Notes under the pieces: generated by a model
The model's input: the letters and a program-made list of their open reading frames with translations, nothing else
Told to the model about the DNA's origin: nothing
The model's database searches: none
Assembly: GCA_937907245.1 (NCBI GenBank)
Contig: CALCUM010000003.1
Location: forward strand, 372,001 to 436,000
Reading direction: 5' to 3'
DNA from: an uncultured Rhodobiaceae bacterium
GTDB taxonomy: Bacteria > Pseudomonadota > Alphaproteobacteria > RS24
DNA length: 64,000 nt
Program-made: the position numbers and the translations under genes
Part shown: piece by piece, positions 1 through 64,000 of the stretch
Layout of the letters: every line of letters starts with the position of its first letter
Numbering within the stretch: the stretch's first letter is position 1

Positions 1-13
1 GGTTTATCTGTCA

Positions 14-1051
14 TTAGTACCAAGCCTGTTCCTTGCCCGCGCGTTCCAAATCGCTCTGCGCCATCATTGTTACCAAGGCTTCAAAATCCACACTGGGTTC
101 CCAATTTAATTTTTCTTTCGCCTTGCTAGCGTCACCCACCATTGGGTCTGGCTCGCTCGGCCGATAAAAACTCTTACTAACCCCAATCATTTGGCGGCCC
201 GTTTTCCGGTCTATGCCTTTGGCCTCAAGGCCCTCGCCTTCAAATTCAATATCCAAGCCAACTGCTTTTGCGGCCAGCTCAACAAATTGTTTTACGGTGT
301 GGGTTTTCCCTGTGGCGACAACATAATTATCGGCTTCGGGCTGCTGTAGCATAGCCCACATAGCTTCCACGTAATCGCCCGCAAAGCCCCAGTCGCGCGC
401 ATTGTCGAGATTGCCCAGCATTAGGGTCTGTTGTCCGCCAGAGGCAATTTGCGCCAAGGTCGCGGTAATCTTGCGGGTAACAAATTCCATGCCACGCAAA
501 GGGCTTTCATGGTTGAACATAATACCGTTCGAGACATGCAAGCCATAGGCTTCGCGATAATTAACCACGGCCCAATAGGCAAATAATTTGGCCACCCCAT
601 AAGGCGAGCGCGGATGAAAGTCTTGGCTCTCATTCACCACGCCGCTACCTTTCAAACCGAAAATCTCGCTACTCGAGGCCTCAAATAGGCGCGCCTCTGG
701 CAGCACTAATTTGACCGCCTCCATTAGACGCAAGCACCCCATGCCAGAGGTTTCCCCGGTATAAAGCGGTTGTTGGAAACTGGCCTGTACCGAGCTTTGG
801 CCACCGAGATTATATATCTCATCGGGCCCAACCTCTTCGATAAGCCGCACGATAGAGGTAAAGTCCTGCATATCGAGTGTTTTCAACTCGACCTCTTGCG
901 CCACTTCGAGGGACACCAATCGGGGCAGGTTTAGGGTCGAGCTGCGCCTTACGGCTCCTACCACGCGATAGCCTTTATCGACGAGCGAGCGAGCAAGATA
1001 AGCTCCATCTTGACCAGTTATTCCGGTAATAAGGGCGGTTTTTTGGGTCAC
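14..1051 (-). CDS. GDP-mannose 4,6-dehydratase-like protein (first of two Gmd paralogs)
   Basis: Extended short-chain dehydrogenase of 345 residues, predicted to convert GDP-D-mannose to GDP-4-keto-6-deoxymannose in the cytoplasm. The Rossmann glycine motif GITGQDG lies at residues 10-16. The active-site block reads SSSEIFG near 126-132, with Ser where canonical Gmd has Thr, followed by YGVAK (Tyr151, Lys155). The shared C-terminal features RDWG and a FYRPSE stretch are present. It is transcribed divergently from a second, more canonical gmd across 153 bp. The paralog without a fucose synthase at its side could feed GDP-D-rhamnose or another 6-deoxyhexose, with a partner reductase outside the window. 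Family assignment is firm; the exact substrate is inferred. It ends in a TAATGA double stop. Confidence 0.85.
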   Translation of the reverse strand: MTQKTALITGITGQDGAYLARSLVDKGYRVVGAVRRSSTLNLPRLVSLEVAQEVELKTLDMQDFTSIVRLIEEVGPDEIYNLGGQSSVQASFQQPLYTGETSGMGCLRLMEAVKLVLPEARLFEASSSEIFGLKGSGVVNESQDFHPRSPYGVAKLFAYWAVVNYREAYGLHVSNGIMFNHESPLRGMEFVTRKITATLAQIASGGQQTLMLGNLDNARDWGFAGDYVEAMWAMLQQPEADNYVVATGKTHTVKQFVELAAKAVGLDIEFEGEGLEAKGIDRKTGRQMIGVSKSFYRPSEPDPMVGDASKAKEKLNWEPSVDFEALVTMMAQSDLERAGKEQAWY

Positions 1052-1204
1052 GTGTCACTCTTCTGTTTGGGCTGAGGGCAAACTATACAATCTGCCCTTG
1101 CTGTGCAACGACAATGGCGAGACTAGCTGGGCAATAGACAAACCCTCGCGAACGCGATACCTAATAAAGAAGTCAGTCAGATATTGTAAATTGCGGAGAT
1201 TATC

Positions 1205-2278
1205 GTGGGACAGAAAAAAGCTCTTATTACCGGTGTAACGGGCCAAGATGGTGCCTACCTCGCCCGCCTTTTGCTTGGCAAAGGCTATGAAGTCCATGGC
1301 ATGAAGCGTCGCGCTTCGTCGTTTAACACACAGCGTGTCGACGGCATTTACGCCGACCCGCATGACAGCGAAACCAACTTCCACATGCATTATGGCGATA
1401 TGACCGACAGCAGCAATATTATGCGCTTGGTGCAATCCATCGAACCCGATGAGATTTATAATCTGGCCGCCCAAAGCCACGTGCAAGTTAGCTTTGAGAC
1501 AGCCGAATATACCGCCAATGCCGATGCTTTTGGCACGCTACGGTTTTTAGAGGCCATCCGCACTTTGGGTCTGGTCGAAAAAACCCGCTTCTATCAAGCC
1601 TCGACTTCGGAGCTTTACGGTAAAGTACAAGAAGTGCCACAAAGCGAAACCACCCCGTTTTACCCACGCAGCCCTTATGCGGTGGCGAAGCTTTATGCTT
1701 ATTGGATTTGCGTCAATTATCGCGAAGCCTACGGCATGCATGTCTCGAACGGTATTTTGTTCAACCATGAAAGCCCAATGCGTGGCGAAACTTTTGTGAC
1801 GCAAAAAATCGCTATGGCTGCCGCCGCCATTGAAGCAGGCCACCAAGAAAAACTCTACCTCGGCAATTTAGACGCCAAACGAGATTGGGGCCATGCGCGC
1901 GAATATGTAGAGGGCATGCACGCGATTATTAATCATAAAGAAGGCGATGATTTTGTGCTGGCAACAGGGCGCACAGAAACCGTTCGTCGTTTCGTGGAGC
2001 TGGCCTTTGCCGAGATTAATCGGGAGATTGTCTGGGAAGGCAAAGATGTCGATGAAGTCGGCAAAGATGCCAAAACCGGAAAAACTCTGGTTGAGATTGA
2101 TCCGCGTTATTTCCGTCCGACAGAGGTTGAGCTGCTCATCGGCAACCCGAAAAAAGCCAAAGACGTGCTGGGATGGAAAGCCAAAATTGAATTAGAAGAG
2201 CTGGTGTCCGAAATGGTATCCGTGGCTCTGCATAATGCGCAACAGCCGCAACCCAACACCAAGCTGGCCGACTTTTAA
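1205..2278 (+). CDS. gmd: GDP-mannose 4,6-dehydratase
   Basis: Converts GDP-D-mannose to GDP-4-keto-6-deoxy-D-mannose, the first step to GDP-L-fucose. The 357-residue protein has GVTGQDG at 10-16, the canonical active-site block STSELYG at 133-139 (Thr134, Glu136), and YAVAK with Tyr158 and Lys162. The start is GTG, chosen because GGAG lies 6 nt upstream and the first residues align with the family N-terminus. The stop overlaps the start of the next gene by one base (TAATG), and that gene is the fucose synthase, so the pair forms a GDP-fucose module. manC in this window supplies the GDP-mannose. No phosphomannomutase is visible here. Confidence 0.93.
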
Positions 2279-3210
2279 TGTATAATCTGGCCGGCAAACG
2301 GGTCTATGTAGCAGGCCATAAGGGTATGGTGGGGCGCGCTGTGGTGAAAGCTTTGGCCGCGGAAAACTGCACTATCCTGACCGCTGAACGCCAAGACGCC
2401 GATCTTATTCGCCAATCCGAAGTAGAAGCTTGGATGGCCGCCAATAAACCAGACGCCGTCGTCGTTTGCGCCGCGCGCGTTGGCGGTATTTTGGCCAATG
2501 ATACCTATCCGGCCGATTTCATTTATGACAATCTGATGATTGAAGCCAACCTCATCCGCGCCAGTTTCGATTGCGGGGTGGAAAAGCTTTTGTTTTTAGG
2601 CAGCAGCTGCATCTACCCCAAGCTAGCGCCGCAGCCGATATCTGAAGACGCGCTTCTGACCGGCACCTTAGAAGCTACCAACGAGTGGTATGCCATCGCT
2701 AAAATCGCCGGTATTAAAATGTGCCAAGCCTATCGCAAGCAGCATGGCGTCGACTTTATCTCGGCCATGCCAACCAATCTGTATGGCCCTTACGATAATT
2801 TTGATTTGCAATCGAGCCACGTTATTCCCGCGCTCCTGCGCAAATGCCATGAAGCCAAATTGGCCGGCGATGCGACCATGGAAGTCTGGGGCTCGGGAAA
2901 AGTTATGCGCGAGTTTTTACACGTAGAAGATTGCGCCGCCGGAATTGTCTTTTTGCTCAAGCATTATTCTGACATGAGCCACGTTAATTTGGGCACAGGC
3001 GAAGACGTAACCATCCGCCAATTAGCTGAAGCGATTACCAAGACCGTGGGTTTTGATGGCAGTTTGGCCTTTGACGCCAGCAAGCCCGACGGTACGCCGC
3101 GCAAATTGCTAGATGTCTCGAAAATAAATGACCTTGGATGGCGCCATAAGCTCGACCTTGATACCGGACTTTCGACTGCCTATCAGTGGTTTGTGGAGAA
3201 CGCTGCATGA
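2278..3210 (+). CDS. fcl: GDP-L-fucose synthase
   Basis: NADPH-dependent epimerase/reductase (WcaG/Fcl family, 310 residues) turning GDP-4-keto-6-deoxymannose into GDP-L-fucose. The nucleotide-binding loop GHKGMVG is at about 14-20. The catalytic Ser-Tyr-Lys set is seen in the LGSSCIYP block and in NEWYAIAK, and the family histidine is in SSHVIPALL. There is no separate ribosome-binding site: the ATG overlaps the stop of gmd, implying translational coupling. Its own stop overlaps the ATG of the following glycosyltransferase by 4 nt, so gmd, fcl and that transferase are one transcription unit. Confidence 0.93.
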   Translation: MYNLAGKRVYVAGHKGMVGRAVVKALAAENCTILTAERQDADLIRQSEVEAWMAANKPDAVVVCAARVGGILANDTYPADFIYDNLMIEANLIRASFDCGVEKLLFLGSSCIYPKLAPQPISEDALLTGTLEATNEWYAIAKIAGIKMCQAYRKQHGVDFISAMPTNLYGPYDNFDLQSSHVIPALLRKCHEAKLAGDATMEVWGSGKVMREFLHVEDCAAGIVFLLKHYSDMSHVNLGTGEDVTIRQLAEAITKTVGFDGSLAFDASKPDGTPRKLLDVSKINDLGWRHKLDLDTGLSTAYQWFVENAA

Positions 3211-4286
3211 GGATTTTCATCGTAACGCAAACCTTCCCGCCCCAAATCGGGGGAATGGAAGGGGTGATGAAAAGCCTAGCCGAAAAATACGCACAAACCC
3301 TTTCTGACCCTCAAAATGTCATCGTTCTGCCCGACAAACCCTATGAGGCAAACACGCCTTATCGCATTCACCAAAATACACGCCTTAAACCCTTTCGAGC
3401 GATGATGAAAAGACGTTGGCTGGCAAAACACTTGAAGGCAGAGGATGTGGTTATTTGCGACAGTTGGAAATCCGTCGCCGCCGTGCCACCCCACAAAGGC
3501 ACACTGGCTGTTTTGGCGCACGGGCAAGAGTATTTAAAATCAGGCCGCCGTGCCAAGCGAGTGCAAAAAGCGCTAAACCGCGCCAGCCATATTGTGGCCA
3601 GCTCGGAGTTTACCCTAGATTTGGTCAAGAGCGGCTGGCAGGTGAAACACGCCAAAACAGTCGCCATTCCTCCAACCTATATGCTGCCCAAGGACGCCGC
3701 GAAGCGCATTGCGCAAAAACAACGCTCGCGCCAAGGCGCAATTGAATTGGTTACCATATGCCGTTTAGAGGCCCGCAAAGGCCTGCTTCAAAGCCTGCAA
3801 GCCCTAGCCCGCCTCGATACCACTCTGCCAGATTGGCGCTGGTCCATCGGCGGCAGCGGCCCTCAAGCCGATATTTTGGCGGCCGCAATTCCCGCCCTCG
3901 GGTTGCAAAATAAAGTCACTTTATTGGGCCGTGTCGAAGACACACAAAAAAATAATTTATTAGCGCAAGCCGACATCTATCTAATGCCATCCTTCCAAGA
4001 CGGCAAAAGCCTGGAGGGTTTTGGCATTAGCTACGCAGAAGCGGCTCGCTTCGGGGTTCCCTCCATTGCGGGCACGGCAGGCGGCGCGCCAGAGGCCGTG
4101 CGCAATGGCGAAACCGGTTGGTGCGTCGATACATTGAACACTGCAGAACTAGATGCTGCCTTGCAACAGGCCCTAAGCGACCCGAAATTGCGCCGCGCCA
4201 TGGGAGACACTGCCCGCCTAGATTACGCCGAACGGCTGAGTGGTGGCGTAACTCTGTCACATCTATCTGATTTTCTTGCCCTATAG
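3207..4286 (+). CDS. GT4-family glycosyltransferase
   Basis: Retaining GT-B glycosyltransferase of about 359 residues, expected to add a sugar to the lipid-linked polysaccharide on the cytoplasmic face. The N-terminus has the GT4 loop FPPQIGGMEGV. The C-terminal domain carries ICRLEARKG and the nucleotide-sugar binding block EGFGISYAEAARFGVPSIAG with the EX7E-type glutamates. The start at the MRIFIVTQ methionine is preferred over an upstream in-frame ATG because it makes the 4-nt ATGA overlap with fcl. Position after gmd-fcl suggests fucose or another deoxyhexose as donor sugar; this is inference. Confidence 0.85.
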   Translation: MRIFIVTQTFPPQIGGMEGVMKSLAEKYAQTLSDPQNVIVLPDKPYEANTPYRIHQNTRLKPFRAMMKRRWLAKHLKAEDVVICDSWKSVAAVPPHKGTLAVLAHGQEYLKSGRRAKRVQKALNRASHIVASSEFTLDLVKSGWQVKHAKTVAIPPTYMLPKDAAKRIAQKQRSRQGAIELVTICRLEARKGLLQSLQALARLDTTLPDWRWSIGGSGPQADILAAAIPALGLQNKVTLLGRVEDTQKNNLLAQADIYLMPSFQDGKSLEGFGISYAEAARFGVPSIAGTAGGAPEAVRNGETGWCVDTLNTAELDAALQQALSDPKLRRAMGDTARLDYAERLSGGVTLSHLSDFLAL

Positions 4287-4335
4287 ACATTTAACCCTTA
4301 ATCTGGCCGAATAAGCCAGCTATAATAAGAAGTTA

Positions 4336-5574
4336 GTGAAAGGGCTGATTGTGGCGCAAAAATTTTCTACGACGAGCCTAATTTTGCTTGTCCTCATAGG
4401 GCCGCTTTTAGCTCTGGCGATAAAAGGCTTTGCGGTGCTTCTGGCTCTAGCCGGAGTTTTTGCGTTCTTAGCCCTTATTTTGCAAAACAAATGGCCAAAC
4501 ATGTCTCGGTTCAAATCTCACGCTTGGCCGCTTGCCCTGCTGACTTGGGTAAGTTTGTCAGCTATTTGGAGCCTTCACGATGATGCGGGCAATAAACTTG
4601 CTCAGCTCCTCTTAAGTTTATTTTTTGCCATCAGCTTATTGTTTCTCTTTAAACAATTGGAACAAGAAGAAAAAAGTGTTTGGCGCCGACGCATTTCAAT
4701 TTCACTGAGCCTTGGCCTTGGCTTATCTTTACTGCTCGGCCCCTGGCAGATATATGCGCCGAACCTAGCCGATGCCCTCAGCCCGGTTTTAGAGCTGCTA
4801 CGCCAAGTCAACCGCTCGCTCACCATTGTCGCTATTCTCGTCTTTATTTACGCTGGATCTATCGTCCAGCGCCGACCCCGCATAGCCTTTGCCCTTTTGG
4901 CCGTCAGCACGGCGGTGGCTTTTTATTCGGAAAGCCAATCTGCCGCTTTGGCCATGACACTCGGATGGCTGGCTTTGGGGCTGGCTCATTTTTCGGTGAA
5001 AGTTACCCGCTTTTTGATACTGGCAAGTTTTGCCCTTTCGTTATTGTTCATGGCTCCGTTCAGCATTCGTGCTTTTGAAGAAAAATGGAGCACCACCTAT
5101 TTGCCCCAAGCCATACATAACTCCGCCGCCCCCAATATTCGGTCGTGGATTTATTATGTTTACTCAAAAGAGTTTTTATCAAAGTCTCTATTCGGTCATG
5201 GTTTGCAGTCGAGCCGTAATTTCAATCCCGAAAATCTAGAAGCCTACGTATCTGAATGCAGAAAAATGTCGCGCTCCTACGGTCATTGCACCTCGGCGAT
5301 AAAAAACCAAACTGTGGCCGCTCATGCCCATAATTTACTGCTTCAGATATTGTTTGAACTCGGAATCATCGGCGGAATTTTATGCCTATTTGTCCTTGGA
5401 AAATGGCTACCCAGCCAACAGTCGAAAGCCAATATTTGGCGAATGGGGGCGTGGGGCGCTGGCATGGGAACGCTCATGTTTAGCTATAATTTCTGGCAGT
5501 CTTGGCTTATGGCCAGCCTGTTAATTTGTGCTTTGAGTGCGGCTATACTGCTGCCCAGTAATACGGCGGAATAG
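4336..5574 (+). CDS. O-antigen ligase/polymerase-type membrane protein (Wzy/WaaL superfamily)
   Basis: Polytopic inner-membrane protein of 412 residues with about 11-12 hydrophobic segments. A large polar, presumably periplasmic loop in the second half ends in the superfamily signature HAHNLLLQILFELGIIGG. Such proteins polymerise repeat units (Wzy) or ligate finished glycan to lipid A core (WaaL), and sequence alone rarely separates the two. The GTG start follows a 49-nt gap after the GT4 gene; a second GTG 15 nt downstream is possible. It sits between a glycosyltransferase and the WecA-like gene, which fits Wzy. Confidence 0.75.
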   Translation: MKGLIVAQKFSTTSLILLVLIGPLLALAIKGFAVLLALAGVFAFLALILQNKWPNMSRFKSHAWPLALLTWVSLSAIWSLHDDAGNKLAQLLLSLFFAISLLFLFKQLEQEEKSVWRRRISISLSLGLGLSLLLGPWQIYAPNLADALSPVLELLRQVNRSLTIVAILVFIYAGSIVQRRPRIAFALLAVSTAVAFYSESQSAALAMTLGWLALGLAHFSVKVTRFLILASFALSLLFMAPFSIRAFEEKWSTTYLPQAIHNSAAPNIRSWIYYVYSKEFLSKSLFGHGLQSSRNFNPENLEAYVSECRKMSRSYGHCTSAIKNQTVAAHAHNLLLQILFELGIIGGILCLFVLGKWLPSQQSKANIWRMGAWGAGMGTLMFSYNFWQSWLMASLLICALSAAILLPSNTAE

Positions 5575-5578
5575 CCTC

Positions 5579-6619
5579 ATGAGTTTAAGCCCTTTTTTAA
5601 GCACTTTGGCCCTAGCCACTGTAGCCATAAGCCTCACCCTGAGCTTTATCCTAAGGCCACTCGCCGCTCGCCATGGGCTGGTCGACAAGCCTGGCGGACG
5701 CAAAACCCACACCGGCGACATTCCGCTGCTGGGCGGCGTGGTCATCTTCCTCACTTTTAGCGCTGTTTTGGTTTATTTATCCGCGCTCAACGCTCCCCTG
5801 ATAATCGCGATGGCTTTATTATTGGTCTTGGGCCTTTGCGACGACCGGTATGATTTAAAACCTACCTATAAATTACTCGGCCAAGTTGGCGCCGCCTTTA
5901 TTCTTATGTTCGCTGGCGACATTCACATCGCCTCGCTTGGCAGCTTGCCAGGTGGCGGAGAACTATTGCTGGGCATTTGGGGATATCCGCTCACGCTGAT
6001 CGCCATCGTCGGTTTAATCAATGCCCTGAACATGAGTGATGGCATCGATGGGCTAGCCGCCAGTCTTGCGCTGATGGCTCTCGCGCATCTGGTAATGGCC
6101 ATGCAACTCATTGGTCGGCCCTTGGGTGACGATGTGCTGCTGGAAGTAATTGTCTTTAGCGCTGCCATACTGGGATTTTTCTTGCTCAATATAGGGCTGA
6201 TAAAAAGTCAGAAAGTCTTTTTGGGCGACACGGGATCGATGATTCTTGGGCTATTTCTCGCCTATCATCTCATATTGGCCAGCCAACGCCAGCCCCTGAC
6301 GGACACACTCCCCACCTCCCTCGTGCCTTGGATGGTCGCCTTGCCGGTTGTCGATACGCTCACCCTGATTTATCGCCGCCTGCGCCAGGGCCTATCGCCC
6401 ATGGCGCCAGACCGCACGCATTTGCATCATTTACTAATGGACACCGGCCTATCTGCGCGGATTACATTAATCGTCATGCTGATTATGGCTGACGTTTTGT
6501 TCTGGTCGGGCTTTGTGCTCAGTCAGTTCGGCGGCTTTGTTGCAGGCGTTGTTTTCATTCTACTGCCATTTTTCTACTACGGCTTCGTGACAAAAAAATT
6601 ATCCGTCAAAAGCAAATAG
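5579..6619 (+). CDS. WecA/TagO-type undecaprenyl-phosphate sugar-1-phosphate transferase
   Basis: Initiating polyisoprenyl-phosphate N-acetylhexosamine-1-phosphate transferase, about 346 residues with about 10-11 membrane segments. It starts Wzx/Wzy-type glycan assembly by loading HexNAc-1-P (usually GlcNAc-1-P) onto undecaprenyl phosphate. Seen: the GRKTH/HTGDIPLLGG entry loop, the Mg2+ aspartates in LCDDRYDL, the NMSDGIDGLAASLA motif, the VFLGDTGSM block and the cytoplasmic His-rich loop DRTHLHHLL. The ATG just after the previous stop is chosen; 14 extra upstream codons would overlap the preceding gene. The protein is closer to WecA than MraY because of context and the HLHH loop. Confidence 0.88.
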   Translation: MSLSPFLSTLALATVAISLTLSFILRPLAARHGLVDKPGGRKTHTGDIPLLGGVVIFLTFSAVLVYLSALNAPLIIAMALLLVLGLCDDRYDLKPTYKLLGQVGAAFILMFAGDIHIASLGSLPGGGELLLGIWGYPLTLIAIVGLINALNMSDGIDGLAASLALMALAHLVMAMQLIGRPLGDDVLLEVIVFSAAILGFFLLNIGLIKSQKVFLGDTGSMILGLFLAYHLILASQRQPLTDTLPTSLVPWMVALPVVDTLTLIYRRLRQGLSPMAPDRTHLHHLLMDTGLSARITLIVMLIMADVLFWSGFVLSQFGGFVAGVVFILLPFFYYGFVTKKLSVKSK

Positions 6620-6629
6620 GGCTGAGCAC

Positions 6630-8217
6630 ATGAGCCAGCCTAACAAAACACTTGTTGCCCGGTTCTTTCCAAAGCTGCTGCTGCTAGGTTTTATTATAGG
6701 GCATGGGTTTGTTTTGGTTTGGCCTGCCATCACCGAGTTCAATGATGGGCGTTTTCTACTGCATATGGATGAACGTATTTCCTACGATCAAATAAAGCCG
6801 GTTACGCAAGCGCGAGGGCCCGTGGACTTGATTGTGGCACTCGTCGGTTCCGACTTCCGCTATGGCCGATTGATGTATGTTTTACCTGCTTCCTTTGCGG
6901 GTGTTGCAGAGGTTTTTTGGGGCGAGAGGGGTTTTATTTCCTCTATCCGCCTGTTCTTCTATCTGTCTATTTTGGCTAGCGCTTTATTGGTCTTCAAAAT
7001 GGGGCGCTATAGTTTGGCGTCGGCCCTAGCGGCCATAACAATTATGAGCCTGCCCTATACAGAATATTTCGCCACCCTGCCAAAGCCCGATGCGCCGCAA
7101 GTCTTGTGCCTATTGATCGGTCTTCTGGCTCTATCCAAACATCGTCCTCTTATCGCGGGGCTTTTTATCGGGCTGGCTATGGGGTTCAAACTATCGTCTC
7201 TTTTTGCCCTTCCCGTGTTGGCTGTTTGGCTGGCCTCTAGCGCTATTCGGACGCGCCTTGGAGACACACCAAACAAGCCTGACGAAAGCCAATACATGGC
7301 GGTTTATCGGCGGCTTTGGCCTCTCCATGTTAGCCAATGTGCCGATACTGCTGGTTATCCCTTATGGCTGGGAAGTCTATCTTCATTTCATCGTGGGCAA
7401 TTCTACGCATGGCTCAGACATTCTGGGGCTGCCCATTGTTTTATGGCTCAAAGGCTTTCCACAAGCCGTCGGGGGATACCTAAATGTCGTCGCTTTTGGC
7501 GCTCTATTCGCCTTGGCAAGCGCCTTTCTCATTCGCCGTGTGCCCAAGGGGCTGCGGCAAAGCTTGCCTCTTAGCGTGCTTCTTTTCGGCATTGCCCTCA
7601 CTTGGTTTTTGTCGGTTGTCTTTACGACCCCAAGACTATGGGGGCATTACTTGTGGCCTAGCTATGTGCTGCTAATCGCGGGTCTGAACTTGCACCTAGC
7701 GCAGCAACGAAACACTGGCGGGTTTCGCAAAACAGTGCGGGCTATCTATATGCTTGGATTATTGGCGATATGCGCCAATGCTTACGTTGTGCAGGACAAT
7801 CGATATCAAACTCAATTGCCTCGCCCTAACGCAACACAGCAATTGCTTCTCGAAACTCAATATGCCCACGCGCAAAATTATTTACAAAATCTGCCGTCCG
7901 CCTCCAAGCCTTGGCTTATTCACTTCGACCCGCGCCTTTATCAAGTCGCATCTACGCAGGCCTATTCTATCGAGAATTATTGGGGGCCCTATCACCTCTG
8001 GTCAAAGGCCCCGCACGCCATCCTCGTCCAAGGTCAAATTGTCGAGACATCGTCAAAACCACGGTCTGAACATGACCTTGAGATGAACGAGGCCTATGCG
8101 CTAGCGATGCCACGCTTGCGCGCGCCGCATGGCAGCTGCCAAACGGCACCATGTTATAAATTGGTTCTAAATCGAGATGATTTGGCAATCTGGCAAAAAA
8201 TCAGTCAAGCTCCATAG
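6630..8217 (+). pseudogene. GT-C-like membrane glycosyltransferase gene, frameshifted
   Basis: Two overlapping plus-strand frames together make one membrane protein of about 530 residues. The first frame starts at 6630 with membrane segments and an HMDE stretch near residue 46, like the acidic motif of GT39/ArnT-type GT-C enzymes. It stays sensible until AIRTRLGD. The continuation (IGGFGLSMLANVP onward, six or more further membrane segments and a periplasmic-type tail) is in the next frame. The switch lies between about 7250 and 7300 and needs one extra or two missing bases. Either the gene is broken or the assembly has an indel; no clear slippery heptamer is visible. It follows the WecA-like gene by 10 nt, ending the plus-strand operon. 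Confidence 0.7.
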
Positions 8218-8218
8218 T

Positions 8219-9256
8219 CTATAATTGTGCCGCCGCCAGAGATTGACGATATTTTTCTGCATCCCAATCCAATAGGTCAGCCACATCTGAATCTTTCAAA
8301 GGCACGGGCCTGCTATCGACGGGCAGCCGAACGACCACATCTGCGTAACACAGCAATTGCTCGCGGGCGGCTTGCGTGGCCGTGCCGGACACCAGCACCC
8401 CTTCCCCTTCAACCAAAATAAAGTCTGGCGCATTTTCGATAAGCGTTGGGGCCTCGCCCCCTAAGCGTTCCAAAGAACAACAGACCGCACGCGGGCCCAA
8501 AAACACCGCGTGATCTGGATATAAAACCCATGCTGTTTTCGCCATCTCCAGCGCTGCCGCATCCCTAGCCAAAACATCTAGGTTTTCATCTTTTGACCAA
8601 GCATAGTGCCCCGCCAGAGCTTCTGGCAGGCCAGCTGCACCAGAACTTGCCGAGGCTTTTAGCTGCACGGGTTGGCGAACACACGCGATAATCTGCGCTA
8701 GTTTTTTGTCCAATTCGCTTACCGTTTCGGCGGCCACCACAATTCCATGATTGGCCAGCAACACCAAATCCATGGCCCCCAAATCATCAGCCGCCGCGCT
8801 CACCGCTTGAGCCAAGTCAGCTCCCGGTTTGAAATAATCGACAAGACACCAAGCGATATCGCTAGGTAGAGCTGCCGCAAATGCAGCTCGCGGATTATGG
8901 CCTACCAATAAAGCCAAAGGGTCAATGGCATGCACATGGAGAACATATTTTTGCGGCATGAGCGCATGCAATAGGGTTTCAATAGAGGGGCGCAAATCAC
9001 CGCCATCCGCCGCCTTGGGTTGGGTCGAAAAATCACCTTTTTGCAGACGTTCCCGAACGGGCTGCAAATCTACGGCCACAAAAATGGGCTTTTCTTCCGC
9101 TTCCGATAAACGCGTGCCAGACGCTTTTACCCAGAGGGTATCCGCTTGTTTCCAAGAAGCATTGCCGCCGCCGCCTTGCACCAACAAACGATCTCGGCCA
9201 ACGCGGGCGCAAAGGGCAAGGAGGTCATCGCCGTGAGACGTGGGCGCGATGCTCAT
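8219..9256 (-). CDS. Class II aldolase/adducin-domain protein
   Basis: Protein of 345 residues; roughly 1-210 form a class II (zinc) aldolase/epimerase fold, as in L-fuculose- and L-ribulose-phosphate enzymes. Seen: GGGGNASWK (phosphate-loop-like GN[AT]S), VKASGTRL, the HVHAID pair and NHG histidine expected to bind metal, with a further domain of about 130 residues (HYAWSKDENLDV onward) as in two-part RhaD-like aldolases. It is the last gene of the seven-gene operon and its ATG overlaps the HAD gene stop by 4 nt. In that setting it may make or cleave a phosphorylated keto-sugar intermediate, which is inference. The substrate is unknown. Confidence 0.75.
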   Translation of the reverse strand: MSIAPTSHGDDLLALCARVGRDRLLVQGGGGNASWKQADTLWVKASGTRLSEAEEKPIFVAVDLQPVRERLQKGDFSTQPKAADGGDLRPSIETLLHALMPQKYVLHVHAIDPLALLVGHNPRAAFAAALPSDIAWCLVDYFKPGADLAQAVSAAADDLGAMDLVLLANHGIVVAAETVSELDKKLAQIIACVRQPVQLKASASSGAAGLPEALAGHYAWSKDENLDVLARDAAALEMAKTAWVLYPDHAVFLGPRAVCCSLERLGGEAPTLIENAPDFILVEGEGVLVSGTATQAAREQLLCYADVVVRLPVDSRPVPLKDSDVADLLDWDAEKYRQSLAAAQL

Positions 9257-10002
9257 TTCGCAACTTCCAATTTAGTTAATGTTTCCGTCAATTTCGAGAA
9301 ATCGTCAAAAGTGACATCAACATTCGCAAGGCTTGCCTTTGGGGGGCGTGACCCATTGGTTTTCAAAAAGCTAACGCACCCCAAAGCCTGCTTGCTACCA
9401 GCCATATCGCACTCCAAATCGTCTCCAATCATCCATATTTTGCTGGGCTCACAATTAACTTTGGCCACAGCGGCATGAAAGATTTCAGGCTTGGGTTTTT
9501 CGGCGCCAATTTGTTCACTCGTAATGACAAAATCAAAGGCCTCTTCAATACCGAGATAGATTAGTTTTTGAAACTGAATTTGCGCTGTCAAATTGGTAAT
9601 GAGAACGACAGGAATGCTACGCAAACGCGCTTCCTCGAAAAAATCGGTGACGCCTTCAAACAAATAGCTGTGTCGCAAAAAACGACGCCAATAGGTTTGC
9701 TCATAATCAAGCGCCTTTAGCACAGCCGCTCCCAAACCAATGGACTCGAGCAGCTCTTGGAAATACAGCAGTCGACTGCGCGCAGAAGGCGCATCGCCTA
9801 AGCGGGCTTTCACGCTTTTGCGAGCTGCATCAAACAAGATTTTAAATTGCTCGGGCTGAACATCAAAGTCGGTCTTCAACTTATCGCCGACGGCAGCTAA
9901 TCCAGCTGTATGACCTGGGTCATATGGGTAAAGCGTATTGTCTAGATCCACAAAAATCGCAGACGGCGCCTCGCTTAACACAACTTTAGATAGAATTTTC
10001 AT
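9253..10002 (-). CDS. HAD-superfamily hydrolase (probable sugar-phosphate phosphatase)
   Basis: Cytoplasmic HAD-IA phosphatase-like protein of 249 residues. The four motifs are visible: DLDNTLYP (nucleophile Asp, general-acid Asp replaced by Asn in the DxDxT pattern as in some pyrimidine-nucleotidase-like members), LITNLT, the lysine in GAEKPKPEIF, and IGDDLECDM. A helical cap lies between motifs one and two. AGGAAG sits just before the ATG, which overlaps the end of the kinase-fusion gene by 17 nt. It likely removes phosphate from an intermediate of the operon's pathway; that role is inferred only from position. Confidence 0.78.
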   Translation of the reverse strand: MKILSKVVLSEAPSAIFVDLDNTLYPYDPGHTAGLAAVGDKLKTDFDVQPEQFKILFDAARKSVKARLGDAPSARSRLLYFQELLESIGLGAAVLKALDYEQTYWRRFLRHSYLFEGVTDFFEEARLRSIPVVLITNLTAQIQFQKLIYLGIEEAFDFVITSEQIGAEKPKPEIFHAAVAKVNCEPSKIWMIGDDLECDMAGSKQALGCVSFLKTNGSRPPKASLANVDVTFDDFSKLTETLTKLEVAK

Positions 10003-12049
10003 AACTTCCTCGTGCCGCCATTTGGCTAGCGATAACCATTAAGGTAACCAATTGCATAACGCCCGTCATGCCCGATTTCCATTGCGGCGCTTCATCAAAA
10101 AACTCCATCAAATTAGGGCACACAAGATCGACGGCCATGGCAATATCGGTTGCGCGAATATCACCCGATATCGTCATTTCCACATTTCCATTGGCGCGGT
10201 CTCGTTTGGTGCTGACCTCGCACATCAAAAGGCCGGTCAGAATTCGGGCCAAAAGTTCTTCATTATTACCAGAAGCAAATTTCGCCTTCAGCCTAAGATT
10301 GACATCGTCGAGAGAGCCGCTCTCCGGCAAAGCCTGTTCAGGCTGCAAGGAGAACACAATATCGGCTTGATCTTCTTGGGGCGCGACAAAGTTCTCAAAA
10401 TCTGCACGCCGCGACTCCAAGGCCTCCAGAGTGCTTTCCAATGACTTTCCGCGCAACACAGTATCCCGGTGAATTTTGTACCCACGGCGCAAACCCTCAT
10501 CAATGGCGAGGTATATCTTCAGATCAAACAAAGCCGATTGCTTGGCCGAGAAAAAAGCATGCAGGCCTGATGCGATAACGAAATCGCGCGAAGCCAGTTT
10601 TTCGGGACGACTAAGTTTGCCCGTCGCATGATCGTAATGGCGTTTCAAGATAGTCTTACCCGCCCGCAGTTTTTCAATATCGCCGGTAAAGCCCTCGAGG
10701 TTATTGGCCGCCGGGTTAAGATGCGTCATCACCTGCCACATGGGTTTTTGACGGTCATAGCGATGGTAATCATCGCCCGACAAATTAGTAGCCGAATGGC
10801 TGCCAAAGACATCGATAATCGCTTCCGCCAGAGTGTCTTTACCAGCCCCAGAATCGCCCGCGATGGCCAGCATGAACGGTCGTTGGCTAACCCGGAAAAA
10901 CGCATTTTGAGAAATCGACTCGCGCCACATCCGAAGCCCAATAATTACCCCAAGGGTGACCAATAAAGTGACGAGCCCCGATTGCACGAAAGGCGCGGAG
11001 AGAAAGTTTAAATTTACTGCGGCAAACAGATCAACTTCGGACCCCGACCCCAAAACCGCTGGCTTGTGAACCAAGGCGTTTAGCGTAAACAAAATGGCAT
11101 AGAGATAGCCAAGGCGTATCGCCACCAATCCACTTTGTGTTTGATAAAGAACCAAGAACGGTAGGCTCCAGACAAACCAACCAGCACTTCCGGGGGTCAA
11201 TAAAGCCAGCGCCAAAAACGTGACGCCGAGGAAAGAAACAAACATATTGAAACTCAGCCTACGAGCGCGCCAAATCCAATATAAGAACAAAACAAAGCCG
11301 AGCGGCAATAATAGAATAGTCGCCCCGCCAAAGCTCACCGCATAATTGGCCAGAGTGCCCATCTCAGAATTGCCGCTAACAAAACCGAGAGCCACATCCG
11401 AAGCCAAAAAAGGAATGCTGAGGGCGCCAAAACCAGCGGTAAAAGCCAGCGCAATTTTTACACTATGTTTGCGGACGGGCGGCTTATTGATAAAATAAAG
11501 AGCCACAATCGGTAGCGCAACCATCATGCTGAGTTTGGCAGATACCGCAAAGGCCAGAAACAAACCGGCCCAGACCCAGCGCCGATTGTGAAGGCACAAA
11601 ATAGCGGCCATGAGGAACCCAACGGCGACAATATCATTATATCCATAAACATAGGTCGCCACGAGCGTTATCGGCGACAGCCAAAACAAGGTCAGGACAC
11701 GCCGAGCCTTCTCATCGACCAGGCGGGCAAGAACCAGTAAAAGGGCAAATTCCCAAATAAACAGGGTTGCAAAATATAGCGTTAAGCCTTCAATCGGCAA
11801 GATTGCCTGCAAAGCGAAACCTGGCAAAAACACTAGCCACATAGCAAAGCCATAAGGAAAGGCCGCCGCCTGGCCACCAAGGTTTGCCCAGACAAGCCAG
11901 GGGTCAAACAACGACTGGCCTACCGTCGCCTCAAAAAACGGGACATATAAATCGCTGGCCGCCACCGGCACAAAGGCCGCTAGCAAAAGGCCGCGCAAGG
12001 CGCACCCTATCCAAAAGCTAGGCCTGGAGAGAACAGCTGAGATTGTCAT
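9986..12049 (-). CDS. GT-C membrane glycosyltransferase fused to a phosphoribulokinase/uridine-kinase-like domain
   Basis: A 687-residue two-part protein. Residues about 1-380 contain some 10-12 hydrophobic segments, with SDLYVPF and FDPWLVW near the first large loop and YGYNDIVAVG later, resembling GT87/PIG-M-like GT-C mannosyltransferases that use polyprenyl-phosphate sugars. Residues about 392-600 are a P-loop kinase: GDSGAGKDT at 398-406, DDYHRYDR at 426-433, HLNPAANN, IASGLHAF and the PQEDQADIV stretch are typical of phosphoribulokinase/uridine kinase. About 85 more residues follow. The start MTISAV is chosen because its ATG overlaps the upstream stop by 4 nt. The fusion suggests that a kinase step is tied to the membrane transfer step; substrates are unknown. 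Confidence 0.82.
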   Translation of the reverse strand: MTISAVLSRPSFWIGCALRGLLLAAFVPVAASDLYVPFFEATVGQSLFDPWLVWANLGGQAAAFPYGFAMWLVFLPGFALQAILPIEGLTLYFATLFIWEFALLLVLARLVDEKARRVLTLFWLSPITLVATYVYGYNDIVAVGFLMAAILCLHNRRWVWAGLFLAFAVSAKLSMMVALPIVALYFINKPPVRKHSVKIALAFTAGFGALSIPFLASDVALGFVSGNSEMGTLANYAVSFGGATILLLPLGFVLFLYWIWRARRLSFNMFVSFLGVTFLALALLTPGSAGWFVWSLPFLVLYQTQSGLVAIRLGYLYAILFTLNALVHKPAVLGSGSEVDLFAAVNLNFLSAPFVQSGLVTLLVTLGVIIGLRMWRESISQNAFFRVSQRPFMLAIAGDSGAGKDTLAEAIIDVFGSHSATNLSGDDYHRYDRQKPMWQVMTHLNPAANNLEGFTGDIEKLRAGKTILKRHYDHATGKLSRPEKLASRDFVIASGLHAFFSAKQSALFDLKIYLAIDEGLRRGYKIHRDTVLRGKSLESTLEALESRRADFENFVAPQEDQADIVFSLQPEQALPESGSLDDVNLRLKAKFASGNNEELLARILTGLLMCEVSTKRDRANGNVEMTISGDIRATDIAMAVDLVCPNLMEFFDEAPQWKSGMTGVMQLVTLMVIASQMAARGSYENSI

Positions 12050-12645
12050 TGGATAATCCCCTCCCATAAATCTGCGCGCTTGGTGCAAATAGCGTCGGGT
12101 TGAACGTTCAAACTCAAAATTTGCGCGCCCATATCAGCGATGGCAACATCCGCATCGCGCCCTTGCAGCTCCGGGGAAACCAAACACAAGTTAAACCCTG
12201 CCGCTTTCAACCGATCGTAATCATCGTCTTTGAACGGCAGTTTGGTAAAACAATCGACCCAAACCCAATCGACTTTGCCAGCTAAAGCCAAGACTGTATC
12301 AAGGCTCTCAAATTCAGAGTATCGCACGGCGGAGCGGCCACGCGCGGCTTTCGCGTAGCGCACTAAAAACGGAAAAGACTGGTCTAGAAAAAAGTAATCT
12401 TCGCAGCCTATATCCGCCATGCGCTGAATGAGAAAAGGCTCTAAGCCCTCTTCTTTTACATTTAAAATCAGGGTCTTATGATGAAATTCCTTGAGCCATT
12501 CATCGAATAATTCCCCACGCTCAAACGGGTCATGATGCAAAACAAGGTCGGATCCATAGCTGCGGATATCAATCTCAACACCAAAGTGATCTGGCGTCGC
12601 TTTCAGCTGCTCAAGGGTATTGATGCGATGAGAAATAAACTGCAT
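12046..12645 (-). CDS. Short GDPD-like phosphodiesterase-family protein
   Basis: Cytoplasmic protein of 199 residues resembling a compact glycerophosphodiester phosphodiesterase TIM barrel (the family is usually about 240-300 residues). The catalytic-type residues are conserved: SHR at the N-terminus (the His-Arg of AHRG), GVEIDIR (Glu and Asp metal ligands) and LVLHHDPF (His-Asp). Later strand motifs LILNVKEEG and WVWVDCF also fit. There is no signal peptide. Its ATG overlaps the GT2 stop (TAATG) and its stop overlaps the next ATG. It may cleave or bind a phosphodiester such as a nucleotide-linked or glycerophospho intermediate, but its true substrate cannot be read from the sequence. Confidence 0.65.
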   Translation of the reverse strand: MQFISHRINTLEQLKATPDHFGVEIDIRSYGSDLVLHHDPFERGELFDEWLKEFHHKTLILNVKEEGLEPFLIQRMADIGCEDYFFLDQSFPFLVRYAKAARGRSAVRYSEFESLDTVLALAGKVDWVWVDCFTKLPFKDDDYDRLKAAGFNLCLVSPELQGRDADVAIADMGAQILSLNVQPDAICTKRADLWEGIIQ

Positions 12646-13367
12646 TACAGGTACCTTTTTTTCAATTCTAGACTGAAATCAATGGTGCGACGGATAAATT
12701 TATACTTGCTGCGCCAATCAACATTCCAATGCGAGGTGCCGAATTGGCGCTCGCCGAAATATACAGGAAAGCGGTGAATTTTTAACCCTGCTTTCTTGGC
12801 CATATAATAGGCATATAAGTCCAACGAGAAATCATGCGGCGGATCTTCCCATGTTTCGAAAAAAGCCCGCGAGAAAACCGTTGGCTGGGCATTAATATCC
12901 CAAAACACGCGCCGTAATAGCAGCATTTCGAAAAAGCTCATACCAATGGTAAACATGACATCCACCAGCGGACGACCAAAGCGGCGCCCTTTCACAAAGG
13001 CCGCCAATGGCTCGCCCTCGGCTGGTATGGTTTTAGAATGGGTTTTAAAATAGTCTAGAGCCGCGTTCATATCAGCCGGGTCGGTTTGTAGATCCGCATG
13101 CGTCCAGCCCAAAATCTCACCCTTTGCTGCGTTTAAGCCGGCCAGAATACCAAAGCCATAGCCCTGGTTTTCCGCCACCCGAATGGCGCGTATCTGCGGG
13201 TCTGTTTTTAACAAAGCGGCCAGAACCTCCGGCGTCGTATCGGTCGATCCATTGTCAACCAGCACCACTTCTACAGTCTCGGGCAGCGCTGCCGCACGAC
13301 ACGCCGCCACCAGCGTCTCCAGACCAGCGGCCTCATTGTAACAGGGGATAATCAGTGAAGCGTGCAT
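12645..13367 (-). CDS. GT2 polyprenyl-phosphate glycosyltransferase (Dpm1/GtrB-like)
   Basis: Inverting GT-A enzyme of 240 residues, expected to move a sugar from a nucleotide donor to a polyprenyl phosphate. Seen: SLIIPCYNEAAGL at the start, VDNGSTD, the DxD equivalent HADLQTDP, and the Dpm1-type C-terminal block FWDINAQPTVFSR followed by DFSLDLYAYYMA. There are no C-terminal membrane helices, so it is of the soluble Dpm1 type. The start MHASLI is one base after the gtrA stop; an earlier in-frame ATG would overlap gtrA. Adjacent to a GtrA-type flippase and a GT-C enzyme, it fits a three-part load, flip and transfer cassette. Confidence 0.85.
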   Translation of the reverse strand: MHASLIIPCYNEAAGLETLVAACRAAALPETVEVVLVDNGSTDTTPEVLAALLKTDPQIRAIRVAENQGYGFGILAGLNAAKGEILGWTHADLQTDPADMNAALDYFKTHSKTIPAEGEPLAAFVKGRRFGRPLVDVMFTIGMSFFEMLLLRRVFWDINAQPTVFSRAFFETWEDPPHDFSLDLYAYYMAKKAGLKIHRFPVYFGERQFGTSHWNVDWRSKYKFIRRTIDFSLELKKRYL

Positions 13368-13368
13368 A

Positions 13369-13776
13369 TCAATGCGCCTTAAATACAAAAAATTTCATAC
13401 CGAGATAATTGAACACGGCCGAAAAACCAGTCGCGATAACAAACGCCATTGTGAACCCATAGGCCAAATCTGCCAATAGACCGAGCGATACGTTATTCAG
13501 CGCAATATTGCCAAATAACGAAAGCGCATAGACAAGGCAAAATCGCCACAGGGAATAACGATTGTCGGCCTCATGCTCGAAAGTGAATTTTTGATTGGCC
13601 CAATAGGCAAACACTGCGCCACTTAAAAACCCTAAGGCTTTGGCCGCATCCACGGCCCCTTGCGCGAAAGATTGCAGGCCATAGTAAACGCCATAGTCAA
13701 TCAAAACAGCCGAAATCCCCACGCCTAGAAACGTCAATCGCTCTCGGTTGAGCAGGGTTTTAAGGGCCGTGAGCAT
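13369..13776 (-). CDS. GtrA-family membrane protein (putative polyprenyl-phosphate-sugar flippase)
   Basis: Small inner-membrane protein of 135 residues with four hydrophobic segments, the normal size and topology of GtrA/PF04138. The family features are GVGISAVLIDYGVYYGL in helix one, FAYWANQKFTFEH after helix two (the conserved N-[RK]-x-[FW]-[TS]-F element), and NYLGMKFFVF near the end. GtrA members are thought to translocate undecaprenyl-phosphate-linked sugars to the periplasm. The ATG directly follows the stop of the double nucleotidyltransferase (TAGATG), indicating coupled translation. Confidence 0.85.
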   Translation of the reverse strand: MLTALKTLLNRERLTFLGVGISAVLIDYGVYYGLQSFAQGAVDAAKALGFLSGAVFAYWANQKFTFEHEADNRYSLWRFCLVYALSLFGNIALNNVSLGLLADLAYGFTMAFVIATGFSAVFNYLGMKFFVFKAH

Positions 13777-15390
13777 CTACTTAGCAGGCTCGAAATCGAG
13801 GAAAGGATGGGACGCCCATTTCGAAAAGCAACTTTGCCAATATTCGAAAGTCTTTAAATCATTGGGCGTGCCCCAAGAAATGTAATGCTGATTTTCAAAC
13901 AGCTCGCATACCAGCCCCAATGTCAGGGCATCATTGACGCAACTATCGAGATAATATTCACCGTTCACCCGCCCCTCGCGGGCCAGCAGGCTCTCGACGC
14001 AGCGGCGAAATAAAGCGCCCGAACGGAAAGTAATCGTACCGGTAATAATCGGGTCGTGTTGCGGGTTATCCAAAGGCTGCTTGACCGAGACATTAACAAT
14101 CTGTTCGTCGCGCACATCTATCCAGCCAAACATTTTAGGATGGCGTACCGCATTGGTCACGCCGCGCGCACCCCATACCAACAGCTCACCGCCTTGCGCT
14201 TGCCATTGCGCAAATTTTTCCAAATCATAAATCGCGCCATTATCGCAGGCTCCAAAGGTTACCGTGCCGTCAAAGTCTGGCCGCTCGCGCTCCAGCGCTT
14301 CCAAACCCGCCAAACAGGTCAGCGCTTGCCCATCGGTCAGCGCAGGCAGAATTTCGAGAATGGCTTGCGGAAACCGGGTTTTCAAAGTCTGCAAAATATC
14401 GTCAAGGCCCGGCATATCCCCGCGCAAGACAAATACATGATGCGCGGCTGGCGGCAGGTCATAAACCGCCGAGAGAACCATCGGCTGATGCTTGACCTCA
14501 ATCAGAGGCTTGATGGTGGTATAGCCCGCATCGGCAAAGCGTTGACCCAGCCCCGCCATTGGAATGATAACAGCATGATTATCCTCCGCTTCGGGGGCTT
14601 CGGGGGCTTCGTGCGTCGGGGTAGGTTTGGTGAAATGATGAAACACATCCGACCACCCGTTATATTCCGCCACATCTTCTGGCGTACCCCATTGCATGAA
14701 GTGTTCCAGCTCATAAACACGAATGTCGGCTCCTGCTTCCAACATCGGCTTATAGGCGAGGCTGACATAAAACTCGCCATTGATGGACAAGTCTTGTGCC
14801 ACACAATCTGCCAAGGCCCGTTTCATCACCGCGCCAGATTTAAAATAATAAGTGCCGCTAGAGGCGAACTCTTGCATGCGATTATCGGTAAATGGTTCTT
14901 TCTCTTTGATATCGAGCATCCGCATGTTTTCTTCGCGCATATAAGCATAATTGGTCGAGCCTAATGTATGCGGATGAAACCCACGATAGGCTGGCACGGC
15001 GCCATCACAATCGGTTTCTTGAACTCTTTTTTTGAAGGCCGAATAATCCCAATAGCAGGTAAAATCGCAATAATTTACGATTGTGGGCTCGCTATCTGAC
15101 ACTAAGTCAGCCACCTGCTGGACCGCATGAATAGGGCCTAATTTATGCGGCGCGATACCAACAATGCGAGCGGTTGGGCATAAATTTTCCAAAATATCTC
15201 GCATATGAAAATCAGGCTCATCCAAATGGTCTTGATTGCAGATGAATATGAAATCAGTCTCGCCGGGAAACATATCTACGACATGGGCGATAATCGGCTT
15301 GCCTTCGATGTCGATAAGCGGCTTGGGCACTTGATACCCAACGCGACGAAACCGCTCTCCAAACCCAGACATTGGAATAATGACTTGCAT
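13777..15390 (-). CDS. Tandem double nucleotidyltransferase
   Basis: 537-residue protein made of two sugar-phosphate nucleotidyltransferase-like domains in series. Domain 1 (about 1-245) has IIPMSGFGERF, PKPLIDIEGKP, VNYCDF (metal Asp109), GSTNYAYM, NGEFYVS and QWGTPEDVAEY. Domain 2 (about 272-515) repeats the pattern with IIPMAGLGQRF, KPLIEV, GACDNG, GEYYLDS and SWGTPNDLKTF. A proline/glutamate-rich linker at about 254-270 joins them. Both domains keep the G-x-G-x-R loop, so both may be active. The MQVIIPM start gives the proper family N-terminus. It is the first gene of the seven-gene operon and probably makes its activated precursor(s); the nucleotide is unknown. Confidence 0.8.
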   Translation of the reverse strand: MQVIIPMSGFGERFRRVGYQVPKPLIDIEGKPIIAHVVDMFPGETDFIFICNQDHLDEPDFHMRDILENLCPTARIVGIAPHKLGPIHAVQQVADLVSDSEPTIVNYCDFTCYWDYSAFKKRVQETDCDGAVPAYRGFHPHTLGSTNYAYMREENMRMLDIKEKEPFTDNRMQEFASSGTYYFKSGAVMKRALADCVAQDLSINGEFYVSLAYKPMLEAGADIRVYELEHFMQWGTPEDVAEYNGWSDVFHHFTKPTPTHEAPEAPEAEDNHAVIIPMAGLGQRFADAGYTTIKPLIEVKHQPMVLSAVYDLPPAAHHVFVLRGDMPGLDDILQTLKTRFPQAILEILPALTDGQALTCLAGLEALERERPDFDGTVTFGACDNGAIYDLEKFAQWQAQGGELLVWGARGVTNAVRHPKMFGWIDVRDEQIVNVSVKQPLDNPQHDPIITGTITFRSGALFRRCVESLLAREGRVNGEYYLDSCVNDALTLGLVCELFENQHYISWGTPNDLKTFEYWQSCFSKWASHPFLDFEPAK

Positions 15391-15541
15391 AAAACACCCT
15401 TTTTCGCAAAGCGACACGTAGTTCTTGATACGTCAATTTGAGGTTTTTTGCTAGCCCAGGCCTTGCCAAAGCCGGCCACGAGTCGGCCAGGCATGCCGGT
15501 GGTGTTATCAGCCGTCAGGCAGGCAGGATCTCATTTCAGCC

Positions 15542-16429
15542 TTACCCTTCAGCGAGTATTTCCGTGAGGTAGAGCGCGTAGTCCGTCTTGCCTAGACTGG
15601 CAATGAGGCCTTGCAGCTTGTCCGGCGACAGCCAACCTTTATGGAAGGCAATTTCTTCCAAACAGGCTATTTTGAGACCTTGGCGTTCTTCCACATTTTG
15701 AATAAATTGCGCCGCCGCCAATAAAGAGGAATGCGTGCCCGTGTCTAACCAAGCAAAGCCGCGACCAAAGACTTCCGTTTGGAGGCTTTTGGCCTCCAAA
15801 TAAAGACGGTTCAGGTCGGTAATTTCCAACTCGCCGCGTGGCGATGGTTTTATCTGCTTGGCATAAGCAGGCGCTTTCTCATCATAGAAATACAAACCCG
15901 TGACGGCATAAGAGCTTTTCGGATCGCTTGGTTTTTCTTCCAAAGAAACCGCCTGCCCATTGGTATCAAATTCTACCACGCCATAGTCTTGCGGATTGCG
16001 CACCCGATAAGCAAAAACCGAGGCTCCAGAGGTAGCCTTATCGGCTTCTTGCAAGATAGAAATCAACTCATTGCCGTAAAATATATTATCGCCTAAAATC
16101 AATACAGACGGGGCACCATCCAGAAAATCTTCGGCCAAAATAAGAGCCTGCGCCAAACCGTCTGGCGACGGCTGCACACAATAAGAAAACTGCACGCCAA
16201 AATTAGATCCATCGCCAAGCATTTCTTCAAACCGCGGCAAGTCGGTTGGTGTGCTGATGATGAGAATATCGCGAATGCCTGCCAACATAAGCGTCGAAAT
16301 AGGGTAATAAATCATCGGCTTGTCATAGACAGGCAGTAATTGTTTGGAGACAACCCGCGTCGCGGGATACAGGCGCGTGCCCGAACCGCCCGCCAGAACA
16401 ATACCTTTTCTTTTTTTCCTATCAGTCAT
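15542..16429 (-). CDS. rmlA: Glucose-1-phosphate thymidylyltransferase
   Basis: Forms dTDP-glucose from dTTP and glucose-1-phosphate, the entry step to dTDP-deoxysugars. The 295-residue protein has the signature [39 protein letters not shown] with the metal Asp, [20 protein letters not shown] and AWLDTGTH. The start MTDRKK overlaps the rmlB stop by 8 nt with GAGGGG upstream. Paired with rmlB only: no rmlC or rmlD is present, while an FdtA-like isomerase and an aminotransferase lie close by, so the product is routed to an amino sugar rather than rhamnose (at least within this window). Confidence 0.94.
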
Positions 16430-17465
16430 ATTGCCCCTCAATCCACTCCCGATAGGTGCCAGAGGTTACCCCTTCCACCCAAGCTGAATTATTTAAATAC
16501 CATTCGACTGTTTTTCGCATACCTGTTTCAAAGGTCTCGCGCGGCGACCAGCCCAGTTGATTTTTCATTTTGCTTGCATCAATGGCATACCGCCGGTCAT
16601 GCCCTGGCCGGTCCGTCACATAAGTGATGAGGTCAGCATAATTTCCCGTCGCGCGCGGACGCAATTCATCCAGCAGCGCGCATATATGATGCACGACATC
16701 AATATTGGCCAACTCATTATTACCGCCAATATTATAAACCTCGCCCAATTCACCTTTCTCCAAAACCGTAGCAATGGCGTCACAGTGATCGGTCACATAA
16801 AGCCAATCGCGCACTTGTTGACCATCGCCATAAATCGGCAGGGGTTTATCGTTCAAAGCATTGTGAAGGATAAGGGGAATAAGCTTTTCGGGAAATTGAT
16901 AAGGACCATAATTATTCGAACAATTGGTCGTTAAAACGGGCAATCCATAGGTATGAAAATAGGCCCGCACCAAGTGGTCGCTCGCCGCTTTACTGGCAGA
17001 ATAAGGACTGTTGGGCGCATAAGGGGTGGTTTCCCTAAAAGCAGGGTCGCTTGGCGACAGGCTGCCATAAACTTCGTCTGTCGATACATGCAAAAAGCGG
17101 AAGTTCTGTTTTTCAGCGCCTTCCAACTTTCCCCAATAATGGCGCGCCGCTTCGAGCAAAGTGAAGGTTCCCAAGACATTGGTTTCCATAAAATCGCGCG
17201 GGGTCTTAATGGAGCGGTCGACGTGGCTTTCTGCTGCAAAATGAACAATGGCAGAGGGTTTATGCTGTTCAAATAGCTGGTTCACCAAGCTCTCGTCATT
17301 AATTGAGCCATGCACAAAATGATGAAGGGATTGATTTTTAAGGGTCTCTAGATTTGTTGGATTGCCCGCATAAGTTAAGGCATCTAAATTGACAATACCG
17401 CGCTCGGCTTGTCCTAAGACGAAATTACTCCCGATAAACCCAGCGCCGCCGGTAACTAAAAGCAT
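16422..17465 (-). CDS. rmlB: dTDP-glucose 4,6-dehydratase
   Basis: Extended SDR enzyme of 347 residues converting dTDP-glucose to dTDP-4-keto-6-deoxyglucose. Seen: GGAGFIGSN at the N-terminus, [11 protein letters not shown] (catalytic Thr-Asp-Glu), [15 protein letters not shown] (Tyr-x3-Lys), [27 protein letters not shown] and a [11 protein letters not shown] block, all diagnostic of RmlB. Co-transcribed with rmlA. Its product is the substrate expected for the FdtA/QdtA-like isomerase about 1 kb away on the other strand. Confidence 0.95.
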
Positions 17466-17518
17466 CTATTCGTTCCCAAAATCCATGGGCTTGGCTTACT
17501 ACTTTAAGCCGCGCCACG

Positions 17519-18289
17519 CTATCGCAAAATATTGCGAAACTGTTTTACCTTTGAAGCCATTTTTAACAAAATACTGACGGGCGCAAAATGTCCCATCCGT
17601 AAAGAAATCAAAAAATCTTCCTTCGATTTTTTCAATAGGTTTCGCAAGCCAGCATTGCTAACGCCACCGGTGCGCATATGAACCAACACTTCGGGCAAAT
17701 AATCTATTTTATGCCCAAAAGTTTTAAACAAGCGGAGGATAAAATCATAATCGGCCGAGATTTGATAGCGAGTGTCAAAACCACCTATTTTTTCATAGAC
17801 CTCGCGGCGTAAAAATATTGTTGGATGGGGCGGCATCCAGCCTAAATGGAGCTTATACCGCTGAAATAGGCCCGCTTTCCAATGGCGCACAACCTTGTCG
17901 GTGTCGTCTTGGGCAACATATTTTAGATCGCCATAAACTCCCATTAAACTGGGGTCTGCCTGAAACAACTTCGAAACTTTATCCAAAACCATAGGGTTTG
18001 GATAAAAATCATCCGCATGCAAGAGGCCAATAATATCACCAGAGCCATTTGCAACCCCCTTATTCAGGGCGTCATAAATACCGTCATCGGGCTCACTTAT
18101 AAAACTCGCATGGTCGTATTTGGCCACGATGTCTGACGTTCCATCCTCGGATTGCCCATCTTGAACCAAATGCTGAACTTGCACGCCGCGTTGTGCAGCA
18201 ACAGAATCCAAAGTCCCCGATATGGTCTCGGCGGATCGATAACTTACCGTCACAATAGAGATGTTTTTCTTCGGCATCCTACCACACAT
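17519..18289 (-). CDS. GT2-family glycosyltransferase
   Basis: GT-A inverting transferase of about 256 residues. Seen: ISIVTVSYRSAETI, VQDGQSEDGT, SEPDDGIYDALNKG and the DxD-type LHADDFY, followed by the acceptor-side block PTIFLRREVYEKIGGFD. This subgroup is common in O-antigen clusters. The annotated start is MCGRMPKK; the internal ATG four codons later (18277) is equally possible because neither has a clear ribosome-binding site. It lies upstream of rmlB on the same strand and divergent from the FdtA-like gene. Confidence 0.82.
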   Translation of the reverse strand: MCGRMPKKNISIVTVSYRSAETISGTLDSVAAQRGVQVQHLVQDGQSEDGTSDIVAKYDHASFISEPDDGIYDALNKGVANGSGDIIGLLHADDFYPNPMVLDKVSKLFQADPSLMGVYGDLKYVAQDDTDKVVRHWKAGLFQRYKLHLGWMPPHPTIFLRREVYEKIGGFDTRYQISADYDFILRLFKTFGHKIDYLPEVLVHMRTGGVSNAGLRNLLKKSKEDFLISLRMGHFAPVSILLKMASKVKQFRNILR

Positions 18290-18316
18290 TCATGAAGATT
18301 AAGCTCAACAACACAC

Positions 18317-18347
18317 TTGATACACTAGTCCAACTATCGCATTAATA
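18317..18347 (+). promoter_or_regulatory. Candidate sigma-70-like promoter of the fdtA-like/aminotransferase operon
   Basis: TTGATA at 18317-18322 is followed 18-19 nt later by the A+T-rich hexamers ATTAAT/TTAATA. The site lies in the 84-bp divergent gap, about 30 nt before the isomerase ATG, the only place a plus-strand promoter could drive these genes. Assigned by eye. Confidence 0.35.
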
Positions 18348-18373
18348 ATATAGAAATTAGAAAGCGTGACTTC

Positions 18374-18754
18374 ATGAGCATCACAATCCTCAACCTTCCT
18401 TCCATGGCCGATGACCGCGGCGTTCTATCGGTTTTAGAAGCGGCACTGCCTTTTGCCATTGAGCGCGTTTTCTGGATCACCGACGCACAAGGCCAGACTA
18501 GGGGCGGGCATGGCCACAAAAAATGCCGCCAAGCCGCCGTTGCTATTGGCGGACAGGTGGATATTTTTATGGATAATGGCCAAGAGCAGAAAACCGTAAA
18601 ACTCGATTCCGCCGACAAATGTCTGCTGATTGAACCAGAGTATTGGCACAAAATGACATTCCACGAAAACGCGGCTCTGCTTGTTTTTGCCTCCAATAAG
18701 TATGATGCGGATGATTATATTCACGAGCAGCCCCAAAAAAGCATAGATGGATGA
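18374..18754 (+). CDS. dTDP-4-keto-6-deoxyhexose 3,4-ketoisomerase (FdtA/QdtA/WxcM-C family)
   Basis: Small cupin of 126 residues, usual length for the family, moving the keto group of dTDP-4-keto-6-deoxyglucose to C3. Seen: DDRGVLSVLE, IERVFWI, the histidine-rich active-site motif RGGHGHKKCRQA, LLIEPEYWHKM and a VFASNKYDADDYI tail. Whether the product is the fuco (FdtA) or quinovo (QdtA) epimer cannot be told by eye. The stop overlaps the aminotransferase ATG by 4 nt, matching the usual FdtA-FdtB pairing. Confidence 0.88.
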   Translation: MSITILNLPSMADDRGVLSVLEAALPFAIERVFWITDAQGQTRGGHGHKKCRQAAVAIGGQVDIFMDNGQEQKTVKLDSADKCLLIEPEYWHKMTFHENAALLVFASNKYDADDYIHEQPQKSIDG

Positions 18755-19854
18755 GTACCTTGAAAATCGCCTATGAAAACTTGCAAGCGAGTAACGCCCC
18801 TTTCGAGGCAGAGATTGGCAAGGCCGTCGATCGTGTATTGGCGAGTGGTTGGTTTATCAATGGTCAGAGCGTTGCATCCTTCGAACGCAATTTTGCCAGT
18901 TATATTGGCGCCAAACATTGCATTGGCGTGGCCAATGGTTTGGATGCCCTCACCCTCTCTCTTCGTGCCATGGAGTATCCCCAGGGCAGCGACATTATCA
19001 CCAGCTCAAACAGCTATATCGCCACCCTTTTGGCCATTTTGGCGGCTGGGCATCGCCCCGTCCTGGTCGAGCCCAATAGCGCCACCTATAATTTAGATGC
19101 CAGCCAATTGGCCAAGGCCCTCACCGAAAAAACCCGCGCCATTATGCCCACGCACCTATATGGCAAACCAGCAGCGATGACTGAAATCATGGGTTTTGCC
19201 GATGAGCATGCCTTGGATGTGTTTGAAGATTGCGCCCAATCGCATGGCGCCAAATTAGCTGGCAAAACCACCGGCACTTTTGGCAAAACCGGTAGCTTCA
19301 GTTTTTATCCCACAAAAAACCTGGGAGGCTTTGGAGATGGGGGCGCCATCACAACGGACGATGATGCCTTGGCGGAAAAACTACGGGCTTTGCGAAATTA
19401 TGGCTCCCACGAAAAATATAAAAATATTTACCAAGGTGTGAACTCCCGACTAGACGAAATTCAGGCGGCTATTTTGGATGTCAAATTAACCCATTTAGAT
19501 ACCATCACCGCGCATAAACGCGAGTTGGCACAAATTTATTTCGCCCATCTGCCGCCCCAAGTGGTTCTACCTCTGCAAGAAACCGATAGCTTTGACGTGT
19601 TTCATATTTTTGCCATTCGCACAAAACAGCGCGATGCCTTGCGCCAGTTCCTGAGCGAGCAAGGCATTGGCACAGAAATTCATTATCCAATTGCGCCGCA
19701 CCGCCAAGAAGCCATGCAAGAACACCTGTCGGGCGAGTGGCCAATTGCCGAGGCGCTGGCCGATAGCCAATTAAGCCTGCCCATCTCTTTCGCCACCACC
19801 CAAGACGATGTGCGCGAGGTTTGCGCGGCCATAACCGTTTTTTTTGCTAGCTAG
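18751..19854 (+). CDS. DegT/DnrJ/EryC1-family sugar aminotransferase (FdtB/QdtB-like)
   Basis: PLP-dependent aminotransferase of 367 residues, predicted to aminate the 3-keto sugar to dTDP-3-amino-3,6-dideoxyhexose. Seen: GVANGLDALTLSLRA, EDCAQSHGA (the PLP-ring Asp), SFYPTKNLGGFGDGGA with the Schiff-base lysine, RNYGSHEKYKN, GVNSRLDEIQAAIL and the C-terminal IHYPIAPHRQEA. It completes RmlA-RmlB-FdtA-FdtB. The N-acetyl- or formyl-transferase normally following (FdtC/QdtC) is not found in the window. Confidence 0.9.
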   Translation: MSTLKIAYENLQASNAPFEAEIGKAVDRVLASGWFINGQSVASFERNFASYIGAKHCIGVANGLDALTLSLRAMEYPQGSDIITSSNSYIATLLAILAAGHRPVLVEPNSATYNLDASQLAKALTEKTRAIMPTHLYGKPAAMTEIMGFADEHALDVFEDCAQSHGAKLAGKTTGTFGKTGSFSFYPTKNLGGFGDGGAITTDDDALAEKLRALRNYGSHEKYKNIYQGVNSRLDEIQAAILDVKLTHLDTITAHKRELAQIYFAHLPPQVVLPLQETDSFDVFHIFAIRTKQRDALRQFLSEQGIGTEIHYPIAPHRQEAMQEHLSGEWPIAEALADSQLSLPISFATTQDDVREVCAAITVFFAS

Positions 19855-20826
19855 ATGCATCAATTTTGCACCCTCTTTGACATAAATTACGCATCGCGTG
19901 GCCTAGCCATGATGCGCTCTTTGCACGCGCATCTGCCAGATATCCACATTCATGTTTTATGCATGGATACGAAAACCCAAGATTTCTTAGCCGCCTTGCA
20001 GCTGGAGTATGTGTCGCCCGTCGCCCTCCAAACGCTCGAAGCCGAAGAGCCGCGGCTAGAGGCCTGCAAACAGGCGCGCAATACGGCTGAATATTGCTGG
20101 ACTTTATCGTCGGTCTTGACCCGCCACCTGATCAACACACAGGCCGAGATCGACCGCTTAACTTACCTAGATGCGGATCTTTTGTTTTTCAGCTCTCCGC
20201 AAACCCTATTCGATGAAATGGGCGCGCGCGATATCGCCATCCTTGAGCATCGATATGCCCCCCACCTTCAACACCTCATGCAATTTGGCCGCTTTTGCGT
20301 GCAATGGGTCAGCTTCCGCCGCTCCCAAACAGGCCTGAAATGTTTAGATACATGGGCCGAACAATGTCTCGACTGGTGCTTCGCCTACGCCGAGCCAACC
20401 CGTTACGGAGATCAAAAATATCTAGATGCATGGCCAGCAAGCTATGGCGATGAGCTGGCGATTTTGCAAAACATCGGCGCAGGCGTCGCGCCATGGAATT
20501 TCATACAATATGACATGGGCCACAGCTCTTCCCTGCCAACCGTAAATCAGCAGCCGCTCGTGTTTTATCATTTCCATCAATTTAAAAAGATGCGCTTCGG
20601 CTTATTCAGCCATTGCTCGTATTTTTACAGCCGTGGCCGCCCCACACCGAAGGCCATTTACAACAGCTATGAGATAGCTCTAGACGACGCCCACGCGGCT
20701 GTCGTTCGCGAAACAGGCTTACAACACGCTGGTGTAACGCCTATTTTGGATGTGTTAAAAACTCGCCTTGGGCATTTTTTTATCCCAACAAATATCCGCA
20801 ATAAATTGCGCCGCGTCTTCGGATAA
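19855..20826 (+). CDS. Putative GT8-like glycosyltransferase
   Basis: Protein of 323 residues beginning directly after the aminotransferase stop. Seen: FDINYASRGLAMMRSLHAHL typical of GT-A enzymes acting on nucleotide sugars, TYLDADLLFFSSP containing a DxD metal motif, and GDQKYLDAWP in the catalytic half, as in GT8-like proteins of LPS clusters. A C-terminal HFHQFKKMRF element is also common in this group. It is probably cytoplasmic and may transfer the dTDP-amino sugar made by its upstream neighbours; that link is inference from co-transcription. Confidence 0.65.
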   Translation: MHQFCTLFDINYASRGLAMMRSLHAHLPDIHIHVLCMDTKTQDFLAALQLEYVSPVALQTLEAEEPRLEACKQARNTAEYCWTLSSVLTRHLINTQAEIDRLTYLDADLLFFSSPQTLFDEMGARDIAILEHRYAPHLQHLMQFGRFCVQWVSFRRSQTGLKCLDTWAEQCLDWCFAYAEPTRYGDQKYLDAWPASYGDELAILQNIGAGVAPWNFIQYDMGHSSSLPTVNQQPLVFYHFHQFKKMRFGLFSHCSYFYSRGRPTPKAIYNSYEIALDDAHAAVVRETGLQHAGVTPILDVLKTRLGHFFIPTNIRNKLRRVFG

Positions 20827-20836
20827 AACGTTTCTT

Positions 20837-21655
20837 TTAATCGGTAGTTCTCAATTCAAGAACCAAACCTTCAAACGAGAATGCACATCCGTTGACGAGA
20901 AAACTACCTTCTTCATTCACAATATGGTCGCGTTTTTGATAGCTCGGCAGTGCCGCTATAACCTCGGCTTCACTCAAGGCCCATAATGGATAGCTGCCCT
21001 CATTAATGCTTTTGGGCACTCTTTGAACCATAATCTGGCTTTCCCCCGAACGCACAAATGGCGTGCGGTCGATACATAAAAAAGGCGCTTGAACCGCCCC
21101 CAATTCTCGCAGCACAGCAAGTGGGTCTGGCAAATATTGCAGGACCGAAGAGAGCAAAATTAAGTCTGGCTTTTGCTCCGCACAGGCCTCAGCGATTGTC
21201 TCAAAAAACTTCAAATTGGCGTCTTCAAGATGCGCCCGACCCGCCGCCACAAAATGAGCTTGCTCGACAATATGCCAGGAAAGCACCTCCATAGAGCCCA
21301 AGGCTTTTTGATGCTGAAAATAGGTCGACCCAAGCGAGCCCCCAAAGTCTAGAACATGCAGCTCAGCACCGCGTGCGGCCGCTTTCATTTGCTTGAGCAC
21401 CGGATGGTTTAACGCCAAGGTCTGAAACACCACGCCATCGCGCTCAAACGCAGCTTCCCCGCGTTTCACCTTGAGGTTTGCCTCTAAGACGCCAGCTAAA
21501 ATATCGGCATTGTCATACCCTTGGCAGGCAGCTTGCGCCGCTTTCCACGTTTTATAGGGGCCGTAGAATTTTATGCTGCCCGGCAAAATCTTGCGAAGTC
21601 GGCTCGTCAAAGCCGACGGCAAATGACGCTTTATCCATTGCTTCACCCACCTCAT
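20837..21655 (-). CDS. TIGR04325-type putative methyltransferase
   Basis: Protein of about 272 residues with the marks of the LIC12133/TIGR04325 family found in polysaccharide clusters: FYGPYKTWKAA with GYDNADIL near the N-terminus, then LDFGGSLGSTYFQHQKAL as the SAM-binding glycine motif, WHIVEQAHFVAAG, and LLSSVLQYLPDP. Likely adds a methyl group to a sugar, possibly a capping residue. The ATG at 21655 is preferred over the GTG 12 nt upstream because AGGTGG lies 8 nt before it. Follows the previous minus-strand glycosyltransferase by about 13 nt. Confidence 0.75.
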   Translation of the reverse strand: MRWVKQWIKRHLPSALTSRLRKILPGSIKFYGPYKTWKAAQAACQGYDNADILAGVLEANLKVKRGEAAFERDGVVFQTLALNHPVLKQMKAAARGAELHVLDFGGSLGSTYFQHQKALGSMEVLSWHIVEQAHFVAAGRAHLEDANLKFFETIAEACAEQKPDLILLSSVLQYLPDPLAVLRELGAVQAPFLCIDRTPFVRSGESQIMVQRVPKSINEGSYPLWALSEAEVIAALPSYQKRDHIVNEEGSFLVNGCAFSFEGLVLELRTTD

Positions 21656-21668
21656 GCCCAAGCCCACC

Positions 21669-22577
21669 TCATGAACGAGCCTGCCTAAATAGGGCTCGCA
21701 AGCGCGCCCAAATACGTTGCGCTAGCGAGCGATGACTGGCTTTAAAAAACGTCACAAAACCATCGCGCCCTATCGCCGACGCCGAGACCTCGATATTTTC
21801 TAGAGAAATCGGTGTGGCACTAACTTCCACATCGTAATTACTCGTACCAGCCGCATGGGTACCGCTGTCGTCATTGCCAATGTTATGAATAAGGCTGCGG
21901 CCCGGATATAGCGTTAGCTTGCCAGCCAAAAAAGCCGATGCATGCCAGCGTATCGCCCAGCTATTATTTTTTCCCGAGATTTGTTTCTTCAGCATTTTTA
22001 CATAAGGATAAGTGCCATCATAATCAAATGACTGAGTTAGACCGCGAGCTTGTAAGGCGTCCAGCAAGGCCTGCCCATCGGGATTAAAACCTTCCCAAGC
22101 GCGCGCCCAAGTCGCCCACCCCCAACAATCTGCGCCCTGTAGAAAAAACGCTTCGGGCAAAGCCGCCTTCACAGGGTAGCAATAGCCATGCACGCAAGCC
22201 ACTTTGTCTTCCTCGGCATATTTGTCGAGCGCTTCATTCATATAGCGCAGAAAATATTTTGAACTGACCATGTCGTCTTCCAGCACAATCACACGTTCGT
22301 GCTTTTGCACCGTCTGGCTGACCCCATCAATGATAGAGGCCGCCAGCCCATAATTGCGCTCCCGCTCAACAATCGAAATAGAGTTAAACCCGCTGATGGT
22401 TTTTACATAGGCGCGCACTTCGGCCACAGCTTCCGCATCTTTCTCATCACGAGCCCCATCGCAATAAACCGTCACGTCACTTTGCGCCGCCCCCTCATTG
22501 GCCAAAAGCGCCTCAAAGGTTTTGCGCGTATGCCAAAGGCGGTTGAACGTAAATACGATGATGGGAGCCAAATGCAT
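21669..22577 (-). CDS. GT-A glycosyltransferase, GNT-I/GT2-like
   Basis: Protein of 302 residues. Seen: APIIVFTFNRLWHTRKTFEA, ERNYGLAASIIDGV, the metal-binding VLEDDMVSSKYFLRYMN block and GADCWGWATWARAW, a pattern shared with GNT-I-like and related bacterial glycosyltransferases. A late LIHNIGNDDSGTH block is also typical. Cytoplasmic, probably acting on the lipid-linked repeat unit. The start overlaps the CapA-like gene stop (TGATG), so the two are coupled. Confidence 0.78.
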   Translation of the reverse strand: MHLAPIIVFTFNRLWHTRKTFEALLANEGAAQSDVTVYCDGARDEKDAEAVAEVRAYVKTISGFNSISIVERERNYGLAASIIDGVSQTVQKHERVIVLEDDMVSSKYFLRYMNEALDKYAEEDKVACVHGYCYPVKAALPEAFFLQGADCWGWATWARAWEGFNPDGQALLDALQARGLTQSFDYDGTYPYVKMLKKQISGKNNSWAIRWHASAFLAGKLTLYPGRSLIHNIGNDDSGTHAAGTSNYDVEVSATPISLENIEVSASAIGRDGFVTFFKASHRSLAQRIWARLRALFRQARS

Positions 22578-23725
22578 CAGTGTTTCCGCCCTGCGAGAGC
22601 TCGCTCCACGACCCAGCGATGCGTTTCAATACGAATATTATGCAGCAACAATAAGTGCCGCGAAGCCGTCCCTCTGCGCCCCCTCAAAAGCCAAGCGGCA
22701 AGGCTTTTGAACCAGCGCGGCAAAGATTTAAATCTCAAGCGAGGCCCCAGCCCCAGCATCGAGGCAGCATAATAGGTCTCGTAAATAGTTTCCCAAGAGC
22801 TTGCACAAATATCATCCACCGCTTTGGCGTAGGCTTGCTCGTCTTTAAGTAAATCATCACGTTCGCTTTGCCTGCCAGCAGCATGGTCAGACAAATCCAA
22901 GTCCACTTCATTACCAGATACGACCAAGGGGATAAGACTGCATTTCAGCTCGTCATCGCTTAAGTCGACGTCCAGCATAAGGCCATGACCCGTATCCTTT
23001 TGAGCGAGCATCACATCCATGTAAAAATTACCCAGACTATAGACGATGGGTTTTCCACGATATATCTCATGCCCCTGGGCGACATGGGGGTGATGGCCAA
23101 TAATCAGATCCGCCCCTAAATCAATCAGTTCACGATAACAGCGCCGCCATTCCGGCAATGGAAACTCGGCCATTTCGAGCCCACCATGCACTTGAACAAT
23201 AACTAAATCTGCCAGCTCGCTAGCTTCTTGAACGCTCTGACGTGCCTTGGGATGATCCATCCAAGCAAAGCCACCACCGCTTTCATTGGCTTCCTGCAGC
23301 ACCCCGAATTGCGCTTCGGCAAAACTACAAAAGGCAATCTTTTGCTCGCCTATTGTTGCGTAATACGGCGCATAGGCCGCGTCAAAATTTTCTCCCGCGC
23401 CAAAGTGGACGATGCCGAGTTGCGAGAGTGAGGCCATGGTTTGGGTTAACCCCGCTTTGCCATAATCCATAATATGATTATTGGCCAAGGCGGCATGGGT
23501 GCATCCTAGATGCTTCAGGGTTTCACTGGCCTGCATAGTTTGTGCGATAGAGGGGCCAGCTTTTGGAGCGGGAGCGGGAGCTGGAGCCTCCGTCATGGCA
23601 ACCACAGGCCCTTCGAAATTAACCCCAATGACATCCGCCGCGCGCAATCTTTCCTGCAACCGCGAAGACAGAACGGGCTGTCTCGGCTTAGAGACGCAAT
23701 AGTCACCAAAAAATACCATCCGCAT
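22577..23725 (-). CDS. CapA-family protein (PGA_cap metallophosphatase-like)
   Basis: 382-residue member of the CapA/PgsA-like family, related to calcineurin-type phosphatases. Seen: VFFGDYCVS, GVNFEGPV, ALANNHIMDYGKAGLTQT, VQVHGGLE and IIGHHPHVAQGHEIYRGKPIVYSLGNF, matching the family metal-site motifs. An Ala-Pro run (APAPAPAP) near residues 48-55 lies in a loop. There is no signal peptide or transmembrane anchor, unlike Gram-positive CapA. In surface-glycan clusters such proteins are linked to polymer modification, but the reaction is not established. The stop of the asparagine-synthetase-like gene precedes it by 2 nt. Confidence 0.8.
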   Translation of the reverse strand: MRMVFFGDYCVSKPRQPVLSSRLQERLRAADVIGVNFEGPVVAMTEAPAPAPAPKAGPSIAQTMQASETLKHLGCTHAALANNHIMDYGKAGLTQTMASLSQLGIVHFGAGENFDAAYAPYYATIGEQKIAFCSFAEAQFGVLQEANESGGGFAWMDHPKARQSVQEASELADLVIVQVHGGLEMAEFPLPEWRRCYRELIDLGADLIIGHHPHVAQGHEIYRGKPIVYSLGNFYMDVMLAQKDTGHGLMLDVDLSDDELKCSLIPLVVSGNEVDLDLSDHAAGRQSERDDLLKDEQAYAKAVDDICASSWETIYETYYAASMLGLGPRLRFKSLPRWFKSLAAWLLRGRRGTASRHLLLLHNIRIETHRWVVERALAGRKH

Positions 23726-23727
23726 CG

Positions 23728-25491
23728 CTAGATCCCCTTTGTGCTAGCTTGGAGGTTAGTTGCCAAAGCCTGCAGCGAGATAAGTTTCTCATAAGACTTT
23801 ATACCGCCGTTGAAAGCCTTTTGATACTCGCCTCTGAATAAATCTTGTCCCCCAAATTGAGCGGCAAACTCTATCGCTAGATTATTGTCTTCGAACAAAG
23901 GATAGAGGCTGGTTTCTTGACTGTGGCGCAGGGCACGTAAATCGAAGTCAGCCGCTTGGCCGCGATAGCTCTCTGGCACCAAAGCCGATAAGCCCAATTT
24001 ACCCATTATCCGAGACGCCAAAAATATCAAATTCTTAGTGCCACCACCTAAGGAGAAAAAGCCGTTACTATTCGAGGCAACCTTGGACATAGCGGGATAA
24101 TGATTGAGGAACATCATTTCAACCGCCTTCCGATTAAACAGCATTTCCTTGCTTATCGACATAAAGAAATTCGCATAATCAGCCCGCATATGTGGGCTGC
24201 GTGTGGGCACTAGCCATTCAAACGTTCTTGGGTAATAGCTAATAAAATTGCGCTGTCGCGTCCACACATCGAACATCACTGCCTTTTGATGCAGCTCGCC
24301 ATCAAACCTATCAAATGCCTGATGGAAGCGGCTTTCCGCCAATGCGAGGGCATCGGTGTTATGGAATATGGGCATTTTCAACAGGTCTTCATCCGCCCAA
24401 ACTTTACTTTGGCTAAAATTGCCCATCGCCTTCACCAAGCTGGTGTCGGGGCGCGTGATACCCAGCAAGCCATTGTGCTGGCCTGCGGGCACGCCGGTCA
24501 TAAAGCCGGAAGTTAAAACGGCCGTGTCCGAAACGCCATGATGCGCCTTGATTTCATCCCAAAACTCAAGCTGATACATGCCATGCATGTGCAAACTTGC
24601 GCCAAACACATCGCCAATATCCGATAATTTATCGCGCTCTAAAAACTGGCACGGCAAATCAATATGGGACCAATATACATTGGCCTCGCGGCTCAAAGCG
24701 CGTGCGGCGTGAACTTCAATGGAGCCAGGCGCGCCATAGGTGAAACATTTCGTTTTCTCGGCAATCTCTGGGTTTTCAGAAATCGCTGCCAAAATCAATC
24801 GAGAGTCATAACCAGAACTCAACGGCAGAATAATTTCGTCATCCGCCGCCATACTCTGGTTCACAAGGTCCGCGTTTAACTCGTAAAAATGCTCCGCGAC
24901 CCGATGGTCCTCCATCCCAACCAAGGCATCGCTACTCTTGACCGTTTGCAAATATTTTGAGGTCACCTTGCCAGTGCGCGCATCAAAAATAGTTTCACTA
25001 TCGGGCAAGGTTTGATGAATATGCGACCAGGCCGTTTCATCCCAAATGAAATGATTAAACTTTAAAAACCCGAACACATTGGCCGCATCTAAATCTTCCA
25101 AACACCCATCTGAAGCGTGAAAGACAGCTGGCTCAATATTCGACAAAACCAGCCCATTCCGCGAGGCGTAAAACACAGGTATGGAGCCAGAGTAATCGTT
25201 CTCCAATCGAATTTTATTGTCTTGAATATCTACTTTTAAAAATCGGTCTTGGGTGAGCGCGTCGCCATGGCGGCCTAAAACAAAACCAAACGGTTGGGTT
25301 TTGGCGGGGGACGCAATAGGCGTGTCGCCAGCAATAGATATCTCTATCTCTCCGCAGCCAACCTTTGAGTAACAAAACCCATAGCGCCGCGCCAGATCGG
25401 CAATGTGCTTATGGCCTTTTTCCGCAGATGAACCCCGATTAGCCATACTTAAAAAAAATGCAGAATTCATAAACTTATCCGATTTGGTCAT
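23728..25491 (-). CDS. Asparagine-synthetase-like protein without the N-terminal cysteine
   Basis: 587 residues. The C-terminal half contains the PP-loop ATP-binding site LPLSSGYDSRLILAAI, FTYGAPGSIEVHAARALS and a glutamine-rich active-site region as in class B asparagine synthetases and beta-lactam synthetases. The N-terminal half resembles the Ntn-hydrolase-like partner domain (FGFVLGRHGDAL, NDYSGSIPVFYAS) but no Cys follows the initiator, so glutaminase activity is not expected. Such proteins are frequent in O-antigen clusters and could amidate or adenylate a uronic acid; the two UDP-sugar dehydrogenases upstream would supply one. An alternative ATG lies seven codons in. Confidence 0.7.
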   Translation of the reverse strand: MTKSDKFMNSAFFLSMANRGSSAEKGHKHIADLARRYGFCYSKVGCGEIEISIAGDTPIASPAKTQPFGFVLGRHGDALTQDRFLKVDIQDNKIRLENDYSGSIPVFYASRNGLVLSNIEPAVFHASDGCLEDLDAANVFGFLKFNHFIWDETAWSHIHQTLPDSETIFDARTGKVTSKYLQTVKSSDALVGMEDHRVAEHFYELNADLVNQSMAADDEIILPLSSGYDSRLILAAISENPEIAEKTKCFTYGAPGSIEVHAARALSREANVYWSHIDLPCQFLERDKLSDIGDVFGASLHMHGMYQLEFWDEIKAHHGVSDTAVLTSGFMTGVPAGQHNGLLGITRPDTSLVKAMGNFSQSKVWADEDLLKMPIFHNTDALALAESRFHQAFDRFDGELHQKAVMFDVWTRQRNFISYYPRTFEWLVPTRSPHMRADYANFFMSISKEMLFNRKAVEMMFLNHYPAMSKVASNSNGFFSLGGGTKNLIFLASRIMGKLGLSALVPESYRGQAADFDLRALRHSQETSLYPLFEDNNLAIEFAAQFGGQDLFRGEYQKAFNGGIKSYEKLISLQALATNLQASTKGI

Positions 25492-25604
25492 GAGCCCTTA
25501 AGCCCTGCCATACACAACACACAACAATTAGCACCCACGGTTTTCAGCAAAGAGCGAACCCTAATATTAGGCGCTAAAACAAGCCAATTTATACACGCAT
25601 TCGA

Positions 25605-26924
25605 TTAGCGACCCAACTCAAAGGGCCATAAAATATCGTAGACGCTGGGACGGGTGGCTTTAAACAACACAGGCACGCCCAACAAAACGACCGCCTGCGA
25701 TATGGCAGTCGCATAAGCTGCCCCCACGACGCCAAACTCAGGGATGAGATAATAGTTCAAAACAACATTCACCACAGCCCCAGAGCCGGTAAACATCAGA
25801 CTATAAATTTGCAAGTTCTCCGCCATAATCCACTTAGCGCGCGCCACACCAAGACCGACAAAAATGCCCCCCAATATGTGCACCACCAAGACAGCATGTG
25901 CGTCTGCATAAGCCGTGCCATATAGCACTTGAATGAGCTTGTCTCCGGCGCCAAAAATAAACACGATAGCCAATAGAGCCAGCCCCCACATCAGCAGATA
26001 AAGCTTTCGGAGGTTACTTATGTAGCCAGCAGAACCAGCTTCTCGCAAAGCCACCAACCCCGGGAACATGGAAGCGGCAATCGCCGTTGGGACGAAATAC
26101 CATATTTCGCTTATGCGCACCGCGGCGGCATACACGCCGACGCTTTCTTGCCCTAACATAACCCCAAGCATCACTTGGTCGACCCGCATATAAATGATGA
26201 CCCCTAGCCCCGCGAGCATGATTGGCAGCGCGTCTTTGACCAAAGGCTTGATATCGCCAAACTTCGGCCAGACGATTAAAGATGTGGGCGCAAACCGCCA
26301 GAGTGCGAATAAGAATGCTAAGGCCAACAATATGGCTTCTATGACCAGCAACCAAACAAAAGCGACAAGCGGCATTCCGCTGATAATAAAATAAACGCGC
26401 AGCGCCGCCATGACCAAGAAAACACTATTTTCTGCCAGAACCGTAACCCGCGATTGCACCTGACTTTCAAACCAAGATCGAACAATATCTGTCGATTTCA
26501 TCACCAAAGTCAGGCTCAGTATCGCAATCAAATAGGCTGGCAAATGGGGGGTGTTCCAAAAGGATGCGACGCCAGCCGTCAAAATCATACCCGCAAAACC
26601 GGCAAGTAATAGAGCCATAAAACCAGCCGATATAACCTCCTTCGCCCGCTTCGGTTGCTTAACCACCTCGCGCACAACAATCTCATGCAGCCCCAAACTC
26701 GTAATAGCCGCAAGTATTCCAATAATAGAGAGCGCAAAATTATACTGGCCAAATTGCTCAGGCCCTAAAACTCGGGCCATCCAAATAATAATGAGAACGC
26801 CGAGGCCCATGCGAAAAACACGGTCCATCAACATCCAACTAATATTTTTGGTCACCGCGAGGCGCCGATCATTGCCTATCAGTTGCCCAGAAATTTTTGC
26901 GAGTATGTCCTTAAATTTTAGCAT
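25605..26924 (-). CDS. wzx: Wzx-type oligosaccharide flippase
   Basis: Inner-membrane protein of 439 residues with about 12-14 hydrophobic segments, a member of the MATE/MOP polysaccharide transporter group. Seen: KNISWMLMDRVFRMGLGVLI at the start, ARVLGPEQFGQYNFALS, ADINYxVDQ-like residues in IYMRVDQVMLG, and AAVRISEIWYFVPTAIAASMFP, all usual in Wzx/RfbX. It flips undecaprenyl-PP-linked repeat units. A single flippase for the region agrees with one Wzx/Wzy-dependent polymer, in addition to the GtrA-type cassette. Confidence 0.87.
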   Translation of the reverse strand: MLKFKDILAKISGQLIGNDRRLAVTKNISWMLMDRVFRMGLGVLIIIWMARVLGPEQFGQYNFALSIIGILAAITSLGLHEIVVREVVKQPKRAKEVISAGFMALLLAGFAGMILTAGVASFWNTPHLPAYLIAILSLTLVMKSTDIVRSWFESQVQSRVTVLAENSVFLVMAALRVYFIISGMPLVAFVWLLVIEAILLALAFLFALWRFAPTSLIVWPKFGDIKPLVKDALPIMLAGLGVIIYMRVDQVMLGVMLGQESVGVYAAAVRISEIWYFVPTAIAASMFPGLVALREAGSAGYISNLRKLYLLMWGLALLAIVFIFGAGDKLIQVLYGTAYADAHAVLVVHILGGIFVGLGVARAKWIMAENLQIYSLMFTGSGAVVNVVLNYYLIPEFGVVGAAYATAISQAVVLLGVPVLFKATRPSVYDILWPFELGR

Positions 26925-26958
26925 CTATAGGCTTTCTATAAGGCTTCGGCTTTTCGCG

Positions 26959-28137
26959 TTAATCAGATCCAAATAAATCGCGGGTAAAGACCTTATCCGC
27001 CACGCCCTGCAAGTCCTCGACCATACGATTGGCAATAATCACATCACTTCGCGCCATAAATATGTCCACATCAGCGACAACCTCGGAACCCGAAAACTGT
27101 GTTTCTTCGACAAGCGGCTCATAAACCAAGACCTCAATGCCCTGCTCTGTTAACCGCCGCATGACACCTTGCACGGCCGACGCCCTAAAATTATCAGAAG
27201 CCGTTTTCATCGCAAGGCGGTAAATACCAACCACTTTGGGCTGGCGCGCAATAACCTGTTCCGCAATAAAATCTTTGCGCGTCGCATTGGCCTCCACAAT
27301 TGCCTGAATTAGATTCTGCGGAACTTTGTCATAATTGGCCAATAATTGTTTTGTATCTTTGGGCAAGCAATAACCGCCATAGCCAAAGCTTGGATTGTTA
27401 TAATAATCGCCAATGCGCGGGTCCAAGGAAACACCCTTGATGATTGAGCGCGTGTCCAATCCCAAAGCCAGACCATAGCTGTCCAACTCGTTGAAAAACG
27501 AAACCCGCATCGCCAAATACGTATTGGCGAATAATTTCACCGCCTCGGCTTCGGTCGCACGCATAAACAAAGTTTCTATATCGGTCGCTTGCGCCCCTTC
27601 TTGCAGGAGGCGGGCGAAATCCTGCGCACGCGCTAATTCACTGCCAATGATAATGCGCGACGGGTACAAATTATCGTGCAACGCCTGCCCCTCGCGCAAA
27701 AACTCTGGCGAGAAGATAATCCGATCGGTCGAAAACTTTTCTTTCATTGACGCGGTAAAGCCAACCGGCACGGTAGATTTCACCACAATCATGGCGGTCG
27801 AATTCTCACCGAGCGCTTGCTCGATTACGTTTTCTACCGAGCTTGTATCAAAATAATTTGTTTCCGGATCATAGTCTGTCGGCGTGGCCACAACAATAAA
27901 ATCAGCGCCTGCATAGGCCTGAGCGGGCTCTAGGGTTGCGGTTAGAGATAAATCTTTTTCATCCAAAAACAATTGGATATCCGCATCGACAACCGTAGAG
28001 CGGCGCGCCTGTATATCGGCCACGCGGGCCGCATCAATATCGAGCGCCACAACCTCATTATGTTGCGCCAATAAAACGGCCATCGACATACCGACATAGC
28101 CGGTGCCCACCACAGTGATTTTGCGTCTCTGGCTCAT
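26959..28137 (-). CDS. ugd: UDP-glucose 6-dehydrogenase
   Basis: Oxidises UDP-glucose twice with NAD+ to UDP-glucuronate. The 392-residue protein is of the short E. coli Ugd type. Seen: [15 protein letters not shown] (NAD loop), [30 protein letters not shown], and the active site [16 protein letters not shown] with the catalytic cysteine. It follows manC with a 4-nt ATGA overlap. UDP-glucose would be supplied by galU at 57.7 kb. Confidence 0.9.
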
Positions 28138-29585
28138 GAGCGTCCGTAATTATCCTCTAATCGCACAATGTCATCCTCGCCGAGGTAGTCGCCGCATTGC
28201 ACTTCGATTAAAATTAGCTCCTCCGTGCCAATATTGGTCAGACGGTGTTTTTCGCCCAAAGGAATATAGCGATATTCCCCCGGTTTGGTTTCCAGCTCTT
28301 CGTCACCCACTTGCACCAAAGCCAGACCTTGAACCACCACCCAATGCTCGGCGCGCTTGTGGTGATATTGCAAACTCAATTGCTGGCCGGGCTGCACGCT
28401 AATGCGCTTTACCTGATAGCCCGTCTCGTGTTTCAGCGTCGCATAAGTGCCCCATGGCCGAGACACGACCGCGGGCAATTGCGTGGTTGCCTGCATAAAG
28501 GCATCGCCTGTTTTCAGCTCATCAACGAAGCTTTTCACCTGCTGGCTATCGGCCCGATTGGCCACCATCAAGGTGTCCGGCAAATCAATAATCACCAAAT
28601 TATCCACGCCCAAAGTCGCGATCATTTTCTCGCTCTGGCTGAAACTTTCGATATGCGTGTTGCTCGTGCCAATCTGCATCAGTCGGTTTTCAGCTACGCC
28701 AATGGCGCTATTGCCATCGGTTGTTTTAGATTGTGCGGCAGCCACAGTGTCCCATGTGCCCACATCGCTCCAACCAAAACCTGCGGGCACGGTCATTACG
28801 GTTTCGGCGGGTTCAAACACGGCATAATCAATGCTGATGTCGGGTTGCGCTAAAAACGCCGCCTCGTCGAAACGGCGAACGCCCGCGTCTAGCGTGCTGG
28901 TGACATAACAATCGGCCGAAGCCGACCATACATCAGCCGCGTGCAACTTGAGCGCTTTGGCCATCGCTGCAGCCGAGAAATAAAACATCCCGCTATTCCA
29001 AAAATAACGCCCACTGGCGAGATATTCTTGGGCGGTTTCCAAGTCTGGCTTCTCAACAAATTGGCGCACCGGAGCCGGTTCCTTGCCCGCCTCTGCCACT
29101 TCAATATAGCCATAACCTGTGTCGGGGGCGCTTGGCACAACGCCAAAAGTTACCAAAGCGTCTTGTGTGTCGCTGGCGCCACTTAAAGCCGTCGCTTTGG
29201 CTACCGCCTCTTTAAACGCCTCTAAATCGGTCACAATATGGTCGGCGGGCAATACCAAACAATGGGCCGCCTCGCCAAATGCCTCGATGACATGATGCAC
29301 GGCTTGAGCAATCGCAGGCGCCGTGTTGCGCCCCTTGGGCTCCAGCACAAAATGGGCGTTCACATGAGGCGCATAATCCGCCATTAAGTGTTGCGACAAA
29401 TGCAAATGGTCTTGATTGGTCACGATAATTAAATCGCTAGCCCCTTCCACCATGGCCCGGTCGATGGCGTGTGCCAATAGGGGCTTGCCTGCCACTTCCA
29501 TAAAGGGCTTCGGCTCAGCATGGCGCGATACAGGCCATAATCGAGACCCCGCGCCACCTGAAATAATAATGGGAATGAGGGTCAT
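28134..29585 (-). CDS. manC: Mannose-1-phosphate guanylyltransferase / mannose-6-phosphate isomerase
   Basis: Bifunctional AlgA/CpsB-type protein of 483 residues. N-terminal guanylyltransferase: [39 protein letters not shown] and [12 protein letters not shown]-terminal type II mannose-6-phosphate isomerase cupin (from about 350): [37 protein letters not shown] and [13 protein letters not shown]. It makes GDP-mannose for both gmd genes and any mannosyl residues. Five nt separate it from the upstream dehydrogenase gene. Confidence 0.94.
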
Positions 29586-29590
29586 CTATT

Positions 29591-30892
29591 TTACGCTTTC
29601 ACAATGGGGGCAGAGCCAGAAGTGTTTTTCATGGCGTTACGAGTGTCGACGACCAAAGCCGCTTTATCCGCAATATACTGGTAATCAACGGCATCATGAT
29701 CGGTCACAATCAGCACCGCATCCGCGGTTTCTGCGAGGCTAATATCCACTGATTTTCGTCCCGCCAAGTCACTATGCTCTCGCGTCATTGGCACAATGGC
29801 CACATGCGGGTCGTGAAAATCAACTTTCGCGCCAGCCGCTTCCAATAATTCGAGCAGCACCAAAGCAGGGCTTTCGCGCATATCATCGACATTCTTTTTA
29901 TAGGCCATGCCCAGCATTAAAATATGCGCATCGGCCAAGTCTATTGCCTTAATCGACAAGGCCTCGCTTAGGCGCGAGACAACATATTTCGGCATGTCCG
30001 TATTTATCTCACCAGCCAGCTCGATGAAACGCGTTTCAATGCCGTGCTGGCGCGCTTTCCAGGTCAAATAAAATGGGTCGATAGGGATGCAATGCCCGCC
30101 CAAGCCAGGGCCCGGGTAAAACGGCATATAGCCAAATGGTTTGGTGGCGGCCGCGTCTATCACGTCCCAAACATCAATGTCCATTTTGTCAAAGATGACC
30201 TTCAACTCATTGACCATCGCAATATTGACGGCGCGGAAGGTGTTTTCGGTCAGCTTGGCGGCTTCCGCTGCACGCGCAGAAGACACAGGAATTACCTCAC
30301 TAATTACATCCTCATAAAGTGCCACAGATAAAGCTAGGGCATCGGGCGTATCCGCACCGACAAGCTTTGGAATGCGCGACGTACCAAAATCTGCATTGCC
30401 GGGGTCTTCCCGCTCCGGCGAATACGCCAGATAAAAGTCTTCATTGGCCTTTAGACCAGAGGCCTGCAAAACATTGGCCAAGTCTGTGTCGGTCGTCCCT
30501 GGATAGGTGCTAGATTCGAGAACAACCAATTGGCCTTTTTGAAGGTATTTCGCAATCTCTTCCCCGGTAGATAAAACCGGTCCTAAGTCTGGCTCTCGGC
30601 CATTTTTTAGAGGTGTCGGCACACATATGACAATGGCATCCACCTCGCCCGATTGAGCGAAATCCGTTGTCGCGGAAAACCGTCCGGTGGCGTTCATTTT
30701 CGCAATTGCATCGGCGCCAATATGGCGAATATAGGTTTCATCTCGGTTTAGAAGCGCTACTTTTTCAGCATCGATATCCAACCCTGTTACCCGATATCCT
30801 GCCTCCACAAAAGCGATGGAAAGTGGCAGACCGACATACCCCAGCCCCACCACGCCAACATGACCTGAATTAGATTTAAAACGCTCGAGCAT
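29591..30892 (-). CDS. UDP-N-acetylhexosamine 6-dehydrogenase (WbpA/WecC/TviB group)
   Basis: Nucleotide-sugar dehydrogenase of about 433 residues. Seen: GLGYVGLPLSIAFVEAG, LESSTYPGTTD, YSPEREDPGN, the catalytic GPGLGGHCIPIDPFYLTWKA and the C-terminal KKNVDDMRESPALVLLELL, the last marking the UDP-HexNAc-dehydrogenase group rather than Ugd. The product is a UDP-HexNAc uronate (from GlcNAc or GalNAc). The start MLERFK is chosen for its AAGGAAG ribosome-binding site; longer forms would lack one. It is the first gene of a minus-strand run with manC and ugd, and divergent from lptD. Confidence 0.87.
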   Translation of the reverse strand: MLERFKSNSGHVGVVGLGYVGLPLSIAFVEAGYRVTGLDIDAEKVALLNRDETYIRHIGADAIAKMNATGRFSATTDFAQSGEVDAIVICVPTPLKNGREPDLGPVLSTGEEIAKYLQKGQLVVLESSTYPGTTDTDLANVLQASGLKANEDFYLAYSPEREDPGNADFGTSRIPKLVGADTPDALALSVALYEDVISEVIPVSSARAAEAAKLTENTFRAVNIAMVNELKVIFDKMDIDVWDVIDAAATKPFGYMPFYPGPGLGGHCIPIDPFYLTWKARQHGIETRFIELAGEINTDMPKYVVSRLSEALSIKAIDLADAHILMLGMAYKKNVDDMRESPALVLLELLEAAGAKVDFHDPHVAIVPMTREHSDLAGRKSVDISLAETADAVLIVTDHDAVDYQYIADKAALVVDTRNAMKNTSGSAPIVKA

Positions 30893-30954
30893 AGTTCTTC
30901 CTTGCCGCAAAGGGCTGCATTTCACTAGCTCTCAAAATACCCTTCATTCGTAAC

Positions 30955-30968
30955 AAAGCAATTGCTTT
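30955..30968. promoter_or_regulatory. 14-bp perfect palindrome between the UDP-HexNAc dehydrogenase gene and lptD
   Basis: AAAGCAATTGCTTT reads identically on both strands and lies in the 108-bp divergent gap, about 33 nt before the lptD ATG. Its position and symmetry suggest an operator, but no regulator is identified and chance cannot be excluded. Confidence 0.3.
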
Positions 30969-31000
30969 TGCAGCTTGGCAAACTGGCCTATGTTGAGCCC

Positions 31001-33127
31001 ATGAGAACGCCTCCAAATCCACGCCTTTTTGCCGCTCTTGGGCTTGCCAGCTTGGTAGCTAGTTTGCCCCTGCCCGCGCAAAGCCAAACCAAGTCTGCGC
31101 TCGAGGCAGATGACATTGCCATCGAAGAAACGAGCGGAAGAATTACCGCCAAAGGCAATGTGCAAATAGAGGGCGCAGGCGCGCGTTTGACCACCCAAAG
31201 CTTAAGCCTAAGCCGGGAGACACAAAATACGCCGGCGCGTCTCAGCATTCCAGGCCCGCTCATCTTGACGCAAGCCGACGGCGCAAAAATCACCGCAACT
31301 TCGGCTCAGTTAAACCGCACTTTAGATACAGGCACCCTAAAAAACCTTCGGATGAGCCTAGAGAAAGGCGCGCGCCTTCGCGCCTCTGAAGCCAGCAAAG
31401 ACGGGGCTAAATTTGATATGCGAGGCGGTGTTTTCACCTCTTGTCCGGCTTGTGAAAAAAACCCTGACGCGAGCCCCTTATGGCAATTACGCGCAGGCCG
31501 CATTCATTACGACCAAGAGGCCCAAGATGTCGTCTACACCAATACGCGCCTTGAGGTTTACGGCCTACCGATTGCCTATTTTCCCTATTTGGCCCACGCA
31601 GGCCCCGAAGTCGTGCGTCGCAGCGGCCTTCTTGCCCCTTCTTTCACCAGCTCCAATACATTTGGACGAGGCCTAGAAACGCCTTATTTCTTTGACCTCG
31701 CGTCTAATTACGACCTCACCGTGACGCCGCGTTTCAGCACCAAGCAAGACCCATTTTTAAAAACCGATTGGCGGCATTTAACGCAAAAAGGCACGTATGA
31801 ACTCACCGCCTATTTACATGAACCGAAAGATAAATTGGCCGATGACACTGCCCTCACCGCGCGCGGCGGCGTGCTGGGCTCGGGCGCGTTCCACTTCGAC
31901 GCCTGGGATGTCGATTTTTCAATTCAAGAAGCCACCGATGATTTGTTTTTCAAACGCTATAAAATCAATGACAATTCGCGCCTAGAAAACCGCTTAACCG
32001 CGACCCGCCTTTGGGATAACCAAGATTTAACCATTGAGACTCACAGCTTCCGCAACGCACTCGACCCTGAAACGGCGGCGACAGTCGACAGAATCCTCCC
32101 CACCCTCACCCATCAAATCTACTTTGACGGCGCGGTTTTGGGCGGGCAGCTAGATATGACAAATCGTTTTACCCATGAGGCGCGTGATTTGGGGATTGAT
32201 GTTAGCCACCTGCAAAGCCAATTGGATTGGTCGTGGCGCCACATAAACCAAGGCGGCTTTGTATGGGAGGCCAACAACCGCCTCGTTGTAGATGCCTATC
32301 AATATGGCGGCGAAGAAACCGAAGCGCAGACAGCCGAAATTGAAACGGCGCAAGACTTACTGGCGGCCAATGCCACCTCGCTTACTTTATCCTATCCCTT
32401 ACAACGCCATCGACCTGGCCATCGCCAAACCCTGACGCCCAAAGCGCAAGTGGTGCTGGCCACTGAAAATGACCGATACGCCTCCATCCCCTATATCGCC
32501 GCCGCCAGCCTAGATTTGACCAGCGCACAATTGTTTCAGCCTATCGCGCCAACCAATGAAGCCAGCCGCGTAAACATCGGCCTATCGCATGAATTAGATA
32601 TTTCCAACGGCGTTCGCAGCTCATTTTTTCTGGGTCAGTCCTATAATTTATCTAACCTCCAGTTCTCGCATAAATCTGGCTATGGCGACGAGCATTCCGC
32701 TATTTTGGCCGATTGGGCGCTTTATATGGGGCCCTTAACGATTAAGCAAAATGCGCGCCTCGATAATGATAGCCATGAAATACTGCGCAGCGAAAGCTCT
32801 GGCGAATTGGCTTTCGCGCGCCTAACTTTGGGGCTAGAGCATAGTTTTTACGAAGCCGAACAACTGGGAATTGGCGGAGATATTCTGGAAGAGGCCACCA
32901 CTCGTCTCGACTGGGAGATATCTCAGAATTGGGATTTTAGTGCCTCGCAACGCGAAAACCTGGAAACCAAATCACGGGTAAAAACCGACGCCGCCTTCAC
33001 CTATGAAGACGATTGCACGATTTTTCAAATTTCTATGCAACGAGATTATGCGCGCGTGTCCGGCACCAGCATTGAGCCCGAGACAAGCGTGAACGTCACT
33101 TTCACACTAAAAACAATCGGCAATTAG
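31001..33127 (+). CDS. lptD: LPS-assembly protein LptD
   Basis: Outer-membrane beta-barrel that inserts LPS into the outer leaflet. The 708-residue protein starts with a signal peptide (hydrophobic stretch LFAALGLASLVASLPLPAQSQ). An OstA/LptA-like jellyroll follows (about 30-150: ALEADDIAIEETSGRITAKG). The family core is the cysteine pair in SCPACEKNP, WQLRAGRIHYDQEAQDV, LEVYGLPIAYFPYLAHAGPEV and RRSGLLAPSF; then the barrel with a late cysteine (EDDCTIF). The ATG at 31001 is chosen as the signal-peptide start. It is not in the usual lptD-surA-pdxA context; here it faces the polysaccharide locus and converges with mipA, overlapping its end by 4 nt. Confidence 0.9.
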   Translation: MRTPPNPRLFAALGLASLVASLPLPAQSQTKSALEADDIAIEETSGRITAKGNVQIEGAGARLTTQSLSLSRETQNTPARLSIPGPLILTQADGAKITATSAQLNRTLDTGTLKNLRMSLEKGARLRASEASKDGAKFDMRGGVFTSCPACEKNPDASPLWQLRAGRIHYDQEAQDVVYTNTRLEVYGLPIAYFPYLAHAGPEVVRRSGLLAPSFTSSNTFGRGLETPYFFDLASNYDLTVTPRFSTKQDPFLKTDWRHLTQKGTYELTAYLHEPKDKLADDTALTARGGVLGSGAFHFDAWDVDFSIQEATDDLFFKRYKINDNSRLENRLTATRLWDNQDLTIETHSFRNALDPETAATVDRILPTLTHQIYFDGAVLGGQLDMTNRFTHEARDLGIDVSHLQSQLDWSWRHINQGGFVWEANNRLVVDAYQYGGEETEAQTAEIETAQDLLAANATSLTLSYPLQRHRPGHRQTLTPKAQVVLATENDRYASIPYIAAASLDLTSAQLFQPIAPTNEASRVNIGLSHELDISNGVRSSFFLGQSYNLSNLQFSHKSGYGDEHSAILADWALYMGPLTIKQNARLDNDSHEILRSESSGELAFARLTLGLEHSFYEAEQLGIGGDILEEATTRLDWEISQNWDFSASQRENLETKSRVKTDAAFTYEDDCTIFQISMQRDYARVSGTSIEPETSVNVTFTLKTIGN

Positions 33128-33969
33128 CGCCGTGGCACGCGTTCCTCGCTCTCGAAGAATGTGTATACCAAACCAAGACCGCCAGAGTAGCCCATCTCAT
33201 CTTTAAACAGCGGGCTAGCCCGATTGGCGGAGCCATCATAAAACTCGACATCAAAGCCGCCAAATAGGCGCAATTGCGGGTTTACCGGTATCGATAAGCT
33301 AAGCCCGACTTCCGTGCCAATATACCCCTCTTTCGCTTTATATTCTTCGCGACCCTCTTTGGCATATCGACGATCGACATCATAAAAATACTCGTTCAAG
33401 CGCTCGCTACCGTTGATCATTTCAATATCTAACTGAATTTCCAAATGCCGATTACGTTTCGATTTCAGTTCATAAACAAGCGCAGGTTCGACAATATAGC
33501 CTTGGTCTTCAAAGCTGCCCAAATCTGTGGCGATAATGGCCCGCGTCCGCAGTTTGATATCAAAATGCGATGTCCAGCTTTTATGTTCATACTGCGCCGC
33601 ATGATAAATAATCTGCGGTCCAATCTCGAACAGAAACTCTAAGTCTGGCATGCCGTCGCGGTCGTCGTCTTCGCTGGCATCGGCGGCCAAAGAGGCGCCC
33701 AGAGAGATATCAAATTCAAATTTCTCATTGGCAAAAGCCACGGCCCGAACGCCGCTTTCTTCGCCGATAGAAAATACTTCCCCGCGATAAATTACATAAG
33801 GAATGAAAAGCGCTTGCGTGGTGTTGTCGTCGGCACCTGGGTAAGTAGGCCCGCTAAAAGCGCCACCCCCTACGCCCGCTTCCCACAGAGGTTCGGGCAA
33901 ATCAGCGGCCTGAGATGAGGCACCACAGACCACAGAAGTAGCCAATATAGCAGCGAGAGCAATGCGCAT
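33124..33969 (-). CDS. MipA/OmpV-family outer-membrane protein
   Basis: Secreted protein of about 281 residues with a signal peptide (MRIALAAILATSVVCGASSQA) and alternating beta-strand pattern. Seen: EAGVGGGAFSGPTYPGADD, PYVIYRGEVFSIGEESG and the C-terminal SGGLGLVYTF ending near an aromatic residue, as in MipA/OmpV. The ATG at 33969 has AGGA 8 nt upstream and gives a proper signal peptide; an in-frame TTG 18 nt earlier is less likely. Family members bind lytic transglycosylase complexes or act as porins; the role here is open. Confidence 0.8.
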   Translation of the reverse strand: MRIALAAILATSVVCGASSQAADLPEPLWEAGVGGGAFSGPTYPGADDNTTQALFIPYVIYRGEVFSIGEESGVRAVAFANEKFEFDISLGASLAADASEDDDRDGMPDLEFLFEIGPQIIYHAAQYEHKSWTSHFDIKLRTRAIIATDLGSFEDQGYIVEPALVYELKSKRNRHLEIQLDIEMINGSERLNEYFYDVDRRYAKEGREEYKAKEGYIGTEVGLSLSIPVNPQLRLFGGFDVEFYDGSANRASPLFKDEMGYSGGLGLVYTFFESEERVPRR

Positions 33970-34174
33970 GGAGAGGTTCCTATTCAATTATATGCCTTAA
34001 CGAGCACTTTATAAATTTCGGTCGCTTCTATCTGTCTTCCGGCCGTGCTTGTTTTGCGCTTGGCTGAAAGAGGTAAGCTCCCCGCTTATACACTTTTTGC
34101 CCCAGATTCCAAATAAGGCGGCTTGCACCACCCCCCTTCCATTGTTTAGGCTTTCCCCCTTGAGGGAGAAAACC

Positions 34175-34390
34175 ATGCAGATAAAAAGTGAAATTGCCGG
34201 CAGCGTTTGGAAGATCATTGCCACGCAAGGCGCCGAACTGGCGGCCGACGATGTCATCGTCATATTGGAGTCGATGAAAATGGAAATCCCGATCACCGCG
34301 CCCAAAGCAGGTGTTTGCAGCCAACTGCATGTCACCGAAGGCGAGATGATTGGCGAAGGCCAGCTTGTCGCCACATTAAGCGTCGGATAG
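34175..34390 (+). CDS. Stand-alone biotin carboxyl carrier protein
   Basis: A 71-residue protein that is almost only a biotinyl domain: the ESMKMEIPI motif with the biotinylated lysine near residue 36 and hydrophobic beta strands before and after (IKSEIAGSVWKI, GEGQLVATLSV). Start chosen at the ATG with GAGGGAG 6-8 nt upstream. It precedes an acyl-CoA carboxylase carboxyltransferase gene by 10 nt, so the two form an operon. Free-standing carriers of this size occur with propionyl/methylmalonyl-type carboxyltransferases. The biotin carboxylase subunit is not in the window. Confidence 0.82.
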   Translation: MQIKSEIAGSVWKIIATQGAELAADDVIVILESMKMEIPITAPKAGVCSQLHVTEGEMIGEGQLVATLSVG

Positions 34391-34400
34391 AGGTTTCGTT

Positions 34401-35969
34401 ATGGCTTGGGAAAATGAAATCGATGAAATTCACACGCGGCGCAAACTTGCCAAACAGCAAGGCGGCAAAGCAGCGGTCGACAAGCACCATGAAAAAGGGC
34501 GCCTGACCATTCGCGAACGCATCGACACATTGCTTGATAAAAACAGCTTTGACGAAATTGGCGAAGGCGCTGGCGTCCCTGAATATGATGAAGACGGCAA
34601 GTTGAAAGATTTTCAGCCCGCCAATTTCATTCTTGGCTTTGGTCAAATCGACGGTCGCAAAGTCATTGTCGGCGGTGAAGACTTTACCGTGCGCGGCGGC
34701 TCCCCCAATCCGGCGGGCTTGCGCAAAAGCGTTTACACCGAGCAATTGGCGCTCAAGTATAAAGTGCCGCTCGTTCGCCTCCACGAAGGTGGCGGCGGCT
34801 CGGTGGGTGGCACAGGCAATGACAAGGCCCGTCGGCCTTTGGGCGATCCGGTATTTAGCCAATCTAGATTTGTGCCCTTGGCAGAGACACTTTCCAGCAT
34901 TCCCGTGGCTACCGCTGCGCTGGGCCCCGTGGCGGGCCTACCTGCCGCGCGCCTCGTGGCTTCGCATTTTTCGGTGATGACCCCCAATGCTGCGGTCTTA
35001 ATCGCTGGCCCCCAAGTGGTCAAACGCGCCACTGGCCACGACATGACCAAAGAACAATTGGGTGGCCCGCAAGTGCATTTGGCCAGCGGCGCCATCGATA
35101 ATCTGGCCGAAGATGAAGCCGATGCGATGCGCCAAATCGCGCGCTTCTTATCTTATGTGCCTGACAACGCTTGGTCGTTTCCAAAAGCCTTGGTGCCGAG
35201 TGATAAAATAGACCGCTGCGAAGACGCGCTCGCCTCGATTGTCCCGACCTCGCGTCGGCAACCTTTTCAGATGCGCAAAATCATTGAAATGGTAATGGAT
35301 CAAAACTCAGAGGGCTCTAGCTTTTTCGAGATGTCGCGCAAATATGGCCCCAGTCTCATTACCGGATTAGCGCGGCTTAATGGCGAGAGCGTCGGTGTTA
35401 TCGGCAATGACTGCATGTATTACGCAGGCGCGATGACCGCCACGGCCGCCCAAAAGCTGCGTCGCTTTGTGGATTTTTGTAATAGTTTCCACCTACCCAT
35501 CATCAGTTTTGTCGATGAGCCGGGCTTTATGATCGGCCCCGACAGCGAAGCAGCCGGCACCATTCGGCATGGCACGGCGGCTATTTCTGCCGTGTTACAA
35601 AGCCGTGTGCCTTGGGCCAGCGTGCAAGTTTTAAAAGCCTTTGGGGTAGCGGCTCAAGCCCATTTTGGGCCCGACGCCTATATGCTCAATTGGCCAAGTG
35701 CTGCCAGCGGCGCCTTGCCCGTAGAGGGCGGCGTGGCCGTCGCCTTCGGGCGCGAGATTGCCGCTGCCGAGGACCCCGCAGCCAGACAAAAAGAGTTAGA
35801 AGACATGCTCGCCGATACGCAATCGCCTTTCCCACGCGCTGAGGGGCTAAGTGTGCATGAATTAATTGACCCCCGCGAAACGCGACCCAAGCTGATACAA
35901 TGGTTGCAATTGGCGTTAAACGCGCGTACCGAAGTTCCAACTCCGTATCTCACGGGCATGCGCCCCTAA
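34401..35969 (+). CDS. Acyl-CoA carboxylase beta (carboxyltransferase) subunit
   Basis: Protein of 522 residues with two crotonase-fold halves, moving carboxyl from biotin to an acyl-CoA, propionyl- or methylcrotonyl-type. Seen: RLTIRERIDTLLD at the start, IDGRKVIVGGEDFTVRGGS, HEGGGGSVGG (oxyanion-forming glycines in the N half), and VSFVDEPGFMIGPDSEAAGTIRHG plus QVLKAFGVAAQAHFGPD in the C half. The acyl specificity cannot be read. It is paired with the small biotin carrier upstream; the biotin carboxylase must be elsewhere. Confidence 0.85.
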   Translation: MAWENEIDEIHTRRKLAKQQGGKAAVDKHHEKGRLTIRERIDTLLDKNSFDEIGEGAGVPEYDEDGKLKDFQPANFILGFGQIDGRKVIVGGEDFTVRGGSPNPAGLRKSVYTEQLALKYKVPLVRLHEGGGGSVGGTGNDKARRPLGDPVFSQSRFVPLAETLSSIPVATAALGPVAGLPAARLVASHFSVMTPNAAVLIAGPQVVKRATGHDMTKEQLGGPQVHLASGAIDNLAEDEADAMRQIARFLSYVPDNAWSFPKALVPSDKIDRCEDALASIVPTSRRQPFQMRKIIEMVMDQNSEGSSFFEMSRKYGPSLITGLARLNGESVGVIGNDCMYYAGAMTATAAQKLRRFVDFCNSFHLPIISFVDEPGFMIGPDSEAAGTIRHGTAAISAVLQSRVPWASVQVLKAFGVAAQAHFGPDAYMLNWPSAASGALPVEGGVAVAFGREIAAAEDPAARQKELEDMLADTQSPFPRAEGLSVHELIDPRETRPKLIQWLQLALNARTEVPTPYLTGMRP

Positions 35970-36019
35970 TTTATTTGGGCGCCCTGCCTGTTTTACCTAA
36001 CCTCTAAAAGGAGAATATC

Positions 36020-37144
36020 ATGAGTGGTAACCGTCAGATTCTTTCAACCGTAACAGAAGCTGGAGAGACTATTCTTTCCATCGTCGAAAACGATATCCCA
36101 ACGCCGGGCCCAGATGAAGTTGTGGTTCGCATTGAAGCCTCGCCGATTAACCCATCCGATATGTTTCCGCTTCTCGGCTTTGCCGATTATTCAAAAGGCA
36201 AATTGATCAGCGAGGGCAACCAGCACAAAATGGTGGCTCCAGTCCCTGAAGGCATGCTGGCTCCCATGAAAGCTCGCATCGGCCAATCTTTACCTGTGGG
36301 CAACGAAGGCGCGGGCACCATTGTGGCCGCTGGCGACAATGTAAAACAAATGGAAGGCAAACTGGTTTCTTTGGTAACTGGCGCTTCCTATCAACAATTT
36401 GTTAAAGTTCCCGCCGCCATGTGCTTGGTTCATAACGACGGCACGACAGCCGACGAAGCCGCGTCGTCATTCGTTAATCCACTGACAGCCCTTTGCTTCA
36501 TTGAAACCATGCGTGCCGAAGGCCATAAAGCCATTGTGCATACGGCAGCCGCTTCGAACCTTGGCCAAATGCTACTGAAACTTTGCCTGCAAGACGACAT
36601 TGATTTGGTCTGCGTTATCCGCTCCGACGAGCAAGCAAAAATCTTGAAAGACCTCGGCGCCAAATATGTCATCAACTCGAAAGACGCAGACTTCAAAAGC
36701 CAACTCGAAGATGCGATTGCCGAAACACAAGCCAGTCTCGCCTTTGACGCCATTGGCGCCGGCGACATGGCCGACACGCTTTTGGCCGCTATGGAGCGCG
36801 CCTTTAGCCGCTCGGCTTCCGGCCTCAATACCTATGGTTCCGACCAGTTCAAACAGGTTTATGTTTATGGACGCCTTGGCATGGGTCAAATTACTTTGGG
36901 CCAAAGCTACGGCATGCACTGGGCATGCGGTGGTTACTTGCTAACGCCAAACTTGCAAAAAATGGGCCCCGAAAAACTCGGCGCCATGCAAGCCCGTGTC
37001 GCTGATGAAATTAAAACCACCTTCGCCAGCCACATCACCGATACGCTGTCGCTGCTAGAAGCCATCGACCCTGCAAATGTGGCGCGCTACATGCCAAAGA
37101 AAACCGGCGAGAAATATCTCATTCAGCCGCAAAAAGATATCTAG
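36020..37144 (+). CDS. MDR-superfamily oxidoreductase (zinc-type alcohol dehydrogenase-like)
   Basis: Medium-chain dehydrogenase/reductase of 374 residues. The GroES-like N-domain has EVVVRIEASPINPSDMF and VGNEGAGTIVAAGDNV; the Rossmann part has IVHTAAASNLGQMLLKLCLQ, lacking the usual GxGGVG pattern but keeping AAASNLG as in quinone-oxidoreductase-like members. The catalytic zinc cysteine and histidine are not evident, so it may be a zinc-independent reductase. AAGGAG precedes the ATG. It is followed by short direct repeats that multiply its stop codon and by a strong terminator. Confidence 0.75.
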   Translation: MSGNRQILSTVTEAGETILSIVENDIPTPGPDEVVVRIEASPINPSDMFPLLGFADYSKGKLISEGNQHKMVAPVPEGMLAPMKARIGQSLPVGNEGAGTIVAAGDNVKQMEGKLVSLVTGASYQQFVKVPAAMCLVHNDGTTADEAASSFVNPLTALCFIETMRAEGHKAIVHTAAASNLGQMLLKLCLQDDIDLVCVIRSDEQAKILKDLGAKYVINSKDADFKSQLEDAIAETQASLAFDAIGAGDMADTLLAAMERAFSRSASGLNTYGSDQFKQVYVYGRLGMGQITLGQSYGMHWACGGYLLTPNLQKMGPEKLGAMQARVADEIKTTFASHITDTLSLLEAIDPANVARYMPKKTGEKYLIQPQKDI

Positions 37145-37170
37145 AAGGATATCTAAGAAGGATATTTAAA
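37134..37170 (+). repeat. Short direct repeat (11, 13, 13 bp) duplicating the oxidoreductase stop codon
   Basis: Three head-to-tail units of the form AAGGATATCTAAG: the first (AAGATATCTAG) contains the gene's own TAG, the next two contain TAA. The second unit is near-identical to the first, the third has C to T and a final A. The 13-bp spacing puts further stops in other frames. Confidence 0.7.
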
Positions 37171-37171
37171 C

Positions 37172-37201
37172 AAAAGCCGCCGAGTTCGCTCGGCGGCTTT
37201 T
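37172..37201. terminator. Rho-independent terminator, bidirectional
   Basis: Perfect 13-bp stem AAAAGCCGCCGAG / CTCGGCGGCTTTT with a TTCG tetraloop (37185-37188) and T-run at the 3' side; the A-run at the 5' side makes it usable for the convergent GST gene as well. Confidence 0.93.
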
Positions 37202-37241
37202 TCTTTGCTTTTCATTTTGGCAGAAAAACCTGTCGTCTCAT

Positions 37242-38108
37242 TTAAAGACGGCTATCCGGATCGCCTTTTTGCGGTGTATCCACATCGGCTGCACTATGGC
37301 GTTCTGGCACCATTTCCGCCCCCCATGCTCGGTTAACCAAACGCCCTCGGCGCACGGCAGGGCGAGCCGAAATCTCATTCGCCCATCGCAAGACATGCGT
37401 ATATTCATGCACCTGCAAGAACTCCGCCGAGTCATACAAAATACCCATCGCCAAGGCGCCATACCAAGGCCATATCGCCATATCTGCGATGGTGTATTCG
37501 TCCCCGCACATAAATTGATTGTCGGCTAAATGGCGTTCCAAGACATCGAGTTGACGCTTCGCTTCCATGGCAAAACGGTCGATGGCATATTCAATCTTGA
37601 TGGGCGCATAAGCATAAAAATGCCCAAAGCCGCCGCCCAAATAAGGCGCCGAGCCCATCTGCCAAAACAGCCAGTTAAAACACTCGGCACGCTTGGCGCC
37701 GTCTTTGGGTAAAAACGCATCAAATTTTTCAGCCAGATGCACAAGCATCGAAGCGCTTTCAAACAAGCGTATCGGCGTATCCCCAGAACGGTCGGCCATA
37801 GCGGGAATTTTTGAGTTGGGGTTCAACTCAACAAATCCGCTGGAGAATTGATTGCCTTCTCCAATATTAATCAGCCAAGCATCATACTCTGCGCCCGCGT
37901 GTCCGAGGGCGAGAAGCTCCTCGAGCATTACCGTAACCTTAACGCCATTGGGTGTCCCCAACGAATAAAGCTGGATAGGATGCTCGCCCACGGGCAGCTC
38001 TTTTTCATGCGTTGCGCCAGCGATGGGGCGATTGATGGCCGCAAACCGACCTCCGCTCTCTTTGTCCCAGGTCCAAATTTTTGGCGGTTCGTAATCTGTC
38101 TCGCTCAT
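37242..38108 (-). CDS. Glutathione S-transferase-like disulfide-bond oxidoreductase (YghU-type)
   Basis: Protein of 288 residues matching the YghU/Ure2-like group. Seen: the N-terminal FAAINRPIAG extension, thioredoxin-fold IQLYSLGTPNGVKVTVMLEEL, NPNSKIPAMAD (cis-Pro), FESASMLVHLAEKF and the C-domain YTIADMAIWPW with the N-capping Asp. These proteins use two glutathiones to reduce disulfides. Convergent with the MDR oxidoreductase and sharing its terminator. Confidence 0.87.
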   Translation of the reverse strand: MSETDYEPPKIWTWDKESGGRFAAINRPIAGATHEKELPVGEHPIQLYSLGTPNGVKVTVMLEELLALGHAGAEYDAWLINIGEGNQFSSGFVELNPNSKIPAMADRSGDTPIRLFESASMLVHLAEKFDAFLPKDGAKRAECFNWLFWQMGSAPYLGGGFGHFYAYAPIKIEYAIDRFAMEAKRQLDVLERHLADNQFMCGDEYTIADMAIWPWYGALAMGILYDSAEFLQVHEYTHVLRWANEISARPAVRRGRLVNRAWGAEMVPERHSAADVDTPQKGDPDSRL

Positions 38109-38378
38109 CGAAGGCTCCTCTAAAATTAGACACTTACCCTAATCCGCCCGAGCCGCTTGGGGCAAGGTAAAACTAGGCAATACAGGCGTTAAGTCCGCTC
38201 GGGGCTCGGACAGTTCATAAAAATTTAAGTTTTTACTTGCTTTTCCTCGCCTATATGGTAGCGACAAAGGGCTGCGTGACGTTATAGGTTTCTTTTGGCG
38301 CAGCTTAGCATCTCCCTTTGGTTGGTTTTGCTACTTTTTAAATTACGTACGCAAAAGACACAACTTTAGGACTGACTA

Positions 38379-38582
38379 ATGATTACAGGTACTGTGAAGT
38401 GGTTCAATGCCACAAAAGGTTATGGATTTATTGCTGTTGAAGGTGAAGACGATGTATTCGTGCACATCTCCGCAGTTGAAGCTAGCGGCTTGCAGCTCAA
38501 AGAAGAGATGAAAGTCTCCTTTGAAAAGCAGCAAGGTAAAAACGGCAAATACTCTGCTGTTAACCTCGGCCCAGCTGACTAA
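38379..38582 (+). CDS. cspA: CspA-family cold-shock protein
   Basis: Single OB-fold protein of 67 residues binding single-stranded nucleic acid. RNP1 and RNP2 are visible: KGYGFIAV and VFVHI, after the standard opening [15 protein letters not shown] lies 8 nt before the ATG. Upstream 270 bp lacks other genes and probably holds the promoter and a long 5' leader, a common site of cold-shock control; no convincing promoter could be fixed by eye. A terminator follows immediately. Confidence 0.95.
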
Positions 38583-38588
38583 TATTTT

Positions 38589-38624
38589 AAGGGCCCATCG
38601 GCATTTGCCGGCGGGCCCTTTTTA
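38589..38624 (+). terminator. Rho-independent terminator after cspA
   Basis: Outer stem AAGGGCCC (38589-38596) with GGGCCCTT (38613-38620), inner stem CGGC/GCCG around ATTT, followed by TTTATTTTAT. It starts 7 nt after the cspA stop. Confidence 0.9.
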
Positions 38625-38695
38625 TTTTATCGCGGGACCTTTTGCCCGATGAAGCGCCCCATTGTGTGGGTGTTTTTTTATGTCTGCGGTCTCGT

Positions 38696-40186
38696 TTACT
38701 GGGCCTCTTTCAACTTAGCCATATAGACCTGCAGGTCTTTTTTCACATCCGGCGCCAGAATATACAGGCCAATAATATTGGGAATAGCCATCACGAAAAT
38801 CAGGGCATCGGCAAAATCCAAAATAACGCTCAACTGTATCGATGCGCCGATAACGATGAAAACACAAAACACAACGCCAAAGGCGCGTTCTTTTAGCTTT
38901 CCTTCCCCGACTAAAAACGTCCAGCCTTTGATGCCATAATAAGCCCATGCCAACATGGTGGAGAAAGCAAACATTAACGCCACCATAGAGAGCGGCACTG
39001 GTGCCCAAGAAATATTGCTTTCAAAAGCCGAGGAGGTTAGCTCAATACCCGACAAGCCGCCGCCCGTCAGCACCTCATGCGGCAAGGTGGTAATCAATAC
39101 CAGTCCGGTCAGCGTGCAAATTACCACTGTGTCTATGAACGGCTCCAAAAGCGCCACAAAACCTTCACTAAGAGGCTCATCTGTTTTCACCGCAGAATGC
39201 GCAATAGCTGCCGATCCGAGACCCGCTTCATTAGAAAACGCTGCGCGTTGGAAGCCCAAAATCATAATCCCGATAAAGCCACCCGAGACCCCATGCATGG
39301 TAAAGGCGCCTGCAAAAATGGCGCCAATAGCGCCTGGAATAGCGGCCGCGTTCATTGTCAGAACAATCACGGCGCCAACGACATAAATCATTATCATGAA
39401 AGGCACGAGGCGAGCGGTGACATTGGCGATGGATTTAATCCCCCCCACAATAATCAAGCCCACCATAATAGCCAAAGCTAGCCCTACCAGCCAGCCATAG
39501 CCGACCAAGGGGCTGTTGGTGCCGCCAGAAACTTCAACCAATTGCACATAGGCCTGGTTAGACTGGAACATATTGCCGGCGCCCAAACAGCCAATAACAA
39601 TGCTAACGGCAAAGAATTTACCAAGATAATTCCCCAAACGCGGAAAGCCTTTTTGCGCCAAACCATCGCGCAAATAATACATCGGCCCACCCGAAACCGT
39701 GCCATCGGGGTTCAGCACGCGGTATTTAACGCCTAAAGTACACTCCACAAATTTGGTGGTCATGCCCACAAGGCCCGCCAAGATAAGCCAAAAAATAGCC
39801 CCCGCCCCGCCAAGCGAAACGGTAATCGCCACGCCCGCAATATTGCCGACGCCAATAGTGCCAGACATCGCGGTGCTGAGCGCTTGGAAGTGAGAAATTT
39901 CTCCCTCATGCTTATCGTCTTTCAACGCACCGCGAACAATAGAGACCGCATGGGTGAAGCCGCGAAAATTGACGAACCCCATATAAAAAGTAAAGAAAAT
40001 CGCTGCGAATATAAGCCAGCAAACAATCAGCGGCACATCCGCACCAGCGATGGGCACAGAGTAGAAAATAAACGCTGAAATCACATCTGTGAGCGGCTGA
40101 GCTAATTGATTTATCTTATCATCTAAAGAAGCAGCCGAAGCCGGTGAGGCGAACAGCAGGGCAAACAGGGCAAAGACGCGGGTCAT
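38696..40186 (-). CDS. Sodium:alanine (AGCS) symporter family protein
   Basis: Inner-membrane amino-acid/cation symporter of 496 residues with about 11 membrane segments. Seen: GEISHFQALSTAMSGTIGVGNIAGVA, GAIFWLILAGLVGMTTKFVECTLGVKYR, GTVSGGPMYYLRDGL and FSNEAGLGSAAIAHSA, the diagnostic AGCS motifs. An N-terminal signal-like segment (VFALFALLFASPASA) precedes the first helix, which is common in the family. GGAGAAAA lies just before the ATG. Imports alanine or glycine with Na+. Confidence 0.9.
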   Translation of the reverse strand: MTRVFALFALLFASPASAASLDDKINQLAQPLTDVISAFIFYSVPIAGADVPLIVCWLIFAAIFFTFYMGFVNFRGFTHAVSIVRGALKDDKHEGEISHFQALSTAMSGTIGVGNIAGVAITVSLGGAGAIFWLILAGLVGMTTKFVECTLGVKYRVLNPDGTVSGGPMYYLRDGLAQKGFPRLGNYLGKFFAVSIVIGCLGAGNMFQSNQAYVQLVEVSGGTNSPLVGYGWLVGLALAIMVGLIIVGGIKSIANVTARLVPFMIMIYVVGAVIVLTMNAAAIPGAIGAIFAGAFTMHGVSGGFIGIMILGFQRAAFSNEAGLGSAAIAHSAVKTDEPLSEGFVALLEPFIDTVVICTLTGLVLITTLPHEVLTGGGLSGIELTSSAFESNISWAPVPLSMVALMFAFSTMLAWAYYGIKGWTFLVGEGKLKERAFGVVFCVFIVIGASIQLSVILDFADALIFVMAIPNIIGLYILAPDVKKDLQVYMAKLKEAQ

Positions 40187-40261
40187 ATTTTTCTCCTAGT
40201 TGAGCTGTTAGCCTAAACCAAGATTCTAAAAATAGACAACCCACGCCAAAAAATAGCTCAT

Positions 40262-41368
40262 TTAGGCGGTTAAGGTTATTTTACCCGCGCCCGGTAATTG
40301 TTCCGCTAGCTCACTGCCCAGCATCTGCGCCGGGGTCAAACAGCCCCCATCGCCATTATAGCCAGTCAAATAATTGGCCGTCATCAGAATGCCGTCGCGG
40401 GTAACCGTATACCCGTTGGGCACGCGCAAACTTGCGCTTAGGGTCTTGCCAGATGCGTTTTTAACTTCTCCCCAAACCAACGTATCGCTGCTGTCTCGTT
40501 CCGTTTCGGTCGGCCCAGTGACGCTTTGCTCAATCTTCTTTTTGGCGAAGTTTTGTAGGAATTTGAGTTTCAACAAATATTTCACCACAGGGAATAGATA
40601 GACCCCCATGCGTCCGCCGCTATGCGACGTATATACGCAAATATTGGGGATTTTAGTCTGCCAATAGGCCGTCGATAAATCACCCCACGGAATGACAGAA
40701 GACAGGATAGGCCCATTTCCATAATCGATATGGCGCATTTTATAGCCCCGCCCAACGCTTACCATTTTTCCATCGACGCGAATTTTCATGCCCTCGCCCA
40801 GAGCCTCCACAGAGGTTTTCGCGGTTCCCGGGCTGACGGACATATTGCCTGCGAACGCCAAAGTCAAATGCGTGGCATCGGGCATAGCGTCATGTAAATA
40901 GCCGGCCATGCAATCTGTCGGAATCACGTCAAAGCCCACGCCCGGGCACAAAACGACGCCGGCTTTTTTAGCCTCGGCGTCGAGCGCTTGCGCGGCATCG
41001 AAAACGCTAATCTCTCCGGTAATATCGGTGTAATGCGTGCCAGCCTCAAGGCAGGCGCGCATCATTGGCTCGGCCGTTGCCGAAAACGGGCCTGCGCAAT
41101 TGCTAACCAATTTCACATCCGCCAATTGCGCCACCACAAGCTCAATATCCGTCAAATCAAAAATCCGCATATCCAGCCCATGAGTGGCCGCCAGTGCCTC
41201 GATAGCCGCTCGGTTGCGGCCAGCCAAAATAGGGGTAAGGCCTTGCGACACCGCTTTTTCAATGGCTAATTGAGCCGAATAGCCATTGGCTCCATAAATC
41301 ATCCAATGGGTTTTTAGCGGGCCAGAGGCGGCCTTCTTCGAGGTCTTAGACATAAGATTTTCTTTCAT
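40262..41368 (-). CDS. Saccharopine dehydrogenase-like / trans-acting enoyl reductase family protein
   Basis: Cytoplasmic Rossmann protein of about 368 residues. Seen: HWMIYGANGYSAQLAIEKA (NADP loop), SNCAGPF, GTHYTDITGEISVFDAA and PGVGFDVIPTDCMAGYL, as in the SCPDL/TER-like branch of saccharopine dehydrogenase homologs. True lysine-pathway activity is not implied. The start can be this ATG, which directly follows the stop of a 7-codon minicistron in the upstream 24-bp repeat, or the ATG five codons later. Confidence 0.75.
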   Translation of the reverse strand: MKENLMSKTSKKAASGPLKTHWMIYGANGYSAQLAIEKAVSQGLTPILAGRNRAAIEALAATHGLDMRIFDLTDIELVVAQLADVKLVSNCAGPFSATAEPMMRACLEAGTHYTDITGEISVFDAAQALDAEAKKAGVVLCPGVGFDVIPTDCMAGYLHDAMPDATHLTLAFAGNMSVSPGTAKTSVEALGEGMKIRVDGKMVSVGRGYKMRHIDYGNGPILSSVIPWGDLSTAYWQTKIPNICVYTSHSGGRMGVYLFPVVKYLLKLKFLQNFAKKKIEQSVTGPTETERDSSDTLVWGEVKNASGKTLSASLRVPNGYTVTRDGILMTANYLTGYNGDGGCLTPAQMLGSELAEQLPGAGKITLTA

Positions 41369-41438
41369 TTAGTGAAATAAGGTATCGGGCATTTAGTGAA
41401 ATAAGGTATCGGGCATTTAGTGAAATAAGTTATCGGGC
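41367..41438. repeat. Three 24-bp tandem repeats spanning the stop-to-start junction of two minus-strand genes
   Basis: Unit ATTTAGTGAAATAAGGTATCGGGC; copies 1 and 2 are identical and copy 3 has one change (G to T). The serine-hydrolase stop codon lies in copy 3. On the minus strand two units read as ATG-P-D-T-L-F-H-TAA, each TAA directly followed by the next ATG; the last TAA abuts the ATG of the saccharopine-dehydrogenase-like gene. Length is a multiple of three, so frame is kept. Confidence 0.95.
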
Positions 41439-42683
41439 CAAATGGGCATCAATCGGGCGCAAAAATCTGCCCAATGGGGTTTTTACCACCTTAGAGAAAA
41501 AGGCAATGACCAAGTCATTCTCGGGCGAGACATATAAGCCTTGCCCAAACAAGCCACCTTTAAACATGGCGCCATCTTCAAATACCGCATCCCATTGTCG
41601 AGAATTAGACTTTGGTTTTGCGCCGAGCCAGCCTTCCATCACCGGGCCAGTGTAGCCTTTGCTGAAAAATTCATAGCCGCGCGGGGCTGCCTGAATTCGG
41701 CGCAAAGCAGCCTCGGAGACAATTTTCTTTTTGGCCGCAACCTTCCAGTCATTTGTATAGAGCAAGCCAAAGCGCGCCAGATCTCGCAACCGCGAAGACA
41801 TAATGCCATGGGCAGCTGCTGTGCCGTCGGGGGCCAAATGAACCTGCAAAGGGGCTTCCGCGTAAGTATGCGACCAAACCCAAGCATCCATCAATTCGGG
41901 CCAAGGGGTTTGGGTCACTTCTTCTGCCAAGAACACAAGGGCTTGGGTAACGGAGGAGCTGTAATCAAACTGATTGCCCGGCTGCCCCAACGGCTTTGCG
42001 GCTTTCAACACATCGCGCACGGTCTCCCTTTTGCCTGCCATATTGGGCTGACCGAACTCGGCCAAAAAAGTGCGGATGGGAATGGAGTTCGGGTTCTGGC
42101 GCGTCACAGGGTTTTCGACGAGGTCTAGGCCTGCCGTCATATCCAGCAAATCAACCACGCGCACCTTATCCCAATGCGTTCCCTTGAAGTCTGGCACATG
42201 CTGCACCATCAAATCTGTATCTTTAACCAGCCCTTTATCGATCAGCATCTCGACCAAAAGCGCCGCCGTTGGTTTGGCAACTGACGCCCAAAGGTGGCTG
42301 TCAAACTCGGTCATATTTGGGTAGCTCTCAAACACCACTTTGCCGCGATGCACGACAATCATGGCCTTAGCCCCTGATTTGTCATGAACCAGCGCTTGCG
42401 CCAAAGTCATATCGCCAAGATGCGTTGCGGCCGATATTTTAGAGGCATCTAGTTTCCTGCCCTTACGAAGAGCCTTAGGCTGGCGGTTGGCCAAATTGGC
42501 GGTAGGCAGCGTGCGCGCCACATTTTCTAGCCACCAACCCGTCAAGTCGCCACCGCCTAATAAGCTAAAAAGGCTTGCCTTGGCATGAAAACCTTGCGTG
42601 CGCTCCAGCTCGGTTTGTGCCGAAACGGGCGTAATTGTCAAAAGCGCGAGAAGCGCGAAAGCGCCCGCAGATAACCTGTTCAT
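41430..42683 (-). CDS. Secreted class C beta-lactamase-fold serine hydrolase
   Basis: Protein of about 417 residues with a signal peptide (hydrophobic AGAFALLALLTITPVSAQ). The serine-hydrolase motifs are SVAKP (Ser-x-x-Lys nucleophile) and YSSS in the Tyr-x-Asn place; a later SKGYTG and a GGLFGQGLYV stretch, equivalent to the KTG region, are present. Similar proteins include 6-aminohexanoate-dimer hydrolases and esterases; beta-lactam resistance should not be assumed. The start MNRLSAG gives the signal peptide and has GGAAAA upstream; longer in-frame starts lack both. Confidence 0.82.
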   Translation of the reverse strand: MNRLSAGAFALLALLTITPVSAQTELERTQGFHAKASLFSLLGGGDLTGWWLENVARTLPTANLANRQPKALRKGRKLDASKISAATHLGDMTLAQALVHDKSGAKAMIVVHRGKVVFESYPNMTEFDSHLWASVAKPTAALLVEMLIDKGLVKDTDLMVQHVPDFKGTHWDKVRVVDLLDMTAGLDLVENPVTRQNPNSIPIRTFLAEFGQPNMAGKRETVRDVLKAAKPLGQPGNQFDYSSSVTQALVFLAEEVTQTPWPELMDAWVWSHTYAEAPLQVHLAPDGTAAAHGIMSSRLRDLARFGLLYTNDWKVAAKKKIVSEAALRRIQAAPRGYEFFSKGYTGPVMEGWLGAKPKSNSRQWDAVFEDGAMFKGGLFGQGLYVSPENDLVIAFFSKVVKTPLGRFLRPIDAHLAR

Positions 42684-42920
42684 CGTTTTATTTTCCTTCG
42701 CTGTAAAGCGCTCAAACAAGGAACTAAAAAGCCCTTGAACCAGGCACCTAAGTCCGCAATTCACGAGCTAAAGATGCGTTAATTTTGACGTTAGGGCAAG
42801 CCGCTGTCCCAAACTCTAATATGTATTTTGCCTTCGCAGGTGCCACGGGCTTTCAGCCAAGCGCTCTGCTTCTAGATTTCGTATTTTAGCTATAAATGGG
42901 ACGCGCTTTAAAACAGTGTT

Positions 42921-43391
42921 TTAGGCGGGTTCCTCGTAAAGCTTAGCCAATAAGCGTTCGGCAAAAACCTCTTCGGCAATCATCACGCCGTTCTCTTCTT
43001 GCGTGAGAATAGCAAATAACTCCGTCGTAATACCTTCCACGACTTTTTCGACTTTATTGCTTAGTTCAATCTCATCCGCGAACTGATACTCGACCTCTTG
43101 CGCCCGAAGAATTTGAACCAAGGCGGCGTGGCAATAAACGACATCGTTTAAGTGACCGATGGCTATTTCGGCATATTCAACAAGCTCCAATGGAAATTGA
43201 TGAACGGCTGTAAAATTGGTTTTCAGACCACACGTCGTAACGAAATTCTCTTTGCGCGCTTTCGGCTCGAGCTTCTCAAGAATATCAACAAGCGCCTCTT
43301 CTTTCGTGGCGCTCGCCGTAAGCTCGGCGTAAAAACTGGAAGCCATATGAATAGCTTGTTCAGGGGGCGACAATTCGGGTTCGAAAGACAC
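42921..43391 (-). CDS. Hypothetical protein (helical, acidic)
   Basis: I do not recognise this family. The start is taken at GTG (43391) because TAGGA lies 6 nt upstream; an in-frame TTG further upstream would run almost into the tRNA gene. About 156 residues, rich in Glu, Ala and Leu, with long predicted helices (AIHMASSFYAELTASATKEE, VEKVVEGITTELFAIL). Two cysteines, no signal peptide, no membrane segment. It lies alone between the secreted serine hydrolase and tRNA-Val. Coding is supported by length and good codon pattern only. Confidence 0.55.
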   Translation of the reverse strand: MSFEPELSPPEQAIHMASSFYAELTASATKEEALVDILEKLEPKARKENFVTTCGLKTNFTAVHQFPLELVEYAEIAIGHLNDVVYCHAALVQILRAQEVEYQFADEIELSNKVEKVVEGITTELFAILTQEENGVMIAEEVFAERLLAKLYEEPA

Positions 43392-43460
43392 GGATATTCC
43401 TATAACTTCTGGCGGGTCAGACGCCCTTAAAATTGCGCTAAACAAGTGTGCCGAGGTTGG

Positions 43461-43535
43461 TGGTGGGCGATACTGGGATTGAACCAGTGACCCCTACAAT
43501 GTCAATGTAGTGCTCTCCCGCTGAGCTAATCGCCC
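43461..43535 (-). tRNA. tRNA-Val (anticodon GAC)
   Basis: Cloverleaf folds on the minus strand: acceptor GGGCGAT/ATCGCCC, D arm with AGCTCAGCGGGAGAGC, anticodon stem CTACA/TGTAG around TTGACAT (anticodon GAC), T arm CTGGTTCAATCCCAG. The discriminator is A and the CCA end is encoded (43461-43463). Confidence 0.97.
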
Positions 43536-43625
43536 CTATAACCACGAAACAGGGTGAGCCTTGTTTACAGCAACTAGGAGGAAAATCAAGCGACTTTGCA
43601 GTCCCTCTATGATAGAGTTTGCGCC

Positions 43626-44525
43626 ATGACGAAGCCTGTAACGCTGCCCTATATTTTCTCTGCGCCAAGCGATTTGGCGCACCCGCCAATTCTCATCACG
43701 TCGCCCCATAGTGGATGCGACTACCCGCCTGAGTTTCTGGCCGCATCGCGCCTCAACGCACACGACATTCGCCAATCGGAAGACATGTTCGTGGCCGAGC
43801 TATTTGCCGAGGCGCCCAAAGCAGGCATTCCTCTGTTGGCGGCGCGGTTTCCGCGGGCTTATGTCGATTTAAACCGCGCCCCCGATGAATTAGAACCCAT
43901 GTTGTTTGCCGAAAAACTGCCAGACCACATCCCCAAACCATCCTTGCGAGCCAACGCAGGCCTTGGCACCGTGCCGCGTTTGGTGGCAGAGAACACGCCG
44001 ATTTACGACCATAAATTATCCTACGCCGAAGCCCTCCACCGCATCGAAACGGTTTATCAGCCGTTTCACGACGCCGTGGGTAACCATTTGCGCGAGACCC
44101 ATCGGGCGCATGGGCTGGCCGTTTTGCTCGATGCCCACTCCATGCCATCGCAAGCAATTAAAAAAGCGGGCCAAGCCGAGGGCGAAATCGATTTCGTTTT
44201 GGGCAATCGTCATGGCCGCGCTTGCGATGAACGATTAAGCGATTGGGTGGGCGCATTTTTAACCGCCCAAGGTTGGCAAGTCGCCTATAATAAACCCTAT
44301 GCAGGCGGCTTTATTACCGAGCAATATGGGGCGCCGGCTCGTGGGCTTCATGCGCTACAAATCGAGATCAACCGCGCCATTTATATGGATGAAACCAATC
44401 ACAAAAAGCACCAAGGATTTGAGCGCTTACGCAGCGACTTAACGGCCATGATGCAGGCGCTCACCGCCGCCCTGCCAAACCTTTGCGCAGCCATTTCTAG
44501 CCCTCAAAAATCCGCCGCCGAATAA
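43626..44525 (+). CDS. N-formylglutamate amidohydrolase
   Basis: Protein of 299 residues in the HutG2/FGase family (PF05013), hydrolysing N-formylglutamate to glutamate and formate, or a related N-acyl amino acid. Seen: ILITSPHSGCDYPPEF with the metal His, RAYVDLNRAPDELEP, VLLDAHSMPSQ (second His) and LHALQIEINRAIYMDE. The ATG at 43626 is used; ten extra upstream codons overlap unrelated sequence. It precedes hisN by 25 nt, an arrangement common in alphaproteobacteria. Confidence 0.88.
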   Translation: MTKPVTLPYIFSAPSDLAHPPILITSPHSGCDYPPEFLAASRLNAHDIRQSEDMFVAELFAEAPKAGIPLLAARFPRAYVDLNRAPDELEPMLFAEKLPDHIPKPSLRANAGLGTVPRLVAENTPIYDHKLSYAEALHRIETVYQPFHDAVGNHLRETHRAHGLAVLLDAHSMPSQAIKKAGQAEGEIDFVLGNRHGRACDERLSDWVGAFLTAQGWQVAYNKPYAGGFITEQYGAPARGLHALQIEINRAIYMDETNHKKHQGFERLRSDLTAMMQALTAALPNLCAAISSPQKSAAE

Positions 44526-44550
44526 CCCTCATTATAGACCCACATTAGAT

Positions 44551-45354
44551 ATGACAGATATAATCGACACAGAACAACTTACCGACATGATGGCCTTTGC
44601 CCATCAATTGGCAGATGCGGCCGCGCGCGCGACCCTGCCTTTGTTTCGTAATTTAGAAACCGTTGAAAATAAATTGAGCGATGGGTTTGACCCCGTAACG
44701 GCTGCCGATCGCGATGCCGAAACAGCCATTCGTGCCCTGATTGAAAACCACTACCCTAGCCATGCCATCACGGGCGAAGAGTTTGGCAAAAAATCCGGCG
44801 ATACCTTCGAATGGGTCATCGACCCGATTGATGGCACGCGCGCATTCATGTCTGGCATTCCCACTTGGGGCACGCTCATTGGGCTTAATTTTGAAGGCCA
44901 GCCCATCCTCGGCCTAATGGATCAACCCTTCACCCAAGAGCGCTTTTTCGCAGCCCAAGGCCAGGGCGCCAATTTGCGCCACATAGAAACGCAAAGCGCC
45001 ATATCCACACGTCCTTGCGCGACCCTAGATACGGCCGTTTTAGCCACTACCTCCCCAGACTTATTCGCCAACACGCCCGGCGAGGCAGCTTGGACGCGGG
45101 TTTCGCGCCAAGCCAAATTGACCCGCTATGGGGGTGATTGTTATAATTATGCCCTATTGGCCCTCGGCCAAGTCGACATCGTGATGGAACAAGGCTTGAA
45201 GGATGTGGACATCCAACCGCTGATTAAAATCATCGAAGAAGCTGGCGGCATCGTCACCAATTGGCAAGGGGGCTCCGCGCAGGAAGGCGGCACGGCCATG
45301 GCTTGCGGCGACAAAGCTCTACATGCAAAAATGCTGGATGTTTTAGCGCAATAA
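44551..45354 (+). CDS. hisN: Inositol-monophosphatase-family histidinol-phosphatase
   Basis: 267-residue IMPase-fold enzyme. Metal-binding motifs GEEFGKKSG (Glu), WVIDPIDGTRAFMSG (Asp-x-Asp-Gly-Thr) and KDVDIQPLIKIIEEAGG (C-terminal Asp) are clear. Sequence style and linkage to the N-formylglutamate hydrolase gene match the alphaproteobacterial histidinol-phosphatase HisN, which completes histidine synthesis when the HAD-type enzyme is lacking; an inositol-1-phosphatase role remains possible. Confidence 0.83.
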   Translation: MTDIIDTEQLTDMMAFAHQLADAAARATLPLFRNLETVENKLSDGFDPVTAADRDAETAIRALIENHYPSHAITGEEFGKKSGDTFEWVIDPIDGTRAFMSGIPTWGTLIGLNFEGQPILGLMDQPFTQERFFAAQGQGANLRHIETQSAISTRPCATLDTAVLATTSPDLFANTPGEAAWTRVSRQAKLTRYGGDCYNYALLALGQVDIVMEQGLKDVDIQPLIKIIEEAGGIVTNWQGGSAQEGGTAMACGDKALHAKMLDVLAQ

Positions 45355-45385
45355 GCCTGACCTAATATTAGACCTAAAATCGAAC

Positions 45386-46357
45386 CTAAGAAACGCTCGA
45401 ATGCGCCTTGTAAAAGGCTTCGATGTTTTTCAAAAACGCTTTGCGCGTCGCATTTTTTTCCATCAGCAACTCATGGCGTGCCTTGGGATAAAAATCACCC
45501 TGCCCATTTTGCACATGTTTCAACACATGCTCATGCGCCGCATTGTCGACCAGCGCTTCATCTTCTGCTGTGCCAATATAAAGCGGCGTGGAGATAGTGC
45601 TAAGATAGGCTGGTTTTTTGCTGTTTTTCATCGCTGTAAAAGCGGCGCGCATCCACCCCAGGCTAGCGCCATTAATTTGCAACCGCGGCTCTTGCAGGAC
45701 CAGTTTCTCGCCACGCCGAAAGCGCTTTAAATCATAGGTTACGTGATTGGTTTTGGCATCGACAGGATGCTCGCTTGGGGGCACAAATGGGTTCCAGCTA
45801 TCACTTTTTCCCAATACCCGATAAACGCTCATGACGCCTCGCAACAAAATATTTAGCGGCAGCGGCAAAGAAATTCCATGCATCGGCGCACATTGCGCCA
45901 AGGCTTCAAACCACTCAGGATGCGCCTTCGCCGCGCGCAAAGAAATCTGCCCACCCATAGAATGGGCCAAGCCTAAATGCGGCCTCGGCAGGGGCGCTAC
46001 CAAGCGTTCCCAACGATCTTCAAGGTCGCGCAGATTGATATCAAAATCAGTCAAATGCAGGCGCGTGTGTTCCTTGCCACGCCCTTCTGAAAGGCCATGG
46101 CCGCGCCACTCTGGCATCACCACACAATAGCCAAGCGCCATTAAATCAGACACTGTCTCAAAATATTTCTCGATATATTCCGAATAGCCGGTCATCAGCA
46201 CAATCGTGCCTCGCGGCGTTTCGGGTGTAAAAACCGCGCCGCGCAAAACGGCGCCATCGCGAACCTTGAGATACCCAACTTGCGCATTGGCGGGGGTTGG
46301 GTTTGTGGCGGCTTCGACAAATTCAGCAGGGGCGTCCCAGGATATTTCTACGCTCAT
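45386..46357 (-). CDS. Alpha/beta-hydrolase, lysophospholipase/monoglyceride-lipase type
   Basis: 323-residue serine hydrolase of the PldB-like Hydrolase_4 family. Seen: MTGYSEYIEKYFETV, PEWRGHGLSEG (oxyanion and RGHG motif), the nucleophile elbow GLAHSMGGQ, an Asp in STPLYIGTAEDEALVD and the C-terminal His in ARHELLMEK. No signal peptide, so probably cytoplasmic or peripherally membrane-bound. Converges with hisN; three TAG codons 12 nt apart follow its reading frame. Confidence 0.85.
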   Translation of the reverse strand: MSVEISWDAPAEFVEAATNPTPANAQVGYLKVRDGAVLRGAVFTPETPRGTIVLMTGYSEYIEKYFETVSDLMALGYCVVMPEWRGHGLSEGRGKEHTRLHLTDFDINLRDLEDRWERLVAPLPRPHLGLAHSMGGQISLRAAKAHPEWFEALAQCAPMHGISLPLPLNILLRGVMSVYRVLGKSDSWNPFVPPSEHPVDAKTNHVTYDLKRFRRGEKLVLQEPRLQINGASLGWMRAAFTAMKNSKKPAYLSTISTPLYIGTAEDEALVDNAAHEHVLKHVQNGQGDFYPKARHELLMEKNATRKAFLKNIEAFYKAHSSVS

Positions 46358-46533
46358 AATCGTTTCTCATGTTTTTCTATTTCGCTCCCCCCATCATGCG
46401 CGAAGCCGAGACCCTTTGGCAAGCTCGGCTTCCAAAGTTGCCGCTAAATCGCGCATTTATTGTCGCCAGCAGAGGCAATTAAGAGGCGGCTTTTTACGGC
46501 CTCCGATTAGGTAAAAATTTCTCAATTTCAAGA

Positions 46534-46562
46534 CTTTGAAAGACCTTTTTTTATTCCCATCT
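46534..46562 (+). promoter_or_regulatory. RpoH (sigma-32)-type promoter of hsp20
   Basis: CTTTGAAA (46534-46541) and CCCATCT (46556-46562) are separated by 14 nt and resemble the heat-shock consensus CTTGAAA-N12/15-CCCCATnT. Transcription would begin just before the first hairpin of the ROSE-like leader, about 93 nt upstream of the ATG. Confidence 0.65.
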
Positions 46563-46566
46563 CCGG

Positions 46567-46661
46567 TCTAGAGGTCACAATGGTGTGACGTCTAAACCGC
46601 CAAATATCAGTGCCTATAGAGGGCTGATTGCGGTTTCTTGCTTCTCATGAAGGAGATGAAA
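46567..46661 (+). promoter_or_regulatory. ROSE-like RNA thermometer in the hsp20 leader
   Basis: The first hairpin pairs TAGA-G-GTCACA (46569-46579) with TGTGAC-G-TCTA (46584-46594) around ATGG, with one G-G mismatch. The last hairpin pairs CTTC (46641-46644) with GAAG (46649-46652) around TCAT and continues with TTGCT (46638-46642) against AAGGAG of the Shine-Dalgarno, with a G-G opposition. TTGCT matches the conserved UYGCU of ROSE elements, which melt on heating. Assigned by eye. Confidence 0.7.
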
Positions 46662-47123
46662 ATGACACATTTTGATTTAACCCCCCTATACCGCTCGACC
46701 ATTGGTTTTGACCGTCTGGCTGGCCTATTTGATGCGCTCAATGCGCCCCAAACCAGTGCCAATAAAAACCAGTCTTACCCGCCCTATAATGTCGAGCGGC
46801 TCAATGAAACAAATTACCGTATCTCTATGGCGGTAGCTGGTTTTGGCGAAGATGAAATCGACATTGAGCAAAAAGGCGGCACGCTCAGCATTCGGGGCAC
46901 CACAGCCCCCAATGCCGACCAACCAGCCGCAGACGATAGTCATTATCTTTATCGGGGCATTGCCGCGCGCAATTTCGAGCGCTGCTTTCAATTGGCCGAC
47001 AATGTAAAAGTCGTCCACGCCGAGCTAGATAAAGGCTTACTGCATATTGCTTTAGAGCGCGAAATCCCCGAAGCCGAACGGCCGCGTAAAATCAATATTG
47101 CAAAAACCCTAAAGGCTGCCTAA
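46662..47123 (+). CDS. Small heat-shock protein (Hsp20/IbpA family)
   Basis: Holding chaperone of 153 residues. An N-terminal arm (LYRSTIGFDRLAGLFDAL, typical of IbpA-like proteins) precedes the alpha-crystallin domain (YRISMAVAGFGEDEIDIEQ, LYRGIAARNFERCFQLAD), and the A-x-x-xGxLxI element reads DKGLLHIALEREIPE. The start is the ATG 6 nt after AGGAG; an ATG directly touching the AGGAG is unlikely. A heat-shock promoter and a thermometer leader precede the gene, and a strong terminator follows. Confidence 0.93.
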   Translation: MTHFDLTPLYRSTIGFDRLAGLFDALNAPQTSANKNQSYPPYNVERLNETNYRISMAVAGFGEDEIDIEQKGGTLSIRGTTAPNADQPAADDSHYLYRGIAARNFERCFQLADNVKVVHAELDKGLLHIALEREIPEAERPRKINIAKTLKAA

Positions 47124-47163
47124 CCCCTCCGACAGCCTTTTGGAAATGCAAAACGACCAAGAC

Positions 47164-47212
47164 CCCGGCCGCGCTTTAGGTTCCTCCCACCTAGGTGCGC
47201 GGCCGGGTTTTT
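47164..47212 (+). terminator. Rho-independent terminator after hsp20
   Basis: An 11-bp G+C stem CCCGGCCGCGC (47164-47174) / GCGCGGCCGGG (47197-47207) with an inner AGGT/ACCT stem, then TTTTT. It lies 41 nt after the hsp20 stop. Confidence 0.92.
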
Positions 47213-47498
47213 GCTTGCCAATTTTCTGCCTTGGATTGCGTGCTTGAAAGCACTCGGGAAAAAGTGAAGTCAACCATAGGGTCTGTATGGCGAGTATTCG
47301 AGCCAATGTTTTCAACCGATAATCATTTTACGCCGCGCGCCCGCAAGCGACCCCTCCTCGTGCGCCCTCCTCGTGCGACCATGCGGCGCGGGGCGGCGCA
47401 GGTCTGACCTTTCCAAAGAAACCCAGAAAACTGCCATTTTTCTTGTTTCAGCTATGTGAATAGATGGAAAATTAGGTCAATATAGCTGACCAATTTGC
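47213..47498. other. Gene-free stretch between the hsp20 terminator and the gltB promoter
   Basis: No credible reading frame or RNA gene seen. It includes a perfect 13-bp tandem duplication (CCCTCCTCGTGCG at 47352-47364 and 47365-47377) followed by G+C-rich sequence. Confidence 0.5.
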
Positions 47499-47530
47499 TT
47501 GAAATCTTACCCTGCTTGCGCCTATATTAT
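47499..47530 (+). promoter_or_regulatory. Candidate sigma-70 promoter of gltBD
   Basis: TTGAAA (47499-47504) and TATATT (47523-47528) are 18 nt apart. Transcription would start near 47536, leaving about 180 nt of leader before gltB. Confidence 0.5.
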
Positions 47531-47539
47531 GCACTCACT

Positions 47540-47716
47540 GGCGAAAGCCTTCGGCGGCCCGTCGGACGGGCTGCTTCGGCAAGTCTGCAGACAAAAGCCA
47601 TTGTTCCCAAATGAGGGGACATTTTAAAAGTTTCACACTGCGCTCAGGGCCGAGAATCAAATCGGCCTATATGGGCGCGTCGCTCCACTGGAGCCTAGAA
47701 TGAGGATGGCAGCGCG
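47540..47716 (+). promoter_or_regulatory. Structured 5' leader of gltB
   Basis: A chain of small hairpins: GGC-GAAA-GCC (47540-47549), GCCCG/CGGGC around TCGGA (47557-47571), TGC-TTCG-GCA (47572-47581), the palindrome GTCTGCAGAC (47583-47592), GGCCGA/TCGGCC (47648-47667) and GCTCC/GGAGC (47682-47694), followed by the GAGGA ribosome-binding site. The GNRA and UUCG caps suggest a real RNA fold. I do not recognise a named riboswitch class. Confidence 0.45.
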
Positions 47717-50700
47717 ATGACAAAGCAGCCTAAAAATATGACCAAATCCGCAAACGGCAAAGCCGTGCGCAATGGCCTGCCCGCAGCCCAAGGTTTGTAT
47801 AATCCGGCCAACGAGCATGACGCTTGTGGCATTGGTTTTGTCGCGCATATTAAAAACGTCAAAAGCCACGACATCGTGCGCGATGGTCTGACCATTCTAG
47901 AAAACCTAGAACACCGCGGTGCCGTAGGCGCCGACCCGAAAGCTGGTGACGGCGTAGGCATGCTCATTCAAATGCCAGACGCTTTTATGCGCAAAGTAAC
48001 GGCCGCCATCGACATCACGCTTCCAGCCGAAGGCCAATATGGCGTCGGCATGTTCTTCTTGCCACCCGACGACAGCACGCGCGCAACGATTGAAAAAACC
48101 GTTGAAGCCAAAATTACCGAAGAAGGACATAGGTTTTTGGGCTGGCGCGATGTGCCGGTCGATAATTCTGACCTCGGCTATTCCATCGTTCCAACCGAGC
48201 CGGTTATCCGCCAGGTCTTTATCGCCAACGCCAAAGGCGAAGACCAAATGGCTTTCGAGCGCGACCTATTTGTTATCCGCCGCCTAATCGAATTGTCCGT
48301 ATCTGCCGCCGCTATGCCAGAAGCCAAAGACTTCTTCTATATCCCGTCGATGTCTTGCTACACAGTGCTTTACAAAGGCCTGCTTTTGTCGAGCCAGCTT
48401 GGCCCGTTTTATGATGATTTGCGCGACCCCGACACGGTCTCGGCCATGGCGCTGGTTCACCAACGCTTCTCTACCAATACTTTCCCGACGTGGTCGCTAT
48501 CCCAGCCTTTCCGCATGATTTGCCACAATGGCGAGATCAACACAGTGCGCGGCAATGTAAACTGGATGGCCGCACGCCATAAAACGCTGGCATCTGAACT
48601 ATTGGGCGATGACCTAGAAAAACTCTGGCCGCTCATCGAGACCGGCCAATCGGACAGCGCGAGCTTTGACAATGCGCTAGAGCTTCTCGTGATGGGCGGC
48701 TATTCGCCAGCTCACGCCATGATGATGCTAATCCCAGAAGCTTGGGCCGGCAATCCTATGATGGATGAAGACCGTCGCGCATTTTACGAGTATAATGCGG
48801 CCCTGATGGAGCCATGGGATGGCCCGGCTGCGGTAGCGTTCTCGAACGGTCGCCAAATCGGCGCAACGCTCGACCGCAATGGTCTGCGTCCGGCACGTTA
48901 TTATGTAACCTCCGATGACCGCGTGGTCATGGCTTCCGAAATGGGCGTTTTGCCTGCGGCGGAAGAAAAAATCATTGAAAAATGGCGCCTCCAACCTGGC
49001 CGCATGCTGCTTATCGACCTTGAAGAAGGCCGCATTATTTCCGATGCCGAGATTAAAGCAGACCTATCGGGCTCGCACCCTTACGCCGAATGGCTGGCGC
49101 GCACGCAAATCAAACTCGAAGAATTGCCAGCCCCAAAAGGCGAAGCGCATGTGCATTCCCAAATGTCACTGCTCGAGCAGCAGCGCGCTTTTGGCTATAG
49201 CCAAGAAGATTTGAAATTCCTCATCACCCCCATGCTCGCCAATGGCGAAGAAGGCACGGGCTCGATGGGCACGGATACACCGCCATCAGCTTTGTCGAAT
49301 AAATCGAAGCCGCTTTACACCTATTTCAAACAGATTTTCGCGCAAGTGACCAATCCCCCCATCGATCCCATCCGCGAAGAATTGGTGATGTCTTTGGTGT
49401 CTTTCATTGGGCCGCGCCCGAACTTGCTAGATTTGGAAGGCTCGTCAGGCGTCAAGCGTCTCGAGGTGGCTCAACCTATTTTGTCGAATGATGATTTGGA
49501 AAAAATCCGTCGCATCTCCGACATTGAAGACAATGACTTCCATGCCATTACTTTAGACATGACGTGGGCCGCCGAAGAAGGCAACAAGGGCCTGAAAGCG
49601 CGCCTCGACGCCTTATGCGAAGAAGCCGAGAACGCCATTTCCAACGGCCATGAAAACATCCTCGTCTTATCCGACCGCGCCACCAGCCAGAGCCGCATTG
49701 CGGTGCCTGCCCTATTGGCAACGGCGGCTGTGCATCACCACCTCATTCGCAAAGGGCTTCGCACCTCTGCAGGCCTCGTGATTGAAACCGGCGAAGCGCG
49801 CGAAATTCACCATTTTGCTTGCCTCGCAGGCTTTGGTGCCGAAGCGATTAATCCGTATCTGGCTTTTGACACGGTTGACCAATTGCGGGAGCGTTTGGAA
49901 CTCGATTTGACCCGGGAACAAGGCCATGCCCAGTTCGTGAAGGCGTCTGGCAAGGGCTTGCGCAAAGTTATGTCCAAAATGGGCATCTCGACCTATCAGT
50001 CGTATTGCGGCGCGCAAATTTTTGACGCCATTGGCCTAGCGCAAAGCTTTATTGATGCTTACTTCACAGGCACAGCCACCAGCATCGAAGGCATTGGCCT
50101 TGACGAAGTTGCGGAAGAAACCGTGCGCCGTCATACCAGCGCCTTTACCGATGATGACGTGCTTCGCAACACGCTCGACGTCGGCGGAGAATATGCCGTT
50201 CGCGTGCGCGGCGAAGACCATGTCTGGAACGCCGGCACCGTCGGCGCACTCCAACATGCCGTGCGTGGTAATAGCCGCGATCAATATCGCGATTACGCCC
50301 GCCAAGTGAACCAACAAGACGAAAACTTACTCACCTTGCGCGGTCTGTTTAAAATCCGCGTGGCAGAAGACGCAGGTCGTAAGCCGGTGTCCATCGACGA
50401 GGTTGAAAGCGTTGAGAGCATCGTCAAACGTTTTGCCACAGGCGCCATGTCGCTTGGCTCGATTAGCCCAGAAGCGCATGAAACCCTAGCTGTGGCGATG
50501 AACCGTCTCGGCGGTAAATCCAACACTGGCGAAGGCGGCGAAGAAACCCATCGTTTCCAGCCGATGGAAAATGGCGACAGCAAGCGCTCGGCCATCAAGC
50601 AAGTGGCGTCTGGCCGCTTTGGCGTGACGGCGGAGTATTTGGCCAATTCGGATATGATTCAAATTAAAATGGCACAAGGGGCCAAGCCCGGTGAGGGCGG

Positions 50701-52366
50701 CCAATTGCCAGGTCACAAAGTAGACCAGCGCATTGCGGCTGTGCGTCACTCGACGCCAGGGGTAGGCCTAATTTCCCCACCACCGCACCATGACATTTAC
50801 TCTATCGAAGATTTGGCACAGCTTATTTTCGATCTGAAAAATGCCAATCCACGCGCCGATGTGTCGGTGAAACTAGTCTCTGAAGTGGGTGTTGGCACGG
50901 TTGCGGCTGGCGTATCGAAAGCGCGTGCAGACCACGTCACAATTTCTGGCTTCGAAGGGGGCACAGGCGCAAGCCCGCTCACCTCTATCAAACACGCTGG
51001 CAGCCCCTGGGAAATCGGCTTGGCTGAAACGCATCAAACTTTAGTGCTCAACGACTTACGCTCACGCATTACCGTGCAAGTAGACGGCGGCTTGCGTACC
51101 GGTCGCGATGTGATTATTGGCGCGCTTCTGGGGGCCGATGAATTTGGTTTCTCGACCGCACCGCTCATTGCCGCTGGTTGCATCATGATGCGCAAATGCC
51201 ATTTGAACACCTGCCCTGTCGGCATTGCCACGCAAAACGAAACTTTGCGCAAGCGCTTCACCGGACAGCCAGAGCATGTGATTAATTACTTCTTCTTTAT
51301 TGCTGAAGAGGTGCGCGAACTGCTGGCTGAAATGGGCTTCACCAAGTTAGATGACATCATCGGCCAAAGTGATTTGCTGGACACACGCGAAGCGCTTAAC
51401 CATTGGAAAGCGGAAGGTCTCGACTTCACCCGCATGTTCACCAAAATAGAAAGCGAAAGCCCGGTTTACCGTACGCAAGCGCAAGAACATCCCATTTTCG
51501 ATATTCTAGATCGCAAGCTCATCGAACAGGCCATGCCTGCGCTCGACGATAAGAAGCCCGTCCAAATTGAAACCAAAATCAGCAATATCGACCGCTCTGC
51601 GGGAACCATGCTGTCGGGCGAGCTGGCCTTGCGCTATGGCCATGCGGGTCTTCCAGATGACACCATCTCGATTAAATTAAACGGCACGGCAGGGCAAAGC
51701 TTTGGCACGTTCCTGGCTCGCGGCATTTCGCTGGAGCTGGAAGGGGAAGCCAATGACTATGTCGGCAAAGGCCTATCGGGCGGTCGCATCGCGATTTACC
51801 CTCCGGCCGAGAGCGCCATTGTGCCAGAAAACAGCATTATTGTTGGCAACACCGTGCTTTACGGTGCGGTCGATGGCGAGTGCTATTTCCGCGGCGTCGC
51901 GGGCGAACGCTTTGGCGTTCGCAACTCTGGCGCCATTGCGGTTGTCGAAGGCGCGGGCGATCATTGCTGCGAATATATGACTGGCGGCTGTGTGGTTGTG
52001 CTGGGCGAAACCGGCCGCAACTTTGCTGCTGGCATGTCAGGTGGTATCGCTTATGTGCTGGACGAGGCAGGCGATTTCGAAAGCCGCTGCAATATGGCCA
52101 TGGTGGAGCTGGAGCCAATTACCGGCGATGCAACTACCCAGTTGACCAATCTTAAAGCCGATATGCTGAGTGAAGACGCCGCGCGTCTGCACACGCTATT
52201 GGAAAATCATGCGCGATACACAAATTCCAAACGAGCGCAGGACATTCTGGCTGATTGGGAAACTTATCTGCCAAAATTCCACAAAGTAATGCCGACCGAA
52301 TACCGTCGTGCCCTCAATGAAATGGCTGCGCAAGACACTCGCGTTCAGCCAGCCGCAGGAGAGTAA
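47717..52366 (+). CDS. gltB: Glutamate synthase (NADPH) large subunit
   Basis: 1549 residues; forms two glutamates from glutamine and 2-oxoglutarate with GltD. The glutaminase domain begins at the catalytic Cys37 in HDACGIGF, exposed after removal of a 36-residue propeptide. A central domain and the FMN/2-oxoglutarate domain follow ([57 protein letters not shown]), with the 3Fe-4S cysteines in [17 protein letters not shown], and finally the beta-helix GXGXG domain ([20 protein letters not shown]). One nucleotide separates it from gltD. Confidence 0.97.
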
Positions 52367-52367
52367 A

Positions 52368-53786
52368 ATGGGTAAACCAACCGCGTTTCTAGAATTAGAT
52401 CGTCAAGACCGTCAGTATTTGCCAACCCAGGATCGGTTGCAAAACTTCAACGAATTTACTGTGCCGCTAGACGAGAAAGATCTCAAACAGCAGGCTTCGC
52501 GCTGCATGGATTGTGGTGTGCCCTATTGTCATAATGGCTGTCCTGTAAACAACCAAATTCCAGATTGGAACGACTTGGTTTACACAGGCGACTGGCAAGC
52601 GGCTTTGGCCAATCTGCACTCAACGAATAATTTCCCAGAGTTTACAGGCCGCATTTGCCCTGCCCCTTGCGAGGCGGCATGCACATTAAACATCGACGAT
52701 AACCCTGTGACCATTAAATCGGTCGAATGCGCCATCGTCGATCGCGGCTGGGAAGAAGGTTGGATTTTGCCGAAAATCCCAGAACATAAAACCGGAAAAT
52801 CGGTTGGCATTATTGGCGGTGGCCCGGCTGGCATGGCGGCCGCGCAACAATTGGCGCGCGCCGGACATGATGTACATGTTTATGAAAAAAACGCGAAAGC
52901 TGGCGGTCTCTTGCGCTATGGCATTCCCGATTTCAAAATGGAAAAACACAGTATCGACCGCCGCGCCGAGCAAATGCAGGCCGAAGGCGTGACCTTCCAT
53001 TATGGGGTTAATGTCGGTGTCGATGTAACGGCTGCCGAGCTAGAAGCCAAACATGATGCGCTTATTCTTTCGGGTGGCTCTGAAGTACCGCGCGATTTGC
53101 CAGTGGCAGGTCGGGAGCTGGACGGCGTGCATTACGCTATGGACTTCCTGCCGCAACAAAACCGCCGCGTCGGGCAAGAAGACTTGGGCGACATTGAGCC
53201 TATTCTTGCCAAAGACAAAAACGTAGTGGTTATCGGCGGTGGTGACACCGGCTCCGATTGCATTGGCACGAGCTTTCGCCAAGGTGCCACCTCGGTGACA
53301 CAGCTTGAAATTATGCCGATGCCACCTGAAAAAGAAGACAAAGGCATGACCTGGCCAGATTGGCCGCTGAAAATGCGCACGTCGAGCAGCCAAGAAGAAG
53401 GCGCCATCCGAGACTTCTCCGTCATGACCAAAAAAGTGATGGGCGAAGACGGCAAAGTTACCGCCATTCAGTGCGTTAAAGTTGACGAGAAAATGCAAGA
53501 CATCCCCGGCTCCGAGTTTGAGCTGAAAGCCGATTTGGTTCTTTTGGCGATGGGCTTTGTTCACCCAATCCATGATGGTTTGGTGGAAGAGCTGGCGCTA
53601 GAAAAAGACGCTCGCGGGAACGTGGCGGCCGACACGGCTACTTACGAGAGCTCGCGCAAAAAAGTCTTTGCTTGTGGCGATATGCGTCGCGGTCAATCGC
53701 TGGTGGTTTGGGCCATTCGCGAGGGTCGTCAATGCGCCCGCGAGGTGGACTTCTTCTTGATGGGCGAGAGCGTCCTGCCGCGCTAA
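52368..53786 (+). CDS. gltD: Glutamate synthase (NADPH) small subunit
   Basis: FAD/NADPH and 4Fe-4S protein of 472 residues passing electrons to GltB. N-terminal cysteine clusters are in [17 protein letters not shown] and [14 protein letters not shown]. The FAD loop is [20 protein letters not shown], the NADPH loop is [15 protein letters not shown], and [19 protein letters not shown] is the C-terminal FAD motif. The ATG starts 1 nt after the gltB stop, with GGAGAG within gltB; a 20-codon longer in-frame version would run inside gltB. Confidence 0.97.
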
Positions 53787-53790
53787 ACCT

Positions 53791-55320
53791 TTACGTGCTC
53801 AAACGTAATAAGTCGTCTAATACGCGTTCAACATGTTTGACCGAGTTGCAAACCTGCTTGTGCGTGCAATAGGCGCCAAGGCGTTTCATCTCGCTATCGC
53901 CAGTGCCCCAACTGCTTTCCCCTTCCGGGTTTAGCCAAATCACACGGCGCGCGCGCTCGTGCATTTCTTTTAAAACCAAATGTCCTGGGTCGCCATAATT
54001 GGAGCGGGCATCGCCCAAAATCATCACCGTCGTGCGGTGGTCGATGGTGTCGAGCGTCGCTTCCGCAAAATCCATCATCGACATGCCATAGTCGGTGGAA
54101 CCGCCGCCAAACTCGCGCAAGGCTTTTTCCATCACCTGGTCCATATCGCCTTCGCGCATCATGTCGGATATTTCGCCCGCCCGATTGGAGAAAACAAAAC
54201 TTCTCGTCTTGGGCATCACCTCATCCAGGCTATAAAGAAACATCAAGAAGAACTGAGACACAGCCGCCACGGAACCCGATACATCGCATAAGACCAGAAG
54301 CTTAGGCCGCTCGACTTTAGTTCGGCGCCAAGATAGCTCAAACAAATTGCCGTCATAGGCCACATTGCGGCGCATGGTGCGACGAATATCCAGCATGCCC
54401 CGACGCGATTTCTTGCGTTGGCGTGAGTGGCGCGAAGCCAATCGTTTGGCGAGGCGCTGAATAAGCCCACGCATAATTTTCATGTCCGAGCGGTCGAGGT
54501 TCGATAGGCGAATGCGCGACAAAGCATCCTCGCGCAGCAGTCGCCCTGCATTTTTAGTTCGCATGGCAATTTGGCGTTCGACAAAATCAAACACAGCTTC
54601 AAATAATTGCCCGCGCCCTTCGCGCAGCCCCTCTGCCTTGCCGGTCTCGCCATTATCTTCTAATTGACGAATATGCGCGTCGAGCAGAGACAGCCCCATG
54701 GATTCCATAATGCGGCGCGAAAACATACCCTGCTGCGTGAATAATTTGGCGTCCGCCAGCCCAACTTTTTGCGACGCCTCAGAGATAGCCGCTTGCAAGG
54801 CCGCGGTATCTTTTTGGGTCAACATATCGATGAGAGACGAAACCTCTGCTTCCGCTTCGCCCTCGCCGTTTTTATCATTGGCAGGGTCGCCCGATTTTTT
54901 GCTGTTCTTCTTGGCCTCGCCCGTTGGGTCTCCAGGCTGGTCGCCTGTCTGGCTCTCTTGCGCATCGGAGCCATCGGAGCCCTCATCTCCATCGGAGGCA
55001 TCGGAGGCATCCGCATCTGTGGCATCGCCTGCGCTATCTTGCGATGACGTGTCTTGTTCGGGCGCCTCCGCGTCGGGATTATCGGATGCAGCCGCCCCCT
55101 CGCCCATATCCATCTCGGGCGGCCTGAAATAGACATCGAAACATTCGTCGAAAGCCTGTTTCTCAAACTGCGTTTTGGCCAAAGTATGACCCAGCGCATG
55201 TTTCAGCAAACGCCGCTCACCAAGGCCCATTTCCTCAATCACCGCCGCCGCATCAATGGCTTCGGCTGGCGACACCTGAATGTCGGCAGCGCGCAAAATA
55301 CGGATAAAATCGGCAATCAT
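53791..55320 (-). CDS. CoxE-type VWA-domain protein
   Basis: Protein of 509 residues. An N-terminal CoxE-like helical part (VSPAEAIDAAAVIEEMGLG) is followed by an acidic low-complexity linker of about 80 residues (res ~75-160, mostly Asp, Glu, Ser, Ala, Gly) and a C-terminal von Willebrand A domain from about 340 with the MIDAS residues in LCDVSGSVAA. CoxE proteins act with a MoxR/CoxD AAA ATPase in metal insertion or complex maturation. That ATPase is encoded just upstream (9 nt apart). No CO dehydrogenase genes are in the window, so the client is unknown. Confidence 0.85.
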   Translation of the reverse strand: MIADFIRILRAADIQVSPAEAIDAAAVIEEMGLGERRLLKHALGHTLAKTQFEKQAFDECFDVYFRPPEMDMGEGAAASDNPDAEAPEQDTSSQDSAGDATDADASDASDGDEGSDGSDAQESQTGDQPGDPTGEAKKNSKKSGDPANDKNGEGEAEAEVSSLIDMLTQKDTAALQAAISEASQKVGLADAKLFTQQGMFSRRIMESMGLSLLDAHIRQLEDNGETGKAEGLREGRGQLFEAVFDFVERQIAMRTKNAGRLLREDALSRIRLSNLDRSDMKIMRGLIQRLAKRLASRHSRQRKKSRRGMLDIRRTMRRNVAYDGNLFELSWRRTKVERPKLLVLCDVSGSVAAVSQFFLMFLYSLDEVMPKTRSFVFSNRAGEISDMMREGDMDQVMEKALREFGGGSTDYGMSMMDFAEATLDTIDHRTTVMILGDARSNYGDPGHLVLKEMHERARRVIWLNPEGESSWGTGDSEMKRLGAYCTHKQVCNSVKHVERVLDDLLRLST

Positions 55321-55329
55321 CAGATAGAC

Positions 55330-56289
55330 CTATTGTATCGGCGTGTCGGGCGTGATCTGAGTTTCGCGCATCAACCGCGCAATCTCGCCCTCGACATTTT
55401 CAATGTCCGAACGAAACTTCAGCAGAACATTCAGCGTATTGCGAATGAACTCGGCATCCAAAACGCTAATGTTCAAAAGCACAACCGTACGCGCCCAATC
55501 AATCGTCTCGCTGACGGCAGGTGGTTTTTTCAAATCCATCTGACGCACGGCTTGCACAAAATTAACAATATTATCGCGCAATTGCTGGTCCAGCTCCGGC
55601 ACACGGGCCTGCAAAATGGCGTTCTCGCGCGAGGCATCGGGAAACGGAATATACAAATGCAAACAACGACGCTTTAAAGCATCGCCAATTTCGCGCGTAT
55701 TGTTCGAGGTCAAAAACACCAAAGGGGCTTTCTTGGCTTTTACCGTGCCCAGCTCTGGAATAGAGATTTGATAATCGGATAGAATTTCCAGCAAGAAAGC
55801 CTCGAACTCATCATCTGATTTATCAATTTCATCAATCAACAAAACAGCGCCATTTTCATTTTGCAAAGCTTGCAGCAAAGGCCGTGTTTGCAAAAACTGC
55901 TCGGAGAAAAATACGTCTTCGAAATTATTCAGGCGGGCCATGCTTTCGTCCAAAGACGAAGTCCCTTCCATCAAATCCCCCAGTTTTTCTTTCAAAACTT
56001 GGGTGTAGAGCAATTGCTTGCCATATTGCCATTCATAGAGCGCCTTGCTCTCGTCCAGCCCCTCATAGCACTGTAGGCGTATCATATCGAGGCCGAGATA
56101 CTCGGCGGTCGCCTTGGCTAATTCGGTTTTACCCACACCTGGAGGGCCTTCGACCAAAAGCGGTTTTTCTAGCTTCTGGGCCAAAAAAAGCGCCGTCGCA
56201 ATTTGTTCATCACTGATATAGCCAAGCTTTTCATAGCCCGCCAAAATCGCTTCAATGGCGTCTTGCGCCTGGTTTTTCATCTCACTCAT
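55330..56289 (-). CDS. MoxR/CoxD-type AAA+ ATPase
   Basis: AAA+ chaperone of 319 residues. Seen: Walker A EGPPGVGKTELAKA, the MoxR-type LIRLQCYEGLD segment (as MIRLQCYEGLDESKALYEW), Walker B AVLLIDEIDKSDDEFEAFLLE, sensor 1 PLVFLTSNNTREIGDALKRR with arginine finger and the sensor 2 helix later. In operon with the CoxE-like VWA gene; the two probably form one remodelling machine. An alternative ATG lies three codons in. Confidence 0.9.
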   Translation of the reverse strand: MSEMKNQAQDAIEAILAGYEKLGYISDEQIATALFLAQKLEKPLLVEGPPGVGKTELAKATAEYLGLDMIRLQCYEGLDESKALYEWQYGKQLLYTQVLKEKLGDLMEGTSSLDESMARLNNFEDVFFSEQFLQTRPLLQALQNENGAVLLIDEIDKSDDEFEAFLLEILSDYQISIPELGTVKAKKAPLVFLTSNNTREIGDALKRRCLHLYIPFPDASRENAILQARVPELDQQLRDNIVNFVQAVRQMDLKKPPAVSETIDWARTVVLLNISVLDAEFIRNTLNVLLKFRSDIENVEGEIARLMRETQITPDTPIQ

Positions 56290-56330
56290 GGGCAGGAAGA
56301 TAACATAAAATCACGGCTTTACTAGCCTTT

Positions 56331-56380
56331 GCAGGGCTATGTAGAGCTATGTAGGGTTAAGCAGGGCTAAGCAGGGCTAT
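56331..56380. repeat. Five 10-bp tandem repeats just after the lytic transglycosylase stop codon
   Basis: Units GCAGGGCTAT, GTAGAGCTAT, GTAGGGTTAA, GCAGGGCTAA, GCAGGGCTAT in perfect 10-bp phase. On the minus strand each unit carries TAG or TAA, and since 10 is not a multiple of three the stops fall in all frames. Confidence 0.9.
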
Positions 56381-56384
56381 GCGA

Positions 56385-57572
56385 CTATTTTTCGCCTCGC
56401 AGCAGCCTCAAAATGCCAGGCGTCGCATAGCCATCCACAACAAGACCGCGAGATTTTTGGAAGTCCCGGACTGCGGCCGCGGTTTTGCTTCCCATCAGAC
56501 CATCCACGCCACCAACATCAAAGCCATGGGCCATTAGCGCGCTCTGCATCGCTGAAATCTCTTTGGGCAAAAGCGGCCGGTCTGCCATCGGCCATTTGGT
56601 TGTAAATGCCGCCTGCCCTGTAAATCGGTCGCTCAAATGCGCCACCGCCAGCGCATAGGCAGGCGCTGTATTATAGCGCAACAAAGCGCGGAAGTTTTTG
56701 GTCACCAAAAAAATGGGCCCACGCGCGCCCGTGGGCGCAAATAAAGAGATATCTCCCAGCCCATCCGAAATTTCGCGCGATGGCGCAGACACACCCCTAT
56801 CGCGCCAAAAAGCGGCTGGCTTGGGATGCTTGAGGCTAGCGACAGAGAAATCCATATCGACGGGCACTTGCACTTCAAAGCCCCATTCCAAACCGCGTCT
56901 CCAGCCCATGCGTTTGAGGTAATTGGCGCTGGAGGCTAGCGCATCTTTCGGCTCTGTCCATATATCGCGCACGCCGTCGCCCGTTCCATCGGCGGCATAG
57001 CCTTCATAGGTGGTGGGAATGAATTGCGTATGGCCCATAGCGCCGGCCCAACTGCCTTTAAAGTCGCTCAGCTCGACATCGCCAGACTGCAAAATTTTCA
57101 AAGCTGCGAGCAATTGCTGTCGGCCAAACTCGGCGCGCTTGCCCGTATAGCCCAAAGTGGCCAAGGCTTGCAGCACAGAATGGCTACCTTTATTGCCGCC
57201 ATAATTGGTCTCCACGCCCCAAATCGCGACTAATATTGTGCGCGGCACGCCGTATTTTTCTTCCAATTGCGCCAAGAAAGCTTCGCGTTCGGCCAATTGC
57301 GCGCGGCCCAAAGCAAGGCGCTCGGGGGTTATCATTTGCAGCAAATAGGCCCAAATGGGTTTTACAAATTCAGGCTGGCGAGCCGCCAAGCGCAAAACTT
57401 CCGGATCCGGCGTCAGCCCATCCAACACATTGACGTATTTTTCTGCGATGCCTTTTTTCTTGGCCTCAAGTTTAACCTCTTGGATGAAATGCGAAAACGT
57501 TTCATCTGCCGCCTGCAGCGGGCTGGCGCCCAATAGGGCCAAGACAAAAGAGAGGCAAATCATCGAGCGCAC
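56385..57572 (-). CDS. MltB-family lytic murein transglycosylase
   Basis: Periplasmic glycan-strand cleaving enzyme of about 395 residues. Signal peptide (MICLSFVLALLGASPLQAAD), SLT domain with the catalytic glutamate in IWGVETNYGGNKGS, AGAMGHTQFIPTTYEGYAADGTG and the LKRMGWRRGLEWG block, then a C-terminal peptidoglycan-binding domain (MQSALMAHGFDVGGVDGLMG). The start is taken as GTG 7 nt after AAGGAG (57572); an in-frame ATG 24 nt upstream has no ribosome-binding site. Divergent from galU. Confidence 0.9.
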   Translation of the reverse strand: MRSMICLSFVLALLGASPLQAADETFSHFIQEVKLEAKKKGIAEKYVNVLDGLTPDPEVLRLAARQPEFVKPIWAYLLQMITPERLALGRAQLAEREAFLAQLEEKYGVPRTILVAIWGVETNYGGNKGSHSVLQALATLGYTGKRAEFGRQQLLAALKILQSGDVELSDFKGSWAGAMGHTQFIPTTYEGYAADGTGDGVRDIWTEPKDALASSANYLKRMGWRRGLEWGFEVQVPVDMDFSVASLKHPKPAAFWRDRGVSAPSREISDGLGDISLFAPTGARGPIFLVTKNFRALLRYNTAPAYALAVAHLSDRFTGQAAFTTKWPMADRPLLPKEISAMQSALMAHGFDVGGVDGLMGSKTAAAVRDFQKSRGLVVDGYATPGILRLLRGEK

Positions 57573-57623
57573 ATTAAATCTCCTTGCAATAAGCATTGGT
57601 TTATCCTGGGCTGTGGAGCAAAC

Positions 57624-57656
57624 TTGAACGGACGCAGAATTAGCCTAAACTATAGC
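57624..57656 (+). promoter_or_regulatory. Candidate promoter of galU
   Basis: TTGAAC (57624-57629) is followed 16 nt later by TAAACT and then TATAGC in the divergent gap upstream of galU; weak match, by eye only. Confidence 0.3.
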
Positions 57657-57714
57657 CGATTCATACCATCACAAGCAGGCTATCTAAGCCCCATAAGGAT
57701 AAACCGAGACGCCC

Positions 57715-58605
57715 ATGACTGCTAAAATAAACACCGTCGTATTTCCCGTGGCTGGCCTCGGCACCCGCTTTTTGCCAGCCACCAAGGCTGTGCCAAAAGA
57801 AATGCTTCCCGTCGTCGATAAACCGCTCATTCAATGGGCGGTAGAAGAAGCCGCAGCGGCTGGCTGCACGCGGTTTGTTTTTGTTACAGCCCCCGAGAAG
57901 GGCGCGATTATGAAACATTTTTCGCCTGCGCCCCATTATTCCGACACATTGAAGGCGCGTGGCAAAACGCAAGAGCTAGAGCTTTTAAAAGCTGGCCTGC
58001 CCGAAAATGCAGAGCTGATTGAAGTCCACCAAGACCAACCCTTAGGCTTAGGGCATGCCATCTGGTGCGCCCGAGAGGCCGTAGGCCAAGCGCCTTTCGC
58101 GGTTATTCTGCCAGACGATATGGTGCAGCATAGCGTCGGATGTCTGTCGCAAATGGTGTCTGCGCACGCCCGCCTTGGTGGCAATCTTGTGGCCGTAGAA
58201 AATGTCCCCGCCGACCAGACCCACCGTTATGGCGTGCTAGACCCCGCTGGCGAGGCTGATGGTTTAATTGAAATTAAGGCACTGATAGAAAAGCCTGCCC
58301 CGGCCGAAGCGCCCTCGACACTAGCGATTATTGGCCGCTATATTTTCGATTCCGAGATTATGAACACGCTCTCGCGCGCGATTGCGGCAGAGGAAACAGG
58401 CGCAGGCGGAGAATTTCAAATCACCGATGCGATGAGCCAGTTAATCGGTCAAGTGCCCTTGCATGGGCTGCGCTTTCAAGGCACGCGCTATGACTGTGGA
58501 AATAGAGACGGGTTTTTAGAAGCCAATGTTGCTTTCTCGCTGGCCCAAGCCCAAGAAAGTGGCAATAAAAGTTTGCAATCCAAGCTGCGCCGTCTACTTG
58601 ATTAG
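57715..58605 (+). CDS. galU: UTP-glucose-1-phosphate uridylyltransferase
   Basis: Makes UDP-glucose from UTP and glucose-1-phosphate. The 296-residue protein has FPVAGLGTRFLPATKAVPKE, MLPVVDKPLIQWAVEEA, LGHAIWCAREAVG, ILPDDMV with the metal Asp, IIGRYIFDSEI and GTRYDCGNRDGFLEA. UDP-glucose from here is the substrate for ugd in the polysaccharide locus. The kdsD gene follows after 41 nt. Confidence 0.95.
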   Translation: MTAKINTVVFPVAGLGTRFLPATKAVPKEMLPVVDKPLIQWAVEEAAAAGCTRFVFVTAPEKGAIMKHFSPAPHYSDTLKARGKTQELELLKAGLPENAELIEVHQDQPLGLGHAIWCAREAVGQAPFAVILPDDMVQHSVGCLSQMVSAHARLGGNLVAVENVPADQTHRYGVLDPAGEADGLIEIKALIEKPAPAEAPSTLAIIGRYIFDSEIMNTLSRAIAAEETGAGGEFQITDAMSQLIGQVPLHGLRFQGTRYDCGNRDGFLEANVAFSLAQAQESGNKSLQSKLRRLLD

Positions 58606-58646
58606 ATAGTGGTTTCAGGCATAATGCCTTCCACACAGGAGTTTCC

Positions 58647-59603
58647 ATGCCCACCGATGCCCTTAAGTCTGCCCAAAACACACTCGCCGCGGAGGCCGAA
58701 GGGCTTACCCTTTTATCGAAATCCTTAGGCGATGACTTTGTGGCTGCGGTCGAGCTTTTGGCTGGCGCGAAGGGTCGTGTGATTGTTTCTGGCATGGGCA
58801 AAAGCGGCCATATTGCCAATAAAATTACGGCCACTATGGCCTCTACGGGCACGCCCGCACAATTCGTCCATCCAGCCGAAGCCAGCCATGGCGACCTTGG
58901 CATGATTACCCAAGACGATGTGGTGCTAGGCCTTTCTTGGTCAGGCGGCACGCAAGAGCTATCGGGCCTCTTGCATTACACCAAACGCTTCAACATTCCG
59001 CTCATTGCCATTACCTCCAACAAACAGAGCTCGCTTGGCTTGAGTGCCAATATTTGCCTTGAGCTACCCAAAGCCAAAGAAGCCTGTCCCAATGGCTTGG
59101 CGCCCACCACTTCCACCACTATGCAGCTTGCCTTAGGCGATGCGCTGGCGGTGGCCTTGCTGGAAAGGCGCGACTTTTCAGCCTCCGATTTTAAAAACTT
59201 TCACCCGGGCGGCAAATTGGGCGCGAGCCTCAGCCGCGTGCACGATGTGATGCACAAAGCCCCTGACTTGCCGCTGGTTGCGGCAGATTTAAAAATGGAC
59301 GAAGCCCTCGTGGTAATGACCGAGAAAGGCTTTGGCTGCCTCGGCGTCATCACCTCCAATGGCGATTTGTCCGGCATTATTACAGATGGCGATTTGCGTC
59401 GCCACATGAGCCCAGATTTACTGAGCCAAACCGTCAGCGATATTATGACCGCCGACCCGCAAACCATCACCGGGCGAGAGATGACGGCAGAGGCTTTGAA
59501 CTTGATGCAAGAACGCAAAATACAATGTTTATTTGTCTGTGACGACAAGCAGCCCATCGGGCTTATTCGCGTCCTAGATTTACTTCGTATCGGCACAGCA
59601 TAA
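58647..59603 (+). CDS. kdsD: Arabinose-5-phosphate isomerase
   Basis: KpsF/GutQ-family protein of 318 residues turning ribulose-5-phosphate into arabinose-5-phosphate, the first step to Kdo of LPS or capsule. SIS domain: GRVIVSGMGKSGHIANKI, GLSWSGGTQELSGLL, CPNGLAPTTSTTMQLALGDALA. Two C-terminal CBS domains are present (VMHKAPDLPLV, IITDGDLRRHM, IMTADPQTITG). The family motif FHPGGKLG precedes them. CAGGAG lies upstream of the ATG. Confidence 0.93.
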   Translation: MPTDALKSAQNTLAAEAEGLTLLSKSLGDDFVAAVELLAGAKGRVIVSGMGKSGHIANKITATMASTGTPAQFVHPAEASHGDLGMITQDDVVLGLSWSGGTQELSGLLHYTKRFNIPLIAITSNKQSSLGLSANICLELPKAKEACPNGLAPTTSTTMQLALGDALAVALLERRDFSASDFKNFHPGGKLGASLSRVHDVMHKAPDLPLVAADLKMDEALVVMTEKGFGCLGVITSNGDLSGIITDGDLRRHMSPDLLSQTVSDIMTADPQTITGREMTAEALNLMQERKIQCLFVCDDKQPIGLIRVLDLLRIGTA

Positions 59604-59632
59604 GCCGCTAAACTATATAAGGAGCCACTACC

Positions 59633-61732
59633 ATGCGAATGAAAGCCATGAAAATAAGTTTGAAAACCACTTTATTAGCGGCGGTTGTAAGCGGAGCTTA
59701 TTTGCCTGCACAGGCGCAAAACGAAGGCGTCGACGAAGTTGTTGTCACCACCACACGGGCGCCTAGTTTGCGGTTAGATAATCCGGGCAATATCGCCACG
59801 CTAGACCCATCCGAAAGCATCTCGTTATTTCCTGTTGAATTGCTCAACACCGCGCCCGGCGTTCACATTCACCGCGGCAGCGGCCAAGAGCATCTCACCG
59901 CCATTCGCTCCCCCGTCTTGGTAGGCGGCGCGGGCGCAGGCTCGTTTCTCTACCTTGAAGACGGCATCCCCATGCGCGCGCCTGGCTTTGCCAATGTAAA
60001 CGCGCTCATGGATGCGCATCCGCAAAATAATGGCAGCGTCGAAATTGTGCGCGGGCCCGGCTCGGCGCTTTATGGCTCGAACGCTGTGCACGGTCTGATT
60101 AACTTCATCGCCGCTCCACTTGACGATGCCGCACAATCTGTAGATGTCGCGGCTGGCTCCTATGGCCGCCACGCGCTGGGCCTGATGTCGTCGCAAACCC
60201 ATGAAGGCTTCACCTCGCGCATCACCCTAGACCTCAACGGCGAGGAAGACGGCTATCGCGATGAACAAAGTTTTGGCCAGCAAAAAGCCCGCGTCGAAAG
60301 CGAATGGAAAAAAGCCGACACTGAGTATCGTTTCTCACTATCGGCTATGAACCTCAATCAGGAAACCGCTGGCTACGTGAAAACCGAAGATTGCGGAGAC
60401 GGCACAATTGAAGCTTACGACGTTGAAGCTTGCGCTAAATCCAATCCAAATCCCGAGGCTTATCGGGACGCCGAAGCTTATCGGTCTTACTTGCGCATGA
60501 CCCGCAAGCTAGACGATGGGGCAACGCTAACGCTGACGCCCTATGCACGCAGCAATGATATGACTTTCATCATGCATTTTCTGCCGACCAATCCGATTGA
60601 AGAAAACAGCCATACAAGCGTTGGCCTGCAAACGGCTTATGCTCGTTCCACCGCTGGCGTGGACTACGTCGCTGGCATTGATGTCGAACTTACGCAAGGT
60701 GAGTTGAGTGAAGTGCAAACTGAGGGTGCTGACCAGTACAATAACTATTTACCTGGCACGCACTATGACTTTGAAGTCGACGCGCAAGTTATTGCTCCCT
60801 ATGTCCACGCCGTCTGGGCGTTGAGCGACCGCACTCAGCTGACCACAGGCGTGAGAGTTGAATTGACAGAATATGACTACACCGACAATACGAGTGGCGG
60901 TCTTTCTGGAAAATTATTTCGTCCTGTTTCACAAACCAATGACTTCACAGACGTGTCTCCTAAAATTGGTCTAGTACATCAACTGGCAGACAATCGCCGT
61001 GTATTTGCTAACTTGGCGCGCGCCGCACGGGCGCCACAAGTGACAGACCTCTATCGTCTACGCGACGATGACAAGGCAGGCGTAGCAATTAATCCAGACC
61101 CCAATGACTTGGACAGTGAAACGCTAGACAGCTTAGAGATTGGATACCGCGCTATTTATCCGTCGGCATCATATGAGTTAACCGCGTTTACCATGCAGAA
61201 AGACAATTATCATTTCCGCGATGGAGACGACCGCTATGAAACCGACGGACAAACTAAACACGTCGGCATTGAGTTAAGGCTCAACTGGTTACTAGCCAAT
61301 AATCTAGAACTCGACTCAAGCCTAACGTATGCAAAACACGAATACGCCTTTGACCGCGAAGTGGGTCTCGTGGCATTTGGCTCAAATGAAGCCGAAACCA
61401 TCACCGACGGCAATACCATTGACGGCGCGCCTGAAACTTTGGGCAACACCAAGCTGACCTATACCGCCAACGCGCGTATCGATGCGTCGCTGACTTGGGA
61501 GCATGTCGGTGAGTATTTTATGGATGCCTCCAACTCAGCCGAGTATGAGGGCCATGACATCTTCGGGCTTGGCGTCGATTACATGTTATCTGGCGATAGC
61601 GCGGTAAGCCTTCGCGTCGATAATCTATTCGACGAAGGCTACGCTAAACGCGCCGACAAATGGTTCGGAGACAATCGTTATTTCCCGGGCGAAGGCCGCC
61701 GTTTGATGCTGCGCTTCACCCGCGATTACTAA
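59633..61732 (+). CDS. TonB-dependent outer-membrane receptor
   Basis: 699 residues: signal peptide (SLKTTLLAAVVSGAYLPAQAQ), TonB box-like VDEVVVTTTR, plug domain (LLNTAPGVHIHRGSG, LYLEDGIPMRAPGF, VEIVRGPGSALYGSNAVHGLINF) and a 22-strand-type barrel ending YFPGEGRRLMLRFTRDY with an aromatic terminal residue. Ligand unknown (siderophore, heme, cobalamin or other); a FecE/HmuV-type ATPase gene is 1.5 kb away, which is suggestive only. GGAG lies about 9 nt before the ATG. Confidence 0.88.
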   Translation: MRMKAMKISLKTTLLAAVVSGAYLPAQAQNEGVDEVVVTTTRAPSLRLDNPGNIATLDPSESISLFPVELLNTAPGVHIHRGSGQEHLTAIRSPVLVGGAGAGSFLYLEDGIPMRAPGFANVNALMDAHPQNNGSVEIVRGPGSALYGSNAVHGLINFIAAPLDDAAQSVDVAAGSYGRHALGLMSSQTHEGFTSRITLDLNGEEDGYRDEQSFGQQKARVESEWKKADTEYRFSLSAMNLNQETAGYVKTEDCGDGTIEAYDVEACAKSNPNPEAYRDAEAYRSYLRMTRKLDDGATLTLTPYARSNDMTFIMHFLPTNPIEENSHTSVGLQTAYARSTAGVDYVAGIDVELTQGELSEVQTEGADQYNNYLPGTHYDFEVDAQVIAPYVHAVWALSDRTQLTTGVRVELTEYDYTDNTSGGLSGKLFRPVSQTNDFTDVSPKIGLVHQLADNRRVFANLARAARAPQVTDLYRLRDDDKAGVAINPDPNDLDSETLDSLEIGYRAIYPSASYELTAFTMQKDNYHFRDGDDRYETDGQTKHVGIELRLNWLLANNLELDSSLTYAKHEYAFDREVGLVAFGSNEAETITDGNTIDGAPETLGNTKLTYTANARIDASLTWEHVGEYFMDASNSAEYEGHDIFGLGVDYMLSGDSAVSLRVDNLFDEGYAKRADKWFGDNRYFPGEGRRLMLRFTRDY

Positions 61733-61735
61733 TCG

Positions 61736-62383
61736 CTAGCTAGGAATACCAAGGGGGCAGGCCACGCCTGTCCCGCCCATTCCGCAATAGCCATTGGGGT
61801 TTTTGCCCAAATATTGCTGATGGTAATCTTCCGCATAGTAAAACACCGGTGCATCAATAATCTCTGTCGTTATGGCGCCATAGCCCGCTTGAGAGAGACC
61901 CGTTTGAAACCGATCGCGGCTGGCTTCCACGGCCTGTTTTTGCGCCGCCGAAACGCAATAAACGCCGGAGCGATATTGCGTGCCCACATCATTGCCTTGG
62001 CGCATGCCTTGGGTCGGGTCATGGTTTTCCCAGAACACTTGCAAAATACCGTCGAGCGAAATTTGGGCTGGGTCGAACACCACTTGCACCACTTCATTAT
62101 GTCCAGTTTGGCCACTGCACACTTCTTCATAGCTTGGGTTGGGCGTAAAGCCGCCAGCATAGCCTACTTGCGTGGAGTAAACGCCGGTCGCATTCCAGAA
62201 CTTGCGTTCCGCGCCCCAAAAGCAGCCCATGCCTACGATGATGGTTTCCATGCCCTCGGGCCACGGTGCCACCATTGGGCTACCCAAAATAAAATGCTTT
62301 TCTGGCACTGGCAGCGCCATATCGCGCCCTGGCAAACTTTGCGCGGCGTCAATCATTTCGGTTTTCTTTCCAAGTCCAAACAT
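61736..62383 (-). CDS. msrA: Peptide-methionine (S)-S-oxide reductase
   Basis: 215 residues. The active-site [13 protein letters not shown] contains the nucleophilic cysteine, followed by [56 protein letters not shown] and a [15 protein letters not shown] tail with resolving-type cysteines. Repairs oxidised methionine. GAAGGAGA precedes the ATG, and directly upstream of that lies a set of 16-bp repeats. Confidence 0.95.
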
Positions 62384-62398
62384 CGCTTTCTCCTTCGG

Positions 62399-62470
62399 TT
62401 AAGCCGGGCGGCGGTTAAGCCGGGCGGCGGTTAAGCCATTCGGCGGTTAAGCGGGGCGGCGGTTAAGCGG
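62399..62470. repeat. 16-bp tandem repeats (four and a half copies) between msrA and the MlaF-like gene
   Basis: Consensus TTAAGCCGGGCGGCGG: copies 1-2 identical, copies 3-4 with 2-3 changes, and a partial copy inside the 3' end of the ATPase gene that includes its own TAA. Each copy reads TTAA, so on the minus strand a TAA recurs every 16 bp in changing frame. Confidence 0.95.
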
Positions 62471-63224
62471 CAGCTGTCAGTGTTGAAATAGGGCCATCGC
62501 GGCTGCCGGCCAGTAATTGGCGCAACCAAGCATTGTCATCGGTCTCCGCCGCTTTGGCCGAGCCATGCCAACGCAATTCGCCTTCATGCATCACCCCAAT
62601 TTCATCATAGGCCTCGGTAAGGCCAACCATATTGCTGGTCACAGAAATAACACAAGCGCCACTCTCGCGCGCCAAAGCGCTAATCATATCATCCACCCGC
62701 GCCGACAAAATAGGGTCGAGACCCGCCGTTGGATTATCTAGCAGCAAAATATCTGGCTTGGTGGCAATGGCGCGAGCAAAGCCCACGCGCTTTTGCATGC
62801 CGCCCGATAAATCGGCCGGAAATAAATCAGCATTGGCAGTCGGCAGACCCACGCGGGGCAATAGGGCTTCCGCTTCGGCGCGTGCCTCGTCGCGCGCCAT
62901 ACCATTGGCAATCAAGCGAAAGGCGATGTTTTCCCATACCGGCAAACTGTCAAACAAAGCGTTTTGTTGAAACAACATCCCCACCCGATCGTTCAAACTC
63001 GCGGCGCGCTCATCTGAAATACCCACGGTTTCCCCATCGATGGAAATTGTGCCGCCATCCGTGCCATAAAGCCCGACGAGGCATTTCAGCAAAACCGATT
63101 TGCCTGCCGCGGTTGGCCCAATCAGGGCTAACGAGCGACCCGCTTCAAGCGATAAGCTAACGCCGTTCAAGGCTTTGAGGGAGCCAAAACTCTTACTGAC
63201 CTTGTCAATTTGGATGCGGCTCAT
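62463..63224 (-). CDS. MlaF-like ABC transporter ATP-binding protein with altered catalytic residues
   Basis: 253-residue ABC ATPase most like MlaF/Ttg2A of the lipid-trafficking Mla group. Seen: Walker A GPTAAGKSVLLK, Q-loop MLFQQNALFDSLPVWENIAF (typical Mla), signature LSGGMQKRVGFARA. Walker B reads LLLDNPTAGLDP, with Asn replacing the catalytic Glu, and the H-loop reads VTSNM where VTHDM is usual, so the switch His is missing. No MlaE permease or MlaD is adjacent. The ATG with AAGGAAA upstream (63224) is used. Lies between a FecE/HmuV-type ATPase and msrA. Confidence 0.75.
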   Translation of the reverse strand: MSRIQIDKVSKSFGSLKALNGVSLSLEAGRSLALIGPTAAGKSVLLKCLVGLYGTDGGTISIDGETVGISDERAASLNDRVGMLFQQNALFDSLPVWENIAFRLIANGMARDEARAEAEALLPRVGLPTANADLFPADLSGGMQKRVGFARAIATKPDILLLDNPTAGLDPILSARVDDMISALARESGACVISVTSNMVGLTEAYDEIGVMHEGELRWHGSAKAAETDDNAWLRQLLAGSRDGPISTLTAAA

Positions 63225-63257
63225 AGGGTTTCCTTTTCGCGAATTAGGGCGATACAC

Positions 63258-64000
63258 TTACATTGTCGGCACTAGGTATTGGGCGTCGCCCACCGCCATA
63301 ACATCAAACTCAACATCGAAGATAGGCTCAAGTTGGCTCGGCGTAAAGACATCTCGCGGCGCGCCTTGCGCCTTCAGCACGCCGTTTTGCAAAAGCAAAA
63401 CATGGTCGCAAAACGCAAAAGCTAAATTTAAATCATGCATCACCACACCAACCGCCGCACCATCATCGGCCGCGCCACGCAACAAATGCATGAGCCCCAA
63501 GGCGCCTGCAACATCGAGGGATTGCGTCGGTTCATCGAGCAATAATAAAGGCGCATTGGCTACCAGCAGACGCGCCATAAACACCCGCGACCGCTCGCCG
63601 CCCGACAGCGTATCAATGGGGCGATCGCTAAATTGCGTGACGTGGCAGCGCGCCAAAGCCGCCGTCACCAACTCGTCATTGCGAAACCCATAGGGCAAAA
63701 GCCCCAAGGCCACAACATCGCGGCAAGACAGCGGCCAAGCGATATTTTGAAACTGTGACAAATAAGCCAAATTGCGGGCCCGCGTTTTCCGGTTTTTCCA
63801 ATTGCAGCCTTCCAGATGAATAGAGCCCGCACTGAGCGGCGCAAGCCCTGCGGCGGCGCGCAGCAAAGTGGTTTTGCCCGCCCCATTGGGGCCCACAATC
63901 GCGGTGATTTGACCTGCCTCAAAACGACAGCTTATGTCGTGCAAAATCGATTTTTGCGTCGTGGAGTCAGGCGTTAAAGCCGATACGTTTTTCAGCTCAA
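63258..64000 (-). CDS. FecE/HmuV-type ABC transporter ATP-binding protein (5' end beyond the window)
   Basis: Partial gene. The reading frame remains open to the window edge with an ELKNVSAL-like opening, so the true start is outside. Seen: Walker A GPNGAGKTTLLRA, Q-loop LSQFQN, signature LSGGERSRVFMARLL, Walker B LLLLDEPTQSLDV with catalytic Glu, and H-loop MHDLNLA. The group serves heme, ferric siderophore or cobalamin uptake; partner permease and binding protein would be off the window. Normal catalytic residues contrast with the MlaF-like neighbour, which starts 34 nt downstream. Confidence 0.85.
   Translation of the reverse strand, partial: ELKNVSALTPDSTTQKSILHDISCRFEAGQITAIVGPNGAGKTTLLRAAAGLAPLSAGSIHLEGCNWKNRKTRARNLAYLSQFQNIAWPLSCRDVVALGLLPYGFRNDELVTAALARCHVTQFSDRPIDTLSGGERSRVFMARLLVANAPLLLLDEPTQSLDVAGALGLMHLLRGAADDGAAVGVVMHDLNLAFAFCDHVLLLQNGVLKAQGAPRDVFTPSQLEPIFDVEFDVMAVGDAQYLVPTM

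Follow-up and report, generated by a model that had tools for sequence, protein, structure and literature searches.

The operon and its surroundings

The window analysed here, a stretch of 64,000 nucleotides, carries on its minus strand a block of seven open reading frames (positions 8219-15390), all of which are intact and begin with an ATG start codon. From the nucleotidyltransferase gene (NT2) to the aldolase gene, the successive junctions measure 0, +1, -1, -4, -17, and -4 nt. The open reading frames, domain calls, and junction spacings all agree with the original prediction of a gapless operon of seven minus-strand genes. The block and the gene that converges on it comprise the following features:

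13777..15390, minus strand: NT2, a tandem two-domain nucleotidyltransferase, 537 aa (PF00483/PF12804; phrog_3980)
13369..13776, minus strand: GtrA-type small membrane protein, putative flippase of a polyprenyl-phosphate-linked residue, 135 aa (PF04138, 66 bits)
12645..13367, minus strand: GT2 of the GtrB/ArnC/Dpm1 type, putative polyprenyl-phosphate glycosyltransferase, 240 aa (PF00535; phrog_841)
12046..12645, minus strand: predicted minimal GDPD-superfamily phosphodiesterase, 199 aa (AF2 model, fold match)
9986..12049, minus strand: fusion of a GT-C domain with a phosphoribulokinase (PRK)-type kinase, 687 aa (PF00485, ALG3/GT87, AF2 model)
9253..10002, minus strand: predicted HAD phosphatase, nearest family NF053830, 249 aa (162.6 bits, 1.2e-47)
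8219..9256, minus strand: class II aldolase-fold protein, RhaD-like, with a C-terminal extension, 345 aa (PF00596)
6630..8217, plus strand: polytopic GT-C-like gene, convergent with the cassette (PMT_2, 27.7 bits; apparent frameshift)

The window surrounding the block is a polysaccharide region, encoding Gmd, an initiating transferase, an O-antigen ligase-like protein, and Wzx. Present annotations of the cassette genes are generic, e.g., 'uridine kinase', 'PLC/GDPD family protein', and 'class II aldolase/adducin'. Rubisco was not found in the host's own genome, which speaks against a role in carbon fixation, and it is absent from five of the six other cassette carriers tested.

The GtrA protein, the GtrB/ArnC-like GT2, and the GT-C domain are all conserved across cassettes. 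The nearest PDB entries to the GT2 are ArnC, sll0501, and Dpm1, and the protein matches the GtrB-like family phrog_841; its 240 aa leave no room for the customary C-terminal membrane helices. Residues 1 to ~380 of the fusion are modelled by AF2 as a polytopic GT-C domain (ALG6/ALG3/GPI-MT-I, Z ~24.7). Together with the precursor enzymes described below, this set supports the proposal of a Gtr-like decoration cassette that has precursor genes of its own. The further claim that the GT-C enzyme attaches the residue holds in part: the GT-C fold is conserved, but the acceptor-specific role is perhaps held by another protein. In many copies, the cassette is followed by a polytopic protein whose family varies between loci, the families being unrelated to one another; only one representative from the other loci has a glycosyltransferase match in Pfam. 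Because this variable neighbour is often present and fits the role better, the conserved GT-C/kinase protein may not be the acceptor-specific transferase. In the window, the convergent gene, which ends 1 nt from the aldolase stop codon, is probably such an acceptor-specific partner. It is split into two open reading frames in different frames (6630-7574 and 7204-8217) by an apparent frameshift at ~7.2-7.3 kb, and its N-terminal part resembles, by eye, the cassette-adjacent protein of four other loci (L057, L071, L072, and L097).

Co-occurrence and distribution of the gene set

A scan seeded with the GDPD-like gene yielded 80 loci, and co-travel was counted in 53 loci found via this gene, all from other species and with full 10-kb flanks. 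The GT-C/kinase fusion and the HAD gene are present in all 53, the aldolase in 51, NT2 in 50, the GT2 in 47, and GtrA in 37; the GDPD-like, fusion, and HAD genes are adjacent on a single strand in 40. No recurrent cluster of non-cassette genes occurs in more than 11 loci. An independent search seeded with NT2 in 398 genomes of the phylum found five carriers, four of which have the remaining cassette alongside. The expectation that the genes travel together, rather than rarely co-occurring, is thus borne out by the 53-locus counts. It is very improbable that unrelated polysaccharide genes have become neighbours by chance within a glycan locus. Genes are often mixed in polysaccharide regions such as the window; however, the co-occurrence data contradict such an origin, as the same set recurs in dozens of unrelated species, with its contiguous one-strand core, and on plasmids outside polysaccharide loci.

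The GT2 was undetected near six of the 53 cassettes and GtrA near 16. Since a profile raised the number of loci with GtrA to 37 from the 26 recovered by a single-sequence search, the absences are partly an effect of sensitivity. One genome (L017) has NT2, the GT2, and the GDPD-like gene without the fusion.

Cassette hosts are scattered among alpha-, beta-, and gammaproteobacteria and other phyla; plasmid-borne copies occur in E. coli, Hirschia, and Azospirillum, some plasmid copies lying outside polysaccharide loci. The NT2 search did not find the cassette in other genomes of the window's genus and family. Scattered carriers and absence from close relatives therefore mark the cassette as a mobile module, and the plasmid copies suggest that it can move between distant hosts. 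Among 25 Yersinia genomes, the fusion is present only in that of Y. proxima; no O-antigen structure was found for this cassette-bearing species. A correspondence with E. coli O95 or other xylulose-type chromosomal clusters was rejected, the Y. proxima copy having matched two plasmids only among 5,426 E. coli genomes in a nucleotide search that is blind to divergent clusters.

Two further candidates were rejected. Carriage of the whole cassette as phage cargo is not borne out by 50,697 phage records, in which the GDPD-like protein and the aldolase have no tblastn match and only NT2 relatives occur; an anti-phage defence system is not indicated by the PADLOC models, which gave zero matches. NT2 itself matches the phage family phrog_3980. 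In cyanophages, its relatives are paired with a GT61 and a class II aldolase, the latter surfacing by profile only, and on pMRCP2 an NT2 relative is paired with relatives of the GDPD-like and HAD proteins.

Folds and family placement of the putative precursor enzymes

Both domains of NT2 retain the G-x-G-x-R...K-x-L signature and the motif Asp. In the first domain, G9, R13, K23, and D109 are kept in 62 of 62 homologues and G11 in 59, whereas in the second, G280, G282, R284, K294, and D383 are kept in all 62.

The AF2 model of the fusion (pLDDT 91.3, pTM 0.89) shows residues ~385-682 as a complete PRK-type kinase, including the PRK C-terminal domain. It aligns with PRK 5b3f at Z ~28.9 over 282 residues, compared with Z ~21 over 193 residues for uridine kinase. 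Two features of the cassette are new: this joining of a GT-C protein to a complete phosphoribulokinase-type kinase, and the family placement of the HAD protein described below. The motifs DDYH..R, Y.H, and K..RD...R are conserved in at least 60 of 66 kinase sequences, but two canonical PRK motifs are altered: the Walker A GK[ST] reads GKD in 58 of the 66 (Ser/Thr to Asp), and in EGLH the glutamate is replaced by S/T (SGLH) in 62.

For the HAD protein, the closest curated family is ribulose-1,5-bisphosphate (RuBP) 5-phosphatase, NF053830, which 18 of 18 scanned cassette HADs matched and whose E-value was better than that of any other family; the next HAD in the host's own genome, taken as a control, scores 49 bits. 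However, the 162.6 bits of the window's protein fall short of the equivalog cut-off (330), meaning that it may act on a substrate other than RuBP.

These observations bear on a division of labour in which the GT2, GtrA, and GT-C proteins add an ordinary sugar, the PRK-type domain is a sensor or a kinase for sugars bound to a glycan or lipid, the HAD and GDPD-like proteins trim phosphates, and RuBP is never made. The physical joining of the kinase to the GT-C domain, the consistent active-site substitutions relative to PRK, and the sub-threshold HAD score would all be in keeping with it. Nonetheless, we consider it unlikely, given that the kinase retains both the C-terminal domain of PRK and the residues that align with its sugar site, that the HAD and the aldolase independently indicate ketose phosphates, and that an ATP-using domain must be cytosolic and hence apart from a periplasmic glycan.

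The aldolase matches RhaD-type families, as do all 18 cassette members scanned, and conserves E93, H107, H109, and H170, the metal/catalytic residues of the class II aldolase superfamily; on sequence grounds, it appears to resemble ketose-1-phosphate aldolases. It falls far below the cut-off of the ribulose-1-phosphate (Ru1P) aldolase family NF053831 (14.4 bits vs. 300). The GDPD-like protein has zero Pfam matches, but its AF2 model (pLDDT 93.8) adopts the TIM-barrel fold of GDPDs (Z 16-17 over ~185 residues). Its conserved residues are H6 R7, E24-x-D26, H38 D39, and K64; with the register set by eye, the E-x-K motif of the superfamily reads N62-x-K64. No signal peptide is evident by eye.

The haloarchaeal non-carboxylating pentose bisphosphate pathway (PMC9700705) likewise has a RuBP 5-phosphatase-like HAD beside a class II aldolase. 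However, it serves nucleoside degradation and includes an R15P isomerase, whereas the cassette has a PRK-type kinase, glycosylation genes, and a RhaD-like aldolase. By analogy with that pathway, the kinase, the HAD, and a true aldolase might split Ru1P derived from ribulose 5-phosphate into DHAP and glycolaldehyde, the decoration being a unit of two or three carbons derived from glycolaldehyde, glycerol, or DHAP and the GDPD-like enzyme handling a glycerophosphodiester. The nearest family of the HAD, the published pairing of RuBP phosphatase with Ru1P aldolase, the catalytic-type Glu93 with three His ligands, and the GDPD fold are compatible with this scheme. We give it little credence, as the aldolase is RhaD-like rather than a member of the Ru1P-aldolase family, DHAP is present in every cell, so that splitting a pentose to obtain it needs no dedicated kinase, and GT2, GtrA, and GT-C proteins act on glycosyl residues.

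A possible route to a pentulose-derived residue

The complete PRK-type kinase, the RuBP-5-phosphatase-like HAD, and the ketose-1-phosphate-type aldolase strengthen the link to pentulose phosphates that was made in the original prediction. On balance, we lean towards a mobile Gtr-type glycan-decoration module whose own branch, from ribulose 5-phosphate through RuBP to Ru1P, feeds an activated pentulose-derived residue. From the observed anatomy, conservation, folds, family placement, and patchy distribution, we infer the reactions, their order, the residue, and the acceptor as follows. The PRK-type domain of the fusion would phosphorylate ribulose 5-phosphate to RuBP, from which the HAD would strip the 5-phosphate to give Ru1P; with O5 thus freed, ring closure of the pentulose to a furanose becomes possible. 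The Ru1P produced by the published RuBP phosphatase was observed cyclised (PMC9700705). The RhaD-like protein might then reshape the ketose 1-phosphate by C4 epimerisation or a retro-aldol reaction, and NT2 would make a nucleotide derivative, assisted by the GDPD-like phosphodiesterase, which has no clear place in the order. The GT2 would load the residue onto polyprenyl phosphate, GtrA would flip the loaded carrier, and one or more GT-C enzymes, be it the conserved fusion, the variable neighbour, or both, would transfer the residue to a glycan in the periplasm. In the window, this acceptor would most likely be the O-polysaccharide that the neighbouring genes produce. Several points count against this proposal. 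The phosphate of a ketose 1-phosphate is not on the anomeric carbon, and a simple NDP-ketose would therefore be no normal GT2 donor; moreover, the HAD score lies below its cut-off, two active-site positions of the kinase depart consistently from PRKs, the GT2 or GtrA went undetected near some cassettes, and the L017 genome has part of the set without the fusion.

Candidates for the residue are ribulofuranose and xylulofuranose. In a more specific and rather doubtful version, RuBP is a glycan precursor: O5 is freed as the phosphate passes, by way of the bisphosphate, from O5 to O1, the configuration at C4 is set by the RhaD-like enzyme, and the branch that the module installs is one of these two pentulofuranoses. 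The GDPD-like enzyme might here transfer the phosphate at O1 onto the anomeric O2 via a 1,2-cyclic intermediate. A rare pentulofuranose branch occurs in Yersinia enterocolitica O:10, whose O-antigen cluster has GDP-D-rhamnose genes and none assigned to xylulose synthesis (PMC11380512); the pentulofuranose version, if true, would supply a genetic basis for such branches. Devosia submarina KMM 9415 is another strain whose pentulose structure is known, and pentulofuranosides are labile to acid. More generally, if the proposed route is correct, the RuBP node, so far familiar from CO2 fixation and from the breakdown of nucleosides, would be tied to surface-glycan modification, it would become directly testable where bacterial polysaccharides obtain their rare pentulose residues, and PRK-like genes of non-autotrophs would need re-reading.

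The cassette is an undescribed combination of known parts: no paper on the seven-gene set was found among open-licence full texts, in line with the earlier statement that no described system has this exact set. The Calvin cycle phosphoribulokinase shares the full-length fold, including the C-terminal domain, whereas the cassette kinase is fused to a membrane GT-C domain, has an altered Walker A and EGLH, and resides in a host without Rubisco. In the mycobacterial decaprenylphosphoryl-arabinose pathway, a pentose phosphate is converted to a polyprenyl-phosphate-linked pentose that serves a GT-C enzyme, as in the proposed route; however, no UbiA-type DPPR synthase or DprE1/2 is present among the seven genes. 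The ArnC/ArnT system, which adds aminoarabinose to lipid A, has in common with the cassette a dedicated precursor pathway, a GT2 (ArnC being the nearest by sequence), a GT-C transferase, and, on the proposed route, a pentose-type residue, but the cassette has ketose-phosphate enzymes instead of a UDP-glucuronate route, a formyltransferase, and an EmrE-type flippase. Finally, gtrABC/gtrABX O-antigen glucosylation in Shigella, Salmonella, and P22-type phages shares GtrA, a GtrB-like GT2, polyprenyl-phosphate logic, and mobility, and its variable polytopic transferase has a putative counterpart in the variable neighbour of the cassette. Whereas those systems draw on host UDP-glucose, the cassette adds four conserved enzymes, together with the tandem nucleotidyltransferase, that would provide a precursor, and its conserved GT-C protein is fused to a kinase.

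Anatomy and spread of the cassette

The cassette, comprising seven minus-strand genes at 8219-15390 (a two-domain nucleotidyltransferase (NT2), GtrA, a GT2, a GDPD-like protein, a fusion of a GT-C with a phosphoribulokinase (PRK)-type kinase, a HAD protein and an aldolase), is confirmed, conserved and mobile, and it is apparently undescribed so far; a literature search for the gene set found no paper. When the ORFs were re-read in the window, the gene positions of the original prediction proved exact and all seven genes intact, with junctions of 0, +1, -1, -4, -17 and -4 nt. The cassette starts 151 nt beyond the stop codon of rmlA, and its far end comes to within 1 nt of the stop of a gene running towards it. 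Pfam and NCBIfam recognise two nucleotidyltransferase domains (both apparently competent), GtrA, GT2, PRK plus an ALG3/GT87-like GT-C, HAD and Aldolase_II. The GDPD-like gene had no Pfam match; its AlphaFold2 model, built from 29 sequences (pLDDT 93.8), folds as a compact TIM barrel of the GDPD type (Z 17.1 against 2o55 and 2pz0). The model of the fusion (AlphaFold2, pLDDT 91.3, pTM 0.89) contains two complete modules. In structure comparison, residues 1 to about 380 resemble ALG6, ALG3 and GPI mannosyltransferase I (Z about 24.7), and residues 382-682 align to phosphoribulokinases in their entirety (Z 28.9 across 282 residues), a match extending past the 193-200 residues common with uridine kinases.

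The genes travel together, whichever of two genes seeds the search. The GDPD-like alignment, run against 84,980 species genomes, returned 260 relatives, of which 80 were kept; among the 53 loci with full flanks, the fusion and HAD were present in all 53, aldolase in 51, NT2 in 50, GT2 in 47 and GtrA in 37. Because GDPD had served as bait, a second scan started from NT2, which occurred in 5 of 398 phylum genomes and was adjoined by most or all of the remaining cassette genes in four of these five carriers. A class-wide search with the fusion gave full-length matches in 3/289 genomes, and the other searched genomes of the window's genus or family yielded no NT2 match at E below 1e-20. The fusion protein tree, in which the window's branch is long, requires 20 changes among nine taxonomic classes (minimum possible 8). 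Copies are plasmid-borne in E. coli (flanked by IS26 elements), Hirschia and Azospirillum, and in Yersinia proxima the cassette comes after genes resembling histidine utilisation genes, with no O-antigen cluster visible by eye in 20 kb. Taken together, the patchy distribution, discordant tree, plasmid copies and Yersinia setting point to horizontal spread as a unit. The E. coli plasmid p5-S1-CAM-01-A (L098:4986-17325) carries the entire cassette and a polytopic partner with IS26 elements on either side; NZ_JCAPUP010000005, also from E. coli, is a further match.

Partial relatives were found in cyanophages and on a Pseudomonas alcaligenes plasmid:

L116:9001-12309 and L117:8001-11303, cyanophages S-SM2 and Bellamy: NT2, GT61-like protein and class II aldolase
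L119:5998-8837, plasmid pMRCP2: NT, GDPD-like, HAD and NT operon

In both phages NT2 is full-length, scoring 580-592 bits against the family profile, and the other two genes come directly after it; phrog_3980, of unknown function, is the NT2 family. The pMRCP2 operon, in which two single NT genes enclose a GDPD-like relative and HAD without PRK or aldolase, is a sister of part of the cassette. That NT2 accompanies an aldolase in the phages and GDPD on the plasmid supports one shared pathway.

A proposed ribulose-phosphate precursor branch

Three lines, from the kinase, HAD and aldolase, point to ribulose phosphates as the precursor. The fusion kinase retains the C-terminal domain typical of PRKs and, in alignment with them, the residues DDYH..R, Y.H and K..RD...R, which would form the ribulose 5-phosphate site. 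For the HAD protein, the top curated family is ribulose bisphosphate (RuBP) 5-phosphatase, matched by 18/18 cassette members. The window's HAD scores 162 bits, short of the equivalog cut-off (330), whereas the next-best HAD of that genome reaches 49. The aldolase belongs to the ketose-1-phosphate type and is nearest RhaD, with Glu and three His conserved. No Rubisco was found in the window genome or in five of six other carriers tested, and RuBP would accordingly play no part in carboxylation in these hosts. The branch would shift the phosphate from O5 to O1, letting the pentulose close to a furanose. Ribulose 1-phosphate is the product of a published RuBP phosphatase and was found in cyclised form (PMC9700705).

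Some features are odd under this proposal. In the kinase, Asp directly follows the Walker A lysine in 58/66 sequences and Ser/Thr replaces the Glu of EGLH in 62/66; the two changes have the look of exchanged metal ligands, but could mean a different substrate. Moreover, to our knowledge, a ketose-1-phosphate is not a standard precursor of glycosyl donors.

Proposed glycan decoration and variant loci

Glycan decoration from a polyprenyl-phosphate sugar has a known machinery, namely GtrA, a GtrB-like GT2 and a GT-C. Several mutually unrelated polytopic protein families flank many cassettes, one per cassette, much as serotype-specific gtr genes do. The window's variable neighbour is probably the convergent GT-C-like gene at 6630-8217 (+), which what seems to be a frameshift near 7.2-7.3 kb splits into ORFs 6630-7574 and 7204-8217. 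Thus, unless this is a sequence error, the window's copy may no longer use its original acceptor. On balance, we lean slightly towards Gtr-type decoration fed by an unusual ribulose-phosphate branch, the former being known and the latter the unusual part; that the product is a pentulofuranose seems rather unlikely. In the described Y. enterocolitica O:10 cluster, D-rhamnose is accounted for, and addition of the xylulose branch is presumed to fall to glycosyltransferases (PMC11380512).

Variant loci also occur. One genome (G023, L017:4306-10264) has GDPD, GT2 and NT2 without GT-C/kinase, HAD or aldolase in 20 kb, and is a case of reduction or decay; its relative G155 (L016) has kept the fusion. 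In Polynucleobacter necessarius (L048:10500-12600) the fusion lies in three ORFs, which is likely gene decay. Eight loci (L058, L065, L067, L075, L092, L096, L056 and L015), possibly an O-methylated variant, share a conserved gene of cluster c4 that is methyltransferase-like and by eye resembles TylF; at seven of them NT2 and GT2 enclose it.

Follow-up and report, generated by a model that had tools for sequence, protein, structure and literature searches.

The window, which is the whole 64,000-nucleotide stretch of DNA analysed, is a surface-polysaccharide locus with genes for Wzx, an O-antigen-ligase-like protein, a WecA-like protein, RmlA/B and Gmd. It contains an operon in which one gene joins a GT-C glycosyltransferase to a phosphoribulokinase (PRK)-type kinase, a sugar-phosphate kinase of the kind that serves photosynthetic carbon fixation. 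This fusion gene and its neighbours are listed in Table 1.

Table 1. Fusion gene, its two halves and the neighbouring operon genes (positions in the window)
Feature	Position	Strand	Remarks
Class II aldolase, rhamnulose-/fuculose-1-phosphate aldolase type	8219..9256	minus	extra C-terminal region
HAD-IA phosphatase	9253..10002	minus	closest curated model ribulose-1,5-bisphosphate 5-phosphatase (NF053830)
GT-C – phosphoribulokinase fusion	9986..12049	minus	687 aa; alternative TTG start at 12088
PRK-type kinase half, residues 386-687	9989..10894	minus	complete, including PRK C-terminal domain
GT-C glycosyltransferase half, residues 1-385	10895..12049	minus	ALG3/GT87/GPI-mannosyltransferase-I-like; large periplasmic loops 31-67 and 216-246
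Minimal GDPD-fold TIM barrel	12046..12645	minus	H6, E24, D26, H38, N62, K64 invariant
GT2 transferase, putative polyprenyl-phosphate sugar synthase	12645..13388	minus	Pfam Glycos_transf_2 1.5e-24
GtrA/DPMS-TM family membrane protein, putative flippase	13369..13776	minus	Pfam PF04138 3.6e-18
Tandem nucleotidyltransferase, two NTP_transferase domains	13777..15417	minus	likely ATG start near 15390

The sequence-only reading had claimed an uninterrupted 687-residue frame without giving its strand. The frame was confirmed on the minus strand, from an ATG at 12049 to a stop ending at 9986, while many stops interrupt the plus strand over the same interval. From base composition, the probability of 687 open codons arising by chance is about 1e-13, and codon-position GC is similar in the GT-C and kinase halves. 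Initiation at the upstream TTG would give a fusion of 700 aa. Counted from the ATG, the fusion gene shares its first 4 bases with the end of the upstream gene, and its last 17 bases are also the start of the downstream HAD gene. Such close packing is that of a compact operon.

Both parts lie in a single ORF of at least 620 aa at 70 homologous loci among those examined. Hosts belong to at least seven phyla and share the same surface-sugar gene set; they include several classes of Pseudomonadota, Lachnospiraceae, Bdellovibrionota, Acidobacteriota, Chloroflexota and others. Because kinase patterns served as seeds in the main collection scan, that scan favoured fusions. A profile of the GT-C half only provides a less biased test, though with five hits only: over 398 genomes of the phylum, five genomes matched, all with ORFs of 698-724 codons. 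The searches turned up no split genes, and the possibility that a hidden stop separates two genes was excluded by the 70 one-piece loci together with the GT-C-only search, which returned fused ORFs only. The proposal that a GT-C transferase and a P-loop kinase reside in one protein is thus borne out across phyla, and the fusion is real, not a local accident. The sole broken copies seen were in Regiella, Polynucleobacter necessarius, one metagenome-assembled genome and one Pseudomonas draft genome.

The partners of the fusion are nearly always the same: the tandem nucleotidyltransferase, a DPMS-like GT2, the GDPD-like protein, the HAD phosphatase and the class II aldolase, often with GtrA. In the 49 loci with enough flanking sequence, the nucleotidyltransferase was present in 46, the aldolase in 44, the HAD in 42 (median gap to the fusion -3 bp), the GT2 in 41, the GDPD-like protein in 39 and GtrA in 20, being absent or unrecognised in the other 29.

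The kinase half was compared with known families by profile and by structure. Pfam PRK (PF00485) matches residues 394-573 with E 2e-34 (119.6 bits, for a curated cut-off of 22) and NCBIfam PRK07429 with E 5.6e-59. The PRK-specific NCBIfam model gives 200 bits, under its cut-off of 236, versus 76 bits for the uridine kinase model. In an AlphaFold model of the fusion (pLDDT 92, pTM 0.90), residues 382-682, PRK C-terminal domain included, match PRK structures over 283-284 residues with VIA Z of 29.4 and 28.7, the latter with 5b3f. This half is almost certainly PRK-type in fold and ancestry.

Its active site is conserved to a large extent. In the PRK of M. hungatei, Ru5P is bound by H55, R59, Y98, H100 and K151, and ATP by R154 (PMC5241800); the catalytic pair of plant PRK is Asp58/His106 (PMC9978339). 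The corresponding ligand and catalytic positions of the fusion, H429, R433, Y472, H474, K525, R528 and D426, have identical spacing and are invariant in 40 of 40 fusions, as are the Walker-A Lys and Asp529. The sequence-only reading had described a complete P-loop kinase. The motifs on which it relied (GDSGAGKDT, DDYHRYDR, GLHAF) are present, but every fusion has another residue in place of the active-site Glu conserved in PRKs, which belongs to the 'EGLH' motif (E131 in class I numbering): S in 30, C in 5 and A, N, Q or I in the remainder. In addition, Asp replaces the P-loop Ser/Thr in 29 of the 40. These two changes may alter metal binding, substrate or activity. The family has not lost its core kinase residues, but this one active-site Glu is uniformly absent.

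Since the Glu is lost throughout, we call this half PRK-type rather than a PRK; since the Ru5P-binding residues and the Asp-His pair are invariant, we do not call it a uridine or polyprenol kinase. The features shared with class II, archaeal and 'cyanobacteria-specific' PRKs (5b3f, 9qkn-9qkp, 6kev, 6hzk) are the full-length fold, the Asp/His pair, the Ru5P-binding residues and the C-terminal domain. Unlike these enzymes, the fusion carries a GT-C membrane half, the two active-site replacements and a glycan-operon setting, and RuBisCO was not found in its own genome. The putative substrate is fairly probably a phosphorylated sugar, and kinase activity, with ribulose-5-phosphate as a candidate substrate, is inferred from conserved residues. 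In the kinase tree, cyanobacterial PRK groups with the stand-alone PRK-like proteins, with support and apart from the fusions, and a single origin of the fusion was recovered in 36% of bootstrap trees. Standalone actinobacterial kinases of similar score (L103-L105) were set aside: they occur in unrelated settings, without the cassette.

The N-terminal half is weakly similar in sequence to ALG3 (Pfam, E 1.6e-7 to 4e-7), GT87 (E 3e-3) and GPI-MT1 (profile match, 1.5e-5). By structure, residues 1-381 of the model match GPI-MT I, ALG3 and ALG6 with VIA Z of 25.5, 25.4 and 24.7 (334-360 residues aligned), which shows by computation a complete GT-C transferase fold in the predicted model. As a whole-fold match over 330-360 residues, the likeness takes in ALG3, ALG6, GPI mannosyltransferase I (PIG-M), PimE, ArnT and GT87. 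Unlike these transferases, the fusion has a C-terminal cytoplasmic kinase, and none of the acidic positions of its first periplasmic loop is invariant; position 49 is D in 25 and N in 12 of 40 fusions. Elsewhere in this half, D139 is invariant and E229 near-invariant. The GT-C half is likely to be an active transferase. Some loops are rich in K and R (N-terminus, 108-115, 153-160, 187-197, 256-267, 305-309 and 372-391) and others are acid-rich (31-67, 134-140, 216-246 and 329-352), and these charges place the kinase on the cytoplasmic side, a predicted orientation that agrees with the one proposed before.

Neighbouring genes give further indications. The HAD protein scores 162.6 bits (E 1.2e-47) against NF053830, 65 bits ahead of the next curated model, and 21 of 21 family members match this model at E<=1e-10; because the score lies below the equivalog cut-off of 330, we describe it as RuBP-5-phosphatase-like and not as the phosphatase itself. 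The specificity of HAD proteins is hard to infer from sequence. That the HAD acts on the product of the kinase is slightly favoured. The aldolase belongs to the ketose-1-phosphate type; in its active site, E93, H107, H109 and H170 are invariant. Both NTP_transferase domains of the tandem protein keep the conserved Lys and the metal-site Asp (K27/D113 and K298/D387). A Pfam search of the GDPD-like protein gave no family match; its fold matches a GDPD with Z 16.9, both His and E24/D26 are invariant, and Asn62 occupies the third metal-ligand position. The operon also encodes a dolichyl-phosphate-mannose-synthase-like GT2 together with GtrA and the GT-C half.

Our best explanation of the whole, which we hold tentatively, makes the protein a two-headed enzyme belonging to a surface-glycan cassette of wide occurrence, the kinase feeding the sugar donor and the GT-C half adding the sugar. 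In the cytoplasm, the kinase half would turn ribulose-5-phosphate, or a closely related pentulose-5-phosphate, into its 1,5-bisphosphate. The HAD would then take off the 5-phosphate, leaving a pentulose-1-phosphate to be used or rebuilt by the aldolase. The tandem nucleotidyltransferase would activate the product for the GT2, which would load the sugar onto polyprenyl phosphate, and GtrA or another flippase would turn the loaded carrier over. The GT-C half, as last enzyme of a three-component system, would transfer the sugar to a periplasmic glycan. The fusion would thus hold the opening and closing steps of a single pathway together, with no phosphorylation of lipid or nucleoside. A phosphodiester or cyclic phosphate intermediate would be the target of the GDPD-like enzyme; that it moves a phosphate by way of a 1,2-cyclic phosphate is pure speculation. 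Among the roles suggested earlier, making the precursor fits best with an operon that contains the HAD, the ketose-1-phosphate aldolase and the tandem nucleotidyltransferase.

Two known systems resemble parts of this scheme. In haloarchaea, an adjacent HAD/FucA pair converts RuBP to ribulose-1-phosphate and then to DHAP and glycolaldehyde (PMC9700705). In this non-carboxylating pentose bisphosphate pathway, as in the cassette, genes for a RuBP-phosphatase-type HAD and a FucA-type class II aldolase lie together; the pathway is catabolic and obtains RuBP from nucleosides through ribose-1,5-bisphosphate isomerase, whereas in the cassette the bisphosphate would come from a PRK-type enzyme, in a glycan-synthesis setting. 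As a route to a sugar donor, phosphorylation by the kinase and then aldolase cleavage into DHAP plus glycolaldehyde would be odd. Three-component extracytoplasmic systems, of which those adding pentofuranoses are an established kind (GT136; PMC11127046), share with the cassette a putative polyprenyl-phosphate sugar synthase, a flippase candidate, a GT-C transferase and a polysaccharide locus. They draw their donor from PRPP, using a polyprenyl phosphoribose synthase and a MATE flippase, in contrast to the DPMS-like GT2, GtrA, tandem nucleotidyltransferase and PRK/HAD/aldolase chemistry found here.

Other functions can be envisaged for the kinase half. It might be weak or dead and serve as a sugar-phosphate sensor or scaffold, gating the GT-C half or holding the soluble enzymes of the cassette at the membrane. 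Loss of the E131 equivalent in 40/40 and the P-loop Asp in 29/40 are what one would expect of it, as is retention of all ligand-binding residues. However, the Walker-A Lys, Asp426, His474, Arg528 and Asp529 are invariant, the P-loop Asp could stand in for the lost acid, and mean pairwise identity is higher in the kinase core (48%) than in the GT-C half (33%), a contrast that a mere scaffold would not usually show; we consider this unlikely. Equally unlikely is synthesis from small pieces, in which the aldolase would join DHAP and an aldehyde into a ketose-1-phosphate, the kinase would come in afterwards, on this product or a polyol or ketose phosphate derived from it, and the HAD would do the trimming before nucleotidylation. 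The intact site and rhamnulose/fuculose-1-phosphate type of the aldolase are compatible with it, and class II aldolases condense readily, a behaviour demonstrated with the haloarchaeal one (PMC9700705). Yet the cassette encodes no aldehyde source, and a start from Ru5P is the simpler explanation for a HAD and a PRK paired around a 1,5-bisphosphate.

The recycling roles put forward by the sequence-only reading find no support. A uridine/cytidine-kinase-like enzyme recycling nucleoside for sugar nucleotides would belong to the same Pfam family (PF00485), and homologues are publicly annotated 'uridine kinase', but the 200 versus 76 bits, the PRK C-terminal domain and the invariant residues that hold the Ru5P phosphate make it very improbable. 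Still more improbable is a lipid kinase supplying the GT-C half with polyprenyl phosphate from polyprenol. It is suggested by proximity only, to a partner that by family uses polyprenyl-phosphate sugars; the active site retains those same residues for a small phosphorylated sugar, no lipid kinase was among the fold matches listed, and the HAD and aldolase of the cassette would be left unexplained.

Conservation of the fusion and its partners across phyla points to a surface-sugar building route for which, as for the fusion and cassette themselves, a literature search (subscription papers and preprints outside its scope) found no description. More doubtfully, the surface sugar itself would be unusual, probably a pentulose or derived from pentulose-1-phosphate, and the route to it undescribed: RuBP or a close relative would be an intermediate of biosynthesis, in a role apart from carbon fixation and nucleoside breakdown, and one membrane protein would contain both the start kinase and the end transferase. 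If the proposed pathway is correct, PRK-type chemistry would extend beyond RuBisCO pathways, having been recruited into surface-glycan synthesis, and a PRK hit in a heterotroph would be no sign of autotrophy. Many 'phosphoribulokinase' and 'uridine kinase' labels on fusion genes would be misleading. The hosts concerned would include gut Lachnospiraceae, Pseudomonas, Yersinia, relatives of Legionella, and plant-associated and aquatic bacteria. The conserved cassette provides a concrete gene set for tracing a new sugar and its donor pathway.

Yersinia proxima carries the cassette. Xylulofuranose O-antigens were raised as its product for that reason; no evidence for them was found and the idea is speculation. 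Phage records gave partial uridine-kinase-like matches only. In E. coli, the fusion of the cassette was found on no chromosome and on two plasmids only.

The fusion ORF runs for 687 codons without a stop, with an in-frame TTG as alternative start 13 codons upstream of its ATG. The plus strand of the same interval is interrupted by many stops, and base composition gives a chance probability of about 1e-13 for a frame of that length. The single frame described in the sequence-only reading is thus borne out, and all the kinase motifs it quoted are found in the protein. Pfam places a PRK domain at residues 394-573 (E 2e-34) and gives weaker matches to ALG3 and GT87 in the N-terminal half.

Coordinates of the cassette and of the departing kinase sites in the window
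Feature	Position	Strand	Remark
Nucleotidyltransferase	13777-15417	-	first in cassette order
GtrA	13369-13776	-	after nucleotidyltransferase
GT2	12645-13388	-	after GtrA
GDPD-like protein	12046-12645	-	between GT2 and fusion
Fusion ORF	9986-12049	-	687 codons unbroken; ATG at 12049, end at 9986
HAD	9253-10002	-	after fusion
Aldolase	8219-9256	-	last in cassette order
Fusion residues 405 (P-loop) and 494 (EGLH Glu)	about 10568-10837		departing sites

An AlphaFold2 model built on an alignment of 40 fusions (mean pLDDT 92, pTM 0.90) contains both folds. The first 381 residues align structurally with GPI mannosyltransferase I (Z 25.5 over 351 residues), with ALG3 (Z 25.4) and with ALG6 (Z 24.7), and residues 382-682 resemble PRKs across the entire PRK length (Z 29.4 to a cyanobacteria-specific and 28.7 to an archaeal PRK). 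Loops on the same side as the kinase are rich in basic residues and those opposite in acidic ones; this predicts a kinase in the cytoplasm and a GT-C active site in the periplasm, as the earlier reading had proposed, provided that the short helix 68-81 stays on one side of the membrane, as it presumably does.

The alternative, that homologues would prove to be two separate genes, was not encountered. When seven aligned fusions were used to scan 84,980 genomes, 80 loci emerged, of which about 77 are fusions; in 70, both halves share one ORF no shorter than 620 aa. In 398 genomes of the phylum, a profile restricted to the GT-C half matched solely fused ORFs of 698-724 codons. Regiella and Polynucleobacter necessarius carry broken copies, as do one MAG and a single Pseudomonas draft. 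The loci are spread over alpha-, beta- and gamma-proteobacteria, Lachnospiraceae (Bacillota), Bdellovibrionota, Acidobacteriota, Chloroflexota, Thermodesulfobacteriota (Geobacter) and a candidate phylum. Within the class, full-length homologues (28-37% identity) were found in three other genomes among 385, and in none of 11 congeners, so the fusion was probably acquired by the source genome. No description of the fusion or cassette was found in the literature searched, outside which lie most subscription papers and all preprints.

Plasmid-borne fusions are present in Azospirillum brasilense, Hirschia baltica and two E. coli strains. The latter, from human stool (IncR replicon) and bullfrog, share a 100% identical 9-kb cassette copy (L023, NZ_CP145712.1, 6000-15000), near an IS26 copy in the stool plasmid; no chromosomal cassette was found in 5,426 E. 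coli genomes. In Candidatus Regiella insecticola and P. necessarius (loci L047, L069) the fusion frames are broken and the cassette is in decay.

The kinase half scores 200 bits against the PRK model and 76 bits against uridine kinase models, and its core region is better conserved than the GT-C half (48% versus 33% mean pairwise identity). In the Methanospirillum PRK, Ru5P is held by H55, R59, Y98, H100 and K151 and ATP by R154 (PMC5241800), and the plant catalytic pair is Asp58/His106 (PMC9978339). With identical spacing these correspond to H429, R433, Y472, H474, K525, R528 and D426, invariant in 40/40 fusions. None of the 40, however, has the Glu that the 'EGLH' motif of PRKs carries (position 131 in relatives' class I PRKs); its place is taken by Ser, Cys or some other non-acidic residue, and in 29 the P-loop Ser/Thr is replaced by Asp. 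This may be a compensating swap of the metal-binding acid, yet Lachnospiraceae fusions keep the P-loop Ser/Thr and lack the Glu all the same. Since the PRK-site residues are invariant but this Glu is missing, we call the half PRK-type by fold and residues and assign no exact reaction. Some alphaproteobacterial genomes (L002, L015-L020, L111) also encode a further PRK-like protein that stands alone, is roughly 320 aa long and has EGLLGY where PRKs have EGLH.

Partners were counted at the 49 loci whose flanks reach 6.5 kb or more on either side of the fusion: tandem nucleotidyltransferase (46), class II aldolase (44), HAD phosphatase (42, on the fusion's strand and at a median gap of -3 bp), GT2 (41), GDPD-like protein (39) and GtrA (20). 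All five non-GtrA partners lie within 9 kb at 31 loci, and in the window gene ends across the cassette overlap or abut. Each half of the nucleotidyltransferase retains a Lys and a metal-type Asp; the halves are separate genes at L072 (13627-16071) and L098 (39-1640), which suggests distinct enzymes. The GDPD-like protein, without a matching family in Pfam, is modelled as a GDPD barrel (pLDDT 96, Z 16.9) in which neither histidine nor the E-x-D pair varies and the third metal-ligand position, 62, is Asn. It is among the best conserved members (38-61% identity across phyla).

The top curated model for the HAD is ribulose-1,5-bisphosphate 5-phosphatase, at 162.6 bits (next 97), under the model's own cut-off; 21/21 HADs examined match it. 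The aldolase is of rhamnulose/fuculose-1-phosphate type, its invariant Glu and His residues being those we would expect of an L-fuculose-1-phosphate aldolase active site. The pair resembles an adjacent HAD and FucA that in haloarchaea turn RuBP into ribulose-1-phosphate, then DHAP and glycolaldehyde (PMC9700705). From this precedent, the HAD match and the aldolase type we infer that both enzymes and the PRK-type kinase fit together as steps centred on a pentulose bisphosphate; RuBisCO is absent from the source genome. With putative activities for the fusion and its partners, we infer one donor pathway, part of a three-component glycosylation system, that the kinase half would open and the GT-C half would close; this order of steps would give a reason for the fusion. 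Pentofuranose examples of such systems are established (PMC11127046).

The cassette is embedded in a surface-polysaccharide locus with, among others, RmlA, RmlB, GDP-mannose dehydratase, a WecA-like transferase, an O-antigen-ligase-like protein and a Wzx-like flippase. The same locus holds a PGA_cap protein (capsule synthesis, CapA-like; 22577-23725, minus strand).
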